In this document: piece after piece, positions 1-64,000 of the stretch | Layout: every line of letters starts with the position of its first letter | Numbering within the stretch: the stretch's first letter is position 1 | Source of the DNA: Thermococcus indicus | Lineage (GTDB): Archaea > Methanobacteriota_B > Thermococci > Thermococcales > Thermococcaceae | Reading direction: 5' to 3' | Length of the DNA: 64,000 nt | NCBI RefSeq assembly: GCF_006274605.1 | Contig: NZ_CP040846.1 | Span: 1,309,041-1,373,040 of the forward strand | Program-made: the position numbers and the translations under genes | Notes under the pieces: model-generated | Seen by the model: the letters and a program-made list of their open reading frames with translations, nothing else | What the model was told of the DNA's origin: nothing | The model's database searches: none

Positions 1-13
1 ACCTCGATTTCCA

Positions 14-496
14 TCAGACGCTCACCAGGAAACCCGCTAAGCTGTCCCCCTTGATGAATTCGTTCACGGGAAACACTTCCACCCTCTTTAGTGTGGGCAT
101 GACCTTTATCGTCTCTTCCACGAATTTGTCAATCTGCTCCCGGTTTTCACCGCCGATTATAGCCAGAACCCCGTCCTTATCACTCCGCGCAACAGCTAGC
201 ACGTTGGGGAGCAGGGACAGGGTTTTCATGAGGTACTGGATGTACCTTTCCAGAAAATCCTCGATAATGGGAGTCTCGGCCTGGACATAGACAATGGCAA
301 GGGTTTTGGGCCGCAGCTGCTCGCCGAGCACTATGGTGTATTTCTCAATAAAGCTCCTCTCCTGGAGTTTCTTTATCCTGAAGTGTATGGTGGATTCCGG
401 ACGATTTAACCTCTCTGCTATTTCAGATATCGTAAGCCTCGCGTCCTCTTTAAGCAGACGGAGTATCGCTCTGTCGAGGTCATCCAGCTGAACCAT
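14..496 (-). CDS. Lrp/AsnC-family transcriptional regulator
   Basis: About 160 residues. The N-terminus ([15 protein letters not shown], then a helix-turn-helix with [22 protein letters not shown]) is the classic Lrp/AsnC winged helix; the C-terminal half resembles the effector-binding RAM domain. Such proteins bind DNA as dimers or octamers and often respond to amino acids. I prefer the ATG at 496 because GGTGGGGG lies about 10 nt upstream; an ATG at 502 is also possible. An upstream in-frame ATG at 544 would overlap the ubiX-like gene by 65 nt and looks false. With the 496 start the two genes still overlap by 17 nt, so they are probably co-transcribed. The regulated genes cannot be told from the sequence. 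Confidence 0.9.
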
Positions 497-1031
497 TCTC
501 ATTCCCCCACCGAGGGTAGATTTGATTATCGATCCCAAGAACATCTAGGATTTTTCCTATTATAAAGTTTGTTATATCGTCCAAAGTTTTGGGTTTTGTA
601 TAAAATCCTGGGGATGCTGGCATCACCACTGCCCCTGCTTGGGTAACCCTCACCATGTTTTGCAGATGTATCAAGTTCAACGGCGTCTCCCTGACGAGCA
701 GGATGAGCTTTCTCCTCTCCTTCAGCGCCACGTCCGCCGCCCGAGCGATTAGATTGTCAGCGTAGCCGTTCGCTATTGCCGAAAGGGTCTTCATCGAGCA
801 CGGGGCTATCACCATGGCGTCGAAGGGATGTGAGCCGGACGCTATGGGGGCAAAAAGGTCGTCATCCATATAATCTGGCTTGAAATCGGCCCCCGTCTCG
901 TGCCGGAGTACGGCGAGGCCCGTCTTCGAGGCAACCGTGATGACCTCGTGTCCCTTTTCTCTGAGCACATCGATGAGCCTGAGCCCGTAGACCGCGCCGC
1001 TGGCCCCTGTTATCGCGACTACCACCTTCAT
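480..1031 (-). CDS. ubiX: UbiX family flavin prenyltransferase
   Basis: 183 residues. UbiX-type enzymes attach a dimethylallyl group to FMN, giving the prenylated flavin used by UbiD-type decarboxylases. The N-terminal [16 protein letters not shown] is the family flavin/phosphate-binding loop; the middle [20 protein letters not shown] and the later [15 protein letters not shown] with [11 protein letters not shown] are the usual prenyl-phosphate and flavin-site motifs. The length is typical. The gene is upstream of and overlaps the Lrp-type regulator. No UbiD partner lies in the window, so the acceptor decarboxylase must be elsewhere. The start at 1031 is followed directly by the Rossmann-like beta strand, as expected. 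Confidence 0.93.
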
Positions 1032-1136
1032 CTCTCACACCGATAAAACTACGTGCCGCCCGTTTTAACGTTTTCTGGACGCTCCGGGGCGGTAAGTTTT
1101 TATGTTCTCACGAATATCTCAGGACGGTTGGTGAGC

Positions 1137-1940
1137 ATGGGGCGGGAGATTCCTGAAGTTTTAATAAACAGCGCGATAGGAATCGTGAGGGAGCTTGGGG
1201 GCAAGGCCCTCGTCATTCTCGAGGATATCGACCCCGAGAGGCTTCGGGACGCGGGTGTTACAATAGTCATAGTCGGTTCCTCCTTTGACGTTGAGGAGGA
1301 GAAAGTCAAGCGGGTCTCGATACCCCAGAACCTCGACCTGAACAACATCCTGAACCTCATATCCGCGTTTCTGATAGAACACGACATCCTTGGGGAGGGC
1401 GACTCCTTCGTCTACGTCACCCGGGAGATGATAGGGATAAAGACCGTCAAAAAAAGCATATCCGCCATGAGGGGATTTTTTGCCCAGAATCAGAGCGTGC
1501 TCCAGCGGCTGCTTGAGATAACCATAGAACTGAGTGTGGAAGGCCGCGAGGGAACGCCCGTCGGGACGATATTCGTCATCGGCGACACCAGGCGCGTTCT
1601 CAGGCACTCCCATCAGCTCATCCCGAACCCGTTCAAGGGGCACAGGGTCAACGTTCTGGACAGGGACAGCAAGGAGATAATCAAGGAGTTCGCCCAGCTG
1701 GACGGGGCGTTTATAGTCCGCGACGACGGCAGGATCGCGGCCGCCGGCCGCTACCTGGAGGTCGAGCCGAAGGTCATAGACCTCATGCTTCCGCCAGGCC
1801 TGGGGAGCAGACACATAGCGGCCGCGGGAATAACGAAGCTCACCAAGGCGATGGCGATAAGCCTCTCCGAGAGCGGCACGATAAGAATATTCAAAAACGG
1901 CCTCATGCTCCTGGAGTACAACCCGAGGATAAGGTACTGA
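1137..1940 (+). CDS. dacZ: diadenylate cyclase (DacZ-type, DisA_N domain)
   Basis: 267 residues. The C-terminal half is a DisA_N/DAC domain, which condenses two ATP into cyclic di-AMP: the DGA signature is at about residues 189-191 (LDGAFIVRDDGRI) and the RHxAA version of the RHR motif at about 225-229 (SRHIAAAG). The N-terminal 120 residues match the pyruvate-kinase-like accessory domain of archaeal DacZ proteins only by general pattern. The ATG at 1137 is chosen because GGTTGGTGA precedes it and a TATA-like TTTTTATG lies near 1096; an in-frame GTG at 1131 and an ATG at 1053 are less likely. The gene is single and divergent from ubiX. In archaea c-di-AMP is linked to osmotic and potassium balance; its role here is inferred. 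Confidence 0.85.
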   Translation: MGREIPEVLINSAIGIVRELGGKALVILEDIDPERLRDAGVTIVIVGSSFDVEEEKVKRVSIPQNLDLNNILNLISAFLIEHDILGEGDSFVYVTREMIGIKTVKKSISAMRGFFAQNQSVLQRLLEITIELSVEGREGTPVGTIFVIGDTRRVLRHSHQLIPNPFKGHRVNVLDRDSKEIIKEFAQLDGAFIVRDDGRIAAAGRYLEVEPKVIDLMLPPGLGSRHIAAAGITKLTKAMAISLSESGTIRIFKNGLMLLEYNPRIRY

Positions 1941-2416
1941 CCTGGCGTCATCACGTTCTTCTGCCCCATTTCAGGCCTTTTTCTCCTAACCAGGGCCTTT
2001 TGCCGGAACAAAGCCCTCAACCGCCCCCGGAAATCGATGTCTGGTGTTTTTTAAATGTAACTTTCAGTTCAGGAAATTGGCTTTTTTCATAACGAATTTT
2101 CTTCGGAGTTGGAGGCGGGGCACGTTAGAAGCTGGGTTTTGGCCAAATCCTGATTAAATCATTTCTTTTTATCCCCCGAATGTTTTTAGGTTTTTGTTTT
2201 TGGTTCTCTCCCCGCCCAACCCTCTGGAAATCTATTGTATGCTTTTGTTCACTGGTTGCTTTGAGGGCCTTGCGTTTGTCTTTTTGGTATTTTGGGATTA
2301 AGAAACGGCTCTGTTTGGAGCGCTGTGCGGGCGTCTTTCGTGACGGTTTCCAGAAAGGTTTAAATATTGGAACGTTATTAGGCCTTTATGGACCAATCGG
2401 GGCAAAATCCCCGCCT
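1941..2416 (+). promoter_or_regulatory. CRISPR leader and promoter
   Basis: No convincing gene is seen in this 476-base stretch. From about 2040 it is AT-rich, as Thermococcales CRISPR leaders are. A BRE/TATA pair (AGAAAGG followed by TTTAAATA, 2352-2366) would start transcription near 2390, just before the first repeat. A short hairpin CGGGG-caaaat-CCCCG (2398-2413) sits 3 nt from repeat 1. Orientation is supported by decayed repeats at the far end of the array. An 87-codon frame starting at 2180 runs into the first repeat and is judged spurious. Confidence 0.75.
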
Positions 2417-5400
2417 GTTGCAATAAGACTCCAGGAGAATTGAAAGCTCTCAAGGGGAAAGAGGCTTTGAAGTGTTTTCGGAGTTGCAATAAGACTCCAG
2501 GAGAATTGAAAGGATCTGAATTCGTCAATGTTTTTCCCGACGCTTACTGCGTTGCAATAAGACTCCAGGAGAATTGAAAGAAGCGAGCGTAACTTACGAC
2601 GGCCTCAGGCACAAGGTTGCAATAAGACTCCAGGAGAATTGAAAGATTTTAGAACGGGGGATAATGGTAAGCCGTACGTAAGTTGCAATAAGACTCCAGG
2701 AGAATTGAAAGAAATCAGCCCCACAATAGCCAACAAAGTGAAAAGCCCGTTGCAATAAGACTCCAGGAGAATTGAAAGAAAAGTGCCGCTGCCCTTCCTT
2801 CCAGTACTGCCTCAGTTGCAATAAGACTCCAGGAGAATTGAAAGAATTAGAGCGTAGTTGTTTTGGGTGAAGAAGGCCTCCGTTGCAATAAGACTCCAGG
2901 AGAATTGAAAGTGAATAATGTAACTCCCAGTCCTGCCATACTTAGCAAGTTGCAATAAGACTCCAGGAGAATTGAAAGAACATAGATTACACTCTTATCT
3001 GTCCCAACACCATAGTGTTGCAATAAGACTCCAGGAGAATTGAAAGTCGATTATCATGCCGAACAGGCTACCGAGGAAGGTCGTTGCAATAAGACTCCAG
3101 GAGAATTGAAAGTCGAATAAACGGGTTCGGGGTGGTTTGGGTGAGTAGTTGCAATAAGACTCCAGGAGAATTGAAAGCTCGCCAACATTTATCATCTCTG
3201 ACTTAAACATCCTGGTTGCAATAAGACTCCAGGAGAATTGAAAGCGATGCTTCTCCTGATTGGCATTGGAGTGCTCTATATGTTGCAATAAGACTCCAGG
3301 AGAATTGAAAGCGAACTCGACCCGAAAAAACTCCCCCTTGATGTGAGAGTTGCAATAAGACTCCAGGAGAATTGAAAGACCTCTCGGCAAGGTCACTAGG
3401 ATAAACTTGGCCATCGTTGCAATAAGACTCCAGGAGAATTGAAAGGTGATAGCTACCCACAAAAGACCGTCGTGGCGTTTTTGTTGCAATAAGACTCCAG
3501 GAGAATTGAAAGATAATATTATCAACCGGAACCTCAGTCCTAACAACACGTTGCAATAAGACTCCAGGAGAATTGAAAGCTATCTTGTCCCTGTCCACCG
3601 CTCCGAGGCTCAGGGTTGCAATAAGACTCCAGGAGAATTGAAAGCCCTTCTAATGGCCGTTATCTCCCCGCGTTCTTTGAGGTTGCAATAAGACTCCAGG
3701 AGAATTGAAAGAAAGATTAGAGAACTTGGAAGGAGAAGTTAAGGACCGTTGCAATAAGACTCCAGGAGAATTGAAAGACGCTCTCAGGTATGGAAAGGGT
3801 CTTAACCCGGACGTTGTTGCAATAAGACTCCAGGAGAATTGAAAGAAGATTATGAAGAGCAGTCCTGTGAGCGTCTGATACTGTTGCAATAAGACTCCAG
3901 GAGAATTGAAAGCGAAAAGGCATGTCGTAAAGAAGAGCGACTACAAGACCGTTGCAATAAGACTCCAGGAGAATTGAAAGCGAAGTCGAGGAAAAAGAAG
4001 GTTCAAGAGGCCTTGGTTGCAATAAGACTCCAGGAGAATTGAAAGTAACTCTCTCGGCGAGGGCGTCCCTCTCCTTCTTAAGTTGCAATAAGACTCCAGG
4101 AGAATTGAAAGTTGAGTACCTGAAGAAGAAGCTGGCCGAGCTGAAGGAGTTGCAATAAGACTCCAGGAGAATTGAAAGCTGTAAAACCGCATCCTCAATG
4201 AAACGGCTCCTGTTGTTGCAATAAGACTCCAGGAGAATTGAAAGCTCGCTAAGTTTTCAAATATTGGTTCCTCATGGAGTGTGTTGCAATAAGACTCCAG
4301 GAGAATTGAAAGGCCTGGAAGTCTTATCTGCTTCGAGTACGGGGGCAAGGTTGCAATAAGACTCCAGGAGAATTGAAAGAGAATGCCGCTTCGCGGGCCT
4401 CAGTGATTTCCCGCTCGGTTGCAATAAGACTCCAGGAGAATTGAAAGGCGGGTCCCAGGAAACGCCCACGTTGGGCGCTGAAGGTTGCAATAAGACTCCA
4501 GGAGAATTGAAAGTCGTGTGGGTGTGGACCTTATCGGCGAGGTCCGAGGGTTGCAATAAGACTCCAGGAGAATTGAAAGTGTTCCCACGGCCCCAATTTC
4601 CTCAAGGTCTTTCTTGGTTGCAATAAGACTCCAGGAGAATTGAAAGGCGTATTCAACCGCTCCACAAAATCCCACGAGAGGTTAAGTTGCAATAAGACTC
4701 CAGGAGAATTGAAAGTAGTTGTCTTCAATATACTATACACATTCAACCTTTGTTGCAATAAGACTCCAGGAGAATTGAAAGGAGGCCTTCCTGGACAAAA
4801 TCACGTGGTCACCTCTGTGTTGCAATAAGACTCCAGGAGAATTGAAAGGGAGTAGAAGCCCGCCGCTGAAACTACGCTTAGTCCTGTTGCAATAAGACTC
4901 CAGGAGAATTGAAAGTCTGGCCGTTCCACTGCAATTCAAGCGTGTAGGAGGTTGCAATAAGACTCCAGGAGAATTGAAAGCTGTACTATCTCCTCCTCCC
5001 CCTCTGGGGCGGGCACTTGTTGCAATAAGACTCCAGGAGAATTGAAAGCATTGAAGGTGTCTCTCAGGAGGAGATGCTGAAACAGGTTGCAATAAGACTC
5101 CAGGAGAATTGAAAGTCGTGGAGGACTTCATAATCCTCCCCCTCCTCAACCAGTTGCAATAAGACTCCAGGAGAATTGAAAGACAGGCTGACCCAACACA
5201 GCAATAGCAGAATAATCCTGTTGCAATAAGACTCCAGGAGAATTGAAAGGTTGATGCCAAAGACACGCCTGAGGCGATGTCATTCACCGTTGCAATAAGA
5301 CTCCAGGAGAATTGAAAGCCGGTTGAGCGTGTTATTGGGAGTATTAGGGCTGGTGTTGCAATAAGACTCCAGGAGAATTGAAAGTGAAGCCGGTGAATGT

Positions 5401-7936
5401 TGTAGTATATGTTCTCTGCAGGGTTGCAATAAGACTCCAGGAGAATTGAAAGCGAGGAGCTGCGCCGTATCCTCACAGACGAGTACAAGTTGCAATAAGA
5501 CTCCAGGAGAATTGAAAGCTGCTCCTGGAGCGCTGGCTACGAGGAGGATGAGCATGTTGCAATAAGACTCCAGGAGAATTGAAAGTGACAGGTACGCGGA
5601 CAGGCTGAGGGAACAGATTGGTTGCAATAAGACTCCAGGAGAATTGAAAGCTCCTGCGAAGAGGACGTTGTACCTGGTGAATGACATGTTGCAATAAGAC
5701 TCCAGGAGAATTGAAAGAGGGAATCCTTGAGGCCAAGCTCTACGTCATGATAGAGTTGCAATAAGACTCCAGGAGAATTGAAAGACTTAGCCTCTGCAAC
5801 CTCCATCCTACCCAAAGTGAAGTTGCAATAAGACTCCAGGAGAATTGAAAGGAAAGAGAAGTTTTATGTTAATGGTCAGTTTGTGGCGTTGCAATAAGAC
5901 TCCAGGAGAATTGAAAGAACCAATCCAGGAGGAAGAAGGACATAGACTTACCACGTTGCAATAAGACTCCAGGAGAATTGAAAGCACCCCTGGCATGGGA
6001 ATAGTGTTGGAGGTCCCTAACGTTGCAATAAGACTCCAGGAGAATTGAAAGCTGAACATCAAGCTCCGGGATGTCCCCGGAGACATCCATGTTGCAATAA
6101 GACTCCAGGAGAATTGAAAGCCGGGTAGGTCTATCAGCTCGGACTTCTCCTTGGCCTTGTTGCAATAAGACTCCAGGAGAATTGAAAGAACTCCCTGTCC
6201 ACTATCAAGTATACAGTATAATCAGTTGCAATAAGACTCCAGGAGAATTGAAAGGCAAGGAGCTGACGGAGCCGAGGAGGGAGAGGATTAGTTGCAATAA
6301 GACTCCAGGAGAATTGAAAGTCAGGATTCAACAAAGCTTTAATTTTCACTATTTTGTTGCAATAAGACTCCAGGAGAATTGAAAGTCAGGATTCAACAAA
6401 GCTTTAATTTTCACTATTTTGTTGCAATAAGACTCCAGGAGAATTGAAAGCAGGGTTCGCAGTTTTCCTCTACAAGGACACCAGCCGTTGCAATAAGACT
6501 CCAGGAGAATTGAAAGGAGATATTGAACTCTATCCTCCTAACCAACGCTGGATGTTGCAATAAGACTCCAGGAGAATTGAAAGAGGAGGGGTGAGCATGA
6601 ACAAGTTCTTCGAGATGGTCGTTGCAATAAGACTCCAGGAGAATTGAAAGTCCTTGAAAAAGCCGCGGAGGAGGTAGAGGTAAGAGTGTTGCAATAAGAC
6701 TCCAGGAGAATTGAAAGTTCACTATTACGCCCAAGTTCGCCGCGTCAACGGAGTGTTGCAATAAGACTCCAGGAGAATTGAAAGGAAAGCCTGTCTGCCT
6801 TCCTCTGTCGTGAGCGAAAAAGTTGCAATAAGACTCCAGGAGAATTGAAAGAGTTTCCCGTCGCCATCTGCCACCGCTAGGAGAATGTTGCAATAAGACT
6901 CCAGGAGAATTGAAAGAGGAGTAAATGGAGCTTTAAGGCTCGATTAAAGTTTCGTTGCAATAAGACTCCAGGAGAATTGAAAGGCATCAATGCCGGGTTA
7001 ATCGGCCGGTGGGCTTACGGTTGCAATAAGACTCCAGGAGAATTGAAAGCGAGGGTTTACAACGCCTGCAAGAGGGCCTATGAGGTGTTGCAATAAGACT
7101 CCAGGAGAATTGAAAGGAATTCCCCACTTTCGAAGAGCTGATACGCCAAAAGCCGTTGCAATAAGACTCCAGGAGAATTGAAAGCGCATTCGGCCTCACG
7201 AAGAATCAGAAACTCGCCTATCGTTGCAATAAGACTCCAGGAGAATTGAAAGCTGGAGGTTGGGTGATGGATTTAAGCTCGTACCGGCCGTTGCAATAAG
7301 ACTCTAGGAGAATTGAAAGTGCGCGTGGACAAAAAAACCGGCAAGTGGGTAGTGTATAGTTGCAATAAGACTCTAGGAGAATTGAAAGAGAAAAGAGTCG
7401 AGGAGAGGCTCAAACAGCAGAGAAGTTGCAATAAGACTCTAGGAGAATTGAAAGCCAACTGAGTAGTCAATGCCAATGCCGCCGAGGAGCGCGAGGTTGC
7501 AATAAGACTCTAGGAGAATTGAAAGAACATACCAAGCAAGGACAAGCTCCCACCATTTGTAGTTGCAATAAGACTCTAGGAGAATTGAAAGAATGAGGAG
7601 AAGGATATGAAAGCTCAGCACGAGAGGGTTGCAATAAGACTCCAGGAGAATTGAAAGGTAGTCGCCGGAATCCTGCTCCTCGTGACCGCCATCGGTTGCA
7701 ATAAGACTCCAGGAGAATTGAAAGTCAATAGTGATATGGTCATTTGCAATCTCAACCTTACGTTGCAATAAGACTCCAGGAGAATTGAAAGCTGGAGGAG
7801 TGCCTTGTTCGCGCCGACGGTTGCGAGGTTGCAATAGGACTCCAGGAGGACTGTAAAGAGAAAACTCGGTGGAAGCTCGAGAGGGTGTGGGGGACGGAAC
7901 GTCCCCCGGACAATAAGACTCCAGGAGCATTGAAAC
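2417..7936 (+). CRISPR. CRISPR array, 81 intact and 2 degenerate repeats
   Basis: The 30-nt repeat starts GTTGCAATAAGACTC and ends AGGAGAATTGAAAG; the first copy is 2417-2446. By manual count there are 81 well-conserved copies, the last at 7762, then decayed copies at 7828 and about 7907-7936. Unit spacing is 65-71 nt, so spacers are mostly 35-41 nt. The repeat end ATTGAAAG is the 5' tag of mature crRNAs in Pyrococcus furiosus, so transcription runs left to right. Repeats starting at 7290, 7359, 7425, 7496 and 7562 carry T instead of C at position 16. Spacers 6321-6355 and 6386-6420 are identical. No cas gene is in the window. On the minus strand the repeat has no stop in any frame, which creates many long false ORFs. 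Confidence 0.99.
7889..7907 (+). terminator. strong hairpin between the two decayed terminal repeats
   Basis: GGGGGAC-ggaac-GTCCCCC is a perfect 7-bp stem lying between the degenerate repeats at 7828 and 7907. The interval between these repeats is longer and unlike the spacers. It may end or stabilise the array transcript; this is inference, and archaeal terminators usually rely on T-runs, which are absent here. Confidence 0.4.
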
Positions 7937-8005
7937 GCTACTAAAGGGTTTAAATCTTTTGCCTGCCCCAAAAGTGATTTATATTCTCGCATCGATTCCC
8001 CTATC

Positions 8006-8305
8006 ATGAGTTTGAAGGTCCTCGCCAAGCTCTACCGGGTTGCCAAGGGTGATGAAAAGGTCGAACGGGCCTGGGAGCTCGTCCGTGAGGCCGCCAGATA
8101 CAGCCTTCACGAGCCGTACTGGGGCTTCCTAAGGGAGAACTTCGATGTCCGTGCGGAAGAGGTTAAAGAGGCCCTGCGCTTCCTGGAGGAGAGGGGTGAG
8201 CTTCAAATCAAGCGTTCCATTGACGGCAGGAGGCTCTACGTCTCAACCCTAAAGGATATAAGGGAGAACCCCGTTAGGCTCGACCGATGGCTGGGATTGA
8301 CCTGA
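8006..8305 (+). CDS. conserved small protein, possible winged-helix
   Basis: 99 residues; family not recognised. The protein is almost wholly alpha-helical by eye, rich in charged residues, and its second half (VKEALRFLEERGELQIKRSIDGRRLYVSTL) has the helix-then-beta-wing look of a small winged-helix domain. TTTATAT at 7978-7984 places the transcription start within a few bases of the ATG, so the message is probably leaderless. It overlaps the glycosylase gene by 19 nt if that gene starts at 8287. The position as first gene of an operon with a DNA-repair glycosylase suggests a DNA-related accessory role, which is inference only. Confidence 0.75.
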   Translation: MSLKVLAKLYRVAKGDEKVERAWELVREAARYSLHEPYWGFLRENFDVRAEEVKEALRFLEERGELQIKRSIDGRRLYVSTLKDIRENPVRLDRWLGLT

Positions 8306-9117
8306 GGAAGACCACGGGTGAGATGATACGCAACGGCACCTGGAAGTTCGAAGGCGATGTCTTCTACCAGGCCTTTGAGAGCGGTATAGCCGGCTACGAT
8401 GGAGAGAACTTCATCTTTCCGGGTTCATGGTCAAGGGCGGAGCGCAGAGAGGCCAGAGAAAAGCTCTCCTTCATCCTGGGCCTCGACACCGATCTGGATT
8501 CCTTCTACGCCGAGATAAGCGGTTCTCCCTTCGCTTTCCTGATAGACGAGTTCCACGGCTTAACGGCTCCTGCCGCTTCGAGCCCGTACCAGGCGTTGGT
8601 TGAGACGATAGCCCAGCAGCAGGTCAGCTTCGAGTTCGCCCAGAGGACCATCGCGAACCTCGTGGAGCTCGCGGGCAGGCAGGTGGGAGATTTGCACGCG
8701 TTCCCTGCCCCCGGAAGAATAGCGTCCCTGAGCGAGGAGGAGCTGAAAAGGGCCAAGCTCGGCTATCGCGCCGCTTACATAAAGTCCCTGACGGAGCTCT
8801 ACCTTGCCGGAAAGCTCGACCTTGAACTCTGGGAGTGGAGCATTGATGAGGCCGTTAAGTATCTTACAAAGTTCAGGGGAATAGGAAAGTGGAGCGCCGA
8901 GCTCTTCCTTGCTTACGGCCTCAGGAAGAACGTCTATCCGGCCGGAGACCTTGGGCTGAGGCGAGGGATAGCGAAGATTTTTGGGAAGCGCGTTAAGGAA
9001 GTACAAGAAAGGGACGTTCGCGAGATAATCGAGCCCTATGGAAAGTGGAAGGGGCTTCTGGCGTTCTATATCCTCTGCTACGACAGAAAGACCGAGATGG
9101 AGAGGAAGGGAAAATGA
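8287..9117 (+). CDS. AlkA-like DNA-3-methyladenine glycosylase (HhH-GPD)
   Basis: 276 residues. HhH-GPD base-excision repair glycosylase, which would remove alkylated bases. The fold markers are SPYQALVETIAQQQVS at about 98-113, the helix-hairpin-helix LTKFRGIGKWSAELFLA at about 197-213, and the catalytic aspartate in VYPAGDLGLRRGIAKIFG, matching AlkA/OGG-type enzymes. The length is near that of E. coli AlkA. No FeS-cluster cysteines as in EndoIII are seen. An ATG at 8323 preceded by GGGTG is an alternative start that would remove the overlap with the upstream gene. It overlaps the next gene by 4 nt (ATGA), so the two are probably translationally coupled. Confidence 0.88.
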   Translation: MAGIDLRKTTGEMIRNGTWKFEGDVFYQAFESGIAGYDGENFIFPGSWSRAERREAREKLSFILGLDTDLDSFYAEISGSPFAFLIDEFHGLTAPAASSPYQALVETIAQQQVSFEFAQRTIANLVELAGRQVGDLHAFPAPGRIASLSEEELKRAKLGYRAAYIKSLTELYLAGKLDLELWEWSIDEAVKYLTKFRGIGKWSAELFLAYGLRKNVYPAGDLGLRRGIAKIFGKRVKEVQERDVREIIEPYGKWKGLLAFYILCYDRKTEMERKGK

Positions 9118-9446
9118 GCGAGATTAAGATTGTCCTAGATAAGGAGAAATTCAAGTCCCTGAAGGGGCGCGACATAAACGCCCTCCTCCGTGAAAACCTT
9201 CCTCGGGTGGAGGAAACGCTGAAGGCCGAGCGCGAGGAGGCTCTTCTTGAGAAGATAGCCAAACTCGAGGAGAAGCTCAGGGAGATGGAAGGAGAGATAG
9301 AGGAGCTGGGAGAGTTCTACGAGAAGGCTTTGAGGGATAAGGAGTTCATGACCGCCGAACGTGAGAGGTTAAGGAAGGAAAACGAGGAGCTAAGAAAGAA
9401 GGTTGAGGAGAGAAAACGGGAGCTTGAGGAGGTTCATGAATCGTGA
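9114..9446 (+). CDS. small coiled-coil protein
   Basis: 110 residues. After about 40 residues that include SEIKIVLDKEKFKSLKGRDI, the rest is one long charged coiled coil of Glu, Lys, Arg and Leu heptads ending in KKVEERKRELEEVHES. No known family is recognised. The ATG at 9114 overlaps the glycosylase stop by 4 nt and has GAGGAAGGG just upstream. The gene ends inside the first palindrome of the operator array at 9432-9492. It may be a partner of the glycosylase or, less likely, part of the downstream nucleotidyltransferase/HEPN module; context does not decide. Confidence 0.75.
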   Translation: MSEIKIVLDKEKFKSLKGRDINALLRENLPRVEETLKAEREEALLEKIAKLEEKLREMEGEIEELGEFYEKALRDKEFMTAERERLRKENEELRKKVEERKRELEEVHES

Positions 9447-9492
9447 ACAAATCGTTCATGAAGTGTGAACGAAAAGTTCATAAATCATGAAC
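9432..9492. promoter_or_regulatory. operator: three 17-bp palindromes phased at 22 bp
   Basis: Three near-identical inverted repeats: GTTCATGAATCGTGAAC (9432-9448), GTTCATGAAGTGTGAAC (9454-9470) and GTTCATAAATCATGAAC (9476-9492). Their starts are exactly 22 bp apart, about two helical turns, so bound dimers would stack on one DNA face. The third overlaps the only TATA-like sequence (TTCATAAAT) before the ATG at 9506. The likely ligand is the winged-helix domain of the next gene, giving autorepression; that assignment is inferred. Confidence 0.88.
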
Positions 9493-9505
9493 GAGAGCTG
9501 GTAAC

Positions 9506-10468
9506 ATGCATGAGCTGATATCAACTCCCGAGAGAATCAGGATTCTCAGGTACGCACTTGAGCGCCATAGGGTGGGTGTTGAAGAAACCGCTAGGGCAAC
9601 GGGTTTGAGCAAAGGACTCGTTTCCAAAACTCTCCGTCTCCTCGTGAATTACGGCATAGCCGAGAAGTCCGGCAGAGGTTTCAGGATACTAAACGTTCCC
9701 AAGACCCGCGAGCTTAAAAGGTTCATCAACTTCATAACCCTATCCAAAAAGCTGGAACCCCTGAAAGATGGGTGGGTTATGGCCCTTGGGATATACGGGA
9801 GCTTTGCAACCGGAGAAAACACTCCCGGAAGTGACCTTGATGTTTGGGTCTTCGTTGAAAGGCCGAGCATAGCCAGATCGGCTTCCCTAAAAAGGGAGAT
9901 AGAAAAAGCAACCGGCAGGGAGGTCAACCTCCTTGTCCTCACACCGGAGAGAGTCAAAAAACTTAGAGCCAGCGATCCGGTCTTCTATTACTCGCTCGCA
10001 TATGGCTCGACGGTGATATGGGGGAGGGACTTGAACGGATTCGAGGGATGTATCGACCGAAACCTGCTAAGAAGGGTTCCCCCATCCGAAGAGAAAGGAT
10101 GGCTGAGCATTAAACGCGCTGAAGAGTGGCTTGAAGAGGCGAGGAGGAATCTCGCTTATGGTTCATACCGGACGTCCCTTATGGCGTCATACATGGCCAT
10201 GTTCCACGCCGCCAGGGCGATTCTCTTTCGCGACGGCTGGCGTGAGAAGAGCCACTACTGCACAGCCCGTTACTTAGAGGAATTCTACGTTAAAAGCGGA
10301 AAGCTGGAAGAACGCTGGATTGAACTCTTGGACAGGATGAGAGAGTTGAGGCACGAAGACCAGTATGACATAGTCTATGAGCCTGATGCAGAAGAGGTTG
10401 AAGAGGCAATCAACATTGCGAAAGACTTTCTGTCGCTTATGAAAAAACTCTTGGAGGAAGAGGCATGA
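9506..10468 (+). CDS. winged-helix + nucleotidyltransferase (MNT) + HEPN fusion protein
   Basis: 320 residues with three domains. Residues 1-75 are a winged helix (RILRYALERH..VEETARATGLSKGLVSKTLRLLVNYGIAEKSGRGF). Residues about 85-175 are a minimal nucleotidyltransferase with YGSFATGENTPGSDLDVWV, the GSxxxG and DxD metal-binding signature. Residues about 205-318 are a HEPN domain with RMRELRHEDQYD, which fits the Rx4-6H RNase motif followed by Tyr. In MntA/HepT systems the nucleotidyltransferase AMPylates and silences the HEPN RNase; here both halves are fused with a DNA-binding domain. The gene is preceded by a three-copy operator and overlaps the next gene by 4 nt. Toxin-antitoxin-like self-controlled activity is inference. 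Confidence 0.87.
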   Translation: MHELISTPERIRILRYALERHRVGVEETARATGLSKGLVSKTLRLLVNYGIAEKSGRGFRILNVPKTRELKRFINFITLSKKLEPLKDGWVMALGIYGSFATGENTPGSDLDVWVFVERPSIARSASLKREIEKATGREVNLLVLTPERVKKLRASDPVFYYSLAYGSTVIWGRDLNGFEGCIDRNLLRRVPPSEEKGWLSIKRAEEWLEEARRNLAYGSYRTSLMASYMAMFHAARAILFRDGWREKSHYCTARYLEEFYVKSGKLEERWIELLDRMRELRHEDQYDIVYEPDAEEVEEAINIAKDFLSLMKKLLEEEA

Positions 10469-10863
10469 AACTCATCATCAAACCGAATAAGGGCTTCGGA
10501 AAAATTGGGGTTGAGATAGACGAAGAGCTGTGGGAGGATATAGAGCACCTCAGCGAGAGATACGGCGTTTCTCCTGGGAGTGTCATCGAGATTGCCCTAC
10601 GCGGCGAGTTCCGTGAGCCAAAGGGAAACCTTGAGGAGCTTGAGGAGAAGGCGAGGGAGCTTGAGGAAAGGACGTGGGAGCTTGAGAGGGAGTACGCCCC
10701 GCTCCGCTTCAAGGCCTACGGCCTGAGCGAGGACAACAAAATCCTGGCAATAGAGCTGTCGGGGTTAATCGCAGAAAACAACCAGCTTAAGAGGTTTCTC
10801 CGCATGAAGCCCGAGCGCAACGTCGAGCTGAGAAAGCTTATATCCTACTACCTCCAAGGTTGA
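10465..10863 (+). CDS. ribbon-helix-helix-like protein with coiled coil
   Basis: 132 residues; no named family recognised. The N-terminus (IGVEIDEELWEDIEHLSERYGVSPGSVIEIAL) reads as a beta strand followed by two helices, like ribbon-helix-helix DNA-binding proteins. Residues about 52-75 form a short coiled coil rich in Glu and Leu, followed by a helical tail. The start ATGA overlaps the stop of the wHTH-MNT-HEPN gene, so the two are translationally coupled. It may be a co-repressor, an antitoxin-like partner or the substrate of the nucleotidyltransferase; none can be chosen from sequence alone. Confidence 0.72.
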   Translation: MKLIIKPNKGFGKIGVEIDEELWEDIEHLSERYGVSPGSVIEIALRGEFREPKGNLEELEEKARELEERTWELEREYAPLRFKAYGLSEDNKILAIELSGLIAENNQLKRFLRMKPERNVELRKLISYYLQG

Positions 10864-10866
10864 ACC

Positions 10867-10920
10867 GCGGATGATGACAGCGAATTGCGCGGATCGGTGA
10901 AGAGCAACGCTATCTGACGC
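10867..10920 (+). ncRNA. C/D box sRNA candidate
   Basis: C box ATGATGA (10871-10877), D' box CGGA (10890-10893, one change from CTGA), C' box GTGAAGA (10897-10903, one change) and D box CTGA (10914-10917). The D'-C' gap is 3 nt. The D' guide is CAGCGAATTGCG and the D guide GCAACGCTAT. Flanking GCG and CGC can form the terminal stem. Size and spacing match archaeal 2'-O-methylation guides; the targets were not identified. It lies between convergent genes. Confidence 0.68.
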
Positions 10921-10957
10921 CGTCCCGGGCGGGCCGTGACGATTCCAAGACGGGCTG

Positions 10958-10972
10958 AACCGCTTCGCGGTT
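10958..10972. other. hairpin AACCGC-TTC-GCGGTT
   Basis: Perfect 6-bp stem with a 3-nt loop between the sRNA candidate and the convergent nob1 gene. It may act at the 3' end of either transcript; it has no T-run. Confidence 0.45.
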
Positions 10973-10982
10973 GTGACGTACC

Positions 10983-11489
10983 CTATGAGCGCCGAGCCCT
11001 TCCGGGGCGTTTTCTCCTGCTCTTCCTCTTCGGTATCAGCCTCACCGGACTTCCGCAGTCCGGACAGATTCCCCCCGGCGGCATCTCCGAGAAACGCTTT
11101 CCGCAGCCGATGCAGACGTAGTTCCAGCGAATGACTCGCTTTATCCCGCGCTTGAGGGTTCTGAACTCTATCCCGAGCGTTTTTGCTATGTTCTGCAGGT
11201 TGTAGTCGTCGGTGAAGAGGACTCCTTTGAGCTCATACGCCAGGGCAAGAATCTCGATATCTGCCTCACTCAGCTCGTTTAACTCGCCCGTCTTTCTGGC
11301 CGCTTCCTTCACTGCCTCAACGCTCTCCCGGGATGGGGACAGAACCCTAACCTTCCCTGCACTTATCAGTCCCTCTAAGAAAAGCCTCGACTCCGGGTCT
11401 CTCACCTCATCGACGACCTTTGGCGTCGTAACGCCCTCTACATCGAACCCCTGAATAAACACTGCCGCATCGATGACCTGAACCTTCAT
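10983..11489 (-). CDS. nob1: rRNA maturation endonuclease Nob1
   Basis: 168 residues. Nob1 cleaves the 3' end of pre-16S rRNA (D site) late in small-subunit assembly. The N-terminal PIN domain begins [12 protein letters not shown] with the first catalytic Asp and continues with [18 protein letters not shown] and [12 protein letters not shown] carrying the other acidic residues. The C-terminal zinc ribbon has [13 protein letters not shown], and a basic tail [14 protein letters not shown] follows. Length and order match archaeal Nob1. It is divergent from the pxp operon and convergent with the RHH-like gene. Confidence 0.95.
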
Positions 11490-11548
11490 GGCCTAAACTC
11501 GGAGAAACCCTTTTTTAGATTTCCGTCGAAATGAAGCCGGTGGTGCGG

Positions 11549-12316
11549 ATGAAGGTTGACCTGAACTCGGACCTCGGCGAGAGCTTTGGAAGGTATAAAC
11601 TCGGCCTCGACGAGGAGGTCATGAACTACATCACGAGCGCGAATGTAGCTACCGGCTGGCACGCCGGTGACCCGATAGTCATGAGAAGGACGGTCAGGCT
11701 CGGGAGGGAGAAGGGCGTTGAAGTGGGAGCGCACCCGGGCTATCCAGATTTGTTGGGCTTCGGCAGGAGGTACATGAAGCTCTCGCCCGAGGAGGCTCGC
11801 AATTACATCCTTTACCAGATAGGTGCCCTCTACGCCTTCACGAGGGCGGAGGGAATTGAACTCCAGCACGTCAAGCCGCACGGGGCGCTCTACAACGCTC
11901 TTGTCAAAGAGGAAGAACTCGCGAGGGCCGTCATCGAGGGGATAGCGGACTTCGATAGGAACCTGATCTTCGTTACCCTCTCCGGCTCAAGGCCGGCCCA
12001 AATAGCGGAGGAGATAGGCGTTAAGGTCGCTCACGAGGTATTCGCGGATAGAGCCTACAACCCAGATGGAACCCTTGTCCCCCGCTCGAAGCTCGGGGCG
12101 GTAATCCACGACAAAGAGGAGATAGCCGAGCGTGTGGTCTCGATGGTTAAAGACGGCGGAGTCAGGGCGATAAACGGCGAGTGGGTCGAGCTGAAGGTTG
12201 ATACAATCTGCCTCCACGGCGACAACCCAAAGGCAGTCGAGATTGCGGCTCACATAAGGAAAGTCCTTGAGGAAGAGGGCGTTAAGATAGTGCCGATGGG
12301 GGAGTTCGTAAGATGA
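11549..12316 (+). CDS. pxpA: 5-oxoprolinase subunit PxpA (LamB/YcsF family)
   Basis: 255 residues. PxpABC hydrolyse 5-oxoproline (pyroglutamate) to glutamate with ATP, a repair reaction of special value at high temperature where glutamine cyclises. The start [15 protein letters not shown] and later [29 protein letters not shown] and [18 protein letters not shown] are hallmark LamB/YcsF motifs. The ATG at 11549 is preferred because GGTGGTG lies just upstream; an ATG at 11531 is possible. It overlaps a 43-codon ORF by 4 nt, with pxpB and pxpC following, so the four form one operon. Confidence 0.94.
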
Positions 12317-12444
12317 AGGCCGAGGAAAGATTAGAGGGGAGAAAACTCAACGAATTCCGGCGGGATTTGGAACTCGCCTTTGGAATATTTGAGAAGGAGA
12401 TTAGTGCTGAAAGCCTCAGGAGAAAGTGGGACAGAAAAAGGTGA
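12313..12444 (+). CDS. 43-residue small protein inside the pxp operon
   Basis: A complete short ORF that begins [18 protein letters not shown] and ends RRKWDRKR. It starts with an ATGA overlap on the pxpA stop and ends 4 nt before the pxpB ATG, so it fills the gap exactly. The peptide is helical and strongly charged (about one third Lys/Arg). No family is recognised. The overlap and exact fit are the evidence that it is translated; it may be an operon-specific subunit or a translational coupler. Confidence 0.6.
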
Positions 12445-12448
12445 GAGC

Positions 12449-13135
12449 ATGGACTTCAAACCCCTCGGTGACTCTGCACTCTTAATCTCCTTCGGCGAGT
12501 TCATTGACGAAGCAACAAACGACCGCGTTCACGCCCTTTTGAGGGCAATAGAAAAAGCCAATTTCGAGTGGCTGGTTGAGGTAGTTCCCGCCTACTCCTC
12601 CCTTGTTGTGGTGTACGATTCTATGCTCATAGACCTCGAAGGCGTTAAGCGAGCGATTGGGGAACTTGAGTTCTCGGCCGAGAGGTTCAAGGGGAGGCTC
12701 GTCGAGATTCCCGTCGTTTACGGCGGTGAATACGGCCCGGATATCGGCTTTGTGGCGGAACACAACGGCCTGAGCATTGATGATGTTATCGAGATACATT
12801 CCAAGCCGACCTACCGCGTCTTCTTCCTCGGATTCCTTCCGGGCTTCGCCTACCTCGGCGGCATGGACGAGAGGATAGCGGCTCCAAGGCTCGAAAAACC
12901 CCGCCTGAAGGTTCCCGCCGGCTCCGTGGGGATAGCGGGGAAGCAGACCGGCATCTATCCCCTCGAAAGTCCCGGCGGCTGGAGGCTCATTGGAAGGACC
13001 CCGCTCAGGCTTTTCAATCCTGGGAAGGAACCCCCAACGTTGCTGAGGCCAGGCGATAGGGTTAAGTTCGTGCCGATTGATGAGTCCGAGTTCAGGGAGC
13101 TCTACGGGGCCGAATGGGGTGAGGAGGATGATTGA
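12449..13135 (+). CDS. pxpB: 5-oxoprolinase subunit PxpB (KipI/AHS1 family)
   Basis: 228 residues. AHS1-domain subunit of the ATP-dependent 5-oxoprolinase; it works with PxpC. The start MDFKPLGDSALLISFGE and the motif FFLGFLPGFAYLG, followed by RLEKPRLKVPAGSVGIAGKQ and YPLESPGGWRLIGRTP, are diagnostic. AGGTGAG precedes the ATG at 12449. The gene overlaps pxpC by 8 nt, which suggests coupled translation and equal amounts of the two subunits. Confidence 0.95.
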   Translation: MDFKPLGDSALLISFGEFIDEATNDRVHALLRAIEKANFEWLVEVVPAYSSLVVVYDSMLIDLEGVKRAIGELEFSAERFKGRLVEIPVVYGGEYGPDIGFVAEHNGLSIDDVIEIHSKPTYRVFFLGFLPGFAYLGGMDERIAAPRLEKPRLKVPAGSVGIAGKQTGIYPLESPGGWRLIGRTPLRLFNPGKEPPTLLRPGDRVKFVPIDESEFRELYGAEWGEEDD

Positions 13136-14132
13136 GCTCCTCAACGTCCCTTCACTCCTCACCGTTCAGGACTCCGGCAGGAGGGGCTACCGAAAGCTTG
13201 GCGTTCCGGTTTCCGGCTTTATGGACGATTACTCCGCAAGGATAGCCAACTACCTCGTTGGAAACCCCGGCGATGCGCCCCTCCTTGAGTTCCTCCTCGC
13301 CGGCCCAACCATTCGGTTCAACGCTTCCTGCGTCTTTGCGGTTGCTGGAGACGTTGAGGTGAAGCTCAACGGCGCCCCCATTGAACCCTGGATGAGCCAC
13401 TGGGCGAAGAGGGGCGACGTCCTTGAGGTTGGCACTTTGGAGAGCGGGCTCTACGGCTACATAGCCTTCGCCGGCGGGATAAAGTGCGAGCCGCTCCTCG
13501 GGAACTGTTCGACCTATCCCAGGGCCGGCCTCGGAAGGCCGCTGAAGGCTGGTGATAATCTGAACCTCGGCTACGTGGTGCTAACCGGGAAGGATGGGAG
13601 ATACCTCCCCCCGGAGCTGAGGCCGGACTATTCTTCCAAGGAAAAGACCGTCTGCGTCGTCCTCGGCCCTAACATCGACCACTTCACCGAGGAGGGAATA
13701 GAGACCTTCCTGAGCGAGTCCTATACCGTAACTTCCGAGTCCGACAGGATGGGCTACCGCCTCGATGGAAAGGCCATAGAGCACTCGGAGAGGGGCGCGG
13801 ACATCGTTACGGAGCCTCTACTGCCCGGAACGGTTCAGGTGCCGGCCAGCGGAAAGCCAATAGTCATGATGCGCGACGCCCAGACGACCGGCGGCTACGC
13901 CAAGATAGCCGTCGTTGCAGCGGCCGACCTACCCATCGTTGCACAGAGCCGGCCGGGGGAGAGGCTGAGGTTCAGGGCGATAAGCGTCGACGAAGCCCGG
14001 GAGCTTCTGATCAGGCGCGAGAAAACCCTGATGGCAACCAAGGACTTCCTTGACGGGAAGATGCGCGCCTACAGGATCATGGCGGGGGGAGAAGAGCTGA
14101 TTGCGTTCACAAAAGTGGAAAGAAGGGGTTAA
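13128..14132 (+). CDS. pxpC: 5-oxoprolinase subunit PxpC (KipA/AHS2 family)
   Basis: 334 residues. AHS2-domain subunit of 5-oxoprolinase. The start [20 protein letters not shown] and the motifs [22 protein letters not shown] and [11 protein letters not shown] are typical. GGTGAGGAGG lies upstream of the ATG at 13128; the longer frame from 13077 is in the body of pxpB and not needed. Its 3' end overlaps that of the convergent UPF0179 gene by 4 nt. As last gene it closes the operon. Confidence 0.95.
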
Positions 14133-14563
14133 TCCTTCTTGCGCATGACCTTGACGTGCTTGTAGGTCTTGCCGTTGCACTCGACGTCTCCGAGGATTTC
14201 TATTATCTTTACGTGGTCGCCCTCGAAGAGGCCCTCGGGGCTGAAAAGCTCTGCCTTCTCCGGGTCGCTGCACTCCTCGAACTTGAGCTGTATCACCGAG
14301 CCTGCTATCGCCAGTCTTGGCTCTATGGCAACCTCTATGCTCGGCTCGACGACTTCGACAACCCTCACCTTGCCCTCGTGGAGCGGGCAGGAGTGCGAGG
14401 GCATGCTCCTCACGCGAAGGATTTTGTATCTCCTACCGGGTTCGAGGTTTCCGACGCAGACTCCTGCTAACTTGCACGTCTTGCACGGTTCTGCCGGGCC
14501 GTAATATATGAATTCAACCCCGGGTCTTGCCAGTTTTTCCCCAACTAACGTGATTATTGCCAT
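14129..14563 (-). CDS. UPF0179 family protein
   Basis: 144 residues. Archaeal protein of unknown function with four conserved cysteines ([10 protein letters not shown] at about 26-35, then SCPLH and EECSD), suggesting a metal or FeS site. It starts [14 protein letters not shown], which marks the family. The ATG at 14563 has GGAGGTG about 6 nt upstream. Cysteine spacing and the mostly beta C-terminal part suggest a small metal-binding beta-barrel. The gene is downstream of the G1P dehydrogenase gene on the same strand with a 30-nt gap, so they may share a transcript. Confidence 0.87.
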
Positions 14564-14593
14564 TCCAAACACCTCCGTAGTGAGTGATGATCT

Positions 14594-15646
14594 TCAGACG
14601 ACCCCGGTGATTTTAGCGGCCTTCTCCGCTGCCTCTCGCGTGAGGCCGTCCTTTCCGAGGATCGTGTATCTCTCGGGCCTTATCGTGTGGGCAATCGTGA
14701 GGGCCTCGATTATGTACTCCGGGTCGATCCCAAGCTCGTATGCGTTAGTTGGCGCCCCCACCCTCTTTAAGGTTTCCCTAACACGTTCCCACTTCATGCC
14801 ATGGAGGTAGGCCATTATTATCGTCCCCACTCCGACCTGCTCGCCGTGCAGGGCCGGTTTCGGCGCTATGGCATCGAGCGCATGGCTGAAGAGGTGCTCC
14901 GCACCGCTGGCCGGCCTTGAAGAGCCCGCTATGCTCATGGCCACGCCGCAGGAGATGAGGCCCTTAACAACCTTCCTCACGCTCTCCTCGTTGCCGAGCC
15001 TTATGATGTCCGCGTTCTTTATCACCATCTTGGCGCTCATCAGGCTCAGCGAGGCCGCGTACTCGCTGTAATACTCGCCCTTTATCCTGTGGGCCAGCTG
15101 CCAGTCCTTCACCGCCGTCAGGTTGCTTATCATGTCGCCCACTCCAGCGGCTAAGTAGCGGTAGGGGGCGGTCTTGATGACCCTGACATCAGCTATCACC
15201 GCCACCGGCGGCACGGCCTTGACCGATGTCTTGGTCCCGAGGTCTTTGATGGATGCATTTGCACTCGCTATGCCGTCGTGGGAGGCGGTTGTTGGAAAGC
15301 TGATGAAGGGAACTCCCGCTTTGAAAGAGGCGAGCTTGGCGACGTCGATTATACTTCCGCCGCCGACGGCTATGAGCCAGTCAAATTCACCTTCCCTGAT
15401 TTCATCGAGGGTCCGGTTTACCTCCTCCATCGTCGCGCCTTTAACGGGGAGGCCATCTACCTCGTACTCCCCCGAGAGGTTCTCCTCGACCTCCCTGCCC
15501 GCTATCTTTTTCGTGTGTCTTCCATAGAGCACGAGCGCTTTTCTCCCCAGTCCGAGCCTCTTCGCGACGTTCACGACCTCTCCCTTGAGATCCCCACCGA
15601 GCAAAACCTCTCGCGGGAGCTGCATCAGGTGCACTTTTCTCACCAC
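14594..15646 (-). CDS. egsA: sn-glycerol-1-phosphate dehydrogenase
   Basis: 350 residues. Reduces dihydroxyacetone phosphate to sn-glycerol-1-phosphate with NAD(P)H, the step that sets archaeal lipid stereochemistry. The nucleotide loop VGGGSIIDVAKLASF, the substrate segment FPTTASHDGIASANASI, and zinc-ligand regions around YLAAGVGDMISN, GAEHLFSHALD and ALHGEQVGVG are all present. The longest frame uses a GTG at 15646, but a GTG at 15634 is better spaced from GGTGGTGAG and may be the true start. It belongs to the iron-alcohol-dehydrogenase-like fold. Confidence 0.95.
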   Translation of the reverse strand: MVRKVHLMQLPREVLLGGDLKGEVVNVAKRLGLGRKALVLYGRHTKKIAGREVEENLSGEYEVDGLPVKGATMEEVNRTLDEIREGEFDWLIAVGGGSIIDVAKLASFKAGVPFISFPTTASHDGIASANASIKDLGTKTSVKAVPPVAVIADVRVIKTAPYRYLAAGVGDMISNLTAVKDWQLAHRIKGEYYSEYAASLSLMSAKMVIKNADIIRLGNEESVRKVVKGLISCGVAMSIAGSSRPASGAEHLFSHALDAIAPKPALHGEQVGVGTIIMAYLHGMKWERVRETLKRVGAPTNAYELGIDPEYIIEALTIAHTIRPERYTILGKDGLTREAAEKAAKITGVV

Positions 15647-15706
15647 CCCTACTCATAAGGTGGGAAAAGCTTTAAGGCTATCGGAACAACCGTCTATGGT
15701 GGTCAA

Positions 15707-16519
15707 ATGGGGCTCTACGAGTTCTTTTACGAGTACTTCATCAGGCCCATACAGGAGAACCAGGGTTACAACCCCGTGAATACGGTTGTCTACGCTATAA
15801 TCCTGGGCATAGCGGTCCTGCTACTGTACAGGATGCTCAAGAGAATGGAAATCAGGGTTGATGGCCGCTTCTTCAAGGCCCTCGTCCCGTACATAGTACT
15901 CGGCCCGCTGATGAGGAGCATGACGGACGTCGGAGTTCTTCCCAGAACGTACCTCACAGTGAGCCCCGGCGGCTACTTCGTCATAGCGGCCTTTGCGATA
16001 GCCTCCCTGTACATCGTCTGGAGGCACGTCGGGCCGGGCGAGAGGTTCTACCCGCTCTACCGTGACTTCGGCTGGGTGCTGGTGGGGGGACTGCTCTTCC
16101 TGCTCGTCATAAACCTGGACAAGGTCAGCTTCAACTGGGAGGTTTTCAAGTACTTCATTCCCGCCCTGGTTATAGCGGAGGGGGCGGTATGGCTGCTCGC
16201 GAAGAAGGTCCCCGTTATCGCCGACAACAGCGTCCTCTTCTACACCCACTTCTACGACGCGACCACCACGTTCGTTGGAATTCAGTTCTTTGGCTACTGG
16301 GAGCAACACGTTCTCGCGAGGTGGCTCATAGACACCTTCGGAACGGCGGCGATCATGTACCTCGAAAAGTTCCTCATCCTCCTTCCAGTGGTCTGGATAC
16401 TCGACAGGTGGATGGCCGATGAGGATCCCGATCTGATAAACTTCGTGAAGCTGACGGTGTTCATCCTCGGCTTCGGGCCGGGAACGAGGAACCTGCTGAT
16501 AATGCTGATGGGTGGTTGA
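15707..16519 (+). CDS. DUF63 family multi-pass membrane protein
   Basis: 270 residues with about seven hydrophobic segments. Recognised as the archaeal DUF63 family by YNPVNTVVYAIILG, VPYIVLGPLMRSMTDVGVLPRT, DNSVLFYTHFYDATTTFVG and a final FGPGTRNLL. Function unknown. It is divergent from egsA (60-nt gap) and is the first of three closely packed genes with an inositol-phosphatase and a rhomboid protease; the next ATG is 1 nt after its stop codon. The co-occurrence hints at a membrane-lipid or envelope role, which is inference. Confidence 0.88.
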   Translation: MGLYEFFYEYFIRPIQENQGYNPVNTVVYAIILGIAVLLLYRMLKRMEIRVDGRFFKALVPYIVLGPLMRSMTDVGVLPRTYLTVSPGGYFVIAAFAIASLYIVWRHVGPGERFYPLYRDFGWVLVGGLLFLLVINLDKVSFNWEVFKYFIPALVIAEGAVWLLAKKVPVIADNSVLFYTHFYDATTTFVGIQFFGYWEQHVLARWLIDTFGTAAIMYLEKFLILLPVVWILDRWMADEDPDLINFVKLTVFILGFGPGTRNLLIMLMGG

Positions 16520-16520
16520 G

Positions 16521-17291
16521 ATGGAGATAGCGTGGAACGAAGTGGCCCTTGAGATGGCCCGAGAGGTTGAGAAGGTTGTGATGCCCCTCTTCGGAACCTC
16601 CGAGGCAGGGAAGACCGTGGGGACGAACGTGAGCGGGGACGTGACGAAATACGTTGACAAGGTCGCGGAGGACGTGGTCATCGGTCGTCTCGAGCCCCTG
16701 GGCGTCAACCTGGTGAGCGAGGAGATAGGCTTCATAGACAATGGGAGCGACTATACGGTTGTGGTTGATCCCATAGACGGTTCCTACAACTTCGCCGTCG
16801 GAATACCGATATTCGCCTTCAGCTTTGCGGTTTTCAGGGGGAAGGAACCCGTTTACGGGGCCATCTACGAATTCGTGCCGAAGCACTTCTACGAAGCCGT
16901 GCCGGGAAGGGGTGCGTTCATGAACGGCAGGCGGATAACGGTCAGGAAGCCGGAGCGTGGGAAAGAGGCCCTGAGCTTCTACACCCGCGGAAGATGTACC
17001 GGACTGATAAAGAGGGTCAAACGCGTTCGCGTCCTCGGTGCCATAGCCGTTGAGCTTACCTACCTGGCAAAGGGGGCCCTCGACGGCGTCCTGGACATAA
17101 GGAACTACGTCCGCCCGACGGATATAGCCGCCGGTGCGCTGATAGCGAAGGAGGCGGGGGCCATCGTAACCGACGGGGCGGGAAGGGAGCTGGAGATACA
17201 CCTGAGCGCGACCGAGCAGACGAACATAATAGCCGTGAACGACCGCTACCTGCTCGATATGATAATGGAGGAGCTGGAAAATGGGCGTTGA
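16521..17291 (+). CDS. inositol monophosphatase / fructose-1,6-bisphosphatase (class IV)
   Basis: 256 residues. Mg-dependent sugar phosphatase; archaeal members act on inositol-1-phosphate and fructose-1,6-bisphosphate. The metal site is visible: SEEIG at about 66-70, VDPIDGSYNF (the DPIDGT/S motif) and RPTDIAAGALIAKEAG near the C-terminus. GGTGGTTGAG immediately precedes the ATG at 16521. The gene follows DUF63 directly and overlaps the rhomboid gene by 11 nt. A role in gluconeogenesis or in making di-myo-inositol phosphate, a heat-shock solute in this group, is possible; sequence alone does not choose. Confidence 0.92.
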   Translation: MEIAWNEVALEMAREVEKVVMPLFGTSEAGKTVGTNVSGDVTKYVDKVAEDVVIGRLEPLGVNLVSEEIGFIDNGSDYTVVVDPIDGSYNFAVGIPIFAFSFAVFRGKEPVYGAIYEFVPKHFYEAVPGRGAFMNGRRITVRKPERGKEALSFYTRGRCTGLIKRVKRVRVLGAIAVELTYLAKGALDGVLDIRNYVRPTDIAAGALIAKEAGAIVTDGAGRELEIHLSATEQTNIIAVNDRYLLDMIMEELENGR

Positions 17292-17898
17292 AAAATATTT
17301 CTACCGCTACGGAAAGGCTACCTTCACGCTGTTCCTGATAAACGTGGCGGTTTACGTGGTCGAGTCTATCCTCAGCGGAAACCCTCTCAGTATAAGCATC
17401 GAGGTCTTGGCGAGGCTCGGCCAGTGGAACTACGCCGTCCTCAACTACGGCTGGTGGTGGCAGCTCCTCACCGCGATGTTCGTGCACGTCGGCATACTCC
17501 ACATAGGCTTCAACATGTACTTCCTCCTGATGATGGGGAGGCAGCTTGAGGGAATCCTCGGGCCGAAGAGACTCGTCATGGTTTACCTTGTCTCGGGCCT
17601 TGCCGGGAACCTTCTGACGCTTCTCCTGTTGCCCCCTAACTCGGTCAGCGCCGGCGCGAGCGGGGCGCTCTTCGGCATAGTCGGAACGCTGATAGTCATC
17701 ATGGGTGTCGTTGGTGGCAACATGCAGGGGGCGTTAATAAACGCCTTCGTGCTCTTCCTGATAAACAGCCTCCTGCCGAGCGTTAACATCTACGCCCACC
17801 TCGGCGGGCTCGTCGTCGGGATGGCCATCGGCTACTACTACGGCAAACGGATTAAGAGACACCTGATGGCGAGGATGTATGGGTACGGATATTACTAG
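17281..17898 (+). CDS. rhomboid family intramembrane serine protease
   Basis: 205 residues, about six membrane segments. The catalytic Ser is in GASGALFG, the partner His in YAHLGG, and the conserved HxxxN region is FVHVGILHIGFNMYFLL preceded by WWWQLLTAMF. Rhomboids cut transmembrane substrates within the bilayer. The size is that of the minimal six-helix core with no extra domain. It overlaps the phosphatase gene by 11 nt and is the last gene before the tRNA-Met promoter. Substrate unknown. Confidence 0.93.
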   Translation: MGVEKYFYRYGKATFTLFLINVAVYVVESILSGNPLSISIEVLARLGQWNYAVLNYGWWWQLLTAMFVHVGILHIGFNMYFLLMMGRQLEGILGPKRLVMVYLVSGLAGNLLTLLLLPPNSVSAGASGALFGIVGTLIVIMGVVGGNMQGALINAFVLFLINSLLPSVNIYAHLGGLVVGMAIGYYYGKRIKRHLMARMYGYGYY

Positions 17899-17908
17899 GA
17901 CCATCGCC

Positions 17909-17921
17909 GAAAGATTTAAAA
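17909..17921 (+). promoter_or_regulatory. promoter of tRNA-Met
   Basis: CGAAAGATTTAAAAA is a clear BRE-TATA pair ending about 40 nt before the tRNA gene, the usual arrangement for archaeal tRNA promoters with a short 5' leader. Confidence 0.75.
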
Positions 17922-17959
17922 ATGCCCCCCTGGAGGTATAGGTCGAGCGCTCGGGTTGT

Positions 17960-18067
17960 GCCGGGGTAGCTTAGCCTGGTCAGAGCGCTCGGCTCATAGG
18001 GCCGCTCCCCTTCGGGGGAGCCTGAGAAACCGAGAGGTCCGGGGTTCAAAGCCCCGCCCCGGCACCA
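17960..18067 (+). tRNA. tRNA-Met (CAU), elongator type, with intron
   Basis: The acceptor stem GCCGGGG pairs with CCCCGGC; the discriminator A and an encoded CCA end the gene at 18067. The D arm has TAGCTTAGCCTGGTCAGA. The anticodon stem CTCGG/CCGAG encloses CAT (17995-17997). A 30-nt intron (17999-18028) interrupts the loop after position 37 and folds into a CTCCCC/GGGGAG hairpin, as expected for a bulge-helix-bulge intron. The T arm is CGGGG-TTCAAAG-CCCCG. The stem lacks the three G:C pairs of initiator tRNA, so this is the elongator. Confidence 0.95.
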
Positions 18068-18185
18068 CATTCACGCTTTTCCCGATTGCCTTTGAACTGG
18101 GGACAACTGCGGACGATTCTCGAACCGGTTACACCATCACCCACATGTATATCCGGAATATCCTGGAATATCCCTCGATTAAATG

Positions 18186-19364
18186 CTAAGTCGCCCTCTT
18201 CTCTTCCTCCGGGAACTTCCAGTTCTTCGTTATCCGCGTCACGTTCCTCACGAGAGCTTTCTCCTTCGGGTGCCTTGAGACCAGCTCCTCGAGGAAGGAG
18301 ATAAGCTCGTCGTAGGCGGGTTTGTCTATTGGGAACGGAACCTTATCCTTGCCGCCAACGGCGTAGGTGAACTTGAATGGATCCGGCGGGTGAGTTACCG
18401 GGTCCTTCCAGCTCGGGTGGACGTCGTAGACCAGCTCAAGGATGAGCGATAAAGCCCTCAGCGTGCTCGGCCCGAGGCCCTTCAGGAGAAGAAACTCCTC
18501 GTAGTTATTCACGCTCAGCTCCCGGGCGAACTCCAGGGCTCTCTTGTTCAGCTCGAATCTTCCCAAACTTTCGTAGCGCCTCAGGATGGAAACCTCATCG
18601 ACGTCGCGGGGCTTGTAGTAGACGAGCGGTCGGTAGCCCCTGGCTATGGCTTTCAGGCTCTCCAGCTCGCGCTCTATCTTCCTCGGCTTTTCCTGCACCA
18701 CGTCGAGGAGCGTCCTCTGGTAATCCCTTGACTCCTTCGAGACCGTGTTGAGGGCGAACTCCCTTCTGAGCCCGGAGATGGCATTGTGCGGGTCGAGGAT
18801 AAAGGTTTTGGCATCGAACCAGTGGAAGCGCCTCGCCATCCTCTCGGCCTCGTTCATGCCCTGCTGTACCACCGCCCAGTTGCCCTCCTCATCGAGGAAG
18901 AAAACGTGGTGGTAGAGCTGGTAGCCGGTCTGGAGGGCGACCGTATCGACCTTCGCGACTAGGCGGGAGGTTCTTACGTACGGCTCGGGGTCGAGTTCGT
19001 AGAGTTCGGCTATGGTCTTCAGCTCCTCCGGCGTTGCCCTGCTCTTCTTCCCCTTACCCCCTGCCGCCTTGACGCCCAGCTCCTCCCTCCAGAGGGCGTC
19101 CTTTATCATGCCCGCCGTTACGGTGGTCGAGCCGGAGGAGTCCCAGTCCATTCCGATGACATTGTTAAACGCCTGGAACCAGACCGGGTCGGAGAGCCTC
19201 TCCAGGAGTCCCTTCGTTCCGTACTCCTCAACCGCCAGAACCAGCACTAACTTGGTGAGCTTCCTCATCCTCTGCGCCAGCCACGCCGGAACGTGGCCGC
19301 CGTGGAGGGGCAGGTCGGCGATATTCCTCATCGGAGTTATATCTCTCTCCGAGGTTTTAACCAT
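18186..19364 (-). CDS. DUF763 family protein with helix-hairpin-helix
   Basis: About 392 residues from the ATG at 19364; ATGs at 19400 and 19331 are alternatives. The family starts with IADLPLHGGHVPAWLAQRM, followed by GMDWDSSGSTTVTAGMIKDALW, RRFHWFDAKTFILDPHNAISGL and FEELSVNNYEEFLLLKGLGPSTLRAL in essence, the last part being a helix-hairpin-helix. Function is unknown; the hairpin motif and thermophile-biased distribution suggest nucleic-acid work. TTTATATG at 19434-19427 (minus) is its TATA box, so the start beyond 19400 is unlikely. Divergent from the serK-like gene. Confidence 0.85.
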   Translation of the reverse strand: MVKTSERDITPMRNIADLPLHGGHVPAWLAQRMRKLTKLVLVLAVEEYGTKGLLERLSDPVWFQAFNNVIGMDWDSSGSTTVTAGMIKDALWREELGVKAAGGKGKKSRATPEELKTIAELYELDPEPYVRTSRLVAKVDTVALQTGYQLYHHVFFLDEEGNWAVVQQGMNEAERMARRFHWFDAKTFILDPHNAISGLRREFALNTVSKESRDYQRTLLDVVQEKPRKIERELESLKAIARGYRPLVYYKPRDVDEVSILRRYESLGRFELNKRALEFARELSVNNYEEFLLLKGLGPSTLRALSLILELVYDVHPSWKDPVTHPPDPFKFTYAVGGKDKVPFPIDKPAYDELISFLEELVSRHPKEKALVRNVTRITKNWKFPEEEKRAT

Positions 19365-19501
19365 TATCCCCGTAGAATTTTCATAATTTTGGGCTATCAT
19401 ACGCAGAATCATCAGGAAAAACTGGTCATATAAATGGGAAAGCCTTTTTATCCTCCGCTTCGATTTCCGTCTGCTGGTTTAGGCTCACGGAGGTTGTGAA
19501 A

Positions 19502-20230
19502 ATGGGAGTTGAGAAGGTTCCGAAGTACGACATCCCGACCGTTAAGGTTGACTACGTTTTTATCGAGCTCGACAAGATGAAGCCCCACGAGCAGCTCGTC
19601 CAGAAGGAGCTTGAGGCCTTCATCGAGAGCGTCACCGGCTCCGGCCTCTTCTGGAAGCCCATGCTCCTCGCCAAGGTCCCCGGTGAGGACACCTACCTCA
19701 TCGTTGATGGTCACCACCGCTGGGCCGGTCTCCAGAAGCTCGGCGCCAAGAAGGCTCCCTCCGTCATACTCGACTACTTCAGCGACGATGTCAAGGTCTA
19801 CACCTGGTACCCGGCCTTCAAGGGTAGCCTCGAGGAGGTTCTCGAGAGGCTCAAGGCAGAGGGGCTTGAGGTCATAGAGGACCCGGAGGCGGAGGAGAAG
19901 GCCGAGAGGGGCGAGATAGCCTTTGCCCTCGTCGGCGAGAAGAGCTTTGCCATACCCGGCGGCCTCGATGAGCAGAAGAAGGTCAGCAAGGTTCTCGACG
20001 AGATGAGCGTTGAGGGTAAGATCGAGCTCATCTACTACGGCCTCAAGGAGGACGCCAGAGAGGACATGGGCAAGGGCGAGATCGACTACGTCTTTATCAG
20101 GAAGGCCCCGGGCAAGGAGGAGGTCATGGAGCTCGTCAAGCGCGGCGAGGTCTACTCCCCGAAGACCACCAGACACGTCCTGCCCTTCAACCCGGACAAG
20201 ATAGACGTCAAGCTTGAGGAGCTGTTCTGA
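19502..20230 (+). CDS. serK: ADP-dependent serine kinase SerK (ParB/Srx fold)
   Basis: 242 residues. It has the ParB/sulfiredoxin-like fold with the signature VDGHHRWAGLQKLGAK at about 73-88 and the acidic helix PHEQLVQKELEAFIES. From memory this matches the Thermococcus kodakarensis SerK, which phosphorylates free L-serine using ADP as part of a route to cysteine; a generic ParB-like annotation would miss this. GGAGG lies 9 nt before the ATG at 19502, and a TATA-like TTTTTAT occurs near 19443. Single gene, divergent from DUF763. Codon use is strongly C/G-ending, suggesting high expression. Confidence 0.82.
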   Translation: MGVEKVPKYDIPTVKVDYVFIELDKMKPHEQLVQKELEAFIESVTGSGLFWKPMLLAKVPGEDTYLIVDGHHRWAGLQKLGAKKAPSVILDYFSDDVKVYTWYPAFKGSLEEVLERLKAEGLEVIEDPEAEEKAERGEIAFALVGEKSFAIPGGLDEQKKVSKVLDEMSVEGKIELIYYGLKEDAREDMGKGEIDYVFIRKAPGKEEVMELVKRGEVYSPKTTRHVLPFNPDKIDVKLEELF

Positions 20231-20261
20231 AGGTTTTTAACCCCTTTTTCCTACTTTCTCC

Positions 20262-20319
20262 GCCGATGACGAAGGATCAACCGGCTGATGGGTGATGATC
20301 AGTCCAGGATACTGAGGCA
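20262..20319 (+). ncRNA. C/D box sRNA, D' guide matches 16S rRNA 5' end
   Basis: C box ATGACGA (20266-20272, one change), D' CTGA (20285-20288), C' GTGATGA (20292-20298) and D CTGA (20312-20315). Guides are 12 and 13 nt and the D'-C' gap is 3 nt, a textbook archaeal layout. Flanking GCC and GGC form the terminal stem. The D' guide AGGATCAACCGG is the exact reverse complement of CCGGTTGATCCT, the near-universal 5' end of archaeal 16S rRNA; by the N+5 rule the U after CCGG would be methylated. The D guide TCAGTCCAGGATA would pair with TATCCTGGACTGA, target not identified. Confidence 0.88.
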
Positions 20320-20344
20320 CCTACATAGGCAACTACAAAAAGGA

Positions 20345-20353
20345 TTTAAATAT
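20345..20353 (+). promoter_or_regulatory. TATA box for the DUF835 gene
   Basis: ATTTAAATA within the palindromic GGATTTAAATATCC, about 40 nt before the probable GTG start, places transcription start near 20372. Confidence 0.6.
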
Positions 20354-20387
20354 CCATTCAGGATTTTACCCTTAAGCGGTGAGTGAA

Positions 20388-20828
20388 GTGCTCAGGATTT
20401 CACTTCCTGTGCTGGCACGGTCACGGAAGGAAGGAACCCGGAGGGTTGATGTCCCAGCATTCAGGCTGGTGAGTTCATTCTCCGACATAATCGAAGATAG
20501 CGCCGTTGTTATAGGCCGGGCCGGGATGAAGGTTCCTCCCGACTGGAATCTCATTACCGTGAGTTCCGTTAAGGGATATTTTGGTCCGAGGGAACTCCAC
20601 AGAATTTTGGATGGTATAATCAAAAGTCTCAAAGGGCATCCGGATAGGGCGGTAATTATAGCCTGTCCCGAGTACCTGGCGCTCCATAACGGATTTGAGA
20701 CGTTTCTGAGATTTTTGAACACCATTCGTGATCACGTTATACTCACCAATACCAAGGTCTACGTTGTCACTGATCCCCTTGCATGGAAACCAAGGCAGTG
20801 GGCCCTCCTCAAGAAACTTGAGCTCTGA
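20388..20828 (+). CDS. DUF835 family protein
   Basis: 146 residues from a GTG at 20388 (GGTGAG 4 nt upstream); a GTG at 20379 is also in frame. The C-terminal part, with GFETFLRFLNTIRDHVILTN, KVYVVTDPLAWKPRQWALLKKLE, is the archaeal DUF835 signature. In other archaeal proteins this domain is often joined to sensor or membrane parts; here it stands alone. No membrane segment is seen. Function unknown. Base composition is lower in GC than its neighbours and codon use is less biased, which may mean low expression or a different origin. Confidence 0.75.
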   Translation: MLRISLPVLARSRKEGTRRVDVPAFRLVSSFSDIIEDSAVVIGRAGMKVPPDWNLITVSSVKGYFGPRELHRILDGIIKSLKGHPDRAVIIACPEYLALHNGFETFLRFLNTIRDHVILTNTKVYVVTDPLAWKPRQWALLKKLEL

Positions 20829-20863
20829 GCGACAAACTTTAAAGCTCCACCGTTGCCCTCTTT

Positions 20864-21541
20864 ATGATGAGGATGCTCCGCGGTTTAATCTTCGACGTTG
20901 ACGAGACCCTGGTCTACTACGAGGGCTACGACCACAGGGAATGGTACGAGAAGTGGGTGATGCCGGCCCTTCGGGAGCACGGCATCGAGCTGGACTACGA
21001 GACCTACAGAGAGACAGTGACCGGCGAGCTTCCGAGAAGCTACGTCGAGCGCTTTGGAATTAATCACATCCAGTTCTGGAAAATTGTCGACGGCGTGAAC
21101 CTCCAGTACCGCCGGTGGATGGCCGAACGGGGAAAGATACGGCCTTTCTCTGATGTTGATACCCTTGAAGAGCTGAAGGCGATGGGCCTGAGGCTCGCCG
21201 CGGTCAGCAACGCCTCCCAGGAGTGCACGGAGTTCGTTTTGAACCTCTTTGATTTGAGGAAATACTTCGAGGTCGTTTACGGGAAGGACTATTCAAACCT
21301 CGACGGCGTCAAGCCAAACCCCTACCTCGTTGAAAAAGCCCTAAATGCGCTCGGCCTGAAACCCGAAGAGACAATGATGGTAGGCGACAGTCATCATGAC
21401 GTACTCGCAGGGAAGCGCGCTGGAATGAAAGTGGTCAACGTAACGCGCTTCGGTAAAATCGAGGGTGCTGACTACTACGTGAAGGATCTCTGGGAGCTTC
21501 TGGGGCGGGTGAGAAAAATTCTGGGGACTCAGTCCACGTAG
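20864..21541 (+). CDS. HAD superfamily hydrolase
   Basis: 225 residues. Phosphatase-type HAD fold: motif I FDVDETL with the nucleophile Asp, motif II VSNAS, motif III Lys in GVKPNPYLVEKAL and motif IV VGDSHHDVLAGKRAG. The alpha-helical cap between residues 17 and about 95 is of the C1 type, as in phosphoglycolate phosphatase-like enzymes. CTTTAAAG at about 20837 is a TATA box close to the ATG, so translation is probably leaderless from 20864 or 20867. It overlaps the convergent metallo-beta-lactamase-fold gene by 13 nt. Substrate cannot be named. Confidence 0.9.
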   Translation: MMRMLRGLIFDVDETLVYYEGYDHREWYEKWVMPALREHGIELDYETYRETVTGELPRSYVERFGINHIQFWKIVDGVNLQYRRWMAERGKIRPFSDVDTLEELKAMGLRLAAVSNASQECTEFVLNLFDLRKYFEVVYGKDYSNLDGVKPNPYLVEKALNALGLKPEETMMVGDSHHDVLAGKRAGMKVVNVTRFGKIEGADYYVKDLWELLGRVRKILGTQST

Positions 21542-22301
21542 AACTCCCTTTCGAAGACATCCACGCCAACCTCAAGGCTTTCGAGCCAGTCGAGGAATCT
21601 TCCAATGTTTTCGTCCCGGAATATTGCCCCGTGCTGGGGGCTATAAGTTGGGGCTTTAGCCTCCTGACTGAGCGAACCCATGCCATAAGGGCCTTCGTTG
21701 AGCTCATGTACCTCATATGGAAGCCCTCCATGTGTTTGATGTGTTCCTCAAAGTCCTCAACGAAGAGGTACCACTCGCCCTCGGGAAATGCCGCCGCCCC
21801 TATGTCCGAGCTAAAGAGTATCCCGCTCTTCTCGTCATAGAATGAGAAGTTGCCCGGGCTGTGGAGATAGTGTGAGGGAACAGCTTTTATTGTGGAGTTG
21901 CCGAGCTGGAAGTCCATTCCTTTGTCAGGTATCCCCATAGTCCTGCCGGCGCTTAGAACCGCCATGTGGGGTATGAACCTGACCCAGAGCTCCGAAATGG
22001 CGACCTTCGCAAGGGGAGCGTACTCAAACCAGAGGTTCAGACCGGCGACCACATCCGGATCCTGGTGGGAGTACATGAGGTACTTTATCTGGGTGGGAGG
22101 GATTATCGAGGAAACGTTTTTCAGAACGCGGGAGAAGACGAAAAACCCACCTGGCTCTATAAGGGCAGCTTCGTTGCCGTCCACCACAAGGTATTGGTTT
22201 GTGAGGATGCCCTTCTCGTCCTCGGCCTCCTCGATTCCAAGCCAGTACACCCTGTGCTTCCCGTCATCGTAGAGGGGATAAGTGTTCATGTTTCTTATCA
22301 T
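21529..22301 (-). pseudogene. MBL-fold (oxygen-binding di-iron type) protein with a frameshift
   Basis: The N-terminal part reads as an FprA-like metallo-beta-lactamase domain: YSHQDPDVVAGLNLWFEY, PSHYLHSPGNFSFYD and LFSSDIGAA hold metal ligands. At a run of five C (plus-strand G 21636-21640) the frame breaks. With a sixth C the protein continues PQHGAIFRDENIGRFLDWL and ends EREFYVD at 21529, giving exactly 258 codons and restoring the last His ligand. Without it the frame runs on to 21435 through the antisense of the HAD gene with low-quality sequence. GGAGGTG precedes the ATG at 22301. The break is either a real mutation, a homopolymer sequencing error or programmed slippage. Third gene of its operon. 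Confidence 0.8.
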
Positions 22302-22302
22302 C

Positions 22303-23094
22303 TCAGACACCTCCAACCGGAACCCAGACGTTCACCATATACGCACCCGATACCTTGGAAACAAGCTCCAGTGCCTCTCTTGCGGCCGTCTCGTCCCTGA
22401 CCTTCAGTGTCTTTACCCCCTCGCCATCACGGTACTCAACCGCAAGGATTTGGCTCCTTCTGAGCAAAAGTTTGAAGCCCTTCACGCCATCCTGGGTTAT
22501 GCCGGACACATAGAGGACGTCCTCAGGTATGTTCTTTCTAATGTCCATTATAACGTTCAGAAGTTCCCCTGGGGCCACAAGGTGCAGCCCGGTGTGTACC
22601 ATTCTGGCCTTTGCGAGAAAACTGGCGACGCTCATAGGGTCCGAGAAGTCAAGATTTATTTCCCTTGCAGGGACATTCTGTTTAGCTGGATGTTCTCCTG
22701 ACTCCGCCAGTTTTTTGAGGCTTTCTGCTATCCCCTCAACAAGGTGCTGAAGTGTCTTCCCAAGAAGGAACTCCCCCGGTCCCTGATACCCAATTTCCAC
22801 GTTTGCCACCACGTTTTTTTGCCATTCTCTCATTGATACGGTCACTATGAGGTGGCTTTTCCTCCCAACACCCTCGTAGATATAACTGCTTTCATCGCTC
22901 ATTATCGTGAACCGGTAGATATCACCGAACTTGAAAAGAAACCTCGGGAGCAGTACCTCTGCATTGATTCCTCCCTTCGTGTTTATCCCGACAACGTACG
23001 GCCAGTTGGTTATAAACTGGGGGGCGTCTTCCAGGATTTGAACTATATGTTCCTTTGGAGCGTCCATTCTCACGGAGGTGCTCTTTCTCTTCAT
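22303..23094 (-). CDS. SRPBCC-like unknown protein
   Basis: 263 residues; no named family recognised. The first 130 residues (STSVRMDAPKEHIVQILEDAPQFITNWPYVVGIN, then RYRF-like beta strands and a long helix LVEGIAESLKKL) look like a START/SRPBCC ligand-binding fold. The second half (VNVPAREINLDFSDP..) is an unassigned alpha/beta part. It starts in an ATGA overlap with the 104-residue gene upstream and ends 1 nt before the MBL-fold gene start, so the three are one operon. Soluble, no signal peptide. Function unknown. Confidence 0.7.
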   Translation of the reverse strand: MKRKSTSVRMDAPKEHIVQILEDAPQFITNWPYVVGINTKGGINAEVLLPRFLFKFGDIYRFTIMSDESSYIYEGVGRKSHLIVTVSMREWQKNVVANVEIGYQGPGEFLLGKTLQHLVEGIAESLKKLAESGEHPAKQNVPAREINLDFSDPMSVASFLAKARMVHTGLHLVAPGELLNVIMDIRKNIPEDVLYVSGITQDGVKGFKLLLRRSQILAVEYRDGEGVKTLKVRDETAAREALELVSKVSGAYMVNVWVPVGGV

Positions 23095-23405
23095 TGTACC
23101 CCCTCCACGAGGGCCTGCAGCCTCAGGTAGGCGCCTTCGACACCCTCCAGCGGGTCGACTGGAAGAAGGACGTACACCTTTTCGCCGTCCTTTAGCAATG
23201 CCTCCCTCTCCTTTTCATGGAACACCACGTCGAGATCGAGGTTGATCACCCGGTTCCCGACTATCTCGAGGGTTCCAACGAGATGAGGAACCGCTGAGCT
23301 TGCGGGTGCATTCATAACCTCGCCCCATATGGAGTGAATCGCATCAAAGGGATCGACTGTCCAGAGAATTTGTTTGGTTAGAATGATTTTTGCTTTTGGA
23401 ATCAT
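23091..23405 (-). CDS. small unknown protein, first of a three-gene operon
   Basis: 104 residues from the ATG at 23405, which has GGAGGTG upstream. Not recognised. The sequence contains ILWTVDPFDAIHSIWGEVM and beta-rich segments such as VGNRVINLDLDVVFHEKERE. There is no membrane segment. It may be a partner of the SRPBCC-like protein, whose gene it overlaps by 4 nt. Confidence 0.65.
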   Translation of the reverse strand: MIPKAKIILTKQILWTVDPFDAIHSIWGEVMNAPASSAVPHLVGTLEIVGNRVINLDLDVVFHEKEREALLKDGEKVYVLLPVDPLEGVEGAYLRLQALVEGVQ

Positions 23406-23631
23406 ATCTTTCACCTCCCAATTTCATGAGCATTTAAATCTAATTTTGACTTAAGTGGTTTGGAATTTAAACCTTTTGTTTAAAATTCGTGATGCAAAGC
23501 TATGGGAGTTCGAAATTTAAACTGGATCGGGTGTTGTGGACCCTGACCTTCCCCCGGCCCGAAGAGCGAGGCTGGGAAAAGAGAAAAGTCACTATCCTTA
23601 AATACTGTCAGGTGTAATAATATCCCCAGTG
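23406..23631. promoter_or_regulatory. divergent promoter region with two quasi-palindromes
   Basis: Two related near-palindromes centred on AATTT occur: GGTTTGGAATTTAAACC (23457-23473) and GTTCGAAATTTAAAC (23508-23522). They lie upstream of the minus-strand operon, together with CATTTAAATC (23431-23440), a TATA candidate on either strand. For the plus-strand operon CTTAAATAC (23597-23605) is the TATA box and would give a leaderless message. The regulator is unknown. Confidence 0.5.
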
Positions 23632-24654
23632 ATGGTGATGGAGGCCGTTGGATTTAAATGTGAGAGGTGCGGTGCGCCCCTCGAAGTATCCCCCGAGACC
23701 ATTGTGGCCATCTGCCCGTACTGTGGATTTCCGAACCACCTGAGTGGAAACCTGAAGACGGAGAACATCTACATCGTCCCAACGAAAGATAAGAATGCCA
23801 TAGCCAAAGCATTCTGGGACCGCGTTAACAGGGATTTTGACCTGAAGAGGATGAAGGAGCAGATAGAGATAGTCGATATCGAGGGTCATTACGCCCCGTA
23901 CTGGGTAGGCAACGTTCACGTTGAGGGTGACGTTAGGTATATGGTGCGCGAAGAGGAGTGCCATACAGACTCCAAGGGAAACACCCACTGCCACACCGTT
24001 GAGAGGCACTACCACGACTACGTTGATGAGGTTTTGAACCTTATTGGCTCAGCGAGGAGGCAGGTAAAGAGCTTCGGCGTTGATGACATCATCGTCCACT
24101 ATTCGAGGGCAAAGCCCAAGGGAAGAAAGCTCCTTGAGCTTGATGAGGACCAGTGGGGCAAAATCAAGCTGGAGATACTAAACACGGAGATAGACGAGAC
24201 CCAGGCGAAGATGATAATGCGAGAGGACGCGATAGACGTCATAAGGAACCGCTATTCAGCCAAGGCAGACAGGATAGAGCAGTTTGACATAAAGGCCGAT
24301 GAGCCCCAGAACGTCTCCCTGGTTCTCCTGCCCATGTGGACGGTCTACTACAAGCACGAAAACTCGATATACCATGCAGTCTTCGCCGGCTGGGATGGAA
24401 GGGACATTGCCGCCACCGAACCGATGCCGGTATGGAGACGCGCCCAGTACATGACCGGCGTCGTTTTGGGAATCGTCATAGGCGCCGCCGGAGCCGCTTA
24501 CGGCGGTGCAAACGGCTCTGCCATTCTCTCGGTGCTCTCGCTGATAATTGGGGCCGGCGCCAGCGGCTACTTTGGCTCGCTGGTTCTCGAGGGTCAGAGG
24601 ACGGAGAGGAGCACCGGTATCATGGGGAGCTTCATGGGAGGTCTCAAGAGGTGA
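23632..24654 (+). CDS. zinc-ribbon membrane protein (first of four-gene operon)
   Basis: About 340 residues; start at 23632 or 23638. Residues about 8-33 form a zinc ribbon (FKCERCGAPL..AICPYCGFPNH). A middle domain of about 180 residues contains the unusual His/Cys-rich stretch EECHTDSKGNTHCHTVERHY, possibly a second metal site. Near the C-terminus are one or two membrane segments rich in Gly and Ala (GVVLGIVIGAAGAAYGGA and VLSLIIGAGASGYFG). The next gene encodes a related protein. General architecture recalls B. subtilis YdjG, which works beside the SPFH protein YdjI; that comparison is from memory and by architecture only. Confidence 0.78.
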   Translation: MVMEAVGFKCERCGAPLEVSPETIVAICPYCGFPNHLSGNLKTENIYIVPTKDKNAIAKAFWDRVNRDFDLKRMKEQIEIVDIEGHYAPYWVGNVHVEGDVRYMVREEECHTDSKGNTHCHTVERHYHDYVDEVLNLIGSARRQVKSFGVDDIIVHYSRAKPKGRKLLELDEDQWGKIKLEILNTEIDETQAKMIMREDAIDVIRNRYSAKADRIEQFDIKADEPQNVSLVLLPMWTVYYKHENSIYHAVFAGWDGRDIAATEPMPVWRRAQYMTGVVLGIVIGAAGAAYGGANGSAILSVLSLIIGAGASGYFGSLVLEGQRTERSTGIMGSFMGGLKR

Positions 24655-24659
24655 TCACC

Positions 24660-25556
24660 ATGGAGGTTCAATGCCCAACCTGTTCGGCCAGGTTCAAGGT
24701 TCCGGACACCGTGAGCGTGGCGACGTGTCCCTACTGTGGAACGACCTTCCACGTCCACACCGGTGAGGAGAGCTCCGAGGAGCACTTCTTCTTCCCGCCG
24801 ATGAGGAAGGACGCGGGTGGAGTCCTGCTCAAGTTCCTATCCAGGCAGTACGGTGCCCCGGCCGACATAACGGGGGCAAAGGTAACGAAGAAGGAGCTAC
24901 ACTGGGTGCCGGTTTACTTCTTCTACCTCCATGGGAAGAGCACGCGCTGGTCAACGATAGAGGAGGTCCGCTTCGTTGGAATCCCGGCCGGCTCGCCTTT
25001 CCAGGGTCTTCTGAAGGACTATCCGTTCCCGATAAGGGGCAAACGCTTCTTCGATGAGGCGGTGGTCAAAAAGGGTAAGTACCACGAGCCGAAGATGTCT
25101 AAGGAAGAGGCCGAGGCGATAGCCAGGAGCATCATGGAGAGCGCTCTAAGGAGTGAAGCCGCGGAAGAGGACAAATCTCTAGGTGGCGTCGAAATAGAGG
25201 TGAAGTACCAGGGACTGGTGCACTATCCCCTCTGGGAGGTTCACTACGAATATGGGGGTCAGAACTTTGTGGGATACGTCGATGGGACCGATGGGAGGGT
25301 TGTCCAGGCCGAGTACCCGCTCATGAGCGGTGCCAGAAAGAAAGCCACCCTCCTGGGGGCCGCTGTTCTGGCGATCGGCCTGATAGTCGGAATAGCCGCG
25401 GCTGGAGCGTACGAAAGCGCCTGGGGATTCATTGGCGGACTCATTCCAGGAGGCGCAGGAGCCTTCGGGGTATTCCGGAAAGGCGCCGTCAAGAAGAGGA
25501 AGGTGAGCGAGGTTATGAGGCTCAAGGAAGGTAACCTGTACTTCAAACCTATATGA
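24660..25556 (+). CDS. zinc-ribbon membrane protein (second of four-gene operon)
   Basis: 298 residues from the ATG at 24660, preceded by GAGGTGATC. It starts with a zinc ribbon (VQCPTCSARFKVPDTVSVATCPYCG), continues with a soluble domain holding ELHWVPVYFFYLHGKS and LVHYPLWEVHYEYGGQ, and ends with one or two membrane segments (AAVLAIGLIVGIAAAG, GFIGGLIPGGAGAFG) and a basic tail. It has the same layout as the upstream protein, so they are diverged paralogues and may form a heteromer. A longer in-frame reading starting at 24336 overlaps the first gene and is not real. Confidence 0.78.
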   Translation: MEVQCPTCSARFKVPDTVSVATCPYCGTTFHVHTGEESSEEHFFFPPMRKDAGGVLLKFLSRQYGAPADITGAKVTKKELHWVPVYFFYLHGKSTRWSTIEEVRFVGIPAGSPFQGLLKDYPFPIRGKRFFDEAVVKKGKYHEPKMSKEEAEAIARSIMESALRSEAAEEDKSLGGVEIEVKYQGLVHYPLWEVHYEYGGQNFVGYVDGTDGRVVQAEYPLMSGARKKATLLGAAVLAIGLIVGIAAAGAYESAWGFIGGLIPGGAGAFGVFRKGAVKKRKVSEVMRLKEGNLYFKPI

Positions 25557-25566
25557 GGTGTTGCTT

Positions 25567-26061
25567 ATGGGGAAGGAAACTTCGATAGTTGAGAAGCTTG
25601 AGCTCGTCATCCCGGGCTTCCACGGCTACAAGAAGAAGGAGCTCATAAGGGAGGACGACAGGCTCGTTCGGGGCAAGGTAGCGGACACCCTAGCCCTCGC
25701 CAGAAGGGAGATGGAGCGCGCCCTACAGCGCTGTGCCATGGTGAGCTGCGCCCAGCTCGTGGCGATAGACAATCTGAGGAAGAAACTCATGGCCCTTGAG
25801 AGCAGGGTGAGACACGCGGAAGCCGGCTACCGCGGCTACTTCGACAGGGTGAAGTTCAAGGAGGAGGAGCTGAACAGGCTCATCGAGTACGATGCAAAGA
25901 TGATAGAGCTGGCCGAGGAGATACTCAACGAGGTCAAGGCTTTGAACGGCCAGATAGCGAACCCTCAGGCCCTGGGCATGGCGGTTCTGAACCTCGATGA
26001 GGAGCTGATAAACTTCGAGGAAGTCCTCGGCAAGAGGATGAGCTTCGCGGCGGGTGAGTGA
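25567..26061 (+). CDS. all-helical protein in the SPFH operon
   Basis: 164 residues. The ATG at 25567 follows GAGGTGTTGCTT. Almost entirely alpha-helical with heptad-like stretches (VADTLALARREMERAL, LRKKLMALESRVRHAE, FKEEELNRLIEYDAKM, LAEEILNEVKALNGQ). No membrane segment. The family is not recognised with certainty; in bacterial envelope-stress operons the matching place is taken by the coiled-coil PspA/YdjF, but this protein is shorter and similarity is not evident. It is 1 nt from the SPFH gene start and likely binds the SPFH or zinc-ribbon partners. Confidence 0.72.
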   Translation: MGKETSIVEKLELVIPGFHGYKKKELIREDDRLVRGKVADTLALARREMERALQRCAMVSCAQLVAIDNLRKKLMALESRVRHAEAGYRGYFDRVKFKEEELNRLIEYDAKMIELAEEILNEVKALNGQIANPQALGMAVLNLDEELINFEEVLGKRMSFAAGE

Positions 26062-26062
26062 G

Positions 26063-27067
26063 ATGGTGCAGGTAATAGAATGGGTGAACCCTGGAGAGGA
26101 CGAGATAATCTGGAGGTATCCAAACGAGGTCATCAAGTGGGGTGCGCAGCTGATAGTCCACGAGTACGAGGTAGCGGTCTTCATGCGCGATGGCAAAATC
26201 TACGACGTTCTTGGCCCCGGAAGGCACACACTGACGACGCAGAATCTGCCGCTCCTCTACCGGCTCGTCGGCGGTTCAAACAGCCCGTTTAAGGCAACCG
26301 TAATCTTTGTCAGCATGAAGCAGTTCCAGGGGCGCTACGGAGGAGAAACGCAGACGAGGGAACTGGCCCCAGTCAAGTACTACGGCGTCTACTGGTTTAA
26401 AGTTGCCGACCCGGTTCTCTTCATCACAGAAGTCGTCGGCGGGCAGAGCCTCTACGACACGAGCGACGTCACCAAGTTCATCCGCGCGTACTTCAACGAG
26501 GGCATGATGAAGCACCTCAGTGCTTACTCGATAGTTGACCTCTTCCAGAACCTCGACATGGTCAGCACGCAGGTCAAGGTCAAGCTCATCGAGGACTTCC
26601 GCAGGCTCGGCCTTGAGCTCGTCGATGTCAAGATTGAGGGAGTCAACACCACGGACGAGTGGCGCCAGAGGCTATTCTGGATAATGCAGACCGGCAACGC
26701 TCAGGCAGTCATGCAGATGGACACTGCCAAGCAGGTTGCTGCGGAGCTCGGAAAAAGTGAAGGGGCCGCGATGGGAACCGGTATGGTCATAATGCCCCAG
26801 CTCCTCCAGCAGCCGGCTCAACCCGCCCAGCCGGCCCAGCCCTACGCCGGCGGGGGCGTCCCGCCAGCCGGATACCAGCAACCGGCCCAGCCGGGGGCAC
26901 CGGCTCAACCAGCTGGCCAGGAGATATGCCCCTACTGCGGAAAACCCATCCCACCGGGGGCAAGGTTCTGTCCCTACTGCGGGCACGAGATAAAACGTTG
27001 CCCCAACGGCCACATAGTCCCCGAGGGGGCTAAGTTCTGTCCTGTATGTGGAGCCAAGATTGAATGA
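26063..27067 (+). CDS. SPFH-domain protein with C-terminal double zinc ribbon
   Basis: 334 residues. Residues about 10-235 form an SPFH/prohibitin-like domain (VQVIEWVNPGEDEIIWRYPN, VHEYEVAVFMRDGKIYDVLGPGRHTLTTQN, FRRLGLELVDVKIEGV). A low-complexity Pro/Ala/Gln linker rich in QPAQ follows at about 250-290, then two zinc ribbons, CPYCGKPIPPGARFCPYCG and CPNGHIVPEGAKFCPVCG. Such YdjI/virion-core-like proteins assemble membrane microdomains. It closes the operon of two zinc-ribbon membrane proteins and one helical protein, and all but the helical one carry zinc ribbons. No transmembrane segment is seen here. Confidence 0.88.
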   Translation: MVQVIEWVNPGEDEIIWRYPNEVIKWGAQLIVHEYEVAVFMRDGKIYDVLGPGRHTLTTQNLPLLYRLVGGSNSPFKATVIFVSMKQFQGRYGGETQTRELAPVKYYGVYWFKVADPVLFITEVVGGQSLYDTSDVTKFIRAYFNEGMMKHLSAYSIVDLFQNLDMVSTQVKVKLIEDFRRLGLELVDVKIEGVNTTDEWRQRLFWIMQTGNAQAVMQMDTAKQVAAELGKSEGAAMGTGMVIMPQLLQQPAQPAQPAQPYAGGGVPPAGYQQPAQPGAPAQPAGQEICPYCGKPIPPGARFCPYCGHEIKRCPNGHIVPEGAKFCPVCGAKIE

Positions 27068-27100
27068 ACTCCATTTTCTTTTTCCTTTGCAGTGGTAAGG

Positions 27101-27108
27101 TTTATATA
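27101..27108 (+). promoter_or_regulatory. TATA box of the SBP gene
   Basis: GGTTTATATAG, about 65 nt before the ATG at 27171, implies a 5' leader of about 40 nt. Confidence 0.65.
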
Positions 27109-27170
27109 GTCACAGAGGGTATATTGTTCTGTCAGATTCACTCCACATGGTAACGCCTCGGTGATGGTTT

Positions 27171-29513
27171 ATGAGGTCAGCAATCGTCCTTTCTCTGCTC
27201 GCCCTCGTTCTCCTGGCACCGTTGGCGGAAGCTGATGAGTGGTCTCCTGTAGAAGTAATCGAGTTCCAGGGGATTCAGAGCCCCGGGCCGGTTATCCCCC
27301 GGATAGCCAAGGGTGAATACGACGTCGGACTCTTCTCCCTTCCGGCCGGAGATTACCGCGGTCTGCCTAAGGACCTCCTCAAAAATCTCGAACTCTACAA
27401 GACCGTCGTCTCGTACACGGATCTGACCTTCAACACCTACCACGACCCGGACAAGGAAGCTCCAATCGTCACCGTGGGGAACGAGACCTACTTCAACCCC
27501 TTCGCCATCAGAGAGGTCAGGTTTGCGATGAACTACCTCATAAGCAGGGAATACATCGCCCGGGAGGTTTACGAAGGCAGTGCGGCACCGATGTTTAGCT
27601 GCGTAAGGCCCAGCCACCCGGCTGACAAATACTTCGAGCCGGTCTATGCCGCCCTGAACCTCACGGCCGAGGGGAACGAAGAACTCGCCCTCCAGATGAT
27701 GGAGACGGCGATGGAGGAAGCCGCGGAGGAGGTCGCCAGGTACAGCCACAGGCTGGAAAAGGTAAACGGAACCTGGCACTTCGATGGTAGGCCTGTAACG
27801 GTCAAGCTCGCCGTCCGCACCGAGGACGAGAGGGCAAAACTGGGCATATACATCGCCGAACAGCTCAGAAAAGCCGGTTTCGCCGTTGAGAAGATCTTCC
27901 TGGACAGGTATAAGGCAGGTCAGCTCGTCTTTGCCAGGCCCCCCAGCAACTACGAGTGGAACGTTTACACCGGCGGCTGGTTCGCTGATAAAGATGCCAG
28001 CCTCTGGATAAACGACTACGCCGCCTGGTTCTACTCGGCCTGGTACGGCTACCTGCCCGGAAGGGTTGAACCCAAGCACCTCAACACCGTCACGGTCATG
28101 GAGTTCCTTAGGAAAGCCGGCAATGGCGACCCGGACAACGGCCTGAATGCCATCGGCGCGGAGTACTACGGCAAAGCCTCGGAGCTGGGAGGGATTCTCA
28201 ACTGGACGGAGGAGGAGCTGACGAGATTGCTCACCAACATCAGCGCCGAGGTGAACGGTGAAAGCTACGCGATAACCAGCGCGGGCCAGTACTGGGACCT
28301 GCAGAAAATAGCTGTTGGCATTGGAATTATGGAGGGCGCCAGGATCTTCCTTGTCGAGGAGTGGGAGCTGTCGCCCGTGAACAGGGAGAGAGTTAAAGGC
28401 ATAACCCCCGACCCGACCACCGGAATCCTCAACCGCTGGAGCTTTTTGAACGCGAGAACTCCCGATGGGGTCCTCAAGGTGGCCTACTTCGTCCCAACCT
28501 GCGGCCTCTGCGACTCCTTCAACCCGGTCAGCGGCTTCGACACCCACGTCTTCCCTGCCAACCTGTGGGGGCTCGTCCACGACCCCGGAATCTTTCTCGG
28601 CCCTGGCGGCCTCTACACTCCTTACCGGTGCAACTGGACGGTCGAGAGGGGCAACTTCACGGTTCCAGGCAGCGCGGTCACCTACAACCAGACCCGGGGC
28701 TGGATCGCCGCCCACGCCGGCGAGACAGCTGACGTTAAGGTCACCGTTACCTGTGACCTGGGCGAGTGGCATGACGGGGTCAGGATGAGGATGGCGGACA
28801 TCAAGTACTACATCGCCTTCCTCTACACCTGGGCCTACCGGGACGGTCCGGACGACCCCTACTACGACGAGAACCTGGGCGACACAGCTGCATCGCTCTC
28901 CAAGGTTCTTGGCTTTCAGTTCACCGGCGACGGCTACGTGGTTTACGGTAGCTACGCCCATCCCTTCGCCGATGACCTCACGACGAAGACCTACGTTTTC
29001 TACCCGGAATTCCCCTGGGAGCTGTATTACGCCATGGGCGAGCTTGTCGCCAACGCCAGTGAATACGGCATTTGGAGGGGTTACTCCTTCACCCGCAACG
29101 GAAGGAATGTGGAGTCCCTTAACATCATGGCCAAGGAGCACGCGGAAGACCTAGCGAGGGTTCTGGAGGTTTTGAAGGAGCAAAAGGCTGTTCCCGGGGC
29201 GATCGCCGGTGATGTGGCCGATCCGGGGGAAGGCTACGCCAGGGCGATTGAGTGGATCAGCGTTAAGGGTCACGCGGTGATAAGCAACGGGCCGTTCTAC
29301 ATTGAAAAGTACGAGCCGAGAACCCTGTACCTGGAGCTGAGGGCATTTAGGGGAGTATCTCCGATTCCCTCCCCAGCAGCGGCCCCCACGACGTCCCCCA
29401 AACCTGCAGGGGAACCCGGCGGGAGCCAAAGCACCGCCACCAAAGCTATATACGCGATTGGGATAGTGGGCGTCCTTATACTTGCACTGGTGCTTGTGAG
29501 GAAACGGGGGTGA
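27171..29513 (+). CDS. membrane-anchored family 5 substrate-binding protein, permuted domain order
   Basis: 780 residues. Residues 1-21 are a signal peptide ending near AEADEW. The rest resembles family 5 (peptide/oligosaccharide) ABC binding proteins, but in changed order. The first half (GEYDVGLFSLPAGDY, NPFAIREVRFAMNYLISREYIAREVY, WNVYTGGWFADKDAS) corresponds to the middle and end of a normal protein. The second half (GVLKVAYFVPTCGLCDSFNPVSG, LGEWHDGVRMRMADIKYYIAF, and ISNGPFYIEKYEP) corresponds to its beginning. It ends in a Pro/Thr/Ser linker and one membrane helix (AIYAIGIVGVLILALVLV) with a RKRG tail. No permease or ATPase gene is adjacent. Many N-glycosylation sequons occur. The ligand is unknown. 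Confidence 0.85.
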   Translation: MRSAIVLSLLALVLLAPLAEADEWSPVEVIEFQGIQSPGPVIPRIAKGEYDVGLFSLPAGDYRGLPKDLLKNLELYKTVVSYTDLTFNTYHDPDKEAPIVTVGNETYFNPFAIREVRFAMNYLISREYIAREVYEGSAAPMFSCVRPSHPADKYFEPVYAALNLTAEGNEELALQMMETAMEEAAEEVARYSHRLEKVNGTWHFDGRPVTVKLAVRTEDERAKLGIYIAEQLRKAGFAVEKIFLDRYKAGQLVFARPPSNYEWNVYTGGWFADKDASLWINDYAAWFYSAWYGYLPGRVEPKHLNTVTVMEFLRKAGNGDPDNGLNAIGAEYYGKASELGGILNWTEEELTRLLTNISAEVNGESYAITSAGQYWDLQKIAVGIGIMEGARIFLVEEWELSPVNRERVKGITPDPTTGILNRWSFLNARTPDGVLKVAYFVPTCGLCDSFNPVSGFDTHVFPANLWGLVHDPGIFLGPGGLYTPYRCNWTVERGNFTVPGSAVTYNQTRGWIAAHAGETADVKVTVTCDLGEWHDGVRMRMADIKYYIAFLYTWAYRDGPDDPYYDENLGDTAASLSKVLGFQFTGDGYVVYGSYAHPFADDLTTKTYVFYPEFPWELYYAMGELVANASEYGIWRGYSFTRNGRNVESLNIMAKEHAEDLARVLEVLKEQKAVPGAIAGDVADPGEGYARAIEWISVKGHAVISNGPFYIEKYEPRTLYLELRAFRGVSPIPSPAAAPTTSPKPAGEPGGSQSTATKAIYAIGIVGVLILALVLVRKRG

Positions 29514-29830
29514 TTTTCGGGGCCTGTCCGTCGTGAGGTTTTGGGGAGGAAGGTGAATAAACCTCTCCCGTTCGAGTCCACCCTCGCGACGGACTTGGGG
29601 TTCATCAGCCTCAACTCCCCTCCCGGGTTCATTGGGGAGTAAATCACTGGCCTCACCCCCGCTCAGGGGGACCCCAACTCCCCGGTAAAACTCCCGAAAA
29701 CCGCCCGCTTCGGGACTTTAACACACTCCCACATTCCGGGCAGTCATCTAACAAAACCATTAAATAAAACCCTAAAAACCTTACCCCCTGAAGACACACA
29801 AACACACAAAAAGAAGAACAGTTCAGCTAG
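29514..29830. other. GC-rich structured non-coding stretch, possible mobile-element scar
   Basis: No good gene. The stretch contains many hairpins: CCCCC-gctca-GGGGG near 29656-29672, CCCG-ctt-CGGG near 29705-29715, and CTCCCC/GGGGAG around 29617-29641. The minus strand holds a short frame with CPECGSVLKSRSG near 29737, a zinc-ribbon-like pair. The mix of a zinc-ribbon remnant and a structured GC-rich 3' end recalls IS200/IS605 tnpB ends with their guide RNA, but no ends or transposase body are visible. This remains a guess. Confidence 0.3.
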
Positions 29831-29839
29831 GCATATCCA

Positions 29840-30131
29840 TCACATTTTTATGCTCTCCTCTGCCACCTTAAGCAGTTCTTCAGGTGTTAGAACTTCTATT
29901 CCCTTTGGCTTCCTCTCGAGGGACTCCCAGCTTGGCACCACGGGTACTACACAGCGGTCAAAGCGGGAAAGCTTCTCTTCAAGCTCGGCACGTTCACTTC
30001 TCCCGGAAATTATTCTTACGGGAATAATTCCGGCGGGAATAGTTAGGGTTTCGCCAGCAATGAGAGTCCCAGCACAGGTATCAAGAAGCCAGGATAGACG
30101 AGCTAACGAGAAAAATAGACGAGCCGGCTGA
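29840..30131 (-). pseudogene. 5'-truncated reading frame, possible PIN-domain remnant
   Basis: On the minus strand a frame without a usable start ends at 29840-29842 and encodes AGETLTIPAGIIPVRIISGR, then RFDRCVVPVVPSWESLERK and GIEVLTPEELLKVAEESIKM. The ending GIEVLTPEEL is common in PIN-domain toxins, and intact toxin-antitoxin genes follow at 30241. Upstream codons contain changes of frame. I see it as a decayed gene; the family call is weak. The + strand frame over the same bases is a shadow. Confidence 0.35.
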
Positions 30132-30240
30132 ATTCTTCAGGCTCCTCTCGGGGAAGGGACGATTTATTCTTTTCCAGTCGATACAAATTTTTGCCAAAAA
30201 CTATTTATATCTGGCAGAATCATCAGTAAATGGTGGTTAC

Positions 30241-30459
30241 ATGGAGACTTTGGTTAAAAAGTTCGACCCCCAGGGGCGGCTTCTCCTGCCGAAAGAGATC
30301 AGGGAGAAGCTCGGCGACGAGGTTATAATAGTCGACCTCGGCGACAGGGTGGAGCTACTGCCAAGGAAAAAGGCGGACTTGGAGAGATTCTTCGACAGCG
30401 TTGAGGTGGAGGAGCTGACGGGATGGGAGGAGCTTAAAAAGGAGCTGTGGGCGGAATGA
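30241..30459 (+). CDS. AbrB/MazE-like antitoxin
   Basis: 72 residues. The N-terminal 45 residues are a SpoVT/AbrB swapped-hairpin DNA-binding domain (LVKKFDPQGRLLLPKEIREKLG..VIIVDLGDRVELLP). The tail (ERFFDSVEVEELTGWEELKKELW) is typical of the toxin-wrapping end of an antitoxin. TATTTATATC at about 30203 is the TATA box, with a short leader. It overlaps the PIN gene by 4 nt. It would neutralise the toxin and repress the operon. Confidence 0.88.
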   Translation: METLVKKFDPQGRLLLPKEIREKLGDEVIIVDLGDRVELLPRKKADLERFFDSVEVEELTGWEELKKELWAE

Positions 30460-30872
30460 GGTTCATCGACGCCAACGTCTTCATCTACGCGTTCTTGAAG
30501 CCGAGAAAGGAACCCCCGGAAAACGTTAGACTCATCAAGGAAAATGCAAAAAGAATACTGGCAAGGATCAGCGAGGGGGAAGGTGTCGCCACAACTGTTG
30601 TCCACCTGAGTGAGGTTGCCAACGTCATCGAGAGCAGAGGAGGAAAGCGAAAAGCCGCCGAAGTCCTTTTGGCGATTCTGACGAGCGAGAACATCGAAGT
30701 TCTGCCGGTTTCCACGGGCGACTATTTGAAGGCCGCTCTCGTAGCTGAGGAGAGAAACCTCGGGGTGAACGACGCTTTGGCATATATCAAGATGAAGGGG
30801 CTTGGTATAGAGGAAATTTACACCTTCGACAGAGACTTTGAAAAGCTCGACGTTAGGGTTCTGCAGGAATGA
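30456..30872 (+). CDS. PIN-domain toxin (VapC-like)
   Basis: 138 residues. PIN RNase with the first Asp in RFIDANVFIYAF, an acidic residue in HLSEVANVIESRGG, NDALAYIKMKGLG and FDRDFEKL completing the metal site. The ATG at 30456 overlaps the AbrB-type antitoxin stop (ATGA), so translation is coupled. VapC toxins usually cleave tRNA or rRNA. Length is normal and the active site looks complete. Confidence 0.9.
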   Translation: MRFIDANVFIYAFLKPRKEPPENVRLIKENAKRILARISEGEGVATTVVHLSEVANVIESRGGKRKAAEVLLAILTSENIEVLPVSTGDYLKAALVAEERNLGVNDALAYIKMKGLGIEEIYTFDRDFEKLDVRVLQE

Positions 30873-30893
30873 AAGGCCAAGGGGAAAAGAACA

Positions 30894-31913
30894 TCAAATC
30901 CCAAACATCTCCTCAATATAAGCCCTTATCAGCTCCTTCGTCGCGAGCAGCCCCTTGACGTGCGTCCTCTCCATACCGTGGCTCGCGTGGACGCCTTGCC
31001 CGATGAGTGCAACTCTGATGTCCCAGCCGGCCCTCAGAGCGGCCGAGCCATCCGAACCGTAGTAGGGGAAGACATCGACCACGTGGGGAATATCGTGCTT
31101 CTCGGCCAGCTCGATGAGCCTGGTCGTCATCTCGTAGTCGTAGGGGCCTGTGGAATCTTTCGCCGCTATCGATACCGCCGTTTCCTTGCCCGCGACGCCA
31201 TCCCCAACGACGCCCATATCGACGACAAGGAGCTCCTTCATGCTCCTTGGATAACCCGCCGAACCACCGTGTCCGACCTCCTCATAGGGCGAGAAGAAGA
31301 ACGCCACCGGGAGCTTTTCAAGGGCCTCAGCCCCCAGATCGAGCATCAGGTCTATCATAACGGCCACGCTCGCCTTGTCGTCGAGGAAGTGGGCCTTGAC
31401 GAAGCCGTTCACGTACTCGAACTTCGGGTCGAAGGCTATGAAGTCACCTGGCCTTATGCCGAGCTTCTCTGTATCTTCCTTCTTCTCCACCAGCTCGTCG
31501 AGGCGGATGTACATGTTTTCCTCCTTGCGCTCTTTCTTTCCGGCCTCCTTGTTGACGTGGACGCTGGGGTTCTTGAGGAGGAGCGTGCCCCTGAACCTCT
31601 TCCCCGAGCGGGTGATTATCGTGCAGTACTCGCCTTCGAAGGCGGGGAGGTGAAGGCCGCCTATTCTGGTGAAGCTCAGGTGTCCGTTCGGCAGGATTCC
31701 TTTAACCATCGCACCGAGGGTGTCAACGTGGGCCGCTATCACAAGCTCCGGCTCAGGATGGTTGCCCGCTATCAGGGCGCCCTTGTTGGTGAAGTAGGTT
31801 TTCACACCGTTTTCGTTGAGGAGTTCCGCTATGTAGGCCATGACCTCCTTCGTGTAGCCGGTTGGGGACGGTATCTCCAGAATCTCCCTGAGAATCTCGA
31901 TCATTCTTTCCAT
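30894..31913 (-). CDS. M42 family metallopeptidase
   Basis: 339 residues from the ATG at 31913 (GGTGGTC upstream). Cobalt- or zinc-dependent aminopeptidase of the TET/glutamyl-aminopeptidase group. Metal and catalytic residues are visible: AAHVDTLGAMVKG (His, Asp), HFLDDKASVAVM (bridging Asp), SPYEEVGHGG (catalytic and ligand Glu), VDMGVVGDG (Asp) and GVHASHGMERT (His). These proteins form dodecameric tetrahedra that trim peptides. An inserted segment KEAGKKERKEENMY occurs in the beta-barrel part. Single gene, convergent with the PIN toxin gene. The exact side-chain preference cannot be read. Confidence 0.93.
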   Translation of the reverse strand: MERMIEILREILEIPSPTGYTKEVMAYIAELLNENGVKTYFTNKGALIAGNHPEPELVIAAHVDTLGAMVKGILPNGHLSFTRIGGLHLPAFEGEYCTIITRSGKRFRGTLLLKNPSVHVNKEAGKKERKEENMYIRLDELVEKKEDTEKLGIRPGDFIAFDPKFEYVNGFVKAHFLDDKASVAVMIDLMLDLGAEALEKLPVAFFFSPYEEVGHGGSAGYPRSMKELLVVDMGVVGDGVAGKETAVSIAAKDSTGPYDYEMTTRLIELAEKHDIPHVVDVFPYYGSDGSAALRAGWDIRVALIGQGVHASHGMERTHVKGLLATKELIRAYIEEMFGI

Positions 31914-31964
31914 TATGACCACCGTTAAAAGAAAGGTCGAAGGGTTAAAAAGGGCATCGGTCTT

Positions 31965-32846
31965 TCAGCCCATCAGAGCGCTGAGAACCATGAAGAGCCC
32001 TATGACGAGCAGGGTCAGCACGAAGGTGACGCTTATCGCCTCCTCGGCCTTCAGGCGGTACTGGGCCAGAATCGCGTTGGCCGCTATGGCCGGGGGCATC
32101 GAGGCCTCGACGAGGACCGAGTAGAAAACGCCCGGGGCCGCCCAGCGGAGGGTGAGGAAAACGAAGGTGAAGGGAATCGCTATCCGGAAGGCCCCGACCT
32201 CCGCGAGCTTGCGCCAGTCGAAGCTTCTCAGCGTTATCCGCGAGCCGAAGTAGATGATAAGCAGGGGTATGCTGAGCCAGCCGACGGTTCTTATCGGCTC
32301 AAGGATTTGGGCAGGAATCTGAACGCCGCCTATGACGAGTGCAAGGGCGAAGAGGTTCGCCACCGTCGGCGGAAACTTCAGCGCCTTCAGGAAGCTGTCC
32401 TTAACGCTCGCGCCTCCGCTGGAGTAGTGGGCCGCTATGAAGGTGACGATTGGGATGACTATCATCGAGTTGGTCGTGGAGTAGAGTATCGCGGGCGTTA
32501 TGTCGTCGAGGAAGAGGCTCGCTATCGGGAAGCCGAGGGCGGCGGTGTTGGGATAGACCGAGAGAACCATCAGCGCACCGGCCCAGGGGTCGTTTTTAAG
32601 GACGACGCGGCCGTAGATGTACGAAAACCCAAGGCTTATCGCGATTATCAGGAAGACGTAGAGGAAGACAGTCTTTATGCTCAGGAGGTAGTTCAGGTCC
32701 TTGCTCGCCACGTTCCCGAAGATGAACAGGGCGAGGAGAAAGTCGTTCACCAGGATTCGGAGGTAGTCGAAGGGCTTCTCCGATTTGACCAGCCTCTTGA
32801 GGACGTAGCCGACCGCTATAAGGGCGAGCATCTCGGCGATGTTCAT
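31965..32846 (-). CDS. AEC family (auxin efflux carrier-like) transporter
   Basis: 293 residues with about 8-10 membrane helices. The family is recognised by MNIAEMLALIAVGYVLKRL, the central VYPNTAALGFPIASLFLDD (the conserved NxxxxGxP crossover region) and the C-terminal EASMPPAIAANAILAQYRL. AEC carriers move organic anions or amino acids driven by ion gradients. It is next to, and on the same strand as, the M42 peptidase gene with a 51-nt gap, so a shared role in amino-acid handling is possible but not shown. Confidence 0.88.
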   Translation of the reverse strand: MNIAEMLALIAVGYVLKRLVKSEKPFDYLRILVNDFLLALFIFGNVASKDLNYLLSIKTVFLYVFLIIAISLGFSYIYGRVVLKNDPWAGALMVLSVYPNTAALGFPIASLFLDDITPAILYSTTNSMIVIPIVTFIAAHYSSGGASVKDSFLKALKFPPTVANLFALALVIGGVQIPAQILEPIRTVGWLSIPLLIIYFGSRITLRSFDWRKLAEVGAFRIAIPFTFVFLTLRWAAPGVFYSVLVEASMPPAIAANAILAQYRLKAEEAISVTFVLTLLVIGLFMVLSALMG

Positions 32847-32943
32847 GCTTAAACCTGGGGTTCAGCGTTTAAAAGTCTGTCGAGTGTGGAAAAATGAAAG
32901 GGGGTTGGGGATGAACTTGAAAAATAAAAGCAGGGGTTGAGGC

Positions 32944-35900
32944 TCACTCCTTCTTCGTCTTGTGCAGGGGCCACCAGGCCTTTTCACCGAAGAGAGCCAT
33001 CGTGGCCGGGCCGATGAAGTAGACCGCCGCCGTGGCAGTCAAGAGCACTCCGATGGCCAGTGCGAAGCCTATCTCCCTTATTCCCCACGTCGCCCCGGTC
33101 ATCAGCGAGCCGTAGGTTACCGCCAGCACAGCGGCGAGGCCGACGACCAGCGTGTCCATCGTTCCGGCGGCGACCACCAGCGCGTCTCTCGCGCTCCTGC
33201 GCTCGAACTCGTCCCTGGCTTTGACCAGGTAGAAGCTGTTGTAGTCTATGCCCACACCCATGAGCACTATGAAGACCATCATGGGCAGGAACCACATGAC
33301 CTGCTGGCCGAAGACCCTCTCGAAGAGCCAGCTGGAAACGGTTATGCTGAGGAGCACGCCGACCGCTATGGTGCCTATGGTGGTTATAACTGCGGGCAGT
33401 CCCTTGAGTGTCGGTATGAGGGACAGGAACATCAGCAGGAGCGCCACCGGGAAGATTCTGTGCCAGAAGACGTCGTTGATGAGGTCGCTGAGGTCGAGCG
33501 CTAGTGCAGTGCTTCCGCCAACCATTCCGGACTTTATTGCTCCCGACTTCTCCTCGTCTTTCACTATATCCCTTATCTCCCTCACCATGTCCTTGGAGCG
33601 GTCGTCGGTGGCCTCGTACTTCCCGGTAACCTGTATCAGCACTTTAGTGCCGTCTTCCGAGATGTAGCGGTTTCCGCCGAGGCTCTTCAGCTCGTCCACG
33701 CTGACGTTCACCTGCCTTCCGTAGGGACGGGCGAGGGTATAGACGTACTCGACGCCGTCAACCGCTGATATCCTGTCCGCGAGCTCGTTGATGGTCTTGA
33801 GGTCGCCGTCGCCAACTGGGTGTCCGAGGTCGACCACGACGTAGGTCGGGGAGGTAACGCCCGCACCGACCGTGCTCTCGCTGAGCTGGAGGAAGTTGTA
33901 GGTCTCGCTGTCCTTGGGGATGAACAGCTTTATGTCGTGGGTTCCGTTGAAGTTGACGAAGTTGTAGGCCGCCGGAACCGCCACGAGGAGCGCTATGAGG
34001 ACAACCACTTTGGCGTGCTTGACGGCCCACTCCGCGATTCTGCTCCTCTCGTGGATGTCCACACTCTCGATGTGATGCTCGATGTGTCTCGGCCACCAGA
34101 AGGCTGGTTTGTCGCCTATGAGAACGGTTATCGCCGGAATGAACGTCAGGCTGGCGAGGAGGACTACGATGACCGCCAGGGGTGCTATCATGCCGATGGT
34201 CTTGAATATCGGGAACTCCCAGGCCAGGATGAAGCTCGCGAAGGCTATGATGTCGGTTGATGCGCTGGCAAGAACCGCGTCCTTTGCCCTCTTCAGCGCC
34301 TCACTCGCCGCTTTCTCGTGGTCGTAGCCTTCCGCCAGATACTCCCTAAAGCGGTGCAGGTAGTAGGTGGAGTAGTCTATTCCGAGGCCAAGTGCCGTCG
34401 TGACGGTCAGCATCTGGGCCCAGCTTCCAACGTCGAGGTAGTCGCCCTTCGCGAGCAGATAGAGGATTCCCAGCGCGGTGAGCGTTGCCGTTGCCACGCC
34501 GGTGAAGGGCAGGAGCGTCGCTAGCAGTGCCACCCCCATCAGGATAAGGAGCACGAGGAGCGCCCCAGCTATGCTGAACCTGGTGGTCTTGTCGTTGTCC
34601 TCCTTTCCGTACTTGATGGCCTCGTAGGTCTGGATGGGAGTTCCGGTAACGTAGGCCTCGACTTTCGGCGACACATTCCCGAACTCCCTCAGCGCGACAT
34701 CCTTGGCCTTCAGCGAGCTCGCGTACTGTGCTTTACTCTGCTTCTCCAGGTTACTTACACCCTCGAGGCCCTTGGGAACAAAGAGAATCAGCATCGTCCT
34801 GTTGTCAGGGCTCTTGAGCATGCCGATGTAGCTCTTCGCGAGGCTGTAAATGGACGGGTAAATTCCCTCCTCTATCGGCCCGACGTCCTCCCTCGTTATC
34901 TCCTCCTGATTGTCCTTAAACTTAAAGGCTATATCGACGAGCTCCGTCGTGTTCACATGGATCTCGACGCCGAGGTTTATCTCGTTAATGAACTTCTCGA
35001 CGAGCTTGGCCGTTTCCTTCGTAACGAGGGCATCAATCTGTGAATCGCTCATCGGGTAGTCCCTGGCAACGGTCAGCATTAGCTCCCTCAGCGTTTCCCT
35101 GACGTCCTCAGGAGCGGTTACGTTGGCGAGCTTCTCGTTGACTCCCTGCTCGAAGAGCTCGTAGGCTATCTCTTCCGGACTTCTGCCGGCGTAAACATCG
35201 TCCACGGCTTTGCCGAGGTCTATCGGAACGTCTCCGGCCAGGCTCGTGATTATCTCCTTGACGGTCTCTTCAACGCCGATTCCCTCTGCAAGTTCCTTGG
35301 GGTTCTTGACGACGGTGTTCACTATTGCTTCCGCCGCCTTCTCGTCTCCAAGCTTCTCGGCGGTCTTCTGGATGAGTATCTCCTCCGCTATCGGTGAAAC
35401 GTTGCCGTTGGAGTCGTAAACCTCGCCTATAACGCTCTCCGGGAGTTCAAGGCCTTTCTCCTTCAGAATCTCGGCGAGCAGGGACACGGTGGCCTTCTTC
35501 AGGGTCTCCGGGTTCCTGGCCAGAACGCCGGTCGCGTTGGGGTCAAAGGCAACGGCCGTCCTGGCTATCGGCTCGGCCAGAGCTTTCTGTTCGCTTGGGA
35601 GCTTCTCTTTGAGCGCTCCGGCGAGGAGATTGGTTTCGAGCTCCTTCGTCGGGCCGTACACGAGGAGCGTCTCCAGTATCTCGTCGGCGTTCGGCATCTC
35701 GAGGAGCGGGTTTCCGGCCATGAGCGCCTTTGCGACATCAATGGTCGCGTTCTCAACGGTCAAAGCGCTCGTGTTCCTTTCGAGGCCTATCGAGACGTTC
35801 ACAATGTAAGCTAAAGTCTCCGCCGGAACCTCGCCGAAGCCCGGAACATCATAGCTTCCCCCAGCCCCTTCGATAACGAGCGGGAGGTTTTTGAGGGCGT

Positions 35901-36996
35901 TGCTTGCTATCCCATCAACGGGCCTAACCGCGTTCTCGCCGAGCTGAATGAGGGCGTAATCACTGCCCGCCTGCTCGTCAAACGCTACAACTCCCCCGTA
36001 GAAGGCAACCGAGTAGGCCTCGGCGAGGTTCCTCTGCATCGGGTCGCTAATCTGACCGAGAACCATTGCCTTGGTAACGTTGGCCAGGAAGCCGTCGGTT
36101 ATTGCACTGGCCCCGTAGGCCGAGTGAGCCGGGTATGTGGCGTTGTAAACCGCGTAAACGAACTCTACCGGAACGCCAAGCTTTTCAGCTATGGTCTGCG
36201 CCGTTGCCTGGTCAAGGCCCCTCTCATAAGCACCCGCCTGGAGGAGGGCGTCGTAGGCCCCTATCGTTCCGAGGTAAGTTCTCGCGTAGCCATCGCTCAG
36301 GTTGTAGAGGCCTGCGTTAAGGCCCGCTATGGTTGAGTTCAAAGCCCTCAGCTGTCCGCTCGCCTCCGTGAGGTTCTCGTGCAGGCCGACGTACGCCATG
36401 TCAGTCCCGTTGAGCGCTTCCCGAAGAGCGGGGCTCTGGTTGTAGAGGACGCTCAGGTTGGCCTCGAGCGCGAGGTAGGCCTTGGCGAGCTGGGGGACGG
36501 TCCCGTTGAGGGTCTCGACCTGGCCGCTGAGGTTCTCAATCTGGGTGAGAAGGGTTCCGTAGGCGTTGCTGGCGTTGATTGCCGAGCCGTAGAAGATTCC
36601 GGTCAGGTTGGCGGTTGTTTTGGTGAGGTTGAGCGCTATCTCGTAGGACTTGTTGTGGAGCAGATCAACGGCATCGTAGTAGGAGGTGAAATTGCTCCCG
36701 TAGGGCTTTGCCTCGGCCTTGAAGCGCTCGTAGGCTCCCCTAGTCGCCGGGTCGTTGATGTCCACGCCGCTCACTATCATATATGTCTGGTTGTCGCTGG
36801 TCGCGAACTCCGGGAACTCCTTTGCCAGGGTGTCCTGAGCCTTAACGGACTCCACGTCCTTTGGAAGGAACTGGTCCATGCTGTAGTTGGTGATGTCGTT
36901 CAGCTTTGTTGCAAGGGGCATCGCGGCTATGACGGCTATTATCCAGAGGGCCACGATGGCCTTTGCATGCTTAACAATCCAGTCGTTCCAGGCCAT
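32944..36996 (-). CDS. RND superfamily / MMPL-type exporter
   Basis: About 1350 residues from the ATG at 36996 (GGTGGTGGAT upstream). It has two RND halves. The first begins DWIVKHAKAIVALWIIAVIAAMPLATKLN and carries a very long outside region of about 750 residues rich in Ala, Leu and N-glycosylation sequons. Then come five helices with the proton-relay motif GLGIDYSTYYLHRFRE. The second half begins WAVKHAKVVVLIALLVAV and ends with MGVGIDYNSFYLVKARDEF and the final helices. This is the hydrophobe exporter (HAE3/MMPL) layout. It would export lipids or hydrophobic compounds. The divergent PadR gene and its operator suggest control by ligand-induced derepression. Confidence 0.92.
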   Translation of the reverse strand: MAWNDWIVKHAKAIVALWIIAVIAAMPLATKLNDITNYSMDQFLPKDVESVKAQDTLAKEFPEFATSDNQTYMIVSGVDINDPATRGAYERFKAEAKPYGSNFTSYYDAVDLLHNKSYEIALNLTKTTANLTGIFYGSAINASNAYGTLLTQIENLSGQVETLNGTVPQLAKAYLALEANLSVLYNQSPALREALNGTDMAYVGLHENLTEASGQLRALNSTIAGLNAGLYNLSDGYARTYLGTIGAYDALLQAGAYERGLDQATAQTIAEKLGVPVEFVYAVYNATYPAHSAYGASAITDGFLANVTKAMVLGQISDPMQRNLAEAYSVAFYGGVVAFDEQAGSDYALIQLGENAVRPVDGIASNALKNLPLVIEGAGGSYDVPGFGEVPAETLAYIVNVSIGLERNTSALTVENATIDVAKALMAGNPLLEMPNADEILETLLVYGPTKELETNLLAGALKEKLPSEQKALAEPIARTAVAFDPNATGVLARNPETLKKATVSLLAEILKEKGLELPESVIGEVYDSNGNVSPIAEEILIQKTAEKLGDEKAAEAIVNTVVKNPKELAEGIGVEETVKEIITSLAGDVPIDLGKAVDDVYAGRSPEEIAYELFEQGVNEKLANVTAPEDVRETLRELMLTVARDYPMSDSQIDALVTKETAKLVEKFINEINLGVEIHVNTTELVDIAFKFKDNQEEITREDVGPIEEGIYPSIYSLAKSYIGMLKSPDNRTMLILFVPKGLEGVSNLEKQSKAQYASSLKAKDVALREFGNVSPKVEAYVTGTPIQTYEAIKYGKEDNDKTTRFSIAGALLVLLILMGVALLATLLPFTGVATATLTALGILYLLAKGDYLDVGSWAQMLTVTTALGLGIDYSTYYLHRFREYLAEGYDHEKAASEALKRAKDAVLASASTDIIAFASFILAWEFPIFKTIGMIAPLAVIVVLLASLTFIPAITVLIGDKPAFWWPRHIEHHIESVDIHERSRIAEWAVKHAKVVVLIALLVAVPAAYNFVNFNGTHDIKLFIPKDSETYNFLQLSESTVGAGVTSPTYVVVDLGHPVGDGDLKTINELADRISAVDGVEYVYTLARPYGRQVNVSVDELKSLGGNRYISEDGTKVLIQVTGKYEATDDRSKDMVREIRDIVKDEEKSGAIKSGMVGGSTALALDLSDLINDVFWHRIFPVALLLMFLSLIPTLKGLPAVITTIGTIAVGVLLSITVSSWLFERVFGQQVMWFLPMMVFIVLMGVGIDYNSFYLVKARDEFERRSARDALVVAAGTMDTLVVGLAAVLAVTYGSLMTGATWGIREIGFALAIGVLLTATAAVYFIGPATMALFGEKAWWPLHKTKKE

Positions 36997-37035
36997 ATCC
37001 ACCACCATTGTCGCTTATCAACATGATGAATTCAA

Positions 37036-37056
37036 ACATGTCAAAGTTCGACATGT
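37036..37056. promoter_or_regulatory. PadR operator
   Basis: ACATGTC-N7-GACATGT is a perfect inverted repeat in the gap between the exporter and the PadR gene. It contains ATGT and ACAT half sites like those of known PadR operators and lies directly upstream of the padR TATA box (TTTATAAG, 37071-37078). A further ACATG half site is at 37021. Confidence 0.82.
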
Positions 37057-37113
37057 CGTTGAGAGAAGCGTTTATAAGGATTGTGGTTCAACCTTCGACT
37101 ATGGGTGGTGACA

Positions 37114-37602
37114 ATGGGGGAGGACGTTGAGCGGAAGATAATCAAGGGCCTCTTCACGGTTCCCCTGAAGAACATTATACTCGTCATCGTCGGCCTCAAG
37201 GGCGAGGCCCACGGCTACGAGATTCTGAAGGAGCTTGAGAAACTGGCCATCGGCCTCTGGAAGCCGAGTCACAGCAACCTGTACACGATACTCAACAAGA
37301 TGGTCGAGGAGGGTCTTCTGGAGCCCCGCGAGGAGTATCGGGGCAGGGTGAGGCGTGTGAAATACAGCCTGACTGAAAAGGGCCTCGATTACCTAAAAAC
37401 TTCCAACGAACTGGCCCTTCGGGTTCTGTACACCTCCATCAACTATCACGAAGCCCTGAAGAAGAAGCTCGAGGAGATGGGGGAGAGAAAGGTCATGGAC
37501 AGGGAGACCGTGATTGAGTACCTGGGGCTCCTCAAGAAGATACGCGACATACTGGACGAGGAAATAAAGACTATAGAAGCCAAACTTTCTGCGGAGAATT
37601 GA
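37114..37602 (+). CDS. PadR family transcriptional regulator
   Basis: 162 residues from the ATG at 37114, which follows GGTGGTGACA; an earlier in-frame GTG at 37081 would precede the transcription start. The N-terminal winged helix (ILVIVGLKGEAHGYEILKELEKL..HSNLYTILNKMVEEGLLEPREE, RRVKYSLTEKGLDYL) is the PadR signature; the C-terminal helices (HEALKKKLEEMGERK, LLKKIRDILDEEIK) give the dimer. PadR regulators repress efflux genes until a toxic ligand binds. The divergent RND-type exporter is the likely target, with its own gene. Confidence 0.92.
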   Translation: MGEDVERKIIKGLFTVPLKNIILVIVGLKGEAHGYEILKELEKLAIGLWKPSHSNLYTILNKMVEEGLLEPREEYRGRVRRVKYSLTEKGLDYLKTSNELALRVLYTSINYHEALKKKLEEMGERKVMDRETVIEYLGLLKKIRDILDEEIKTIEAKLSAEN

Positions 37603-37677
37603 TTTCCCTGCTTTTCTCTTCTCCCTTTTCCAGGTACTTGGGGCGGCGCTTATCTTGTGCGGCCACCAACCGATAAA

Positions 37678-37686
37678 CTTTTATAT
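37678..37686 (+). promoter_or_regulatory. TATA box of the arsR-type operon
   Basis: CTTTTATATACC about 62-70 nt before the ATG at 37747. The transcription start, near 37708, falls inside the operator at 37704-37721. Confidence 0.7.
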
Positions 37687-37703
37687 ACCTAGCGCACCAG
37701 CTA

Positions 37704-37721
37704 AGTACAGAAAAGTGTACT
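37704..37721. promoter_or_regulatory. palindromic operator of the ArsR-type regulator
   Basis: AGTACAgaaaagTGTACT is a perfect inverted repeat (6-bp arms, 6-nt spacer), with a third half site CTGTACC at 37730-37736. It covers the predicted transcription start, so binding would block transcription. The first gene of the operon encodes an ArsR-type protein, the likely binder. Confidence 0.82.
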
Positions 37722-37746
37722 ACAAAAATCTGTACCTGGTGGTATC

Positions 37747-38157
37747 ATGGAGGATCTCAAAGTTCAGCTCGAGGAGCTGAAGAAGAGGCTGGAGGTGCTG
37801 GAGGAAAGCATTGACCCCGTTGATGAGGTCATGCTCTCGATAAAGGCCCGCCTCAGGAGAAAGCTCGAAGGCGGAAGCCTGCCCGAGATAGACGAGGAGA
37901 AGGCCGCGAAAACCCTCAAGGCCCTCGCCAACCCGGACAGGATAAGGATACTCAAGATGCTTTCCGAGAGGCCCATGGGCTTCAAGGAGATAAAGGAAGC
38001 GCTCGGGGTGGAAAGCCCCACCGTTTCCCACCACCTGAAGCTCCTGGTGAAAACCCGGATGGTGAGAAAGGGAGAAGGATACGAAATATCGCCCGACGGA
38101 CGTCTCTTTTTGCGCTTGCTTGAGATAATAACTGCCCTGGAGGAGGTGGAAGAATGA
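37747..38157 (+). CDS. ArsR family transcriptional regulator with N-terminal coiled coil
   Basis: 136 residues. Residues 1-25 form a coiled coil (DLKVQLEELKKRLEVLEESI); residues about 55-125 are an ArsR winged helix (AAKTLKALANPDRIRILKMLSER, FKEIKEALGVESPTVSHHLKLLVKTRMVRKGEGY). No cysteine metal site is visible, so it is probably not a metal sensor. It overlaps the next gene by 4 nt and a palindromic operator lies at its own promoter, so autorepression of the whole operon is likely. Confidence 0.9.
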   Translation: MEDLKVQLEELKKRLEVLEESIDPVDEVMLSIKARLRRKLEGGSLPEIDEEKAAKTLKALANPDRIRILKMLSERPMGFKEIKEALGVESPTVSHHLKLLVKTRMVRKGEGYEISPDGRLFLRLLEIITALEEVEE

Positions 38158-39455
38158 GTTTCAGCTGGAAGTATCGGGCCGTTCCCCACGAAGGCCCGAG
38201 ATTTAGGATAGCGGAGTACCTCAAAGCTCTCACGGCGATACTGCTCATCGTCTGGCTGTTCAAGGGGCCGCTGAGACTTGAGGCATACAACGACCAGCTG
38301 GTCTACGCCATCGTGGCGCTCCTGTTTGCATTCGAGCTGCTCGCGGTGGGCAAGTGGTTCGGGGTGACGATAAGTGGGATAGTCTTTGCCCTGGCCAAGG
38401 GCTTCTTCTGGACGAGCATATTCCTGTTCTTTGGACAGTGGCTGGGTATGAGCGAGTGGCTTCACGACTACGCGGGAACGGCATTCGCATATGCCGTCGT
38501 CCTCGTCATAGCGGGAATCCTGCTGGCGAAGTTCGATGAGAAGAGGCTCGACATCAAAGTTGAAGGCAAGGCCTACGAGTTCGAAGGCGCCGATTTCGGC
38601 GAGGTGAAGCTCAAGGGAACCGGCAAGGCCTATCCTGTGAAGTTCGGGAGGAAGAAGGTCGGTTGGGTCGTAGACGGCGAGGTCACGGTCGAGGCCGATA
38701 CGCCGCTCGGTAGGGTAACGAAGAGGCTCCTCAGCCCGGTCATCGTGTGGACCGAGGAGAAGATAGCCGGGAGGAAAGTTTCAGCAGATCAGGACTTCGT
38801 CTCGAGGGTGAACGACCTCGTGAACCCTGACAGGCTCTATCAGAAGGGCAAGAGGGACAGCGTGGTGGACCTAGGCTTCATCAAGGTATACGAGGGGGAG
38901 GGCTTCGAGTACGTAAAGCTGCCCTTCATTGAGGTCATAGAGACGCCGGGCGGTGAGGAGGTCAAGATAGGCCCGATGAGGTTCCGCGAGGGCAATCCCG
39001 AGATGCCTCCCGGGAACATGCTGACCATCAGGGAACTCCGCAACGGCTTCCAGCTCACCAAGGTCGGCGAGAGGCTGAAGATAGAGACCGATGAGTACTC
39101 CATCGAGGTCGACGGTGAGAGGGTAACATACAGGAGCGGAAACGAAGTGCTGAGCCTCGGCGAGACCGTCTCGCTCCGCTCGGGCGACGTCTCACTCAGC
39201 GTCGGCAGGGGGAGGGCCAAGATACGCATCGAGGACGTCGTAATCTCCGCCAGAGACGGCACGGTCCGCATAAGGACGGGGGGCAAAACGTACACCATAG
39301 AGAACGGCGACGCCTACAGGCTGGTGGTCAGGAAGGCGAAGGAGATAGTGGAGGAGCAGAGCGCCGAGCTGATAGAGGGCCTCGGCATAGACAGAACCCT
39401 GCTCAACAGGCGCGTGAAGGAGCTCCTCGACGAGCTGACCGCCTACCTGGGGTGA
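38154..39455 (+). CDS. membrane protein with large beta-rich cytoplasmic or outer domain
   Basis: 433 residues. The first 125 residues hold four membrane helices (LKALTAILLIVWLF, LVYAIVALLFAFELL, GIVFALAKGFFWTSIFLFFGQWL partly, and AFAYAVVLVIAGILLAKF). Residues about 130-400 are a chain of short beta strands with repeating patterns such as VSLRSGDVSLSVG and VISARDGTVRIRTGG, similar in feel to a beta-helix. The end is helical (KAKEIVEEQSAELIEGLGID). No family is recognised. It is coupled to the ArsR-type regulator by a 4-nt overlap, and a Toastrack-like protein follows, so the three may form an envelope-sensing unit. Confidence 0.75.
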   Translation: MSFSWKYRAVPHEGPRFRIAEYLKALTAILLIVWLFKGPLRLEAYNDQLVYAIVALLFAFELLAVGKWFGVTISGIVFALAKGFFWTSIFLFFGQWLGMSEWLHDYAGTAFAYAVVLVIAGILLAKFDEKRLDIKVEGKAYEFEGADFGEVKLKGTGKAYPVKFGRKKVGWVVDGEVTVEADTPLGRVTKRLLSPVIVWTEEKIAGRKVSADQDFVSRVNDLVNPDRLYQKGKRDSVVDLGFIKVYEGEGFEYVKLPFIEVIETPGGEEVKIGPMRFREGNPEMPPGNMLTIRELRNGFQLTKVGERLKIETDEYSIEVDGERVTYRSGNEVLSLGETVSLRSGDVSLSVGRGRAKIRIEDVVISARDGTVRIRTGGKTYTIENGDAYRLVVRKAKEIVEEQSAELIEGLGIDRTLLNRRVKELLDELTAYLG

Positions 39456-39461
39456 ACTGGA

Positions 39462-39599
39462 GTGGAGAGTGCGGTAATCGCGAAGGCTTCCGACGCCATC
39501 ACGATCCCCAATGAAGAAAGGGAAGACTGCGAAAAGAAAACGGGGCACGAGGGGCCCCTTTTTGATTTTGAACTTCATCCGCTGGGGGGTTTGATATGA
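39462..39599 (+). CDS. possible 45-residue small ORF
   Basis: A GTG-started frame beginning VESAVIAKASDAITIPNEER and ending ELHPLGGLI exactly fills the gap between two operon genes and ends with an ATGA overlap on the Toastrack gene. Against it: the ribosome binding site is weak and a terminator-like hairpin (39549-39565) lies inside. Kept as a low-confidence call. Confidence 0.25.
   Translation: MESAVIAKASDAITIPNEEREDCEKKTGHEGPLFDFELHPLGGLI
39549..39565 (+). terminator. hairpin followed by T-run
   Basis: GGGGC-acgaggg-GCCCC followed by TTTTTG, between the membrane-protein gene and the Toastrack gene. If active it would reduce expression of the downstream gene relative to the first two. Confidence 0.4.
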
Positions 39600-40249
39600 T
39601 ATTTGAAAACGTCCGAGAAGTCGATATAAAGGCCACCAACGGCCGGATAGAGATTGAAGGCTGGGAGAACGACTACGCCGAGGTGAACTACACCGTCCAC
39701 GGCGAGGTAAACCTGGAAGTCGAAGAGAGGAGCGGAAAGCTCATCATCCGGGAAGAGCCGAAGAAAAGGTTCCTGAACCTGCTCAGGGAGAGCGGCTGGG
39801 CGGAGATAGAGGTGAAGGTTCCGCGGAGGGCCATAGTAAATGCGAAGAACGTGAACGGCGAGCTTAGGGCCAAGGGCGTGCGCTTTGAGGACGTCACGAC
39901 GGTAAACGGGGAGATAGATCTGAAGGACTGCGAGGCCGAAAAGCTTAGCACAGTGAACGGCGAGGTGAGGGCCCACCTAACGGTCGCAGGTCCGCTGAAG
40001 GCATCTACCGTGAACGGGGAAATCGAGCTCACCATCGAGGAACTCGAGGGGGACGTCGAGGTGAGCTGCGTCAACGGGGACATCGTGCTTCGCCTGACCG
40101 AGTTCTGCGACGCCAAGATCAGGGCCAAAAGGGTGAACGGCGACGTTAAGCTGGTCGGAATAGACCCCGATGACCCGGTTATAGGGACAGGTGAGTTCGA
40201 GGTGAAGGTTAGCACGGTGAACGGCGACGTGAGGGTCGAGCTGATTTGA
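39596..40249 (+). CDS. Toastrack (DUF4097-like) beta-helix protein
   Basis: 217 residues made of repeated 15-20-residue beta-helix rungs, each with a VNGEI/VNGDV turn (KNVNGELRAKGV, TTVNGEIDLKDC, STVNGEVRAHL, STVNGEIELTI, SCVNGDIVLRL, KRVNGDVKLVG, STVNGDVRVEL). This is the DUF4097/Toastrack pattern seen beside LiaI/LiaF-type envelope-stress proteins in bacteria and archaea. No signal peptide or membrane helix is visible, so it may be cytoplasmic or held by the membrane-protein neighbour. The ATG at 39596 has GGGGGGT upstream. Confidence 0.85.
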   Translation: MIFENVREVDIKATNGRIEIEGWENDYAEVNYTVHGEVNLEVEERSGKLIIREEPKKRFLNLLRESGWAEIEVKVPRRAIVNAKNVNGELRAKGVRFEDVTTVNGEIDLKDCEAEKLSTVNGEVRAHLTVAGPLKASTVNGEIELTIEELEGDVEVSCVNGDIVLRLTEFCDAKIRAKRVNGDVKLVGIDPDDPVIGTGEFEVKVSTVNGDVRVELI

Positions 40250-40267
40250 TTCTCTAATTCTTCAATT

Positions 40268-40287
40268 ACTTAATTCGGTAATTAAGT
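40268..40287. promoter_or_regulatory. perfect 8-bp-arm palindrome before the MFS pair
   Basis: ACTTAATT-CGGT-AATTAAGT, an AT-rich perfect inverted repeat between the Toastrack gene and the MFS genes. It lies 25 nt before the probable MFS start and could be an operator for the transporters or the end hairpin of the upstream transcript. It differs from the AGTACA/TGTACT operator at 37704. Confidence 0.7.
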
Positions 40288-40312
40288 GGGAGATTCATGG
40301 GGGTTAGAGGGG

Positions 40313-41554
40313 ATGTTCGAGAATGGAATGGGCCGGAACTTCTGGCTCTACACCGTTGGCAGGTGGGTATCACAGGCCGGGTGGGTCGTGCAGGATGTCG
40401 CTGTTCCGCTGTACGTGCTCGACCAGACCGGCAGCGGGGCGATGATGAGCCTCTTCATAATGGCCGAGCTGGTTCCGAGATTGCTCGTGAATCCGATAGC
40501 GGGGGTTATCGGTGACCGCTACGACAGAAAGAGGCTCATGTACGGTCTCGATATAGCGAGGGGAGTTCTCCTCTTCGCGGTCATAGGGTTCAACCTGCTG
40601 GGGATATACCAGCTCTTGGCAGTTCAGATGGCGATGAGCGTTATGGGGGCGTTCTTCTCGGCCGGCATAGTCGGGATGTTCCCGGATCTGGTTCCAAAGG
40701 AGCAACTCGCGAGGGCGAACTCGATACTGCAGAGCGGCGGTCAGATACTCAGGATACTCGGCCCAATCCTCGGCGGGTTAATCTACGCCATCGGGGGTTT
40801 GTGGCTTGCTATCCTAATCAACGCGGTCAGCTTCTTTGGCTCGGGATTGTTTGAAATCCTTATCGAGTACCGCAGAGAAACGCGGGAGCTCTCAAGCGTC
40901 CGCGAAGTCTGGGACGACATGCTCGAGGGCTTCCGCTTCATGAAGAACTCAAGAAACCTCATGGTGCTCGTGAGTTTCGGAATAATCCTCAACACCCTCC
41001 TCAACCCCGTGTTCGCGGTGGTACTTCCCTACCTTGCCAGGATTGAGCTGGGCCTCTCCGCAGTCAGGTTCGGCAGCGTCGAGACGGCGGCAACCTTAGG
41101 AGCACTGGCCGGAAACATGCTCATCGCATTGAAGCTCGGCGAGAAATCCGAGAACCTTCTCTTCGGGGCGCTGTTTGCCCAGCTCCTCTGTCTGACGGGC
41201 CTCGCCTTCGTAACGCGCTCTATCCTCGGGGAACTGGCCTACCCCACCCTGCTGGGAATAATCGGCCTGATAGGGCTCTTCAACACCCTGGTTAACATCC
41301 CGCTCTTCACAAAGCTCCAGAAGGCGGTTCCTGACGAGGTCCGTTCCAGATTTTTCACGGCTTTTGAGACGGCGATGATGGCCACAACGCCACTCGGCAT
41401 GGCCCTCGTTGGACCCCTCCTCGACGTCGCAGGAACCACGGTAATAATCCTCTCCCTCACCGTCCCGAGCGTGCTGATAACCCTGTATTATTACCTCCGC
41501 TTTAGGGAAATCGTTATAAACATCGGCTCAGAAAACGCGGAGGTGGTGCCGTGA
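40313..41554 (+). CDS. MFS transporter (first of tandem pair)
   Basis: 413 residues, about 12 membrane helices. The start at 40313 is chosen by alignment with the paralogue downstream; an earlier GTG at 40286 lies in the palindrome. The motif GVIGDRYDRKRLM between helices 2 and 3 is the MFS A motif, and the order GMGRNFWLYTVGRWVSQAGW.. to VPLYVLDQTGSGAMM is like enterobactin-exporter (EntS) type carriers in the MFS_3 group. Probably a drug or small-molecule exporter. It overlaps the second MFS gene by 4 nt. Confidence 0.9.
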   Translation: MFENGMGRNFWLYTVGRWVSQAGWVVQDVAVPLYVLDQTGSGAMMSLFIMAELVPRLLVNPIAGVIGDRYDRKRLMYGLDIARGVLLFAVIGFNLLGIYQLLAVQMAMSVMGAFFSAGIVGMFPDLVPKEQLARANSILQSGGQILRILGPILGGLIYAIGGLWLAILINAVSFFGSGLFEILIEYRRETRELSSVREVWDDMLEGFRFMKNSRNLMVLVSFGIILNTLLNPVFAVVLPYLARIELGLSAVRFGSVETAATLGALAGNMLIALKLGEKSENLLFGALFAQLLCLTGLAFVTRSILGELAYPTLLGIIGLIGLFNTLVNIPLFTKLQKAVPDEVRSRFFTAFETAMMATTPLGMALVGPLLDVAGTTVIILSLTVPSVLITLYYYLRFREIVINIGSENAEVVP

Positions 41555-42795
41555 GCCTCAACAGGAACTTCTGGCTCTTCGCTGTCGGAAGGTTCATCTC
41601 CCAGCTCGGCTGGGCGGTGCAGGACGTCGCACTGCCCCTCTACGTGTTAGACAAAACGCACAGCGGCTCGATGATGACCCTCTTCATCCTCGCCGAGATG
41701 ATACCGGTCCTCATAATCATGCCCTTCGCCGGGGTTGTGGGCGACCGCTACAACCGAAAGCACCTGATGGTCGGCTTTGACCTTGCGAGGGGAGCCCTTC
41801 TCTTCGCCGTCATCACGTTCGACCTCCTAGGCATCCACCAGCTTTTGGCAGTCCAAGTCGTGATGGCGGTTATGGGGGCATTCTTCTCGGCTGGGACTGG
41901 AGCGATGTTCCCCGACCTCGTGGAACCAGATGAGCTTGAGAAGGCCAACTCCACCGTCTCGTCCTTCGCTATACTCGCCCGTCTCGTCGGCCCTGCCCTT
42001 GGAGGGTTCATCTACGCCGTCGGAGGTATCAAGCTGGCCATCCTCATAAACGCGGCGAGCTTCTTCGGCTCCGGCCTGTTTGAGATTATGATAAAGTATG
42101 AGTGGCGTACGAAGGAACTGGAGAGCTTTTCTCAGGTTATCGAGGACCTCAAAGAGGGCATCGGCTTCCTCCGCTCCAACAGATACCTCTCGACCCTCAT
42201 GTTCTTTGCCCTTTTCATGATAGCCCTCGGCCAACCATTTGGGGCGGTTATTATGCCGTACTCCTACAGAGAGGTGCTGAAGTTCTCAAGCTACCAGTTT
42301 GGTCTCCTTGAGAGCGCCTTCATGGGAGGGGCGCTCATTGGAAACGGCCTGATAGCGATTAAATTCGGAAAGAAGGCCGGAAGGTATCTTTTCCACACCC
42401 TCCTCCTGGACGGGGTGATGATACTCGCCTTCACATGGGCGATAAGTCCCCTCTCCGACCTGGGGAGAAACGAGGCGTTCTTTTTCCTCGCTGGGATAAA
42501 CATCCTGTGGGGCAGCATAGAGGCCTTCATAGACGTGCCCCTCAATTCTAAGATACAGCGCGCGATACCGAGCGAGCTCAGGGGCAGGGTCATGTCTGCC
42601 ATGGCCGTCCTGATGCATCTCTCAAGCCCGCTCGGCCTCATTGCCGTCGGACCGCTCCTCGACAGATTCCCAGCCTGGGAGGTAACCCTAGCCATATGGA
42701 TTGGCATGGCGGCTGTCGTTGCGTATTTCTGGGCCAGATATCGGAAGGTTCTTCTCAGGGAGCGGGAATACGGGGAGAGCGAAGGGGTCACCTGA
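41551..42795 (+). CDS. MFS transporter (second of tandem pair)
   Basis: 414 residues, about 12 membrane helices; a close paralogue of the upstream protein (shared NFWL..VGRF/W-SQ-GW-VQDVA-PLYVLD start and GVVGDRYNRKHLM A motif). The start is a GTG at 41551 behind GGAGGTGGTG and overlaps the upstream stop. The two probably arose by tandem duplication and could work as separate exporters or as a pair. It overlaps the convergent adenosyltransferase gene by 8 nt at the 3' ends. Confidence 0.9.
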   Translation: MSLNRNFWLFAVGRFISQLGWAVQDVALPLYVLDKTHSGSMMTLFILAEMIPVLIIMPFAGVVGDRYNRKHLMVGFDLARGALLFAVITFDLLGIHQLLAVQVVMAVMGAFFSAGTGAMFPDLVEPDELEKANSTVSSFAILARLVGPALGGFIYAVGGIKLAILINAASFFGSGLFEIMIKYEWRTKELESFSQVIEDLKEGIGFLRSNRYLSTLMFFALFMIALGQPFGAVIMPYSYREVLKFSSYQFGLLESAFMGGALIGNGLIAIKFGKKAGRYLFHTLLLDGVMILAFTWAISPLSDLGRNEAFFFLAGINILWGSIEAFIDVPLNSKIQRAIPSELRGRVMSAMAVLMHLSSPLGLIAVGPLLDRFPAWEVTLAIWIGMAAVVAYFWARYRKVLLREREYGESEGVT

Positions 42796-43303
42796 CCTCC
42801 TTCAGCTTCCCCTTCCTCTTTTCTATCGCCCTTGCCATTACGAAGAGCAGGTCGCTGAGCCTGTTTAGGTAGACGAGAGCGTTCTGCCCAAAGCCATAGT
42901 CGAGGACGAGCCTCGCAACGCTCCTCTCCGTCCGCCTGGCCACCGCGCGGCAGACATCGAGCTTGGCACTCGCGATGGTTGAACCCGGAAGGACGAAGGC
43001 CCTAAGCTGGACCTCTTCTTCATACTTATTAATAAGTTCCTCAAGCCATCTAACCTCTTCCCCACCAACCTTCGAGTACTTCCCCTTGCTGGCCAGCTCT
43101 GCCATAAGGTCGTAGAGCTGAACCTGTATCCTCTCGAGAATCTCGGCCATCTCCTCAGGAACGTGGTGCTTTGCCTCCCCCAGGAAGCTGTCGAGTTCGT
43201 CTATGTTCCCGTTCGCCTCCATTATCGGTGAGTACTTCGCCACCCGGTCGCCTGTGAAAAGACCGGTTAGACCTTTATCCCCGGTTTTTGTAGTGATGGA
43301 CAT
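42788..43303 (-). CDS. cob(I)alamin adenosyltransferase (PduO type)
   Basis: 171 residues from the ATG at 43303, behind GGTGGTGGTC; longer in-frame readings up to 43606 enter non-coding sequence. It transfers the adenosyl group of ATP to cob(I)alamin, making coenzyme B12. The ATP-binding N-terminus SITTKTGDKGLTGLFTGDRVAKYS and the later RAVARRTERSVA and LNRLSDLLFVMARA are PduO-family signatures. Thermococci use B12 for ribonucleotide reductase and methylmalonyl-CoA mutase. No other B12 gene is near. Confidence 0.94.
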   Translation of the reverse strand: MSITTKTGDKGLTGLFTGDRVAKYSPIMEANGNIDELDSFLGEAKHHVPEEMAEILERIQVQLYDLMAELASKGKYSKVGGEEVRWLEELINKYEEEVQLRAFVLPGSTIASAKLDVCRAVARRTERSVARLVLDYGFGQNALVYLNRLSDLLFVMARAIEKRKGKLKEVR

Positions 43304-43385
43304 TTTGACCACCACCTTTAACGCACGCTCAACGTTTTTAGGGTTTGCGGACATAATCTTTTCCCTGTCCCCACAAAAGAAACGT

Positions 43386-43400
43386 CGAAAGCCACTTTCG
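43386..43400. other. short hairpin CGAAAG-cca-CTTTCG
   Basis: Perfect 6-bp inverted repeat between the divergent adenosyltransferase and OB-fold genes. Possible operator; no further evidence. Confidence 0.35.
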
Positions 43401-43432
43401 GTGATAAAAAACCGGAGTAATTGAGGGAAAAA

Positions 43433-43443
43433 CTTATTTATAC
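43433..43443 (+). promoter_or_regulatory. promoter of the secreted OB-fold protein
   Basis: CTTATTTATAC, about 31-41 nt before the ATG at 43474, with GGTGG immediately upstream of the start. Confidence 0.65.
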
Positions 43444-43473
43444 ACCAACGCCGTTTTTCTTTAGGTGGTTCAC

Positions 43474-45924
43474 ATGAAGCGGTGGAGCATCGTTTTAATA
43501 GCGCTGTTGGTTCTGAGCATAGTGCCAGCGTGGGCGATAAAGCCGGTGCAAGCGCAGGAGACAATAATCCCAATTCCCGAAATTCAGGGCTACGGTGATA
43601 GCTCACCTTATGATGGACAAGTAGTCACAACTGCTGGAATCGTCACAGGCATCGCACATTGGACCTCCCACGGAAAAGATAGATATGGGTTCTTTATTCA
43701 GAACGGTACCGGAGCTTGGAGGGGAATATTCGTCTACACATACAACCAGATGCCAAAATACAATGATGGAACCCCCGTTTCTGTGGGAGACAAAGTGGCG
43801 GTTACAGGAAAAGTCCTTGAGAGCAACGGTCTAACGGAAATAGGCTATGTGTCATCAATAGTTAAAGCTGATGGCATAGTTCTTGAGACCCCCAAACCTG
43901 TCGTTCTCAAGAGTGGTGATGTTGCACAGGAGCAGTGGGAAAGCGTCCTCGTCGAGGTCCGGGACGTCAGGGTCACTGACCCGGATCTCGGTTACGGCGA
44001 ATGGGAGGTTGACGATGGGACAGGTCCGGTTCGCGTTGATGACCTCATGTACGGTTACACCCCTGAGGCCGATCAGAACTTGGCCTATGTAATTGGTGTT
44101 GTGTACTATTCCTACGGAAACTTCAAGATAGAACCGAGGGATGCAGAGGACGTTGTTCTGAACCTTTCAATCCATGAAATACAGAGCAACACTACCGATG
44201 AGGGTGCCTCTATCTACGAGGACAAGGGAGTTGCCACAGAAGGCGTTGTTACCGCAACGGACTCCAGAGGCTTCTTCATTCAGAACGGTACCGGGCCGTG
44301 GAGCGGAATCTACGTGTACCTTGGAACCTCTCCCAAAGTTAGCAGAGGGGATTACGTAAGGATTGTAGGAACCGTTGACGAATACTTTGGGATGACCGAG
44401 ATCAAAACCGATTCGGAAAACGTTGTCATCCTGGGAACAGCAGATGTTCCTGCCCCAGTAGTACTTCCAACCGGAAACGTTTCCCAGGAGAAGTGGGAGG
44501 GCGTTCTCGTCGAGGTCAGGGACGTTAGGGTTACTGATCCGGATCTCGGTCACGGCGAGTGGGAAGTTGACGACGGAAGTGGCCCGGTTAGGATAGACGA
44601 CAAGCTCTACGATTACTCCCCTGGCCACCGCTCCAAGTATGTTTACATCAGGGGCATTGTATGGTACTCCTACGGCAGCTTCAAGATAGAACCGAGGGAT
44701 AAGAAGGACATTGAGGCCTACCGGCCCAACCCCAATACAATCTCCTACGGCCTGACGATGTATTACAGCGTCCAGTACGATTCCCGGCTCTCAGACCTCG
44801 AGAGCCTCTACGAGAACTTTACCAGCACGGTTTCGGAACTCGTCAGCTACGGGGTATCCTTCGACAGCGACGTTGCCGACAAGATTAACTGGGTAAACGA
44901 CAGCATGTCCGAGGTTATGGAAGAGTACTCGCTCTACGAGCAGTTCAAGAACCGCGCCGATAAGACCGGGTTCTACCTCCCCGCCATGATACACCTTCGT
45001 AAGGCGCTGTTCCTTGGCGAGGATGTTAAGGAGGAAATCCAGTTCCTCCTGCCCCACCTTCAGAGGGCCCTGGAGGAAATAAAGGCCGCTCAGCAGGCGC
45101 AGGAGCAGGAAAATGAAACCGAAACGGGGACAATCCCCGGCAATGAGACCGAGGGAGTTCCAACCAACACAACCCAGAACGCCAGTCAGCAGACGCCCGC
45201 AATCAACATTACCATAACGATCCCCAGGGTTTTGATAGACGCCTCCCACGGGCAGTACTACGTTGAGCAGACTGGGATAAGCTATCTCGTGGACAAAATT
45301 GAAAACGAACTCGGATGGGAAGCGGACATCGGGAGCGAGCCCCTAACCTTTGACCTGCTCAAGGACTACGACGTTGTCATAATACTCGACCCGAAAACTA
45401 ACTTTGGCGAATCCGAGGTTGAGGCCCTCCACCAGTACGTTGAGAACGGCGGAGGCCTGTTAATCGCGGGCGAGTGGTACAGGTATTTGAACACCGAAGA
45501 CCTCAACGCGATAGTTGGTGACTACGGCATTACCTTCAACGCCGACGAACTCATGGACGACGACCACAACAGCGGCAGGCCCTACTACCCGTTCGTTGGA
45601 ATATACAACAAGGCACACCCGGTCATGAAGTTCGTGCCAGACGACTGGACGATGTACTACAACGGCGACACCCTGACGATAAGCGGAAACGCTGTCTGGC
45701 TCATCAAGGGCTACGACACGAGCTACTCGGTTGATGCCGACGGAAACGTGGTCAGGATAAAGGGAACCAACCCGGTTATAGCGGCCGCCGTTGACATAGG
45801 CACCGGCAGAATAGTCGCCTACGGCTCAAGCAAGGCCCTCAGCGACAGCTACAACTTCAAGTACATCAAGAGCAACTGGCCATTCATAAAGGGCGCCCTC
45901 CTCTGGCTGGCGCACCAGGAGTGA
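43474..45924 (+). CDS. secreted protein: two OB-fold repeats, helical region and GATase-like domain
   Basis: 816 residues. Residues 1-27 are a signal peptide ending PVQAQ. Two tandem OB-fold units (about 35-230 and 235-420) share YGFFIQNGTGAW/GFFIQNGTGPW, VLVEVRDVRVTDPDLG and WEVDDGTGPVR/WEVDDGSGPVR; such OB folds accompany extracellular nucleases. A helical region (about 430-545) and a Gln/Glu/Thr linker follow. The last 230 residues are a Rossmann-like domain with RVLIDASHGQYY, VVIILDPKTNF, NGGGLLIAGEW and IVAYGSSKALSDS, like DUF4350/GATase-like sugar-binding domains. No nuclease motif is seen, so the activity is unknown. No membrane anchor at the end. Confidence 0.78.
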   Translation: MKRWSIVLIALLVLSIVPAWAIKPVQAQETIIPIPEIQGYGDSSPYDGQVVTTAGIVTGIAHWTSHGKDRYGFFIQNGTGAWRGIFVYTYNQMPKYNDGTPVSVGDKVAVTGKVLESNGLTEIGYVSSIVKADGIVLETPKPVVLKSGDVAQEQWESVLVEVRDVRVTDPDLGYGEWEVDDGTGPVRVDDLMYGYTPEADQNLAYVIGVVYYSYGNFKIEPRDAEDVVLNLSIHEIQSNTTDEGASIYEDKGVATEGVVTATDSRGFFIQNGTGPWSGIYVYLGTSPKVSRGDYVRIVGTVDEYFGMTEIKTDSENVVILGTADVPAPVVLPTGNVSQEKWEGVLVEVRDVRVTDPDLGHGEWEVDDGSGPVRIDDKLYDYSPGHRSKYVYIRGIVWYSYGSFKIEPRDKKDIEAYRPNPNTISYGLTMYYSVQYDSRLSDLESLYENFTSTVSELVSYGVSFDSDVADKINWVNDSMSEVMEEYSLYEQFKNRADKTGFYLPAMIHLRKALFLGEDVKEEIQFLLPHLQRALEEIKAAQQAQEQENETETGTIPGNETEGVPTNTTQNASQQTPAINITITIPRVLIDASHGQYYVEQTGISYLVDKIENELGWEADIGSEPLTFDLLKDYDVVIILDPKTNFGESEVEALHQYVENGGGLLIAGEWYRYLNTEDLNAIVGDYGITFNADELMDDDHNSGRPYYPFVGIYNKAHPVMKFVPDDWTMYYNGDTLTISGNAVWLIKGYDTSYSVDADGNVVRIKGTNPVIAAAVDIGTGRIVAYGSSKALSDSYNFKYIKSNWPFIKGALLWLAHQE

Positions 45925-45969
45925 CCCCCTTTTCTTCTCCCCTTTTCTGAATTTTCTGCGGTTTGAGGC

Positions 45970-46797
45970 TTAGATCTCCTTCGGCGGAATCAAAATCCCG
46001 AGTTCCGTTATCACTCCCCTAACGTACCGCCAGGGAGTAACGTCGAAGAGGAGGTTCCTCACCCGGTAGCCCTGTCTCGCGTAGGGTCTCTCGACGATCT
46101 CAACCTCGCTTGAGGCCAGCTCAGGGTGGAGCTTGAAGCTCTCGGCGGCGACGTAGAAAGGAACGCCGTTGTCGTGGCAGGCCAAGGCGAGGAGGTACGT
46201 TCCGGCCTTGTTGACCACCGCCCCGTCACGGGTAACGTTGTCGGCACCAACCAGGGCAAGGGTGGCCTTTTTGGCAAAGAGACCTATCTGGGCGTCCGTT
46301 ATTACCTCGAATGGAACACCGAGAGAATCGAGCTCCCTCGCGAGGGCCATCCCCTCGTAGTCGGGCGCACTCTCGGTTAGTATGACCTTGAAGTGCTTGC
46401 CCTTCCTCTTGGCGGCCTTGAATATCTCAAGAACTGCCGAGGAGAAAGAGTGGGTTATTATCACCTCGTTCTCGTCTATCAGCTCGCTCCCGATGTTGCC
46501 TATCTCGCGCTTTGCCTCCTCCCCGAGCCTGATGAACTCCTCGGCCTTCGTTCTCACCACATCGGGGTCTCCGGTTATCGGAATGAACCTCGCGAGGTTG
46601 TAGAGCGAGGCCATCGTCCGGTTCACGGCAGGGATTTCCCTCTTCATCTCCCTTAGAGCACTCTCAAGCTCCTCCCCCTCAAGGAGTTCAGAAAGGACGA
46701 GGTACGCCTCGGCGCCTCTTTTAGCCAGCCAGCTCGCGCCCCTGATTCTCTCGGAACGCATCTCCTCGATGATTGAGCGAACCTCCGGGGGAAGCAT
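45970..46797 (-). CDS. eIF2B alpha/beta/delta-like protein (aIF2B family)
   Basis: 275 residues from the ATG at 46797 (GGAGTGATAAC upstream). Belongs to the family that includes eIF2B regulatory subunits, methylthioribose-1-phosphate isomerase and ribose-1,5-bisphosphate isomerase: EVIITHSFSSAVLEIFKAAK, VILTESAPDYEGMALARELDSLGV, ALVGADNVTRDGAVVNKAGTYLLAL and FKLHPELASSEVEIVERP. It is shorter than the archaeal ribose-1,5-bisphosphate isomerases (about 320), so it is probably the other Thermococcales paralogue annotated as an initiation-factor subunit. The true reaction is open. It begins 5 nt after the stop of a truncated PIN gene. Confidence 0.85.
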   Translation of the reverse strand: MLPPEVRSIIEEMRSERIRGASWLAKRGAEAYLVLSELLEGEELESALREMKREIPAVNRTMASLYNLARFIPITGDPDVVRTKAEEFIRLGEEAKREIGNIGSELIDENEVIITHSFSSAVLEIFKAAKRKGKHFKVILTESAPDYEGMALARELDSLGVPFEVITDAQIGLFAKKATLALVGADNVTRDGAVVNKAGTYLLALACHDNGVPFYVAAESFKLHPELASSEVEIVERPYARQGYRVRNLLFDVTPWRYVRGVITELGILIPPKEI

Positions 46798-46802
46798 TGT
46801 TA

Positions 46803-47081
46803 TCACTCCAGTAAAACCACTTCAACCCCAAGCTCCTTCTCCAGAAAACTCAAAACGGCGCCAACATTGGCATCTTTTCCGAGTTTCCTGGTGATTAATG
46901 AAGATACCTCCACAAGGCCCAAAAAAGGCATGTAAATCTGAAATCCCTCCTCCAAGAAGAAGGAGAGCAGTTCCTTGGACCTCTGGTGCCGTTTCAATTG
47001 CTTAAAATACCGGTCATCCTTTTTTCTTCTCCTCGGGACGATGAGGGCATCGACTATAAAAGAGGCATCCGCCACTATCAT
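46803..47081 (-). CDS. C-terminally truncated PIN-domain protein
   Basis: Only 92 residues where VapC toxins have about 130. It keeps the first strand with the Asp (MIVADASFIVDALIVP) and the Glu in LGLVEVSSLI, then stops at GVEVVLLE. The segments with the third and fourth acidic residues are missing, and the following sequence is the start of the aIF2B-like gene. It overlaps the upstream antitoxin-like gene by 4 nt. Either an inactive toxin remnant or a shortened PIN-like protein; activity as RNase is doubtful. Confidence 0.75.
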   Translation of the reverse strand: MIVADASFIVDALIVPRRRKKDDRYFKQLKRHQRSKELLSFFLEEGFQIYMPFLGLVEVSSLITRKLGKDANVGAVLSFLEKELGVEVVLLE

Positions 47082-47266
47082 CTCTCCCTCAGCTCCTCCA
47101 GCAGTTCGAGGGTGTCGGGAATGTCATCAGGCACGTCTCTGTTTATAGCTTTAATAACGTCCTCTAACTCCCTCAGGACACTTTTTCTTCGCTCCCCCCG
47201 CACTGCCCTGAGTATTTCCCGCACAATGGGTTCTATCTCGCCGGGAACATCTATCTCTACGGGCAT
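47078..47266 (-). CDS. antitoxin-like small protein
   Basis: 62 residues, acidic and helical (EIEPIVREILRAVRGERRKSVLREL, DDIPDTLELLEELRER) after a short beta start VEIDVPG. It overlaps the truncated PIN gene by 4 nt in the usual antitoxin-toxin order. No named antitoxin family is evident. Likely the partner of that PIN protein. Confidence 0.68.
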   Translation of the reverse strand: MPVEIDVPGEIEPIVREILRAVRGERRKSVLRELEDVIKAINRDVPDDIPDTLELLEELRER

Positions 47267-47311
47267 GTTTCCACCGTTTCTGGTTATGTAACGGCCTTTA
47301 TCAGCGTTTCG

Positions 47312-48067
47312 CTACGGCTCCTCAAACCTAATCCCCCTCTCTTCAAGGAAGGCCTTGGCCCTCTCTATCTCCTCCTCGCTCTCGCCGAAGAGGATTATCC
47401 CGATGTACTTCCCGAAGCCCTTTGGCGATGAGTGTATCCTGACGTCGAACCTTTCCAGGGCCTCAATCAGAAGGGGCGCGAGCTTGCTCTCATCGGTTAT
47501 CTCCGCCAGCAGCTTTCTCTGGATGAACTTCCTCCCACCGAGCCTCGGCAGGACTTCCCGCTCAAGCATTGCCTTCATCTCGCGCGGCATCCCCGGGAGG
47601 ACGAATATCTTGACCCCTTCGTGCTCGATGTACGCTCCTGGCGCCGCCCCCTCGGTGTTCTCAAGGGGCTCTGCGCCCTCCGGCAGGTAGGCCATCTTCT
47701 TCCTCCCCTCGTTGAGCTCGGGGTCGTCTATCAGGCCCCCCTCATAGAGTTCGCGGTAGAACTCTTTGATCCGTTCCAAACACGGCTCGCAGAGGACGAA
47801 CTTTTTCCCCAAGGCCTCGGCAACGGCCAACATTGTAACGTCGTCGTGGGTCGGCCCGAGGCCACCAGAGATTACCAGAACCTCCGGCTTTCTCGCGAGT
47901 ATCTCCCGGACGGCGTTCTTTATCTCCTCGACGTCGTCGCCAACGGTCGTCTTCCGCCTCACCCAGTAGCCTCTTTCTGTGAGCCTCTGGGCAATAAAGG
48001 CGGAGTTGCTGTCCACGGTGTTTCCGGTGAGCAGTTCGTCGCCTATTGTGAGTATCTCAGCAAACAT
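47312..48067 (-). CDS. CinA-like molybdopterin-binding-domain protein (COG1058)
   Basis: 251 residues from the ATG at 48067. The MoCF_biosynth fold is marked by EILTIGDELLTGNTVDSNSAFI, VISGGLGPTHDDVTMLAVAEALG, LENTEGAAPGAYIEHEG and FVLPGMPREMKAMLE. In CinA this domain hydrolyses ADP-ribose or related nucleotides; the C-terminal nicotinamide-mononucleotide deamidase part of bacterial CinA is absent, as usual in archaea. The exact role is uncertain: NAD-derivative clean-up is the best guess from the family. Confidence 0.9.
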   Translation of the reverse strand: MFAEILTIGDELLTGNTVDSNSAFIAQRLTERGYWVRRKTTVGDDVEEIKNAVREILARKPEVLVISGGLGPTHDDVTMLAVAEALGKKFVLCEPCLERIKEFYRELYEGGLIDDPELNEGRKKMAYLPEGAEPLENTEGAAPGAYIEHEGVKIFVLPGMPREMKAMLEREVLPRLGGRKFIQRKLLAEITDESKLAPLLIEALERFDVRIHSSPKGFGKYIGIILFGESEEEIERAKAFLEERGIRFEEP

Positions 48068-48159
48068 CTCAATCACCCGTTGACTATCCGGTAAACTGAC
48101 TTATAACCCCAGCGGAAGTCCTTTGCAGGAAAATGTAAAAATCAGGCCCCGTGGAGGTA

Positions 48160-48180
48160 GTTTTCACCACGAGTGAAAAC
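48160..48180. promoter_or_regulatory. sugar-control palindrome (TGM-like) upstream of the gap TATA box
   Basis: TTTTCACcacgaGTGAAAA, inside an 8-bp-arm inverted repeat, matches the spacing and core (TCAC-N5-GTGA) of the Thermococcales glycolytic motif TATCAC-N5-GTGATA bound by Tgr/TrmBL1. It ends 4 nt before TTTAAGTA (48185-48192), the TATA box. Upstream placement is the one linked to activation of gluconeogenic genes. Confidence 0.75.
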
Positions 48181-48223
48181 AACGTTTAAGTATTTTATCG
48201 CGGTAAAATTCTCCGGTGGTAGC

Positions 48224-49228
48224 ATGAAGGTGAAGGTTGGTGTCAATGGATACGGAACAATTGGAAAGCGCGTCGCCTACGCAGTGACAAAGCAGGACGA
48301 CATGGAGCTCATAGGCGTCACCAAGACGAAGCCGGACTTCGAGGCTTACCGCGCGAGGGAGCTTGGAATTCCGGTCTACGCCGCTAGCGAGGAGTTCCTG
48401 CCGAGGTTCGAGAAGGCCGGCTTTGAGGTCGCGGGGACGCTGAACGACCTCCTCAACGAGGTTGACGTCATCGTCGACGCCACCCCCGGGGGAATGGGGG
48501 CGAAGAACAAGGTCCTCTACGAGAAGGCCGGCGTCAAGGCGATTTTCCAGGGCGGTGAGAAGGCCACCACCGCGGAGGTTTCCTTCGTAGCCCAGGCCAA
48601 CTACGAAAAAGCCTCTGGAAAGGACTACGTCCGCGTCGTCTCCTGCAACACCACCGGCCTGACCAGAACCCTCTCGGTCATTCAGGAGTACATCGACTAC
48701 GTCTACGCCGTCATGATCCGCCGCGCGGCCGATCCGAACGACGCCAAGCGCGGCCCGGTCAACGCCATAACCCCGAGCGTTACCGTCCCGTCCCACCACG
48801 GCCCGGACGTCCAGACAGTTATCCCGATAAACATCGAGACCTCAGCCTTTGTCGTCCCAACCACGCTCATGCACGTTCACAGCATCATGGTCGAGCTGAA
48901 GAAGCCGGTCGAGGCCAAGGACGTCGTCGATATCTTCGAGAACACCACGCGCGTTCTGCTCTTCGAGAAGGAGAAGGGCTTTGACAGCACGGCTCAGCTC
49001 ATAGAGTTCGCCCGTGACCTGCACCGCGAGTGGAACAACCTCTATGAAATAGCGGTCTGGAAGGAGAGCGTAAGCGTAAGAGGAAACAGGCTCTTCTACA
49101 TCCAGGCCGTCCACCAGGAGAGCGACGTGGTTCCGGAGAACATAGACGCCATAAGGGCCATGTTCGAGATGGCCGAAAAGTGGGAGAGTATAAGGAAGAC
49201 GAACGAGAGCCTGGGGATTTTGAGGTGA
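48224..49228 (+). CDS. gap: glyceraldehyde-3-phosphate dehydrogenase, archaeal class II
   Basis: 334 residues. Phosphorylating NAD(P)-dependent enzyme that interconverts 1,3-bisphosphoglycerate and glyceraldehyde-3-phosphate; in Thermococcales it runs mainly in gluconeogenesis. Motifs: [19 protein letters not shown] (Rossmann loop), [23 protein letters not shown] with the catalytic Cys near residue 140, [15 protein letters not shown] and [14 protein letters not shown]. The ATG at 48224 follows GGTGGTAGC; an in-frame ATG at 48173 would lie before the transcription start. Codon use is strongly biased, as in highly expressed genes. Convergent and adjacent to the ATPase gene. Confidence 0.97.
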
Positions 49229-50596
49229 TCAGGCTTTCAGATCATTAACGTCCCAGAGCAGGAAAACCCCTCCATTTATCCTCTCTTTTCCCTCAACGTC
49301 CTTTGCAATCACTCCGTACCACTTCTCCCAGCCGTCGAGGCCAACAAGCTCGGCCTTTTTCTCCAAGCCCCTCAAAATCCCCCGCGCTTCCCTTTCCTTT
49401 AGATTCTTCCACTTGACCTCTACGAACAGCGCCTTCCTCTCCCGCTCGTTCAAGGCCACCAAGTCAATCTCCTCCCCCCTGTACCACCACCTGCCAATTC
49501 TCGTGAAGTGAAGGGGTAGCTTTTCGGCCCCGTTCAGCTCGATTAGGAACTGCCTGGCGATGTCCTCGAAGGCGAATCCTAAGTAACGGTTGAAATCCAT
49601 CCTGAAATCCTCGATTGCTCCCTCCGGAAAACCGCTCTCAATCTCCTCAAAGTAGGGGGCAACAAAGCGGAACCAGAAGGCAAAGTAGAGGTCCCTGAAG
49701 CGGTACACCCCCCGCTTGGCTTTTCTACCGACGGGGAGTTCCCTCTTTAGTATCCCGAGCTCCTCAAGAATTCTCAGATAGCGGGCGGTGTTCTTCGGCT
49801 CAATATACGAGTACTGGGCTATCTCGTTTACCCGGGTTTTGCCCCTCGCGAGGGCCTCAAGGATTGTGTAGTAGGTTTCTGGCTCCCGGAACTCCTCCTC
49901 AAGGAGCTCCTTTGCCTCCCTGAACAGGAACGCGTTGGGATTGAAGAAGTTCTCCGTTATTTCCCGTTCAACGTTTCTGCCTTTGAACATCTCCAAGTAC
50001 CTTGGAACCCCTGACGTAACCGCGTACAGTTTAACGGCGTTTTCCGGTGATAGCCCTTCAAACCACTCGAAAAGGTGCCTGAACTTCAGGGGTTGGAGGT
50101 TCAGGGTTGCATCGCTCCTCCCGTAGAGGGGACTTGAGTACTCGAAGAAACTTTTCTTGAGAAGCCCAACAGACGATGCCGAGAGGATGAGCATCAAGTT
50201 GCTCTCCGGGAGGATTTCGTCCACTATGCTCTGAAACTCGGCCTCCACCTTCGAATAGCGTAGCAGGTACGAGAACTCATCGAGAAAAACGATTAACCTG
50301 CCCCGCGACTGGGAGGCGATGAAGCGGAAGGCATCGCTGAAGGTCGAGAAGTTCGGTTTTGGAATGCCGAAGTGCTCTCCAATAGCCCTGTTGAGCTTTT
50401 CGAGGTTGTATTCCCATACCCTCTTTTCGAACTGCACCGCTATGGAGTCCTTGTCGCTCAGGAACTCCCTCACAAGTCGGCTTTTCCCAATTCTCCTTCT
50501 CCCGGTGACGAGTACGAGGGTAAAACCTTCGCTCGAATAAAGCTCGTCTAACGTCCTCAGCTCTTCCTTCCTGTTCACAAATTTTCGAATCTTCAT
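49229..50596 (-). CDS. AAA ATPase with DUF234-like C-terminal domain
   Basis: 455 residues. The N-terminal ATPase has FVNRKEELRTLDELY, Walker A LVTGRRRIGKSRLVREF and Walker B LIVFLDEFSYLL. A winged helix follows at about 255-310 (ILEALARGKTRVNEIAQYS..KNTARYLRILEELGILKRELP). The C-terminal DUF234 region has GFAFEDIARQFL and EEIDLVALNERERKALFVEVKWKN, a PD-(D/E)xK nuclease-like core with Asp, Glu-x-Lys. This is a family expanded in Thermococcus and Pyrococcus genomes. DNA-processing or defence roles are suggested by architecture only. Single gene. Confidence 0.88.
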   Translation of the reverse strand: MKIRKFVNRKEELRTLDELYSSEGFTLVLVTGRRRIGKSRLVREFLSDKDSIAVQFEKRVWEYNLEKLNRAIGEHFGIPKPNFSTFSDAFRFIASQSRGRLIVFLDEFSYLLRYSKVEAEFQSIVDEILPESNLMLILSASSVGLLKKSFFEYSSPLYGRSDATLNLQPLKFRHLFEWFEGLSPENAVKLYAVTSGVPRYLEMFKGRNVEREITENFFNPNAFLFREAKELLEEEFREPETYYTILEALARGKTRVNEIAQYSYIEPKNTARYLRILEELGILKRELPVGRKAKRGVYRFRDLYFAFWFRFVAPYFEEIESGFPEGAIEDFRMDFNRYLGFAFEDIARQFLIELNGAEKLPLHFTRIGRWWYRGEEIDLVALNERERKALFVEVKWKNLKEREARGILRGLEKKAELVGLDGWEKWYGVIAKDVEGKERINGGVFLLWDVNDLKA

Positions 50597-50651
50597 AATA
50601 TAATCGAGGGCCGAAAATGTTTATAAGTGTTTCTCAGCCCAGTCAAAGGAG

Positions 50652-50936
50652 CTACAATCCCAACTTTCTCTTCACCTCCTCTGGCTTGAGGTTTTTAACG
50701 AGCAAATCCTTTTCCCTGCTCGTCTCTCCCCTGACGAGCTCGACCTGGGCATCTAAAAGCTTCGAGAGGAACTTGACGAGCTCTTTGTTCGCCTTTCCCT
50801 CAACCGGGGGGGCTTTTATTTTGACCTTCAACCGACCGCGCCACTCGTCAATTCCTTCAATCTCGTTCCTCTTCGCCTTCGGCTGGACGTAGACGAGGAG
50901 GAGCGTTCCGTCCTTGGTCTCCTTTAGGAACTTCAT
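50652..50936 (-). CDS. UPF0235/DUF167 family protein
   Basis: 94 residues from the ATG at 50936 (GGAGGGATTGAG upstream). Recognised by LLVYVQPKAKRNEIEG, LKVKIKAPPVEGKANKELVKFLSKLL and VELVRGETSREKDLLVK. A widespread small alpha/beta protein of unknown function. It starts 1 nt after the stop of the DUF402 gene, so the two are one operon. An in-frame start further upstream (51050) would lie inside DUF402 and is rejected. Confidence 0.92.
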   Translation of the reverse strand: MKFLKETKDGTLLLVYVQPKAKRNEIEGIDEWRGRLKVKIKAPPVEGKANKELVKFLSKLLDAQVELVRGETSREKDLLVKNLKPEEVKRKLGL

Positions 50937-50937
50937 C

Positions 50938-51444
50938 TCAATCCCTCCAGTCGTACTCCCACACGATTTCCGGTGGAAAATCACCACGCTTAAGCTTTTC
51001 GAGGATTTCTCTAGCAACGGAGTAGGCGAACTCGAAGGTTTCCCTGTCAATCAGGCCGTAGTTGAGGGCCATCTCAAGCTCGTCCTCGTCGAGGAGGAAG
51101 GCCTCTCCGCTTGGAAAGATGAAGATATCCAAGAAAATGTCCAGCATCTCTATCGTGTTTCCCTCCCGCTTCGTGTAGGCTAAAACGTCAACGTAGAGCC
51201 CCCTAAAGTTGCCCTCCTCGTCGTAGACCTTCAGGATGTCGTAGTTCTCTCCAACGAAGGTGAAATATAGCATGTAGTAACCGTTCTTGATGACCTCAAC
51301 GCCGTTCACCCTCAGGGGAGCGAGCATGCCCTCGAAGCGGGATTTGGCGACGATTACATCGCCCAAATCAGCTATAACCTCATCATCACGCTCCAGAATT
51401 CTATTGGGAAGGCGGCGGTAGATGAGGTGGATTTTCTCGCTCAT
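50938..51444 (-). CDS. DUF402 domain protein (RNase E/G-associated FAU-1-like fold)
   Basis: 168 residues. The DUF402 beta-barrel is recognised by GYYMLYFTFVGENYDILKVYDEEGNFRGLYVDVLAY, followed by MLDIFLDIFIFPSGEAFLLDEDELEMALNYGLI. In archaeal FAU-1 and actinobacterial proteins this domain accompanies RNA binding, and stand-alone members hydrolyse nucleoside di- or triphosphates (Ntdp/YgaC type); either is possible. It is the first gene of a pair with UPF0235. Confidence 0.85.
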   Translation of the reverse strand: MSEKIHLIYRRLPNRILERDDEVIADLGDVIVAKSRFEGMLAPLRVNGVEVIKNGYYMLYFTFVGENYDILKVYDEEGNFRGLYVDVLAYTKREGNTIEMLDIFLDIFIFPSGEAFLLDEDELEMALNYGLIDRETFEFAYSVAREILEKLKRGDFPPEIVWEYDWRD

Positions 51445-51502
51445 GTTTCCTCGGGATGCCTTGGATTAACCTTTTTATATTTTTGTTCCCAAAGACCTGG
51501 TA

Positions 51503-51805
51503 ATGGGAATGCGAACCCTAAGGGAGATTGAGGCGATACTCAAGGAGCACAAAGAGGAGCTCCGCAGGAGGTTTGGGGTTAGCTCGATTGCTATATTCGG
51601 CTCCTATGCGAGAGGCGAGGAGACCGAGCTTAGCGACGTGGATATACTCGTGGAGTTTGAGAGACCAATCGGGTGGGAGATAGTCGACCTCAGGGACTAT
51701 CTTGAATCCCTGCTTGGGATTGAGGTGGATCTGATAACAAAAAACGCCGCCATGAGTAGAAACCGCCTCTGGGAGCACATAAAGGAGGACCTCGTTTATG
51801 TCTAA
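51503..51805 (+). CDS. mntA: MntA-type nucleotidyltransferase antitoxin
   Basis: 100 residues (ATG at 51503, or 51509). Minimal nucleotidyltransferase with IFGSYARGEETELSDVDILVEFE, the GSxxxG and DxD metal motif, then VDLRDYLESLLGIEVDLITKNA. In MntA-HepT systems it polyadenylates or AMPylates the HepT tyrosine, switching the toxin off. TTTTTATATT at about 51471 is the TATA box close to the start. It overlaps hepT by 8 nt. Confidence 0.92.
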   Translation: MGMRTLREIEAILKEHKEELRRRFGVSSIAIFGSYARGEETELSDVDILVEFERPIGWEIVDLRDYLESLLGIEVDLITKNAAMSRNRLWEHIKEDLVYV

Positions 51806-52142
51806 GCGGGACCCCTGTTTGTTTTTGAACGACATACTTGAGGCTATTTTTAGAATTGATGAGTACACAGAAGGCCATGAATTTGAGGACTTCGTAAGGG
51901 ACAGGAAAACCGTTGATGCCGTTCTGAGGAATCTTGAAATAATCGGTGAAGCCGCCAGATACGTGCCAGAGGAAATTAAGGAGGAATATGGCGACATTCC
52001 GTGGAGGCGCATTATAGGGCTCAGAAACGTTGTGATTCATCACTATTTCGGCGTTGACCTGAATATTGTCTGGAGGATAATCCGCTTTCAGCTACCTGAA
52101 CTGAAAGAAAGCGTGGAAAAAATTGTAGAGGAACTCTGCTAA
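51798..52142 (+). CDS. hepT: HepT-type HEPN toxin (DUF86)
   Basis: 114 residues. HEPN RNase with the complete Rx4HxY signature in RNVVIHHYFGVD, preceded by EIIGEAARYVPEEIKEEYGDIPWRRIIGLRN in the family pattern. The Tyr of HxY is the residue modified by MntA. Overlap with the mntA gene gives coupled translation. The active site looks intact, so the pair is likely functional. The gene is convergent with glyS with 2 nt between them. Confidence 0.93.
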   Translation: MSKRDPCLFLNDILEAIFRIDEYTEGHEFEDFVRDRKTVDAVLRNLEIIGEAARYVPEEIKEEYGDIPWRRIIGLRNVVIHHYFGVDLNIVWRIIRFQLPELKESVEKIVEELC

Positions 52143-52144
52143 AC

Positions 52145-53857
52145 TTACTCCCCGAAAATCAGCTCCCTGAGCTTCTCGGGCAGCTCTTCAATCTTCACCC
52201 TCGTCTGCTCCCTCGTGTCGCGGTCGCGGATCGTAACGGTGTTGTCCTCGGGCGTCTGGTTGTCGATGGTCACGCAGTAGGGCGTTCCTATCTCGTCATA
52301 GCGCATGTAGCGCCTGCCGACGGTGTCCTTCTCGTCGTAAACCGCTACGAAGCCGGCCTTCTGGAGCGTCCTGAAGACGTCGTAGGCTATGCTCTTCAGC
52401 GGCTCCTTCGCAACGAGCGGAAGCACGGCGACCTCAATAGGTGCCATGTCCTTCTTGAGCTTGAGGTAGGTTCTGTCCTCTTCGATGACGAGGCTGTTCT
52501 CAAGGAGCAGGTAGAAGGGCCTGTCTATTCCAAAGCTCGGCTCAAGGACGTGGGGCACTATCTTCTCGCCCGTTATCTTCTCCTCGACCTCCCTGATTAT
52601 GAAGTCGTCCTTTTCCAGCTCGTAGCCCTCGATGGTGATTCTGCCGTCCCTCGCCAGGACTTCAACCAGGTTCCTCAGCTTCTCCTCGTCCCAGCCCTGG
52701 ATGAGGTCGTTTATCCTCTTGGCATCCTTCTTCAGCTTCGGTCCGACGCGCTTCATGTTGAGGCTCACTTTGAGGTGCTTGACTATCCTGGGCTCATCGT
52801 AGTGGATGAGGACGGTCATGTCCGCGCCGCTCATCTTCAGGTGCTTGCTCAGGTCGTAGTCGCCGCGGTTGGCTATTCCGACGCACTCCACCCAGCCGAA
52901 GCGCTCGCTGTGAATCTCGGCATCCCAGGTGTCGCGCGAATAGTGGGCGCGCTCCTCGGGCAGCTGCTGGCGGAAGCGTATCTTATCCTCGGGGATGCCG
53001 ATATCGAGGAGGACGCGCTTGACCATGACCATGTAGTAGGCGAAGAAGGTGTTCATGATGTAGCCCTTCTCCACGGCCTCCAGCGCGGTCATCTCAGTCG
53101 TGCCGAGGTTCTTGAGCTGGTGCTCTATTGAATAAAGGCGCAGAACCTCGTCCTTGACCTCGTCGAAGTGCGGATGCTCCGTTTCCTTCGGGTTGAAGAA
53201 TATCTCCGCCTCCGCCTGGGTGAACTCCCTCAGGCGGAGCATGCCCTGCCTCGGTGAAATCTCGTTGCGGTAGGCCTTGCCTATCTGGAAAACGCCGAAG
53301 GGGAGCCTGTTCCTGGCGAAAGCATTAAGCCTCTTGAAGTTCACAAAGATGCCCTGTGCAGTTTCTGGCCTCAGGTAGCCCTTCTGGTCGCCGTAGGGGC
53401 CGATCTTGGTTTCGAACATGAGGTTGAAGTACCAGACCTCGCCGAGCTCACCGCCGCACTCGGGGCACTTTATCCCGTGCTCGCGGATGAGTTCGGTGAG
53501 GTGCTCGGCGCTCATGCCCTCGGTGTCTATTCCAAGGGCCTCCTCCACTATGTGATCAGCTCTAAACCTGGCACCGCACTTCTTACACTCAACCAGAGGG
53601 TCAACGAACTTTTCAACGTGACCGCTCGCGATGAAGACCCTCTCGGGGGTTATATCCGGTGTTTCCAGCTCAAAGAAGCCCTCCCTCTGGAAGGCCTCGC
53701 GTATCTTCCGCTCGATTTTCCTCTTTATCGTCGCACCGAGCGGACCGTAGTCGTAGAATCCGCGTGAACCGCCGTAGATTTCAAAGCTGCCCCAGGCAAA
53801 GCCTCTCCTCCTCATCAAGTCCTGAAGAATCTCGTATCTGTCGGGCTTCTCTCCCAT
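52145..53857 (-). CDS. glyS: glycyl-tRNA synthetase
   Basis: 570 residues. Class II dimeric GlyRS of the archaeal/eukaryotic type. Motif regions: RRGFAWGSFEIYGGSRGFYDYGPLGA, CKKCGARFRADHIVEE with a zinc-type Cys pair and KCPECGGELG, ETAQGIFVNFKRL (motif 2 area), FRNEISPRQGMLRLREFTQAEAEIF split as AYRNEISPRQGMLRLREFT, and FGIDRPFYLLLE (motif 3). The C-terminal anticodon-binding domain contains VAVLPLVAKEPLKSIAYDVF. Length is normal. It is a single essential gene. Confidence 0.97.
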   Translation of the reverse strand: MGEKPDRYEILQDLMRRRGFAWGSFEIYGGSRGFYDYGPLGATIKRKIERKIREAFQREGFFELETPDITPERVFIASGHVEKFVDPLVECKKCGARFRADHIVEEALGIDTEGMSAEHLTELIREHGIKCPECGGELGEVWYFNLMFETKIGPYGDQKGYLRPETAQGIFVNFKRLNAFARNRLPFGVFQIGKAYRNEISPRQGMLRLREFTQAEAEIFFNPKETEHPHFDEVKDEVLRLYSIEHQLKNLGTTEMTALEAVEKGYIMNTFFAYYMVMVKRVLLDIGIPEDKIRFRQQLPEERAHYSRDTWDAEIHSERFGWVECVGIANRGDYDLSKHLKMSGADMTVLIHYDEPRIVKHLKVSLNMKRVGPKLKKDAKRINDLIQGWDEEKLRNLVEVLARDGRITIEGYELEKDDFIIREVEEKITGEKIVPHVLEPSFGIDRPFYLLLENSLVIEEDRTYLKLKKDMAPIEVAVLPLVAKEPLKSIAYDVFRTLQKAGFVAVYDEKDTVGRRYMRYDEIGTPYCVTIDNQTPEDNTVTIRDRDTREQTRVKIEELPEKLRELIFGE

Positions 53858-53953
53858 TACTCACCACCTGAAACTGGAGTAAGGCCATTTCATAAAAAGC
53901 TTTTGGGGATGGAGTCGTCAGGATGGCAATACAGAAAAAGACCGCTAGGAGGG

Positions 53954-56242
53954 TCAGTCCCTCCCCAGTATGAGAACACTGACCCCCGGCACCTCGATGC
54001 TTCCCGACACGGTACCTCCCGTGTAGTTCTCGGGCCAGAGAATCCTCCACTCCCCGGACGGAAGCTGGAGCTCAGGAGACTCCTTCCAGCTGTTTGCCAC
54101 AACGAGAACTTCATCGTTGTGCCCCCTGAAGAAGGCCATCATGCCGTTCTTCGCGGTGTAGAACCTTATGGCGCTGCTCCTCAGCGCGGGGGTTCTCCTT
54201 CTCAGCTCTGCCAGCGCCCTGTAGTGGTTCAGCACGTCCTCGTTCACCTGATCCCACTGTATCGGGTAGCGCTGCTCGTCGTAGTGGTTCTTGTCGCCCA
54301 GCAGACCCCTCTCGTCGCCCTGAAAGGTTACCGGAGTCCCGGGAAGCGAGTAGAGGATGGTTGAGAGCAGTTTAAGCCGCTGGATAGATTCGTTGGTAGG
54401 TTCATCTCCAAGGTTCCCGCCGCCGAGGTCGGTGAGAACCCTCGATGTGTCGTGGGAGTCAACGAGATTGAATCCCATTGCAACAACGTTCTCACCGTAG
54501 GAGGCGTAGTACCTGCCCATCATCTTCATTGCGGCTTCGCCGCTTAGGTAGCCCCTTGCGTAGTTCAGGAGTATATCCCTTCCGAGGGCGTAGTTCATGA
54601 GCGAGTCAAAGCGGTCGCCCTTAACCCAATCCGGCGAGAGCGTCCATATCTCGCCGATGAGGTAGGCGTTGGGATGTTTCTCTTTTACCCTCCCTCTCAG
54701 CTCGGAGAAGAACGTCGCCGGGTCAAGAACCTCGTTGGGGACGTCCACCCTTATCCCATCAAAGCCGAAGTCGAGCCAGTAGAGGGCGGCACCAATGAGA
54801 TACTCCCTGACCTCCGGATTCCCTGTGTTGAGCTTTGGCAAACTGCCAATTCCCCACCAGCCGACGTATGCCCCTCCATCGCCCAGCTTGAATGGCCATT
54901 TCTCGATGAAGAACCAGTCCCAGTAGGGACTTTGCTTTCCGTTCTTCCAGGCATCGAGGAATGCAGGGTTGCCAATCCCGCAGTGGTTGGGCACGAAGTC
55001 GAAGATGACCCTTATGCCGCGCTTGTGGGCCTCATCGAGGAACTCCCTGAGGTCTTTCTCCGTCCCGAACTTCGGGTCTAGTCTGTAGTAGTCGTAGGTG
55101 TCATAGCCGTGGGCGCTCCCTGAGAGAAAGATGGGATTGAGGTAGATTATCGTGACGCCCAAGCTCCGGAGGTAGTCGAGCTTCTCGGTTATTCCCTTTA
55201 TGTCCCCGCCGAAGTACTGGTGGCAGCAGTGGAGAGGAGTTATCGGGTCGCTCCAGTTGGAGAGTAGGGGCCTTCCCGGGTTGACCTGGTTGAGGAGAAG
55301 CTCGTCGTGGTCCCATGCCAGGGCGTCGTTGCTCTCGTTACCGTTGTTGAACCTGTCAGGGAATATCTGGTAGGCTATCCCGTTGCTCACCCATTCCAGC
55401 TGAGGAAACTTATCAACGCCGTCGAAGCTGAAGAACGGGCTCTCGCTTGTGTTAAGGATGGCGAATCTTCCCCCGTCGGCAGAGTTTATAACGATGTAGT
55501 ATCGCATAGGTTCGACGAATGGCACCTCGGCGCGCCACATCTCCCCTGAGTCCCACCATACCTGGAGCTTCATAGTGTAGTTTCCTTCCTCGGTCACAAG
55601 GACGGCCGAGCTTACGGCCTTTCTCTTTGCTTCGAACCTCACAACAGTCCGGTTGTCGGCAACACTTAGATAGGCAGGGTCCCCAGGGTCGAACTCCACG
55701 TAAAAGCCCGCCTTCCCTTCAACGAGCCTGACCGCGTTCTTCCCACCGTAGCCGTCATCGGCATATCCATCAGCGTCGGGGTCGTAGGGTTTTCCTGTGC
55801 CGTCATCTGACATGTCCTTGACCCACTGGCCGTTGATGAAGTACTTGTACTCGTACTTCCCGGGCCTGAGGCAGACCGTTGTGCTCCAGGTCCCGTTCTC
55901 CTCTTTCATTGGCCACTCGGCCCAGTTGTTGAAACTCCCGCGCAGACTGACCGACTTTACCGTCTCGTTTCCCGGATAATAGGCAAACCTGACGGGAACC
56001 CTCCCGGTTGGACATATCCTGCCAAGACCGGTGTAGATGGCTGTGTAGTTGCCCTCCGGCAGTCCGAACTCACCCTTTGGGGGAGGGGAATATGTGGATG
56101 TTGAGGTAAGCACCGGAGAAGTGGCTGTCATGGGAACCGCGCTTGAAGTCGTGCCCGTTTGGTTCTGGGTTTCACCCGAGATGCAACCGCTCACTATGGC
56201 GGTTAGGAGTATGAGAATCAGAGCCAGGCCACCTTTTTTCAT
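53954..56242 (-). CDS. secreted GH13 pullulan hydrolase / neopullulanase-type lipoprotein
   Basis: 762 residues. The signal ends in a lipobox-like IVSGC, so the protein is probably a lipid-anchored surface enzyme, followed by a Ser/Thr linker. A CBM48/E-set-like domain (about 80-170: VSLRGSFNNWAEWPMKEENGTW..GKYEYKYFINGQW) and a second beta domain precede the GH13 barrel. Catalytic residues: GFDGIRVDVPNE (Asp nucleophile), YLIGEIW (Glu) and LVDSHDTSR (Asp). It looks like the type III pullulan hydrolase of T. kodakarensis, from memory. It would cut alpha-1,4 and perhaps alpha-1,6 bonds of starch and pullulan. A TGM-like palindrome lies at its promoter. Confidence 0.87.
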   Translation of the reverse strand: MKKGGLALILILLTAIVSGCISGETQNQTGTTSSAVPMTATSPVLTSTSTYSPPPKGEFGLPEGNYTAIYTGLGRICPTGRVPVRFAYYPGNETVKSVSLRGSFNNWAEWPMKEENGTWSTTVCLRPGKYEYKYFINGQWVKDMSDDGTGKPYDPDADGYADDGYGGKNAVRLVEGKAGFYVEFDPGDPAYLSVADNRTVVRFEAKRKAVSSAVLVTEEGNYTMKLQVWWDSGEMWRAEVPFVEPMRYYIVINSADGGRFAILNTSESPFFSFDGVDKFPQLEWVSNGIAYQIFPDRFNNGNESNDALAWDHDELLLNQVNPGRPLLSNWSDPITPLHCCHQYFGGDIKGITEKLDYLRSLGVTIIYLNPIFLSGSAHGYDTYDYYRLDPKFGTEKDLREFLDEAHKRGIRVIFDFVPNHCGIGNPAFLDAWKNGKQSPYWDWFFIEKWPFKLGDGGAYVGWWGIGSLPKLNTGNPEVREYLIGAALYWLDFGFDGIRVDVPNEVLDPATFFSELRGRVKEKHPNAYLIGEIWTLSPDWVKGDRFDSLMNYALGRDILLNYARGYLSGEAAMKMMGRYYASYGENVVAMGFNLVDSHDTSRVLTDLGGGNLGDEPTNESIQRLKLLSTILYSLPGTPVTFQGDERGLLGDKNHYDEQRYPIQWDQVNEDVLNHYRALAELRRRTPALRSSAIRFYTAKNGMMAFFRGHNDEVLVVANSWKESPELQLPSGEWRILWPENYTGGTVSGSIEVPGVSVLILGRD

Positions 56243-56252
56243 GGAACCACCA

Positions 56253-56270
56253 TAGTCACCCTTGGTGATA
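56253..56270. promoter_or_regulatory. sugar-control palindrome (TGM) downstream of the TATA box
   Basis: On the minus strand TATCACCAAGGGTGACTA keeps the TATCAC-N5-GTGA core of the Thermococcales glycolytic motif. It lies between CATATAAC (the TATA box, about 56273-56283) and the ATG at 56242. Sites downstream of TATA are linked to repression by Tgr/TrmBL1 when maltodextrins are absent, which fits a starch-degrading gene. Confidence 0.8.
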
Positions 56271-56393
56271 CATAGTTATATGGTTTTCCCAGGAGGTGTG
56301 TTCCAGGAACCCCGGCGAAAAGCACGGGGAAAGAGTTATAAACCGTTTCCCTCGTTATCGTTACGAGCTTTGATTATTTGGAGGTGCGTGAAA

Positions 56394-56624
56394 ATGGCGG
56401 AAAGACCACTCGATGTTATCCACAAGTCCCTCGACAAGGATGTCCTCGTGCTCCTCAAGAGGGGTTCGGAGTTCAGGGGCAGGCTCATCGGTTACGACAT
56501 CCACCTGAACGTCGTCCTCGCGGACGCCGCCCTCATCCAGGAGGGCGAGGAAGTTAAGAGGTACGGTAAAATCGTCATCAGGGGAGACAACGTTCTCGCC
56601 ATCTCCCCGGTTGAGCTTGAGTGA
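56394..56624 (+). CDS. LSm/Sm-like snRNP protein
   Basis: 76 residues. Archaeal Sm-like protein (Hfq-like ring) with Sm1 VLVLLKRGSEFRGRLIGYDIHLNVVLADA and Sm2 KIVIRGDNVLAISPV motifs. It binds U-rich RNA ends. GGAGGTGCGTGAAA precedes the ATG at 56394; longer in-frame readings from 56262 are false. TATA AGTTATAAACC at about 56333. The next gene encodes L37e, an arrangement conserved across many archaea, so both are one ribosome/RNA operon. Confidence 0.96.
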   Translation: MAERPLDVIHKSLDKDVLVLLKRGSEFRGRLIGYDIHLNVVLADAALIQEGEEVKRYGKIVIRGDNVLAISPVELE

Positions 56625-56649
56625 AGTCGTGGCTTAGCGAGGTGATACC

Positions 56650-56841
56650 ATGGGAGCGGGAACCGAGCCAAAGGGCAGGAGGAACCACACTCCAACTCAC
56701 ATCAGATGCAGGCGCTGCGGAAGGCGCGCCTTCAACGTCCAGAAGGGCTACTGCGCCGCTTGCGGCTTCGGCAGGAGCAGGCGCATGAGGAAGTACAGCT
56801 GGTCCCACAAGTGGAGGAAGAAGAGGAACCTCCCATACTGA
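56650..56841 (+). CDS. rpl37e: 50S ribosomal protein L37e
   Basis: 63 residues. Zinc-binding ribosomal protein: [25 protein letters not shown] forms the CxxC...CxxC zinc finger, preceded by [16 protein letters not shown] and followed by the basic [19 protein letters not shown]. Length and sequence are typical for archaea. It follows the LSm gene by 25 nt. Confidence 0.98.
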
Positions 56842-56927
56842 ACCCTTTTCTTTTCCTTTGATTTGGCCCTCAGACCGCAATCCTTATTAACTTCTACAGT
56901 CACTTCACCGTTTAGAGGGACGTCTTA

Positions 56928-58298
56928 ATGCTGCGCTTCAACGAGAACCAGCGAAGACTATGGAAGCTGGCGTGGCCGGCAATAATGGGCAACATCTCCC
57001 AGACGCTTCTCAACCTAGTGGATATGATGATGGTCGGTCAGCTCGGTGCCCTGGCCCTGGCCGCCGTTGGCCTCGGTGGCCAGGTGAGCTGGTTCATGAT
57101 GCCCATCATGGCGGCGGTCGCAACGGGAACCCTCGCGCTGGTGGCGAGGTTCGTTGGAGCTAAAGACGGGGCCAGTGCCACCCTCGCCCTCGAGCAGAGC
57201 CTCTACTTAGCGTTCCTCCTCGGAATCCCGGTAATGCTCTTCGGCTGGGTCTTCGGCGATGATATCTTGAGGATAATGGGCGCAAAGCCCGACGTGGTGG
57301 CCCTTGGGTATGAGTACATCAAGGTTCTCTTTGCCTTCTATCCAATACGCTTTGCCGGTTTCACGGCCTTTTCGGCCCTCCGTGGCGCGGGAGACACAAA
57401 GACGCCCATGAAACTCGGCATTCTAATGAACGTGGTCAACGCGGTCCTCGATTACCTCCTCATCTTTGGAAAGCTCGGCTTTCCCAAGCTCGGGCCCGTT
57501 GGAGCGGCCTGGGCTTCTGGAATAGGAATCACCACCTCGTTCCTTATCGGTCTCTATCTCCTCTGGAGCGGAAGGCTCGTCCTCAGGTTTAAGCCGAGCT
57601 GGAGCTTCCACCCGGACATGGCGGGAAGGATACTCCGCATAGGAATCCCCACCATGGTTGAGCGCGGGATATTCAGCTTCTATAACTTCATATACATGAG
57701 CATAGTCACCCGCTTCGGCACGGTGGCCCTTGCCGCCCACCAGGTCGGCCTCCGCGTGGAGAGCATTGCCTACATGCCTGCCTTCGGCTTTAACGTCGCC
57801 ACCTCCGCCCTCGTCGGCCAGGGCCTTGGAGAGGGGAACCCGGAGAAGGCCGAGAGGACGGTTTACGAGGCCCTCAAGATGGTTGGCCTCTTCATGGCGG
57901 TGATGGCGTTCATCCTGATAGCCTTCCCGCGCTACCTCGTCATGCCCTTCATAAGCCCGAGCGACCCGAACTACGGTGAGGTCATGAGGCTGGCGAGCAT
58001 ATACCTCATAATAGTCGGAATAAGCGAGATTCCGCTCGGATGGCTCTTCGTCCTCGGCGGCGCGCTGAGGGGAGCTGGCGATACCAAGACTCCGATGTAC
58101 ATAACCGCCGTCAGCAAGCTCCTCTTCAGGATAGTCCCAGCTTACCTGCTCGGCTTCGGCTTCACGATTGGGCCGATACACTTCGAGGGCCTCGGCGTGA
58201 TAGCCGCGTGGATAGCGATGAGCCTCGAAACGTTCACAACGGCTGCCCTGTTCTGGTGGGCCTTCAAGAGGGGTAAGTGGAAATACGTGAAGGTATGA
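56928..58298 (+). CDS. MATE family efflux transporter
   Basis: 456 residues with 12 helices in two related halves (LWKLAWPAIMGNISQTLLNLVDMMMVG and the later RILRIGIPTMVERGIFSFYNFIYMSIV). Other hallmarks are FSALRGAGDTKTPM in the first half and LGGALRGAGDTKTPMY in the second, a repeat typical of MATE carriers. It exchanges Na+ or H+ for drugs or toxic metabolites. Promoter CTTATTAAC near 56883. Single gene, divergent to none; a VapBC pair follows. Confidence 0.93.
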   Translation: MLRFNENQRRLWKLAWPAIMGNISQTLLNLVDMMMVGQLGALALAAVGLGGQVSWFMMPIMAAVATGTLALVARFVGAKDGASATLALEQSLYLAFLLGIPVMLFGWVFGDDILRIMGAKPDVVALGYEYIKVLFAFYPIRFAGFTAFSALRGAGDTKTPMKLGILMNVVNAVLDYLLIFGKLGFPKLGPVGAAWASGIGITTSFLIGLYLLWSGRLVLRFKPSWSFHPDMAGRILRIGIPTMVERGIFSFYNFIYMSIVTRFGTVALAAHQVGLRVESIAYMPAFGFNVATSALVGQGLGEGNPEKAERTVYEALKMVGLFMAVMAFILIAFPRYLVMPFISPSDPNYGEVMRLASIYLIIVGISEIPLGWLFVLGGALRGAGDTKTPMYITAVSKLLFRIVPAYLLGFGFTIGPIHFEGLGVIAAWIAMSLETFTTAALFWWAFKRGKWKYVKV

Positions 58299-58345
58299 CG
58301 GCAATGTTTATATTTTCGTAATGCGTTTTTGTAAACGGTGGTTGA

Positions 58346-58567
58346 ATGGCGGTGATAAGCGTCCGCGTTCCGGACGAGCTAAAGGAGAAGATGAAGAAGT
58401 ACGACATCAACTGGAGCGAGGAGATAAGGCGGTTCATAGCCTTGAGGATAAGCAAAGAGGAAAAGAAAAGAACCCTTGAGATGATGCACGAACTGCTTGC
58501 CGGAGGAACCCCCGCCGAGGAAGGGACTGCAAAAAGATACGTGAGGGAGGATCGTGATAGTAATTGA
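58346..58567 (+). CDS. VapB-type RHH antitoxin
   Basis: 73 residues. The start VISVRVPDELKEKMKKYDINWSEEIRRFIALRI is a ribbon-helix-helix DNA-binding domain, followed by a variable tail. TGTTTATATTTTCG at about 58304 holds the TATA box. It overlaps the PIN gene by 14 nt, which is in line with coupled antitoxin-toxin translation. Confidence 0.88.
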   Translation: MAVISVRVPDELKEKMKKYDINWSEEIRRFIALRISKEEKKRTLEMMHELLAGGTPAEEGTAKRYVREDRDSN

Positions 58568-58952
58568 CGCCTCTGCACTTGCGAAGTACGTTCTCCTCGA
58601 ACCCGGCTGGGAACGGGTAGAGGAGCTACTTTTTAAAGACGTCGTCTCACTTGACTATGCCTTGGCAGAGGTTTCAAACGCCCTCTGGAAACATCACGTC
58701 CTCTACGGTGAGATATCCCGGGAGGAGTTCAATAAGAGATCAAAGGTTGTGGATGCTCTCCCGAACGTCGTCGTTCTTGAGAGTGGAATGCAGTATTTGG
58801 AGAAATCAAGGGGGATAGCTGTTAACCACCGAATCCCAATCTATGACGCCCTCTACATCGCTCAGGCCCTGAAGTATGGCGAACTTGCCACGAGCGACGA
58901 AAAGCAGGGAGAAATAGCGAAAAAACTCGGCGTTGAGGTGCTCTACCTCTAA
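58554..58952 (+). CDS. VapC-type PIN toxin
   Basis: 132 residues from a GTG at 58554. PIN RNase with IVIDASALAKYVL (first Asp), YALAEVSNALW (Glu), IPIYDALYIAQAL (Asp) and LATSDEKQG (Asp), so the active site is complete. The usual target is tRNA. It overlaps the convergent ferritin-VIT1 gene by 4 nt at the 3' ends. Confidence 0.93.
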   Translation: MIVIDASALAKYVLLEPGWERVEELLFKDVVSLDYALAEVSNALWKHHVLYGEISREEFNKRSKVVDALPNVVVLESGMQYLEKSRGIAVNHRIPIYDALYIAQALKYGELATSDEKQGEIAKKLGVEVLYL

Positions 58953-60043
58953 AGCGCCGAGACGTTGAAGAGGACCTCCATGAGGCGGCCGAAGAGGTAG
59001 CTCAAGAAAGCCGCGCCCAGGCCGGTTGCCACCATCTCAACGACCTTCTTCTTTATCGAGATTCCGGAGAGGAGTGATATCAGCGTCGCCACTATCGCCA
59101 GGGCGGAGCCCGCTAAGAGTATCGAGAACGGGAGCGCGGTTAACGAGCTGGAGGCGAGGAAGTACGGCGTAACCGGGAAGGCGACACCGAGGAGGTAGGC
59201 GAAGCCGGTGTAGAGAGCCGCCCTTATCTCGTTTTCCTCAGCCTTGGGAAGGAGGAGTTGCATAATTGCCTCGCTGTTGTCGGCGAGTTCCCTCGCAACT
59301 TCCTTCGCGACCTCCTCGGGCATTCCTCCCTCGACGAGCTTCTCTACGAGCTCCTCAGCGGCTCTTTCGGGCGAGACCCTGAAGAGGACCTCCATCCTAT
59401 CGCGGATGGATTCTTTAATCTGCCTCTGGGAGCGGACAGAGACGAAGGTGCCTATGGCCATCGAGAGTGCACCGGCTACGCCTACTATGAGGCCGCTTAT
59501 TCCAACGAGCTGCGGGTTGTTCGGATACACAGCGGAAAGACCCGTAACAGCACCGAGGATTTCAACCAGCCCGTCGTTCATACCCAGAACGAGGTCGCGG
59601 GTGTTCTCGACATGAAAGCGCTCTTTGCTCTCGTAGAAGAACTTCTCGTGCTCCAGCTCGTCCAGTATGACGTCCTTTATCTCCCTTAGTTCATCCTCGC
59701 TGAACCTCTCAGCGTAGGTAGTCAGGTATTTGAAGTACTTTTGTATCGCACTGTTCTCGCCCATCTCAAGGAGCGAAGCAACCGATCCCGGCCCAAGGAC
59801 TCTCCTGAGGAGCTTGACGCTGAATATCGTGAGCCTCTTCACGGAAGGCTTTGGCACCTCCCCTCCGTGCCGCTTTATGAAGTCGTGCCAGAACTTGGCG
59901 TGCTTTGACTCGATGTTTGAGAGCCTCATGAATTCCTTCCTTATCTCCTCGTCCTTCTCTATCTTGGCCAGCTGGGCGTAGAGAACCGAATCGGCGTACT
60001 CGTCCTCATAAAAGCCCCTCGCCAGTTCCAGCATCTCGTCCAT
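58949..60043 (-). CDS. ferritin-like domain fused to VIT1/CCC1 membrane transporter
   Basis: 364 residues. Residues about 1-145 are a ferritin-like four-helix bundle (YEDEYADSVLYAQLAKIEKDEEIR, RLSNIESKHAKFWHDF, VILDELEHEKFFYESK) with the Glu and ExxH ligands of a di-iron site. Residues about 150-364 are a VIT1/CCC1 iron/manganese transporter (RDLVLGMNDGLVEILGAVTGLSA, VGVAGALSMAIGTFVSVRSQ, helices to the end). Such erythrin-vacuolar iron transport fusions (MbfA-like) export iron and protect from peroxide. The fusion links sensing or oxidation with transport. Confidence 0.92.
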   Translation of the reverse strand: MDEMLELARGFYEDEYADSVLYAQLAKIEKDEEIRKEFMRLSNIESKHAKFWHDFIKRHGGEVPKPSVKRLTIFSVKLLRRVLGPGSVASLLEMGENSAIQKYFKYLTTYAERFSEDELREIKDVILDELEHEKFFYESKERFHVENTRDLVLGMNDGLVEILGAVTGLSAVYPNNPQLVGISGLIVGVAGALSMAIGTFVSVRSQRQIKESIRDRMEVLFRVSPERAAEELVEKLVEGGMPEEVAKEVARELADNSEAIMQLLLPKAEENEIRAALYTGFAYLLGVAFPVTPYFLASSSLTALPFSILLAGSALAIVATLISLLSGISIKKKVVEMVATGLGAAFLSYLFGRLMEVLFNVSAL

Positions 60044-60175
60044 TCCTCCACCCCCGAGGAATAATGATGATTGTGGTTAAAATGGTATTGGAGCAGCGAG
60101 ATTAGTTCTGACCGCATTATTTATATATCAAGAGAGTTTTGTAAAATTGACGGAAATTGTAATGGGGTGTCATCG

Positions 60176-60979
60176 ATGTTCGAAAACGCCAGTGATTTTG
60201 AAACCGCCTTTGAAAGGCTCCTCGACGAGGTTCTCGAGTTCGATTTAAGCGATCCCTTTAAAGAGGTCGATAAAATCCTCTGCATCGAACCGCACCCCGA
60301 CGACTGCGTCATAGGAATTGGTGGAACCATTAGGAAGCTCATCGAGATAGGGAAGGAGGTCGTCTACCTCTGCCTCACCGACGGCTCTATGGGGACCACC
60401 GATGAGAACGTGAGCGCCCACGAGCTGGCCCTTATCAGGAAGCGCGAGGAGGAGGAAAGCGCCAGAATGCTCGGTGTCGAGAGGATTATATGGCTCGGAT
60501 ATAAAGACACAGAGCTCCCCTACACGGTCGGGGTTAGGAATCAGATAATAAAGGTTCTCCGGAAAGAGAAGCCCGACGCCGTTTTGGCTCCCGACCCCTG
60601 GCTCCCTTACGAGGCCCACCCGGACCACATAGCGGCCGGAAGGCTGGCCATTGAGGCAGTATCGTTCTCCCCGCTGCCGAACGTTGTTCCCAGTGATGTT
60701 CAGCTCGGCATAAAGCCCCACCAGGTAGAGGTCTTCGGCTTCTACTACACGGCCAAGCCGAACTACTTCGTGGACATAACAGACCTTATGGAGCTCAAGC
60801 TGAAGGCTGTTAGAGCCCACAAAAGCCAGTTCACCGACGATATCTGGGAGCAGTGGGAGCCCTTCCTCAGGACGGTAGCCCTCTACTACGGTAAAAAAGC
60901 CGGGGTGAAGTACGCCGAAGGCCTGCGCTTCATGCCCGGCCTGTTCCTGCATGTAACCCCCTTTGCGGAGCTCATCTGA
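60176..60979 (+). CDS. dac: diacetylchitobiose deacetylase (Dac)
   Basis: 267 residues. Zinc deacetylase of the PIG-L/LmbE family: [18 protein letters not shown] (AHPDD motif), [46 protein letters not shown] and [25 protein letters not shown]. From memory the whole sequence follows the P. horikoshii PH0499/T. kodakarensis TK1764 deacetylase, also 267 residues. It removes an acetyl group from the non-reducing GlcNAc of GlcNAc2, the first cytoplasmic step of archaeal chitin use. The ATG at 60176 follows GGGGTGTC; a TATA box TATTTATATATC lies at 60117. Convergent with the PIN gene (8-nt overlap). Confidence 0.93.
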
Positions 60980-61421
60980 GCTCCCTCTTCACGATCCTTT
61001 CCAGCTCCCTCAGGAACCTGTCCAGGGACATTGTGTCAAGGCCGTACTGCCTCATCGCCTCGTATCTCCCCGGATCGTCGGTGACGAGCAGACTGCCGGT
61101 TTCTATCGCCGTCGCGGCGGTGAGAACGTCCTCCAGGTCGAGCATCTGGCCCTTCCCAAGCAGGCTGGCCTCTATCCTCGCGGCCCTTGCCACTATGGAG
61201 TCCTCGAGCGGGACTATGGTGTAGATGTCCCTCAGCACTTCAAGCTCCTTCTCCACGTTCCTCCGGAGGTAAGCCCTGGCCGAGAGGTAGCGGTAGGCGG
61301 TTATTATGGAGATCGAGACGTTGAACTTGGCCAGGGTTATCTCGAGCTGCCTCTTTCGCTTCGCTGTATGCATCTTGAGGAGCGTTATGCTGTCGAAGGT
61401 TATGTCGTCGGGCAGGGGCAT
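60972..61421 (-). CDS. VapC-type PIN toxin
   Basis: 149 residues. PIN fold with [13 protein letters not shown] (first Asp), a long middle ([21 protein letters not shown]) and the two later sites [26 protein letters not shown]. It begins 2 nt after the VapB-like antitoxin gene. A bit longer than standard VapC proteins. Its 3' end overlaps dac by 8 nt. It is the last gene of the minus-strand operon that starts with the GH1 glycosidase. Confidence 0.88.
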
Positions 61422-61423
61422 GG

Positions 61424-61633
61424 CTAACTCCCCTTCTTCTTTTCGAGCAGGTTTATCAGGAGTTCCGCCTCTTCCTCGTTCATTATAACTTTATCGACCT
61501 TCTTGTCCAGCTCGACTAGGTGCCAGGTCTCGATGAGCCTCTGCAGAACCTCATCGTAGGACCTCGCCTCGAGCTTGTCCTTGAGCTGCTTTATCTTCCT
61601 CCAGGTGCTCTCATCAACTGCTATCGTCTTCAT
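61424..61633 (-). CDS. VapB-type antitoxin
   Basis: 69 residues: [34 protein letters not shown] is a ribbon-helix-helix domain and a helical acidic tail follows ([21 protein letters not shown]). It overlaps the glycosidase stop by 4 nt and precedes the PIN gene by 2 nt, so a toxin-antitoxin pair is co-transcribed with a sugar gene. Confidence 0.88.
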
Positions 61634-63084
61634 TCAACCCCCTCCTCAACAACCTTTCTGTAGGTCTCGACGCTCCTTCTGCGGGGGATCCTCTCCCTGG
61701 TTATCAGGTCCACCTCGTAGAGGCCGAAGCGAATCTTGAAGCCCATTGCCCACTCGTAGTTATCCGTGAGCGCCCAGTGGAAGTAGCCCCTCACGTCTAT
61801 TCCGTTCTCGATGAGTTTCCTCACTTCCCTCACGTGTTCCTCTATGTACCTCGGCCTGAGGACGTCCTTCGAATCAGCCACGCCGTTCTCGGTTATGTAA
61901 ACCGGCCTTCCGTACCCGGCTGCCTCAGCCGTCGAGTCGTACAGTCCCCCGGGGTAAACCTCCCAGCCGAAGTCGCTCGTCGGGTTGTTGTCGGGGGAAA
62001 CGCTCTTTGGCTCGCCGGAGTAGCCGTAGCCCTCAACGCCGACGAAGCTCACCATCGGCAGCTCCTCAAATTTCGGCTCGACCCACCTCACGACTTCCCT
62101 CGTGTAGTAGTTGTTCCCTATCCAGTCGTTCCTCTCAAGGTGTGGAATCCTGGTCGGGTTGAAGTCGAGCTCCAAATCGACCCTCCCCCTGTTGAGGGCC
62201 TCTAGGAAGAGCCTGTTGTGGAAGTAGTCGTAGTTCTCGGCCGCTTTTATGTCCCGCTCGTCTTTGGGGTTCAGGGGGTAGGCGGGTATTATGTTCAGGA
62301 TTATCCCCACCGGAGCCTTTGTGTGCTCCTTTATGGCCTCGTAGGCCCTCGCGTGGGCGATCATCTGGTTGATGATGACCCGCTTTGCAGCCTTGGGGTT
62401 GAGTATTCCCGGTGGCCAGCCGACGTATGGAGCGAGGTAGCCGAGCTCGACGGTAACCATCGGTTCGTCGAAGGTCGCCCAGAAATCGACGAGCTCCCCG
62501 AACTTCCAGGCCGAATAGGCCGAGAACTTGACGAACTCGACCACGTTCCTCTCGTCCACCCAGCCCCTCGCTCTACTGCCCTCGAAGTCGCTCCTCGTCC
62601 AGAGGGGGTCGTGAACCCATACCGGCAGGGTCTGGTGGTTCAGCGTCACGAAGGTGGTAAAGCCAAGCTTCTTCAGGTTCCTGAGGACGGCCGAGTAGTG
62701 CTCCACCTCGCGCCTGTTGGCCAGGGCGTCGAGCTCCTCAAGGGCTTCCTTTGTGACCTTCACGCGCTTTATCAGTCCGTAGGAGTCCCTCTCGACTTTG
62801 ACCTTAACGCCCCACGTCGGGCAGGGGAAGATTCTGCTCCACTCTATCGTGAGTTGGTAAGCATTCAGGCCGAGGTCCTTAGCCAGGCGGTGGTCTATCT
62901 CGTAGAGCTCGTAGTTGTTTATGCCCTCCTCGGGCAGATCGCCGCTCACAAGGTCGTTCTTTATGTTGAATGGGTCGCGGACCCAGTGCCACCAGTCGGT
63001 TCTGGCGTCTACGTTCCTCCGGTATAGATCACCCATCTCGAACTGAAATGCCGACTGAACGACGCCCCAGTGAAAACTGACCAT
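61630..63084 (-). CDS. GH1 beta-glycosidase (BmnA-like beta-mannosidase or beta-glucosidase)
   Basis: 484 residues from the ATG at 63084, with GGAGAGGTGG upstream. GH1 TIM barrel: FHWGVVQSAFQFEMGDLYRRN, NAYQLTIEWSRIFP, VTLNHQTLPVWVHDP, the acid/base Glu in WATFDEPMVTVELGYL and the nucleophile Glu in YITENGVAD. The acid/base motif reads TFDEP where most GH1 enzymes have TF/LNEP, so the Asn beside the catalytic Glu is Asp. It resembles P. furiosus BmnA by memory. In this locus it may act on chitosan- or cellobiose-type disaccharides. A vapB gene overlaps its stop. Confidence 0.9.
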   Translation of the reverse strand: MVSFHWGVVQSAFQFEMGDLYRRNVDARTDWWHWVRDPFNIKNDLVSGDLPEEGINNYELYEIDHRLAKDLGLNAYQLTIEWSRIFPCPTWGVKVKVERDSYGLIKRVKVTKEALEELDALANRREVEHYSAVLRNLKKLGFTTFVTLNHQTLPVWVHDPLWTRSDFEGSRARGWVDERNVVEFVKFSAYSAWKFGELVDFWATFDEPMVTVELGYLAPYVGWPPGILNPKAAKRVIINQMIAHARAYEAIKEHTKAPVGIILNIIPAYPLNPKDERDIKAAENYDYFHNRLFLEALNRGRVDLELDFNPTRIPHLERNDWIGNNYYTREVVRWVEPKFEELPMVSFVGVEGYGYSGEPKSVSPDNNPTSDFGWEVYPGGLYDSTAEAAGYGRPVYITENGVADSKDVLRPRYIEEHVREVRKLIENGIDVRGYFHWALTDNYEWAMGFKIRFGLYEVDLITRERIPRRRSVETYRKVVEEGVE

Positions 63085-63114
63085 CAATTCCACCTCTCCA
63101 ATTATAGATTCCAT

Positions 63115-63240
63115 CGTTTTTATAATTTTCCATGTCCTCTGATGTTCATCTGTCCCAGCCAGAACACCCGTGAACCAAGGGGACACGTGAACTTTTGTGT
63201 ACAGCGTAGTGGATATGATGTTCACCAAAAAGCTTATATA
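63115..63240. promoter_or_regulatory. divergent promoter with GTTCAC/GTGAAC half sites
   Basis: Between the GH1 gene and the binding-protein gene lie half sites GTTCAT (63144-63149), GTGAAC (63170-63175), GTGAAC (63187-63192) and GTTCAC (63220-63225). They form two inverted pairs. TATA boxes are at about 63127-63117 (minus, ATTATAAAAACG) and 63233-63240 (plus, CTTATATAG). A shared local regulator binding here is inferred. Confidence 0.5.
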
Positions 63241-63291
63241 GATTCCACCCATGTTATAAAATTGACATTGTTTATAATGAGGTGGGAAACT

Positions 63292-64000
63292 ATGAAAAGG
63301 TACCTCGCCCTTGCCGTGGTGGCTCTTCTGCTTGGTAGTTTAGCGGGCTTTGCCAGCGCCGCCGAGGAGAAGGGTCCGGCTAACTTCGGCAACTATTACA
63401 ACGCTCAGGCCAACGAGCTCCTTAGGGCCCTTGCCACCACCTCCGATGAGAACAAGCAGGTTGAGTACCTGAAGGAGCTTACCAAAATATGGCTCCAGGA
63501 CGTTCCGGCCGTTCCCGTCTACACCGGTACCGTCTTCTACGAGGCCAGCACCAAGTACTGGAAGGGCTGGCCCAACGAGAAGAATCCCTACGGCGTTCCG
63601 ATATTCTGGGCCGGCTTTGGAACCTGGGGTACGGCCCTTGCCCTCCTCGGAGTCAAACCAACCGGGGTCCAGGACGATACCGGTGGCGACTTCCCGAGGC
63701 ACGAGACCATATACACCGCCAACAGCGCTCCCCCGACCAGCGCCAACCCCTTCCAGGGCGGCAACATCATAGGCATCGATGGCCTCGTCTTCGAGCCGCT
63801 CTTCATGCTCAACTTCATGACCACCGAGCTGAAGCCCTGGCTGGCTGAGAGCGGGACTTGGATCAGTGACAACACCTTCGAGGTCAAGCTCCGCGATGCC
63901 ACTTGGCAGGACGGCCAGCCGCTGACGGCGGAGGACGTCGAGTTCTCCTTCGAGTACTACGAGAAGCTCGGCCTCAAGGACTGGAGTGCCGTAGGGCTTA
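63292..64000 (+). CDS. family 5 substrate-binding protein, partial, permuted N-terminus
   Basis: 236 codons are visible; the gene runs past the window end. Residues 1-23 are a signal peptide (YLALAVVALLLGSLAGFASAA). The mature start (NFGNYYNAQANELLRALATTSDENKQVEYLKELTKIWLQDVPAVPVYTG, GWPNEKNPYGVP) is what normally stands at the C-terminus of family 5 proteins. Only after about residue 140 comes the usual N-terminal part (TIYTANSAPPTSANPF, LKPWLAES, TFEVKLRDATWQDGQPLTAEDVEFSFEYY). GAGGTGGGAA precedes the ATG at 63292. It faces the GH1 gene and lies near dac, so chito- or cello-oligosaccharides are the likely ligands (CbtA-like), by inference. Confidence 0.85.
   Translation, partial: MKRYLALAVVALLLGSLAGFASAAEEKGPANFGNYYNAQANELLRALATTSDENKQVEYLKELTKIWLQDVPAVPVYTGTVFYEASTKYWKGWPNEKNPYGVPIFWAGFGTWGTALALLGVKPTGVQDDTGGDFPRHETIYTANSAPPTSANPFQGGNIIGIDGLVFEPLFMLNFMTTELKPWLAESGTWISDNTFEVKLRDATWQDGQPLTAEDVEFSFEYYEKLGLKDWSAVGL

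Follow-up and report, generated by a model that had tools for sequence, protein, structure and literature searches.

The window analysed here is a 64,000-nucleotide stretch of Thermococcus indicus DNA (contig NZ_CP040846.1). On its plus strand, a small coiled-coil ORF, p109 (9117–9446), lies directly 3′ of an AGOG-like glycosylase gene, and its stop codon falls inside the first of three 17-bp palindromes, GTTCATGAATCGTGAAC (palindrome 1, 9432–9448), GTTCATGAAGTGTGAAC (palindrome 2, 9454–9470), and GTTCATAAATCATGAAC (palindrome 3, 9476–9492). The array, whose 22-bp steps had already been read correctly in the initial annotation, is followed on the same strand by an ORF of 320 aa (9506–10468), in which a winged helix (wHTH), a nucleotidyltransferase (MNT), and a HEPN domain lie in one frame. 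The next gene, p132 (10465–10863, plus strand), overlaps this ORF in the sequence ATGA and encodes 132 aa with an RHH-like N-terminus and a coiled coil; its RHH match in Pfam was weak (E 0.024, below the cut-off). Downstream, on the minus strand, lies a PIN-domain protein with a zinc ribbon (10983–11489, PIN_6 match), possibly Nob1-like. Upstream, at 5808–7930, minus-strand ORFs repeat the peptide FNSPGVLLQ/FQFSWSLIAT, a regular repeat array that is most likely CRISPR.

The winged-helix domain (residues 1–62; 9506–9691, plus strand) was delimited from weak HTH_5/HTH_28 matches, all sub-threshold in Pfam (residues 7–58), from a PDC-M05A match beginning at residue 3 or 17, and from an AlphaFold2 model. 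The MNT domain (residues 90–173; 9773–10024, plus strand) was identified by alignment and by a match to NTP_transf_2 (PF01909; residues 83–150, E 3.8e-9). The motif that had been read in it from the letters (GSFATG...SDLDV) was recovered as GSX10DXD at 9797–9841 (G98, S99 ... D110, L111, D112), while the third acidic position is Asn (N141) in the window's clade and Asp in other relatives. The HEPN region (residues 176–320 plus the stop codon; 10031–10468, plus strand) matched PF05168 (residues 201–314, E 2.2e-22) and is of the HEPN-T type (PMC3710099); a fold search returned 2hsb/AF0298 with a TM of 0.86. The PADLOC profile PDC-M05A matched residues 17–164 of 320 (profile positions 24–180 of 201; E 4.3e-12), thus spanning wHTH and MNT, and PDC-M05B matched the HEPN domain (residues 205–317, E 3.4e-7). 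In the AlphaFold2 model of the fused ORF, the wHTH, which was clear, a long helix, the MNT, and the HEPN were visible; with a 23-row alignment, a mean pLDDT of 84, and a pTM of 0.50, the domains are reliable and their mutual arrangement is not.

The HEPN domain had been credited with an Rx5H motif, which is literally there (R277...H283) but does not stand as a standard RNase motif. The domain belongs to the HEPN-T/class II type with a degenerate motif, and the alignment with AF0298 pairs R282 and Q286 with the degenerate motif of the AF0298 family. HEPN-T proteins such as AF0298 have no motif histidine and may use a conserved histidine between helices 2 and 3 (PMC3710099). By analogy, if the domain in the window is active, its active-site pair is likely R282 together with, probably, H250. 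The closest relative (locus L114, genome G084) carries R282G, with Gly beside the motif histidine. Toxicity and nucleotidyl transfer are plausible predicted activities of the module; since the HEPN lacks a standard Rx4-6H and the third acidic MNT position is Asn, both are less certain than in class I.

The initial annotation had described one protein joining the three domains. The single ORF exists, but its frame depends on one base that is absent compared with all relatives. The nearest of these, G084 and G072, share 94% amino-acid identity with the window copy in the wHTH-MNT part and read ATATGGGGGGAG at the junction, where the window reads ATATGGGGGAG. The two frames are thus joined by a one-base deletion in a run of five Gs (10020–10024, plus strand), which appears as GGGGGG or GGGGTG in the relatives, with the six-G form found in several of them, G084 and G072 included. 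Counted from the first base of the wHTH gene to that of p132, the intact relatives at the p132 site have 960 bases, the window 959. In the relatives, the first ORF has 202 aa and ends with TAA, and the HEPN gene, which is in the +1 frame, starts about 80 nt ahead of this stop with a TTG that does not vary in the alignment. This inferred start codon is still present in the window (L176; 10031–10033, plus strand), and a purine-rich GGGG(T/G)GAG precedes it in all p132-site relatives. Likewise, the alternative frame, which encoded the former wHTH-MNT tail, is still open in the window and reaches the same TAA.

When the three-domain architecture was sought in relatives, only one genome proved to have the fused form. 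The wHTH-MNT and HEPN parts are overlapping separate genes in all other intact copies, with no fusion at around 22 apparently intact loci (the p132 site has 14 of these, genus g12 one or two, and a second site seven). Another five or six copies show additional disruptions (L036, L041, L046, L112, L116, and possibly L118). No second intact fusion was found among 94 family genomes and 115 phylum genomes, two overlapping sets, and a scan of genome contigs brought up three MAGs of Thermococcus but not another genome of the window's species.

The window copy has hardly diverged (dS to the G084 module of 0.05 in wHTH-MNT and 0.12 in HEPN) and its old tail frame is open, so the fusion is either a young mutation, possibly the start of decay, or a sequencing error. 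Under the latter explanation, a base was lost from the G homopolymer during sequencing or assembly and the organism has the normal two-gene module, which would be compatible with the reading that we prefer below. We regard an error as a serious possibility, although somewhat less likely than not. It is favored by the six Gs of the closest relatives, by the open tail frame, and by the low dN/dS to close relatives that is kept in both domains. Against it, all 14 of the 14 other genes common to the window and the G084 region are unbroken in the window, and two codons that are invariant in the other copies are replaced in the window copy alone (E108G and M169T). These replacements, very small in number, weakly suggest relaxed constraint in the window copy.

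The pattern GTTCAYN5RTGAAC occurred three times in the whole 2.23-Mb genome, precisely at the three palindromes, which are therefore not due to chance. Of this lineage, 20 loci were examined (17 at the p132 site, three in genus g12), and in all 20 the module had at its own promoter, as in an autoregulated toxin/antitoxin (TA) system, three palindromes 22 bp apart, none of them with more than one mismatch in its arms. The arms of palindrome 1 were intact in 19 of the 20, and palindrome 3 was specific to module-holding loci. In genus g12, module and operators lie at an unrelated place with neither p109 nor p132 nearby. A second module lineage, located between a SAM-hydrolase-type gene and an NMN adenylyltransferase gene, is preceded by a pair of palindromes (GTTYAAAAATNTTGAAC), again spaced by 22 bp; here, too, 13 nt separate the array from the start codon (GAGAG-N8-ATG). 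This distance, from palindrome 3 to the ATG, is kept in both clades of the module and, given archaeal promoter geometry, palindrome 3 presumably covers the core promoter (BRE/TATA) of a probably leaderless transcript. Both lineages also share SKGLVS in the recognition-helix region, in nearly all alignment rows. The suggestion of a DNA-binding domain on the MNT protein with a phased operator at its own promoter has thus gained ground, and the geometry and conservation of the palindromes support autorepression by wHTH-MNT, with binding as a prediction. RNA hairpins as the selected feature were disfavored, since the arm sequence is invariant beyond what pairing alone would need.

The neighbor p132 had been taken for a dedicated RHH/coiled-coil partner of the fused protein, a role that we rejected. 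It is a core gene of the family: 88 of 94 genomes have it, most of them without the module, which for its part also occurs away from p132. The order AGOG-p109-p132 is conserved in genera g11, g13, g14, and g15, and in genus g12 p132 lies elsewhere in the genome. No palindromes were found at the p132 orthologues of g11 (G086), g12, g13, g14, and g15, from which we conclude that the array follows the module and not p132. These palindrome-free loci also make an ancestral p132 operator unlikely, present-day Thermococcus excepted.

In that genus, 20 genomes lack the module at the p132 site; 16 of them have two palindromes directly before p132, two have one, and two have none. These orphan pairs (L062-L081) have near-invariant arms and lie 42 nt before p132. 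Among 11 in-register sequences, identity was 99% in the arms, 83% in the loops, and 66% in the spacers. In the module-less genomes, the loop of palindrome 2 holds GGAG, which is probably the p132 ribosome-binding site. Eight comparisons of occupied with empty sites gave identical breakpoints, and in occupied sites the stretch from palindrome 2 to the p132 start measures about 993 bp. The p109+p132 tree required 14 occupancy changes, a figure from two short proteins with weak support at many nodes, of which only "many" is safe; collapsing weak nodes gave the same count at all thresholds and was not relied on. The junction after the SAM-hydrolase-type gene and before the NMN adenylyltransferase gene (L082-L111) is a hot spot, occupied in some genomes by the HEPN/MNT module or VapBC-like genes, in others by solitary palindromes, either intact or decaying, and in others empty. 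The simplest view of these sites is that the operators came with the module and outlived it.

Taken together, the locus is probably best explained as an autorepressed HEPN/MNT pair (PDC-M05, class II) that has been gained and lost precisely at one site and is fused here by the loss of one base. The upstream gene would encode wHTH-MNT and the downstream overlapping gene the HEPN-T protein. The GTTCA-N7-TGAAC palindromes are most likely bound by a wHTH-MNT dimer, and at steps of two helical turns all three would face the same side of the DNA; with palindrome 3 over the core promoter of the leaderless transcript, the bound protein would shut off the module. The MNT protein is expected, by comparison with the characterized HepT/MntA, to restrain HEPN by nucleotidylating or binding it. 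The one-base loss in the G run would then yield a fused wHTH-MNT-HEPN chain, possibly with free HEPN from the old TTG start as well. The position of the module is exact, with two palindromes on one side and the p132 start on the other, and the module appears to have entered and left this spot many times. This explanation is supported by the split frames and the 960 versus 959 distance, the family-wide searches without another intact fusion, the matches to PDC-M05A and PDC-M05B, the triple operator at all 20 loci including those of genus g12 away from p132/p109, and the two-palindrome array of the second lineage. It is weakened by the 16 of 20 module-less genomes that keep both palindromes, where a reader other than a resident wHTH-MNT seems to be at work, and by the HEPN without standard Rx4-6H and the Asn at the third acidic MNT position. 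The weights that we give to the alternatives are not mutually exclusive.

A different role for the same two proteins would be that of a domesticated regulator, with HEPN as a substrate-binding or regulatory subunit of the nucleotidyltransferase and no toxin at all. Class II HEPNs without RX4HXY, as reported in the part of PMC7641770 that treats them, fit such a role, as do the fold-search matches, which include AadA-type adenylyltransferases with helical C-domains; yet the patchy gain and loss and the broken copies (L036, L041, L046, L112, and L116) resemble TA or defense genes more than housekeeping genes, and we consider domestication unlikely.

If the operators did outlive the module, the conserved arms of the orphan copies in module-less Thermococcus would call for a different reader, with p132 as the first candidate. 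A 136-aa ArsR-like wHTH protein is encoded elsewhere in the window (37747–38157), with a winged helix 36% identical to that of the module, and is a conceivable alternative reader. A host regulator such as the RHH-type p132 might accordingly own the palindromes, with the module merely placed behind a pre-existing operator. The conservation of palindromes right before p132 in module-less genomes, the probable ribosome-binding site within palindrome 2, and the near universality of p132 speak for this account, but the p132 orthologues of other genera have no palindromes, and where the module lies away from p132 it still has an array of the same type, so that we judge it, too, to have only a minor chance of being right. 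A related proposal makes the GTTCA-N7-TGAAC array an attachment or capture point, where the approximately 993-bp module would time and again enter with precision behind existing operator pairs upstream of p132, or be exchanged there, and where selection would preserve the module-less arrays for their use by a resident regulator, either p132 or another. Both parts together seem improbable; if they were true, an incoming module would be under control from its arrival.

The self-contained one-polypeptide TA switch envisaged in the initial annotation is now very hard to sustain. The fused ORF is open, with GSX10DXD and the HEPN fold kept, and MNT-HEPN fusions exist elsewhere, but the HEPN is usually inactive in those reported (PMC3710099). 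Moreover, the fusion is a one-base G-run deletion seen only here, the other intact copies are split, and the junction (residues 173–176) is among the least confident parts of the AlphaFold2 model. Least credible was a programmed slippage site in the relatives, giving separate and fused proteins, with the window locked into the fused form: TGGGG does not vary at the junction and several relatives have six-G runs, but we rejected programmed frameshifting because many relatives, at least seven, carry GGGGTGAG, which interrupts the run, and the in-place TTG with its upstream purine-rich site explains HEPN synthesis.

The analysis thus removes, as false, a tempting example of a single-chain TA switch and replaces it with a tractable one, a PDC-M05-type module whose operator is conserved and clearly delimited, in a genus, Thermococcus, for which genetic tools are workable. 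The operator is the part worth pursuing, and its story is stronger than the initial annotation knew. With the array at 9432–9492, the precise empty sites, and the orphan operators, both autorepression and the survival of operators beyond their module become directly testable. For the function and regulation of class II modules, autorepression at this locus is offered as a prediction.

Among known systems, HepT/MntA (type VII TA; S. oneidensis and T. cleftensis CL1_0070/0071) resembles the module in having the MNT gene upstream of the HEPN gene and in the GSX10DXD motif. It differs in that HepT is a PF01934/DUF86 protein with RX4HXY and MntA a small MNT without wHTH. In HepT/MntA systems the RNase toxicity of the HEPN protein is neutralized by its AMPylation. 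The NCBIfam MntA model gave 33.5 bits, under its cut-off of 60, and the HEPN of the window is a PF05168 protein with RMRELRHEDQYD in place of the RX4HXY toxin of PF01934/PF08780. The same window also holds, at 51503–52142, an MNT ORF (100 aa) followed by a HEPN ORF (114 aa) whose RNVVIHHY fits RX4HXY, by its motifs an ordinary class I MntA/HepT pair. Closer are the class II HEPN/MNT pairs (PF05168/PF01909), in which GSX10DXD is kept and RX4HXY is absent, according to the section of PMC7641770 that describes them. The window and its relatives share the adjoining Pfam pair, the GSX10DXD, the absence of a canonical RX4HXY, and the tyrosine after the motif, whereas an N-terminal winged helix is not mentioned in that section. 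Known MNT partners had been thought to lack a DNA-binding domain, which is not general, as PDC-M05A covers both wHTH and MNT. PDC-M05, in the passages of PMC12988326 devoted to it, is an archaea-enriched nucleotidyltransferase and HEPN pair of unconfirmed antiviral role, and those passages do not mention a triple operator or an exact site of gain and loss. Its M05A covers wHTH-MNT across both domains and its M05B covers HEPN, in a two-gene unit. Two adjacent genes were seen in all intact relatives, unlike the window, where one missing base joins them into one ORF. On these profile matches to M05A and M05B, on which the assignment rests, the module is a two-gene archaeal TA-like HEPN/MNT pair of the PDC-M05, or class II HEPN/MNT, type.
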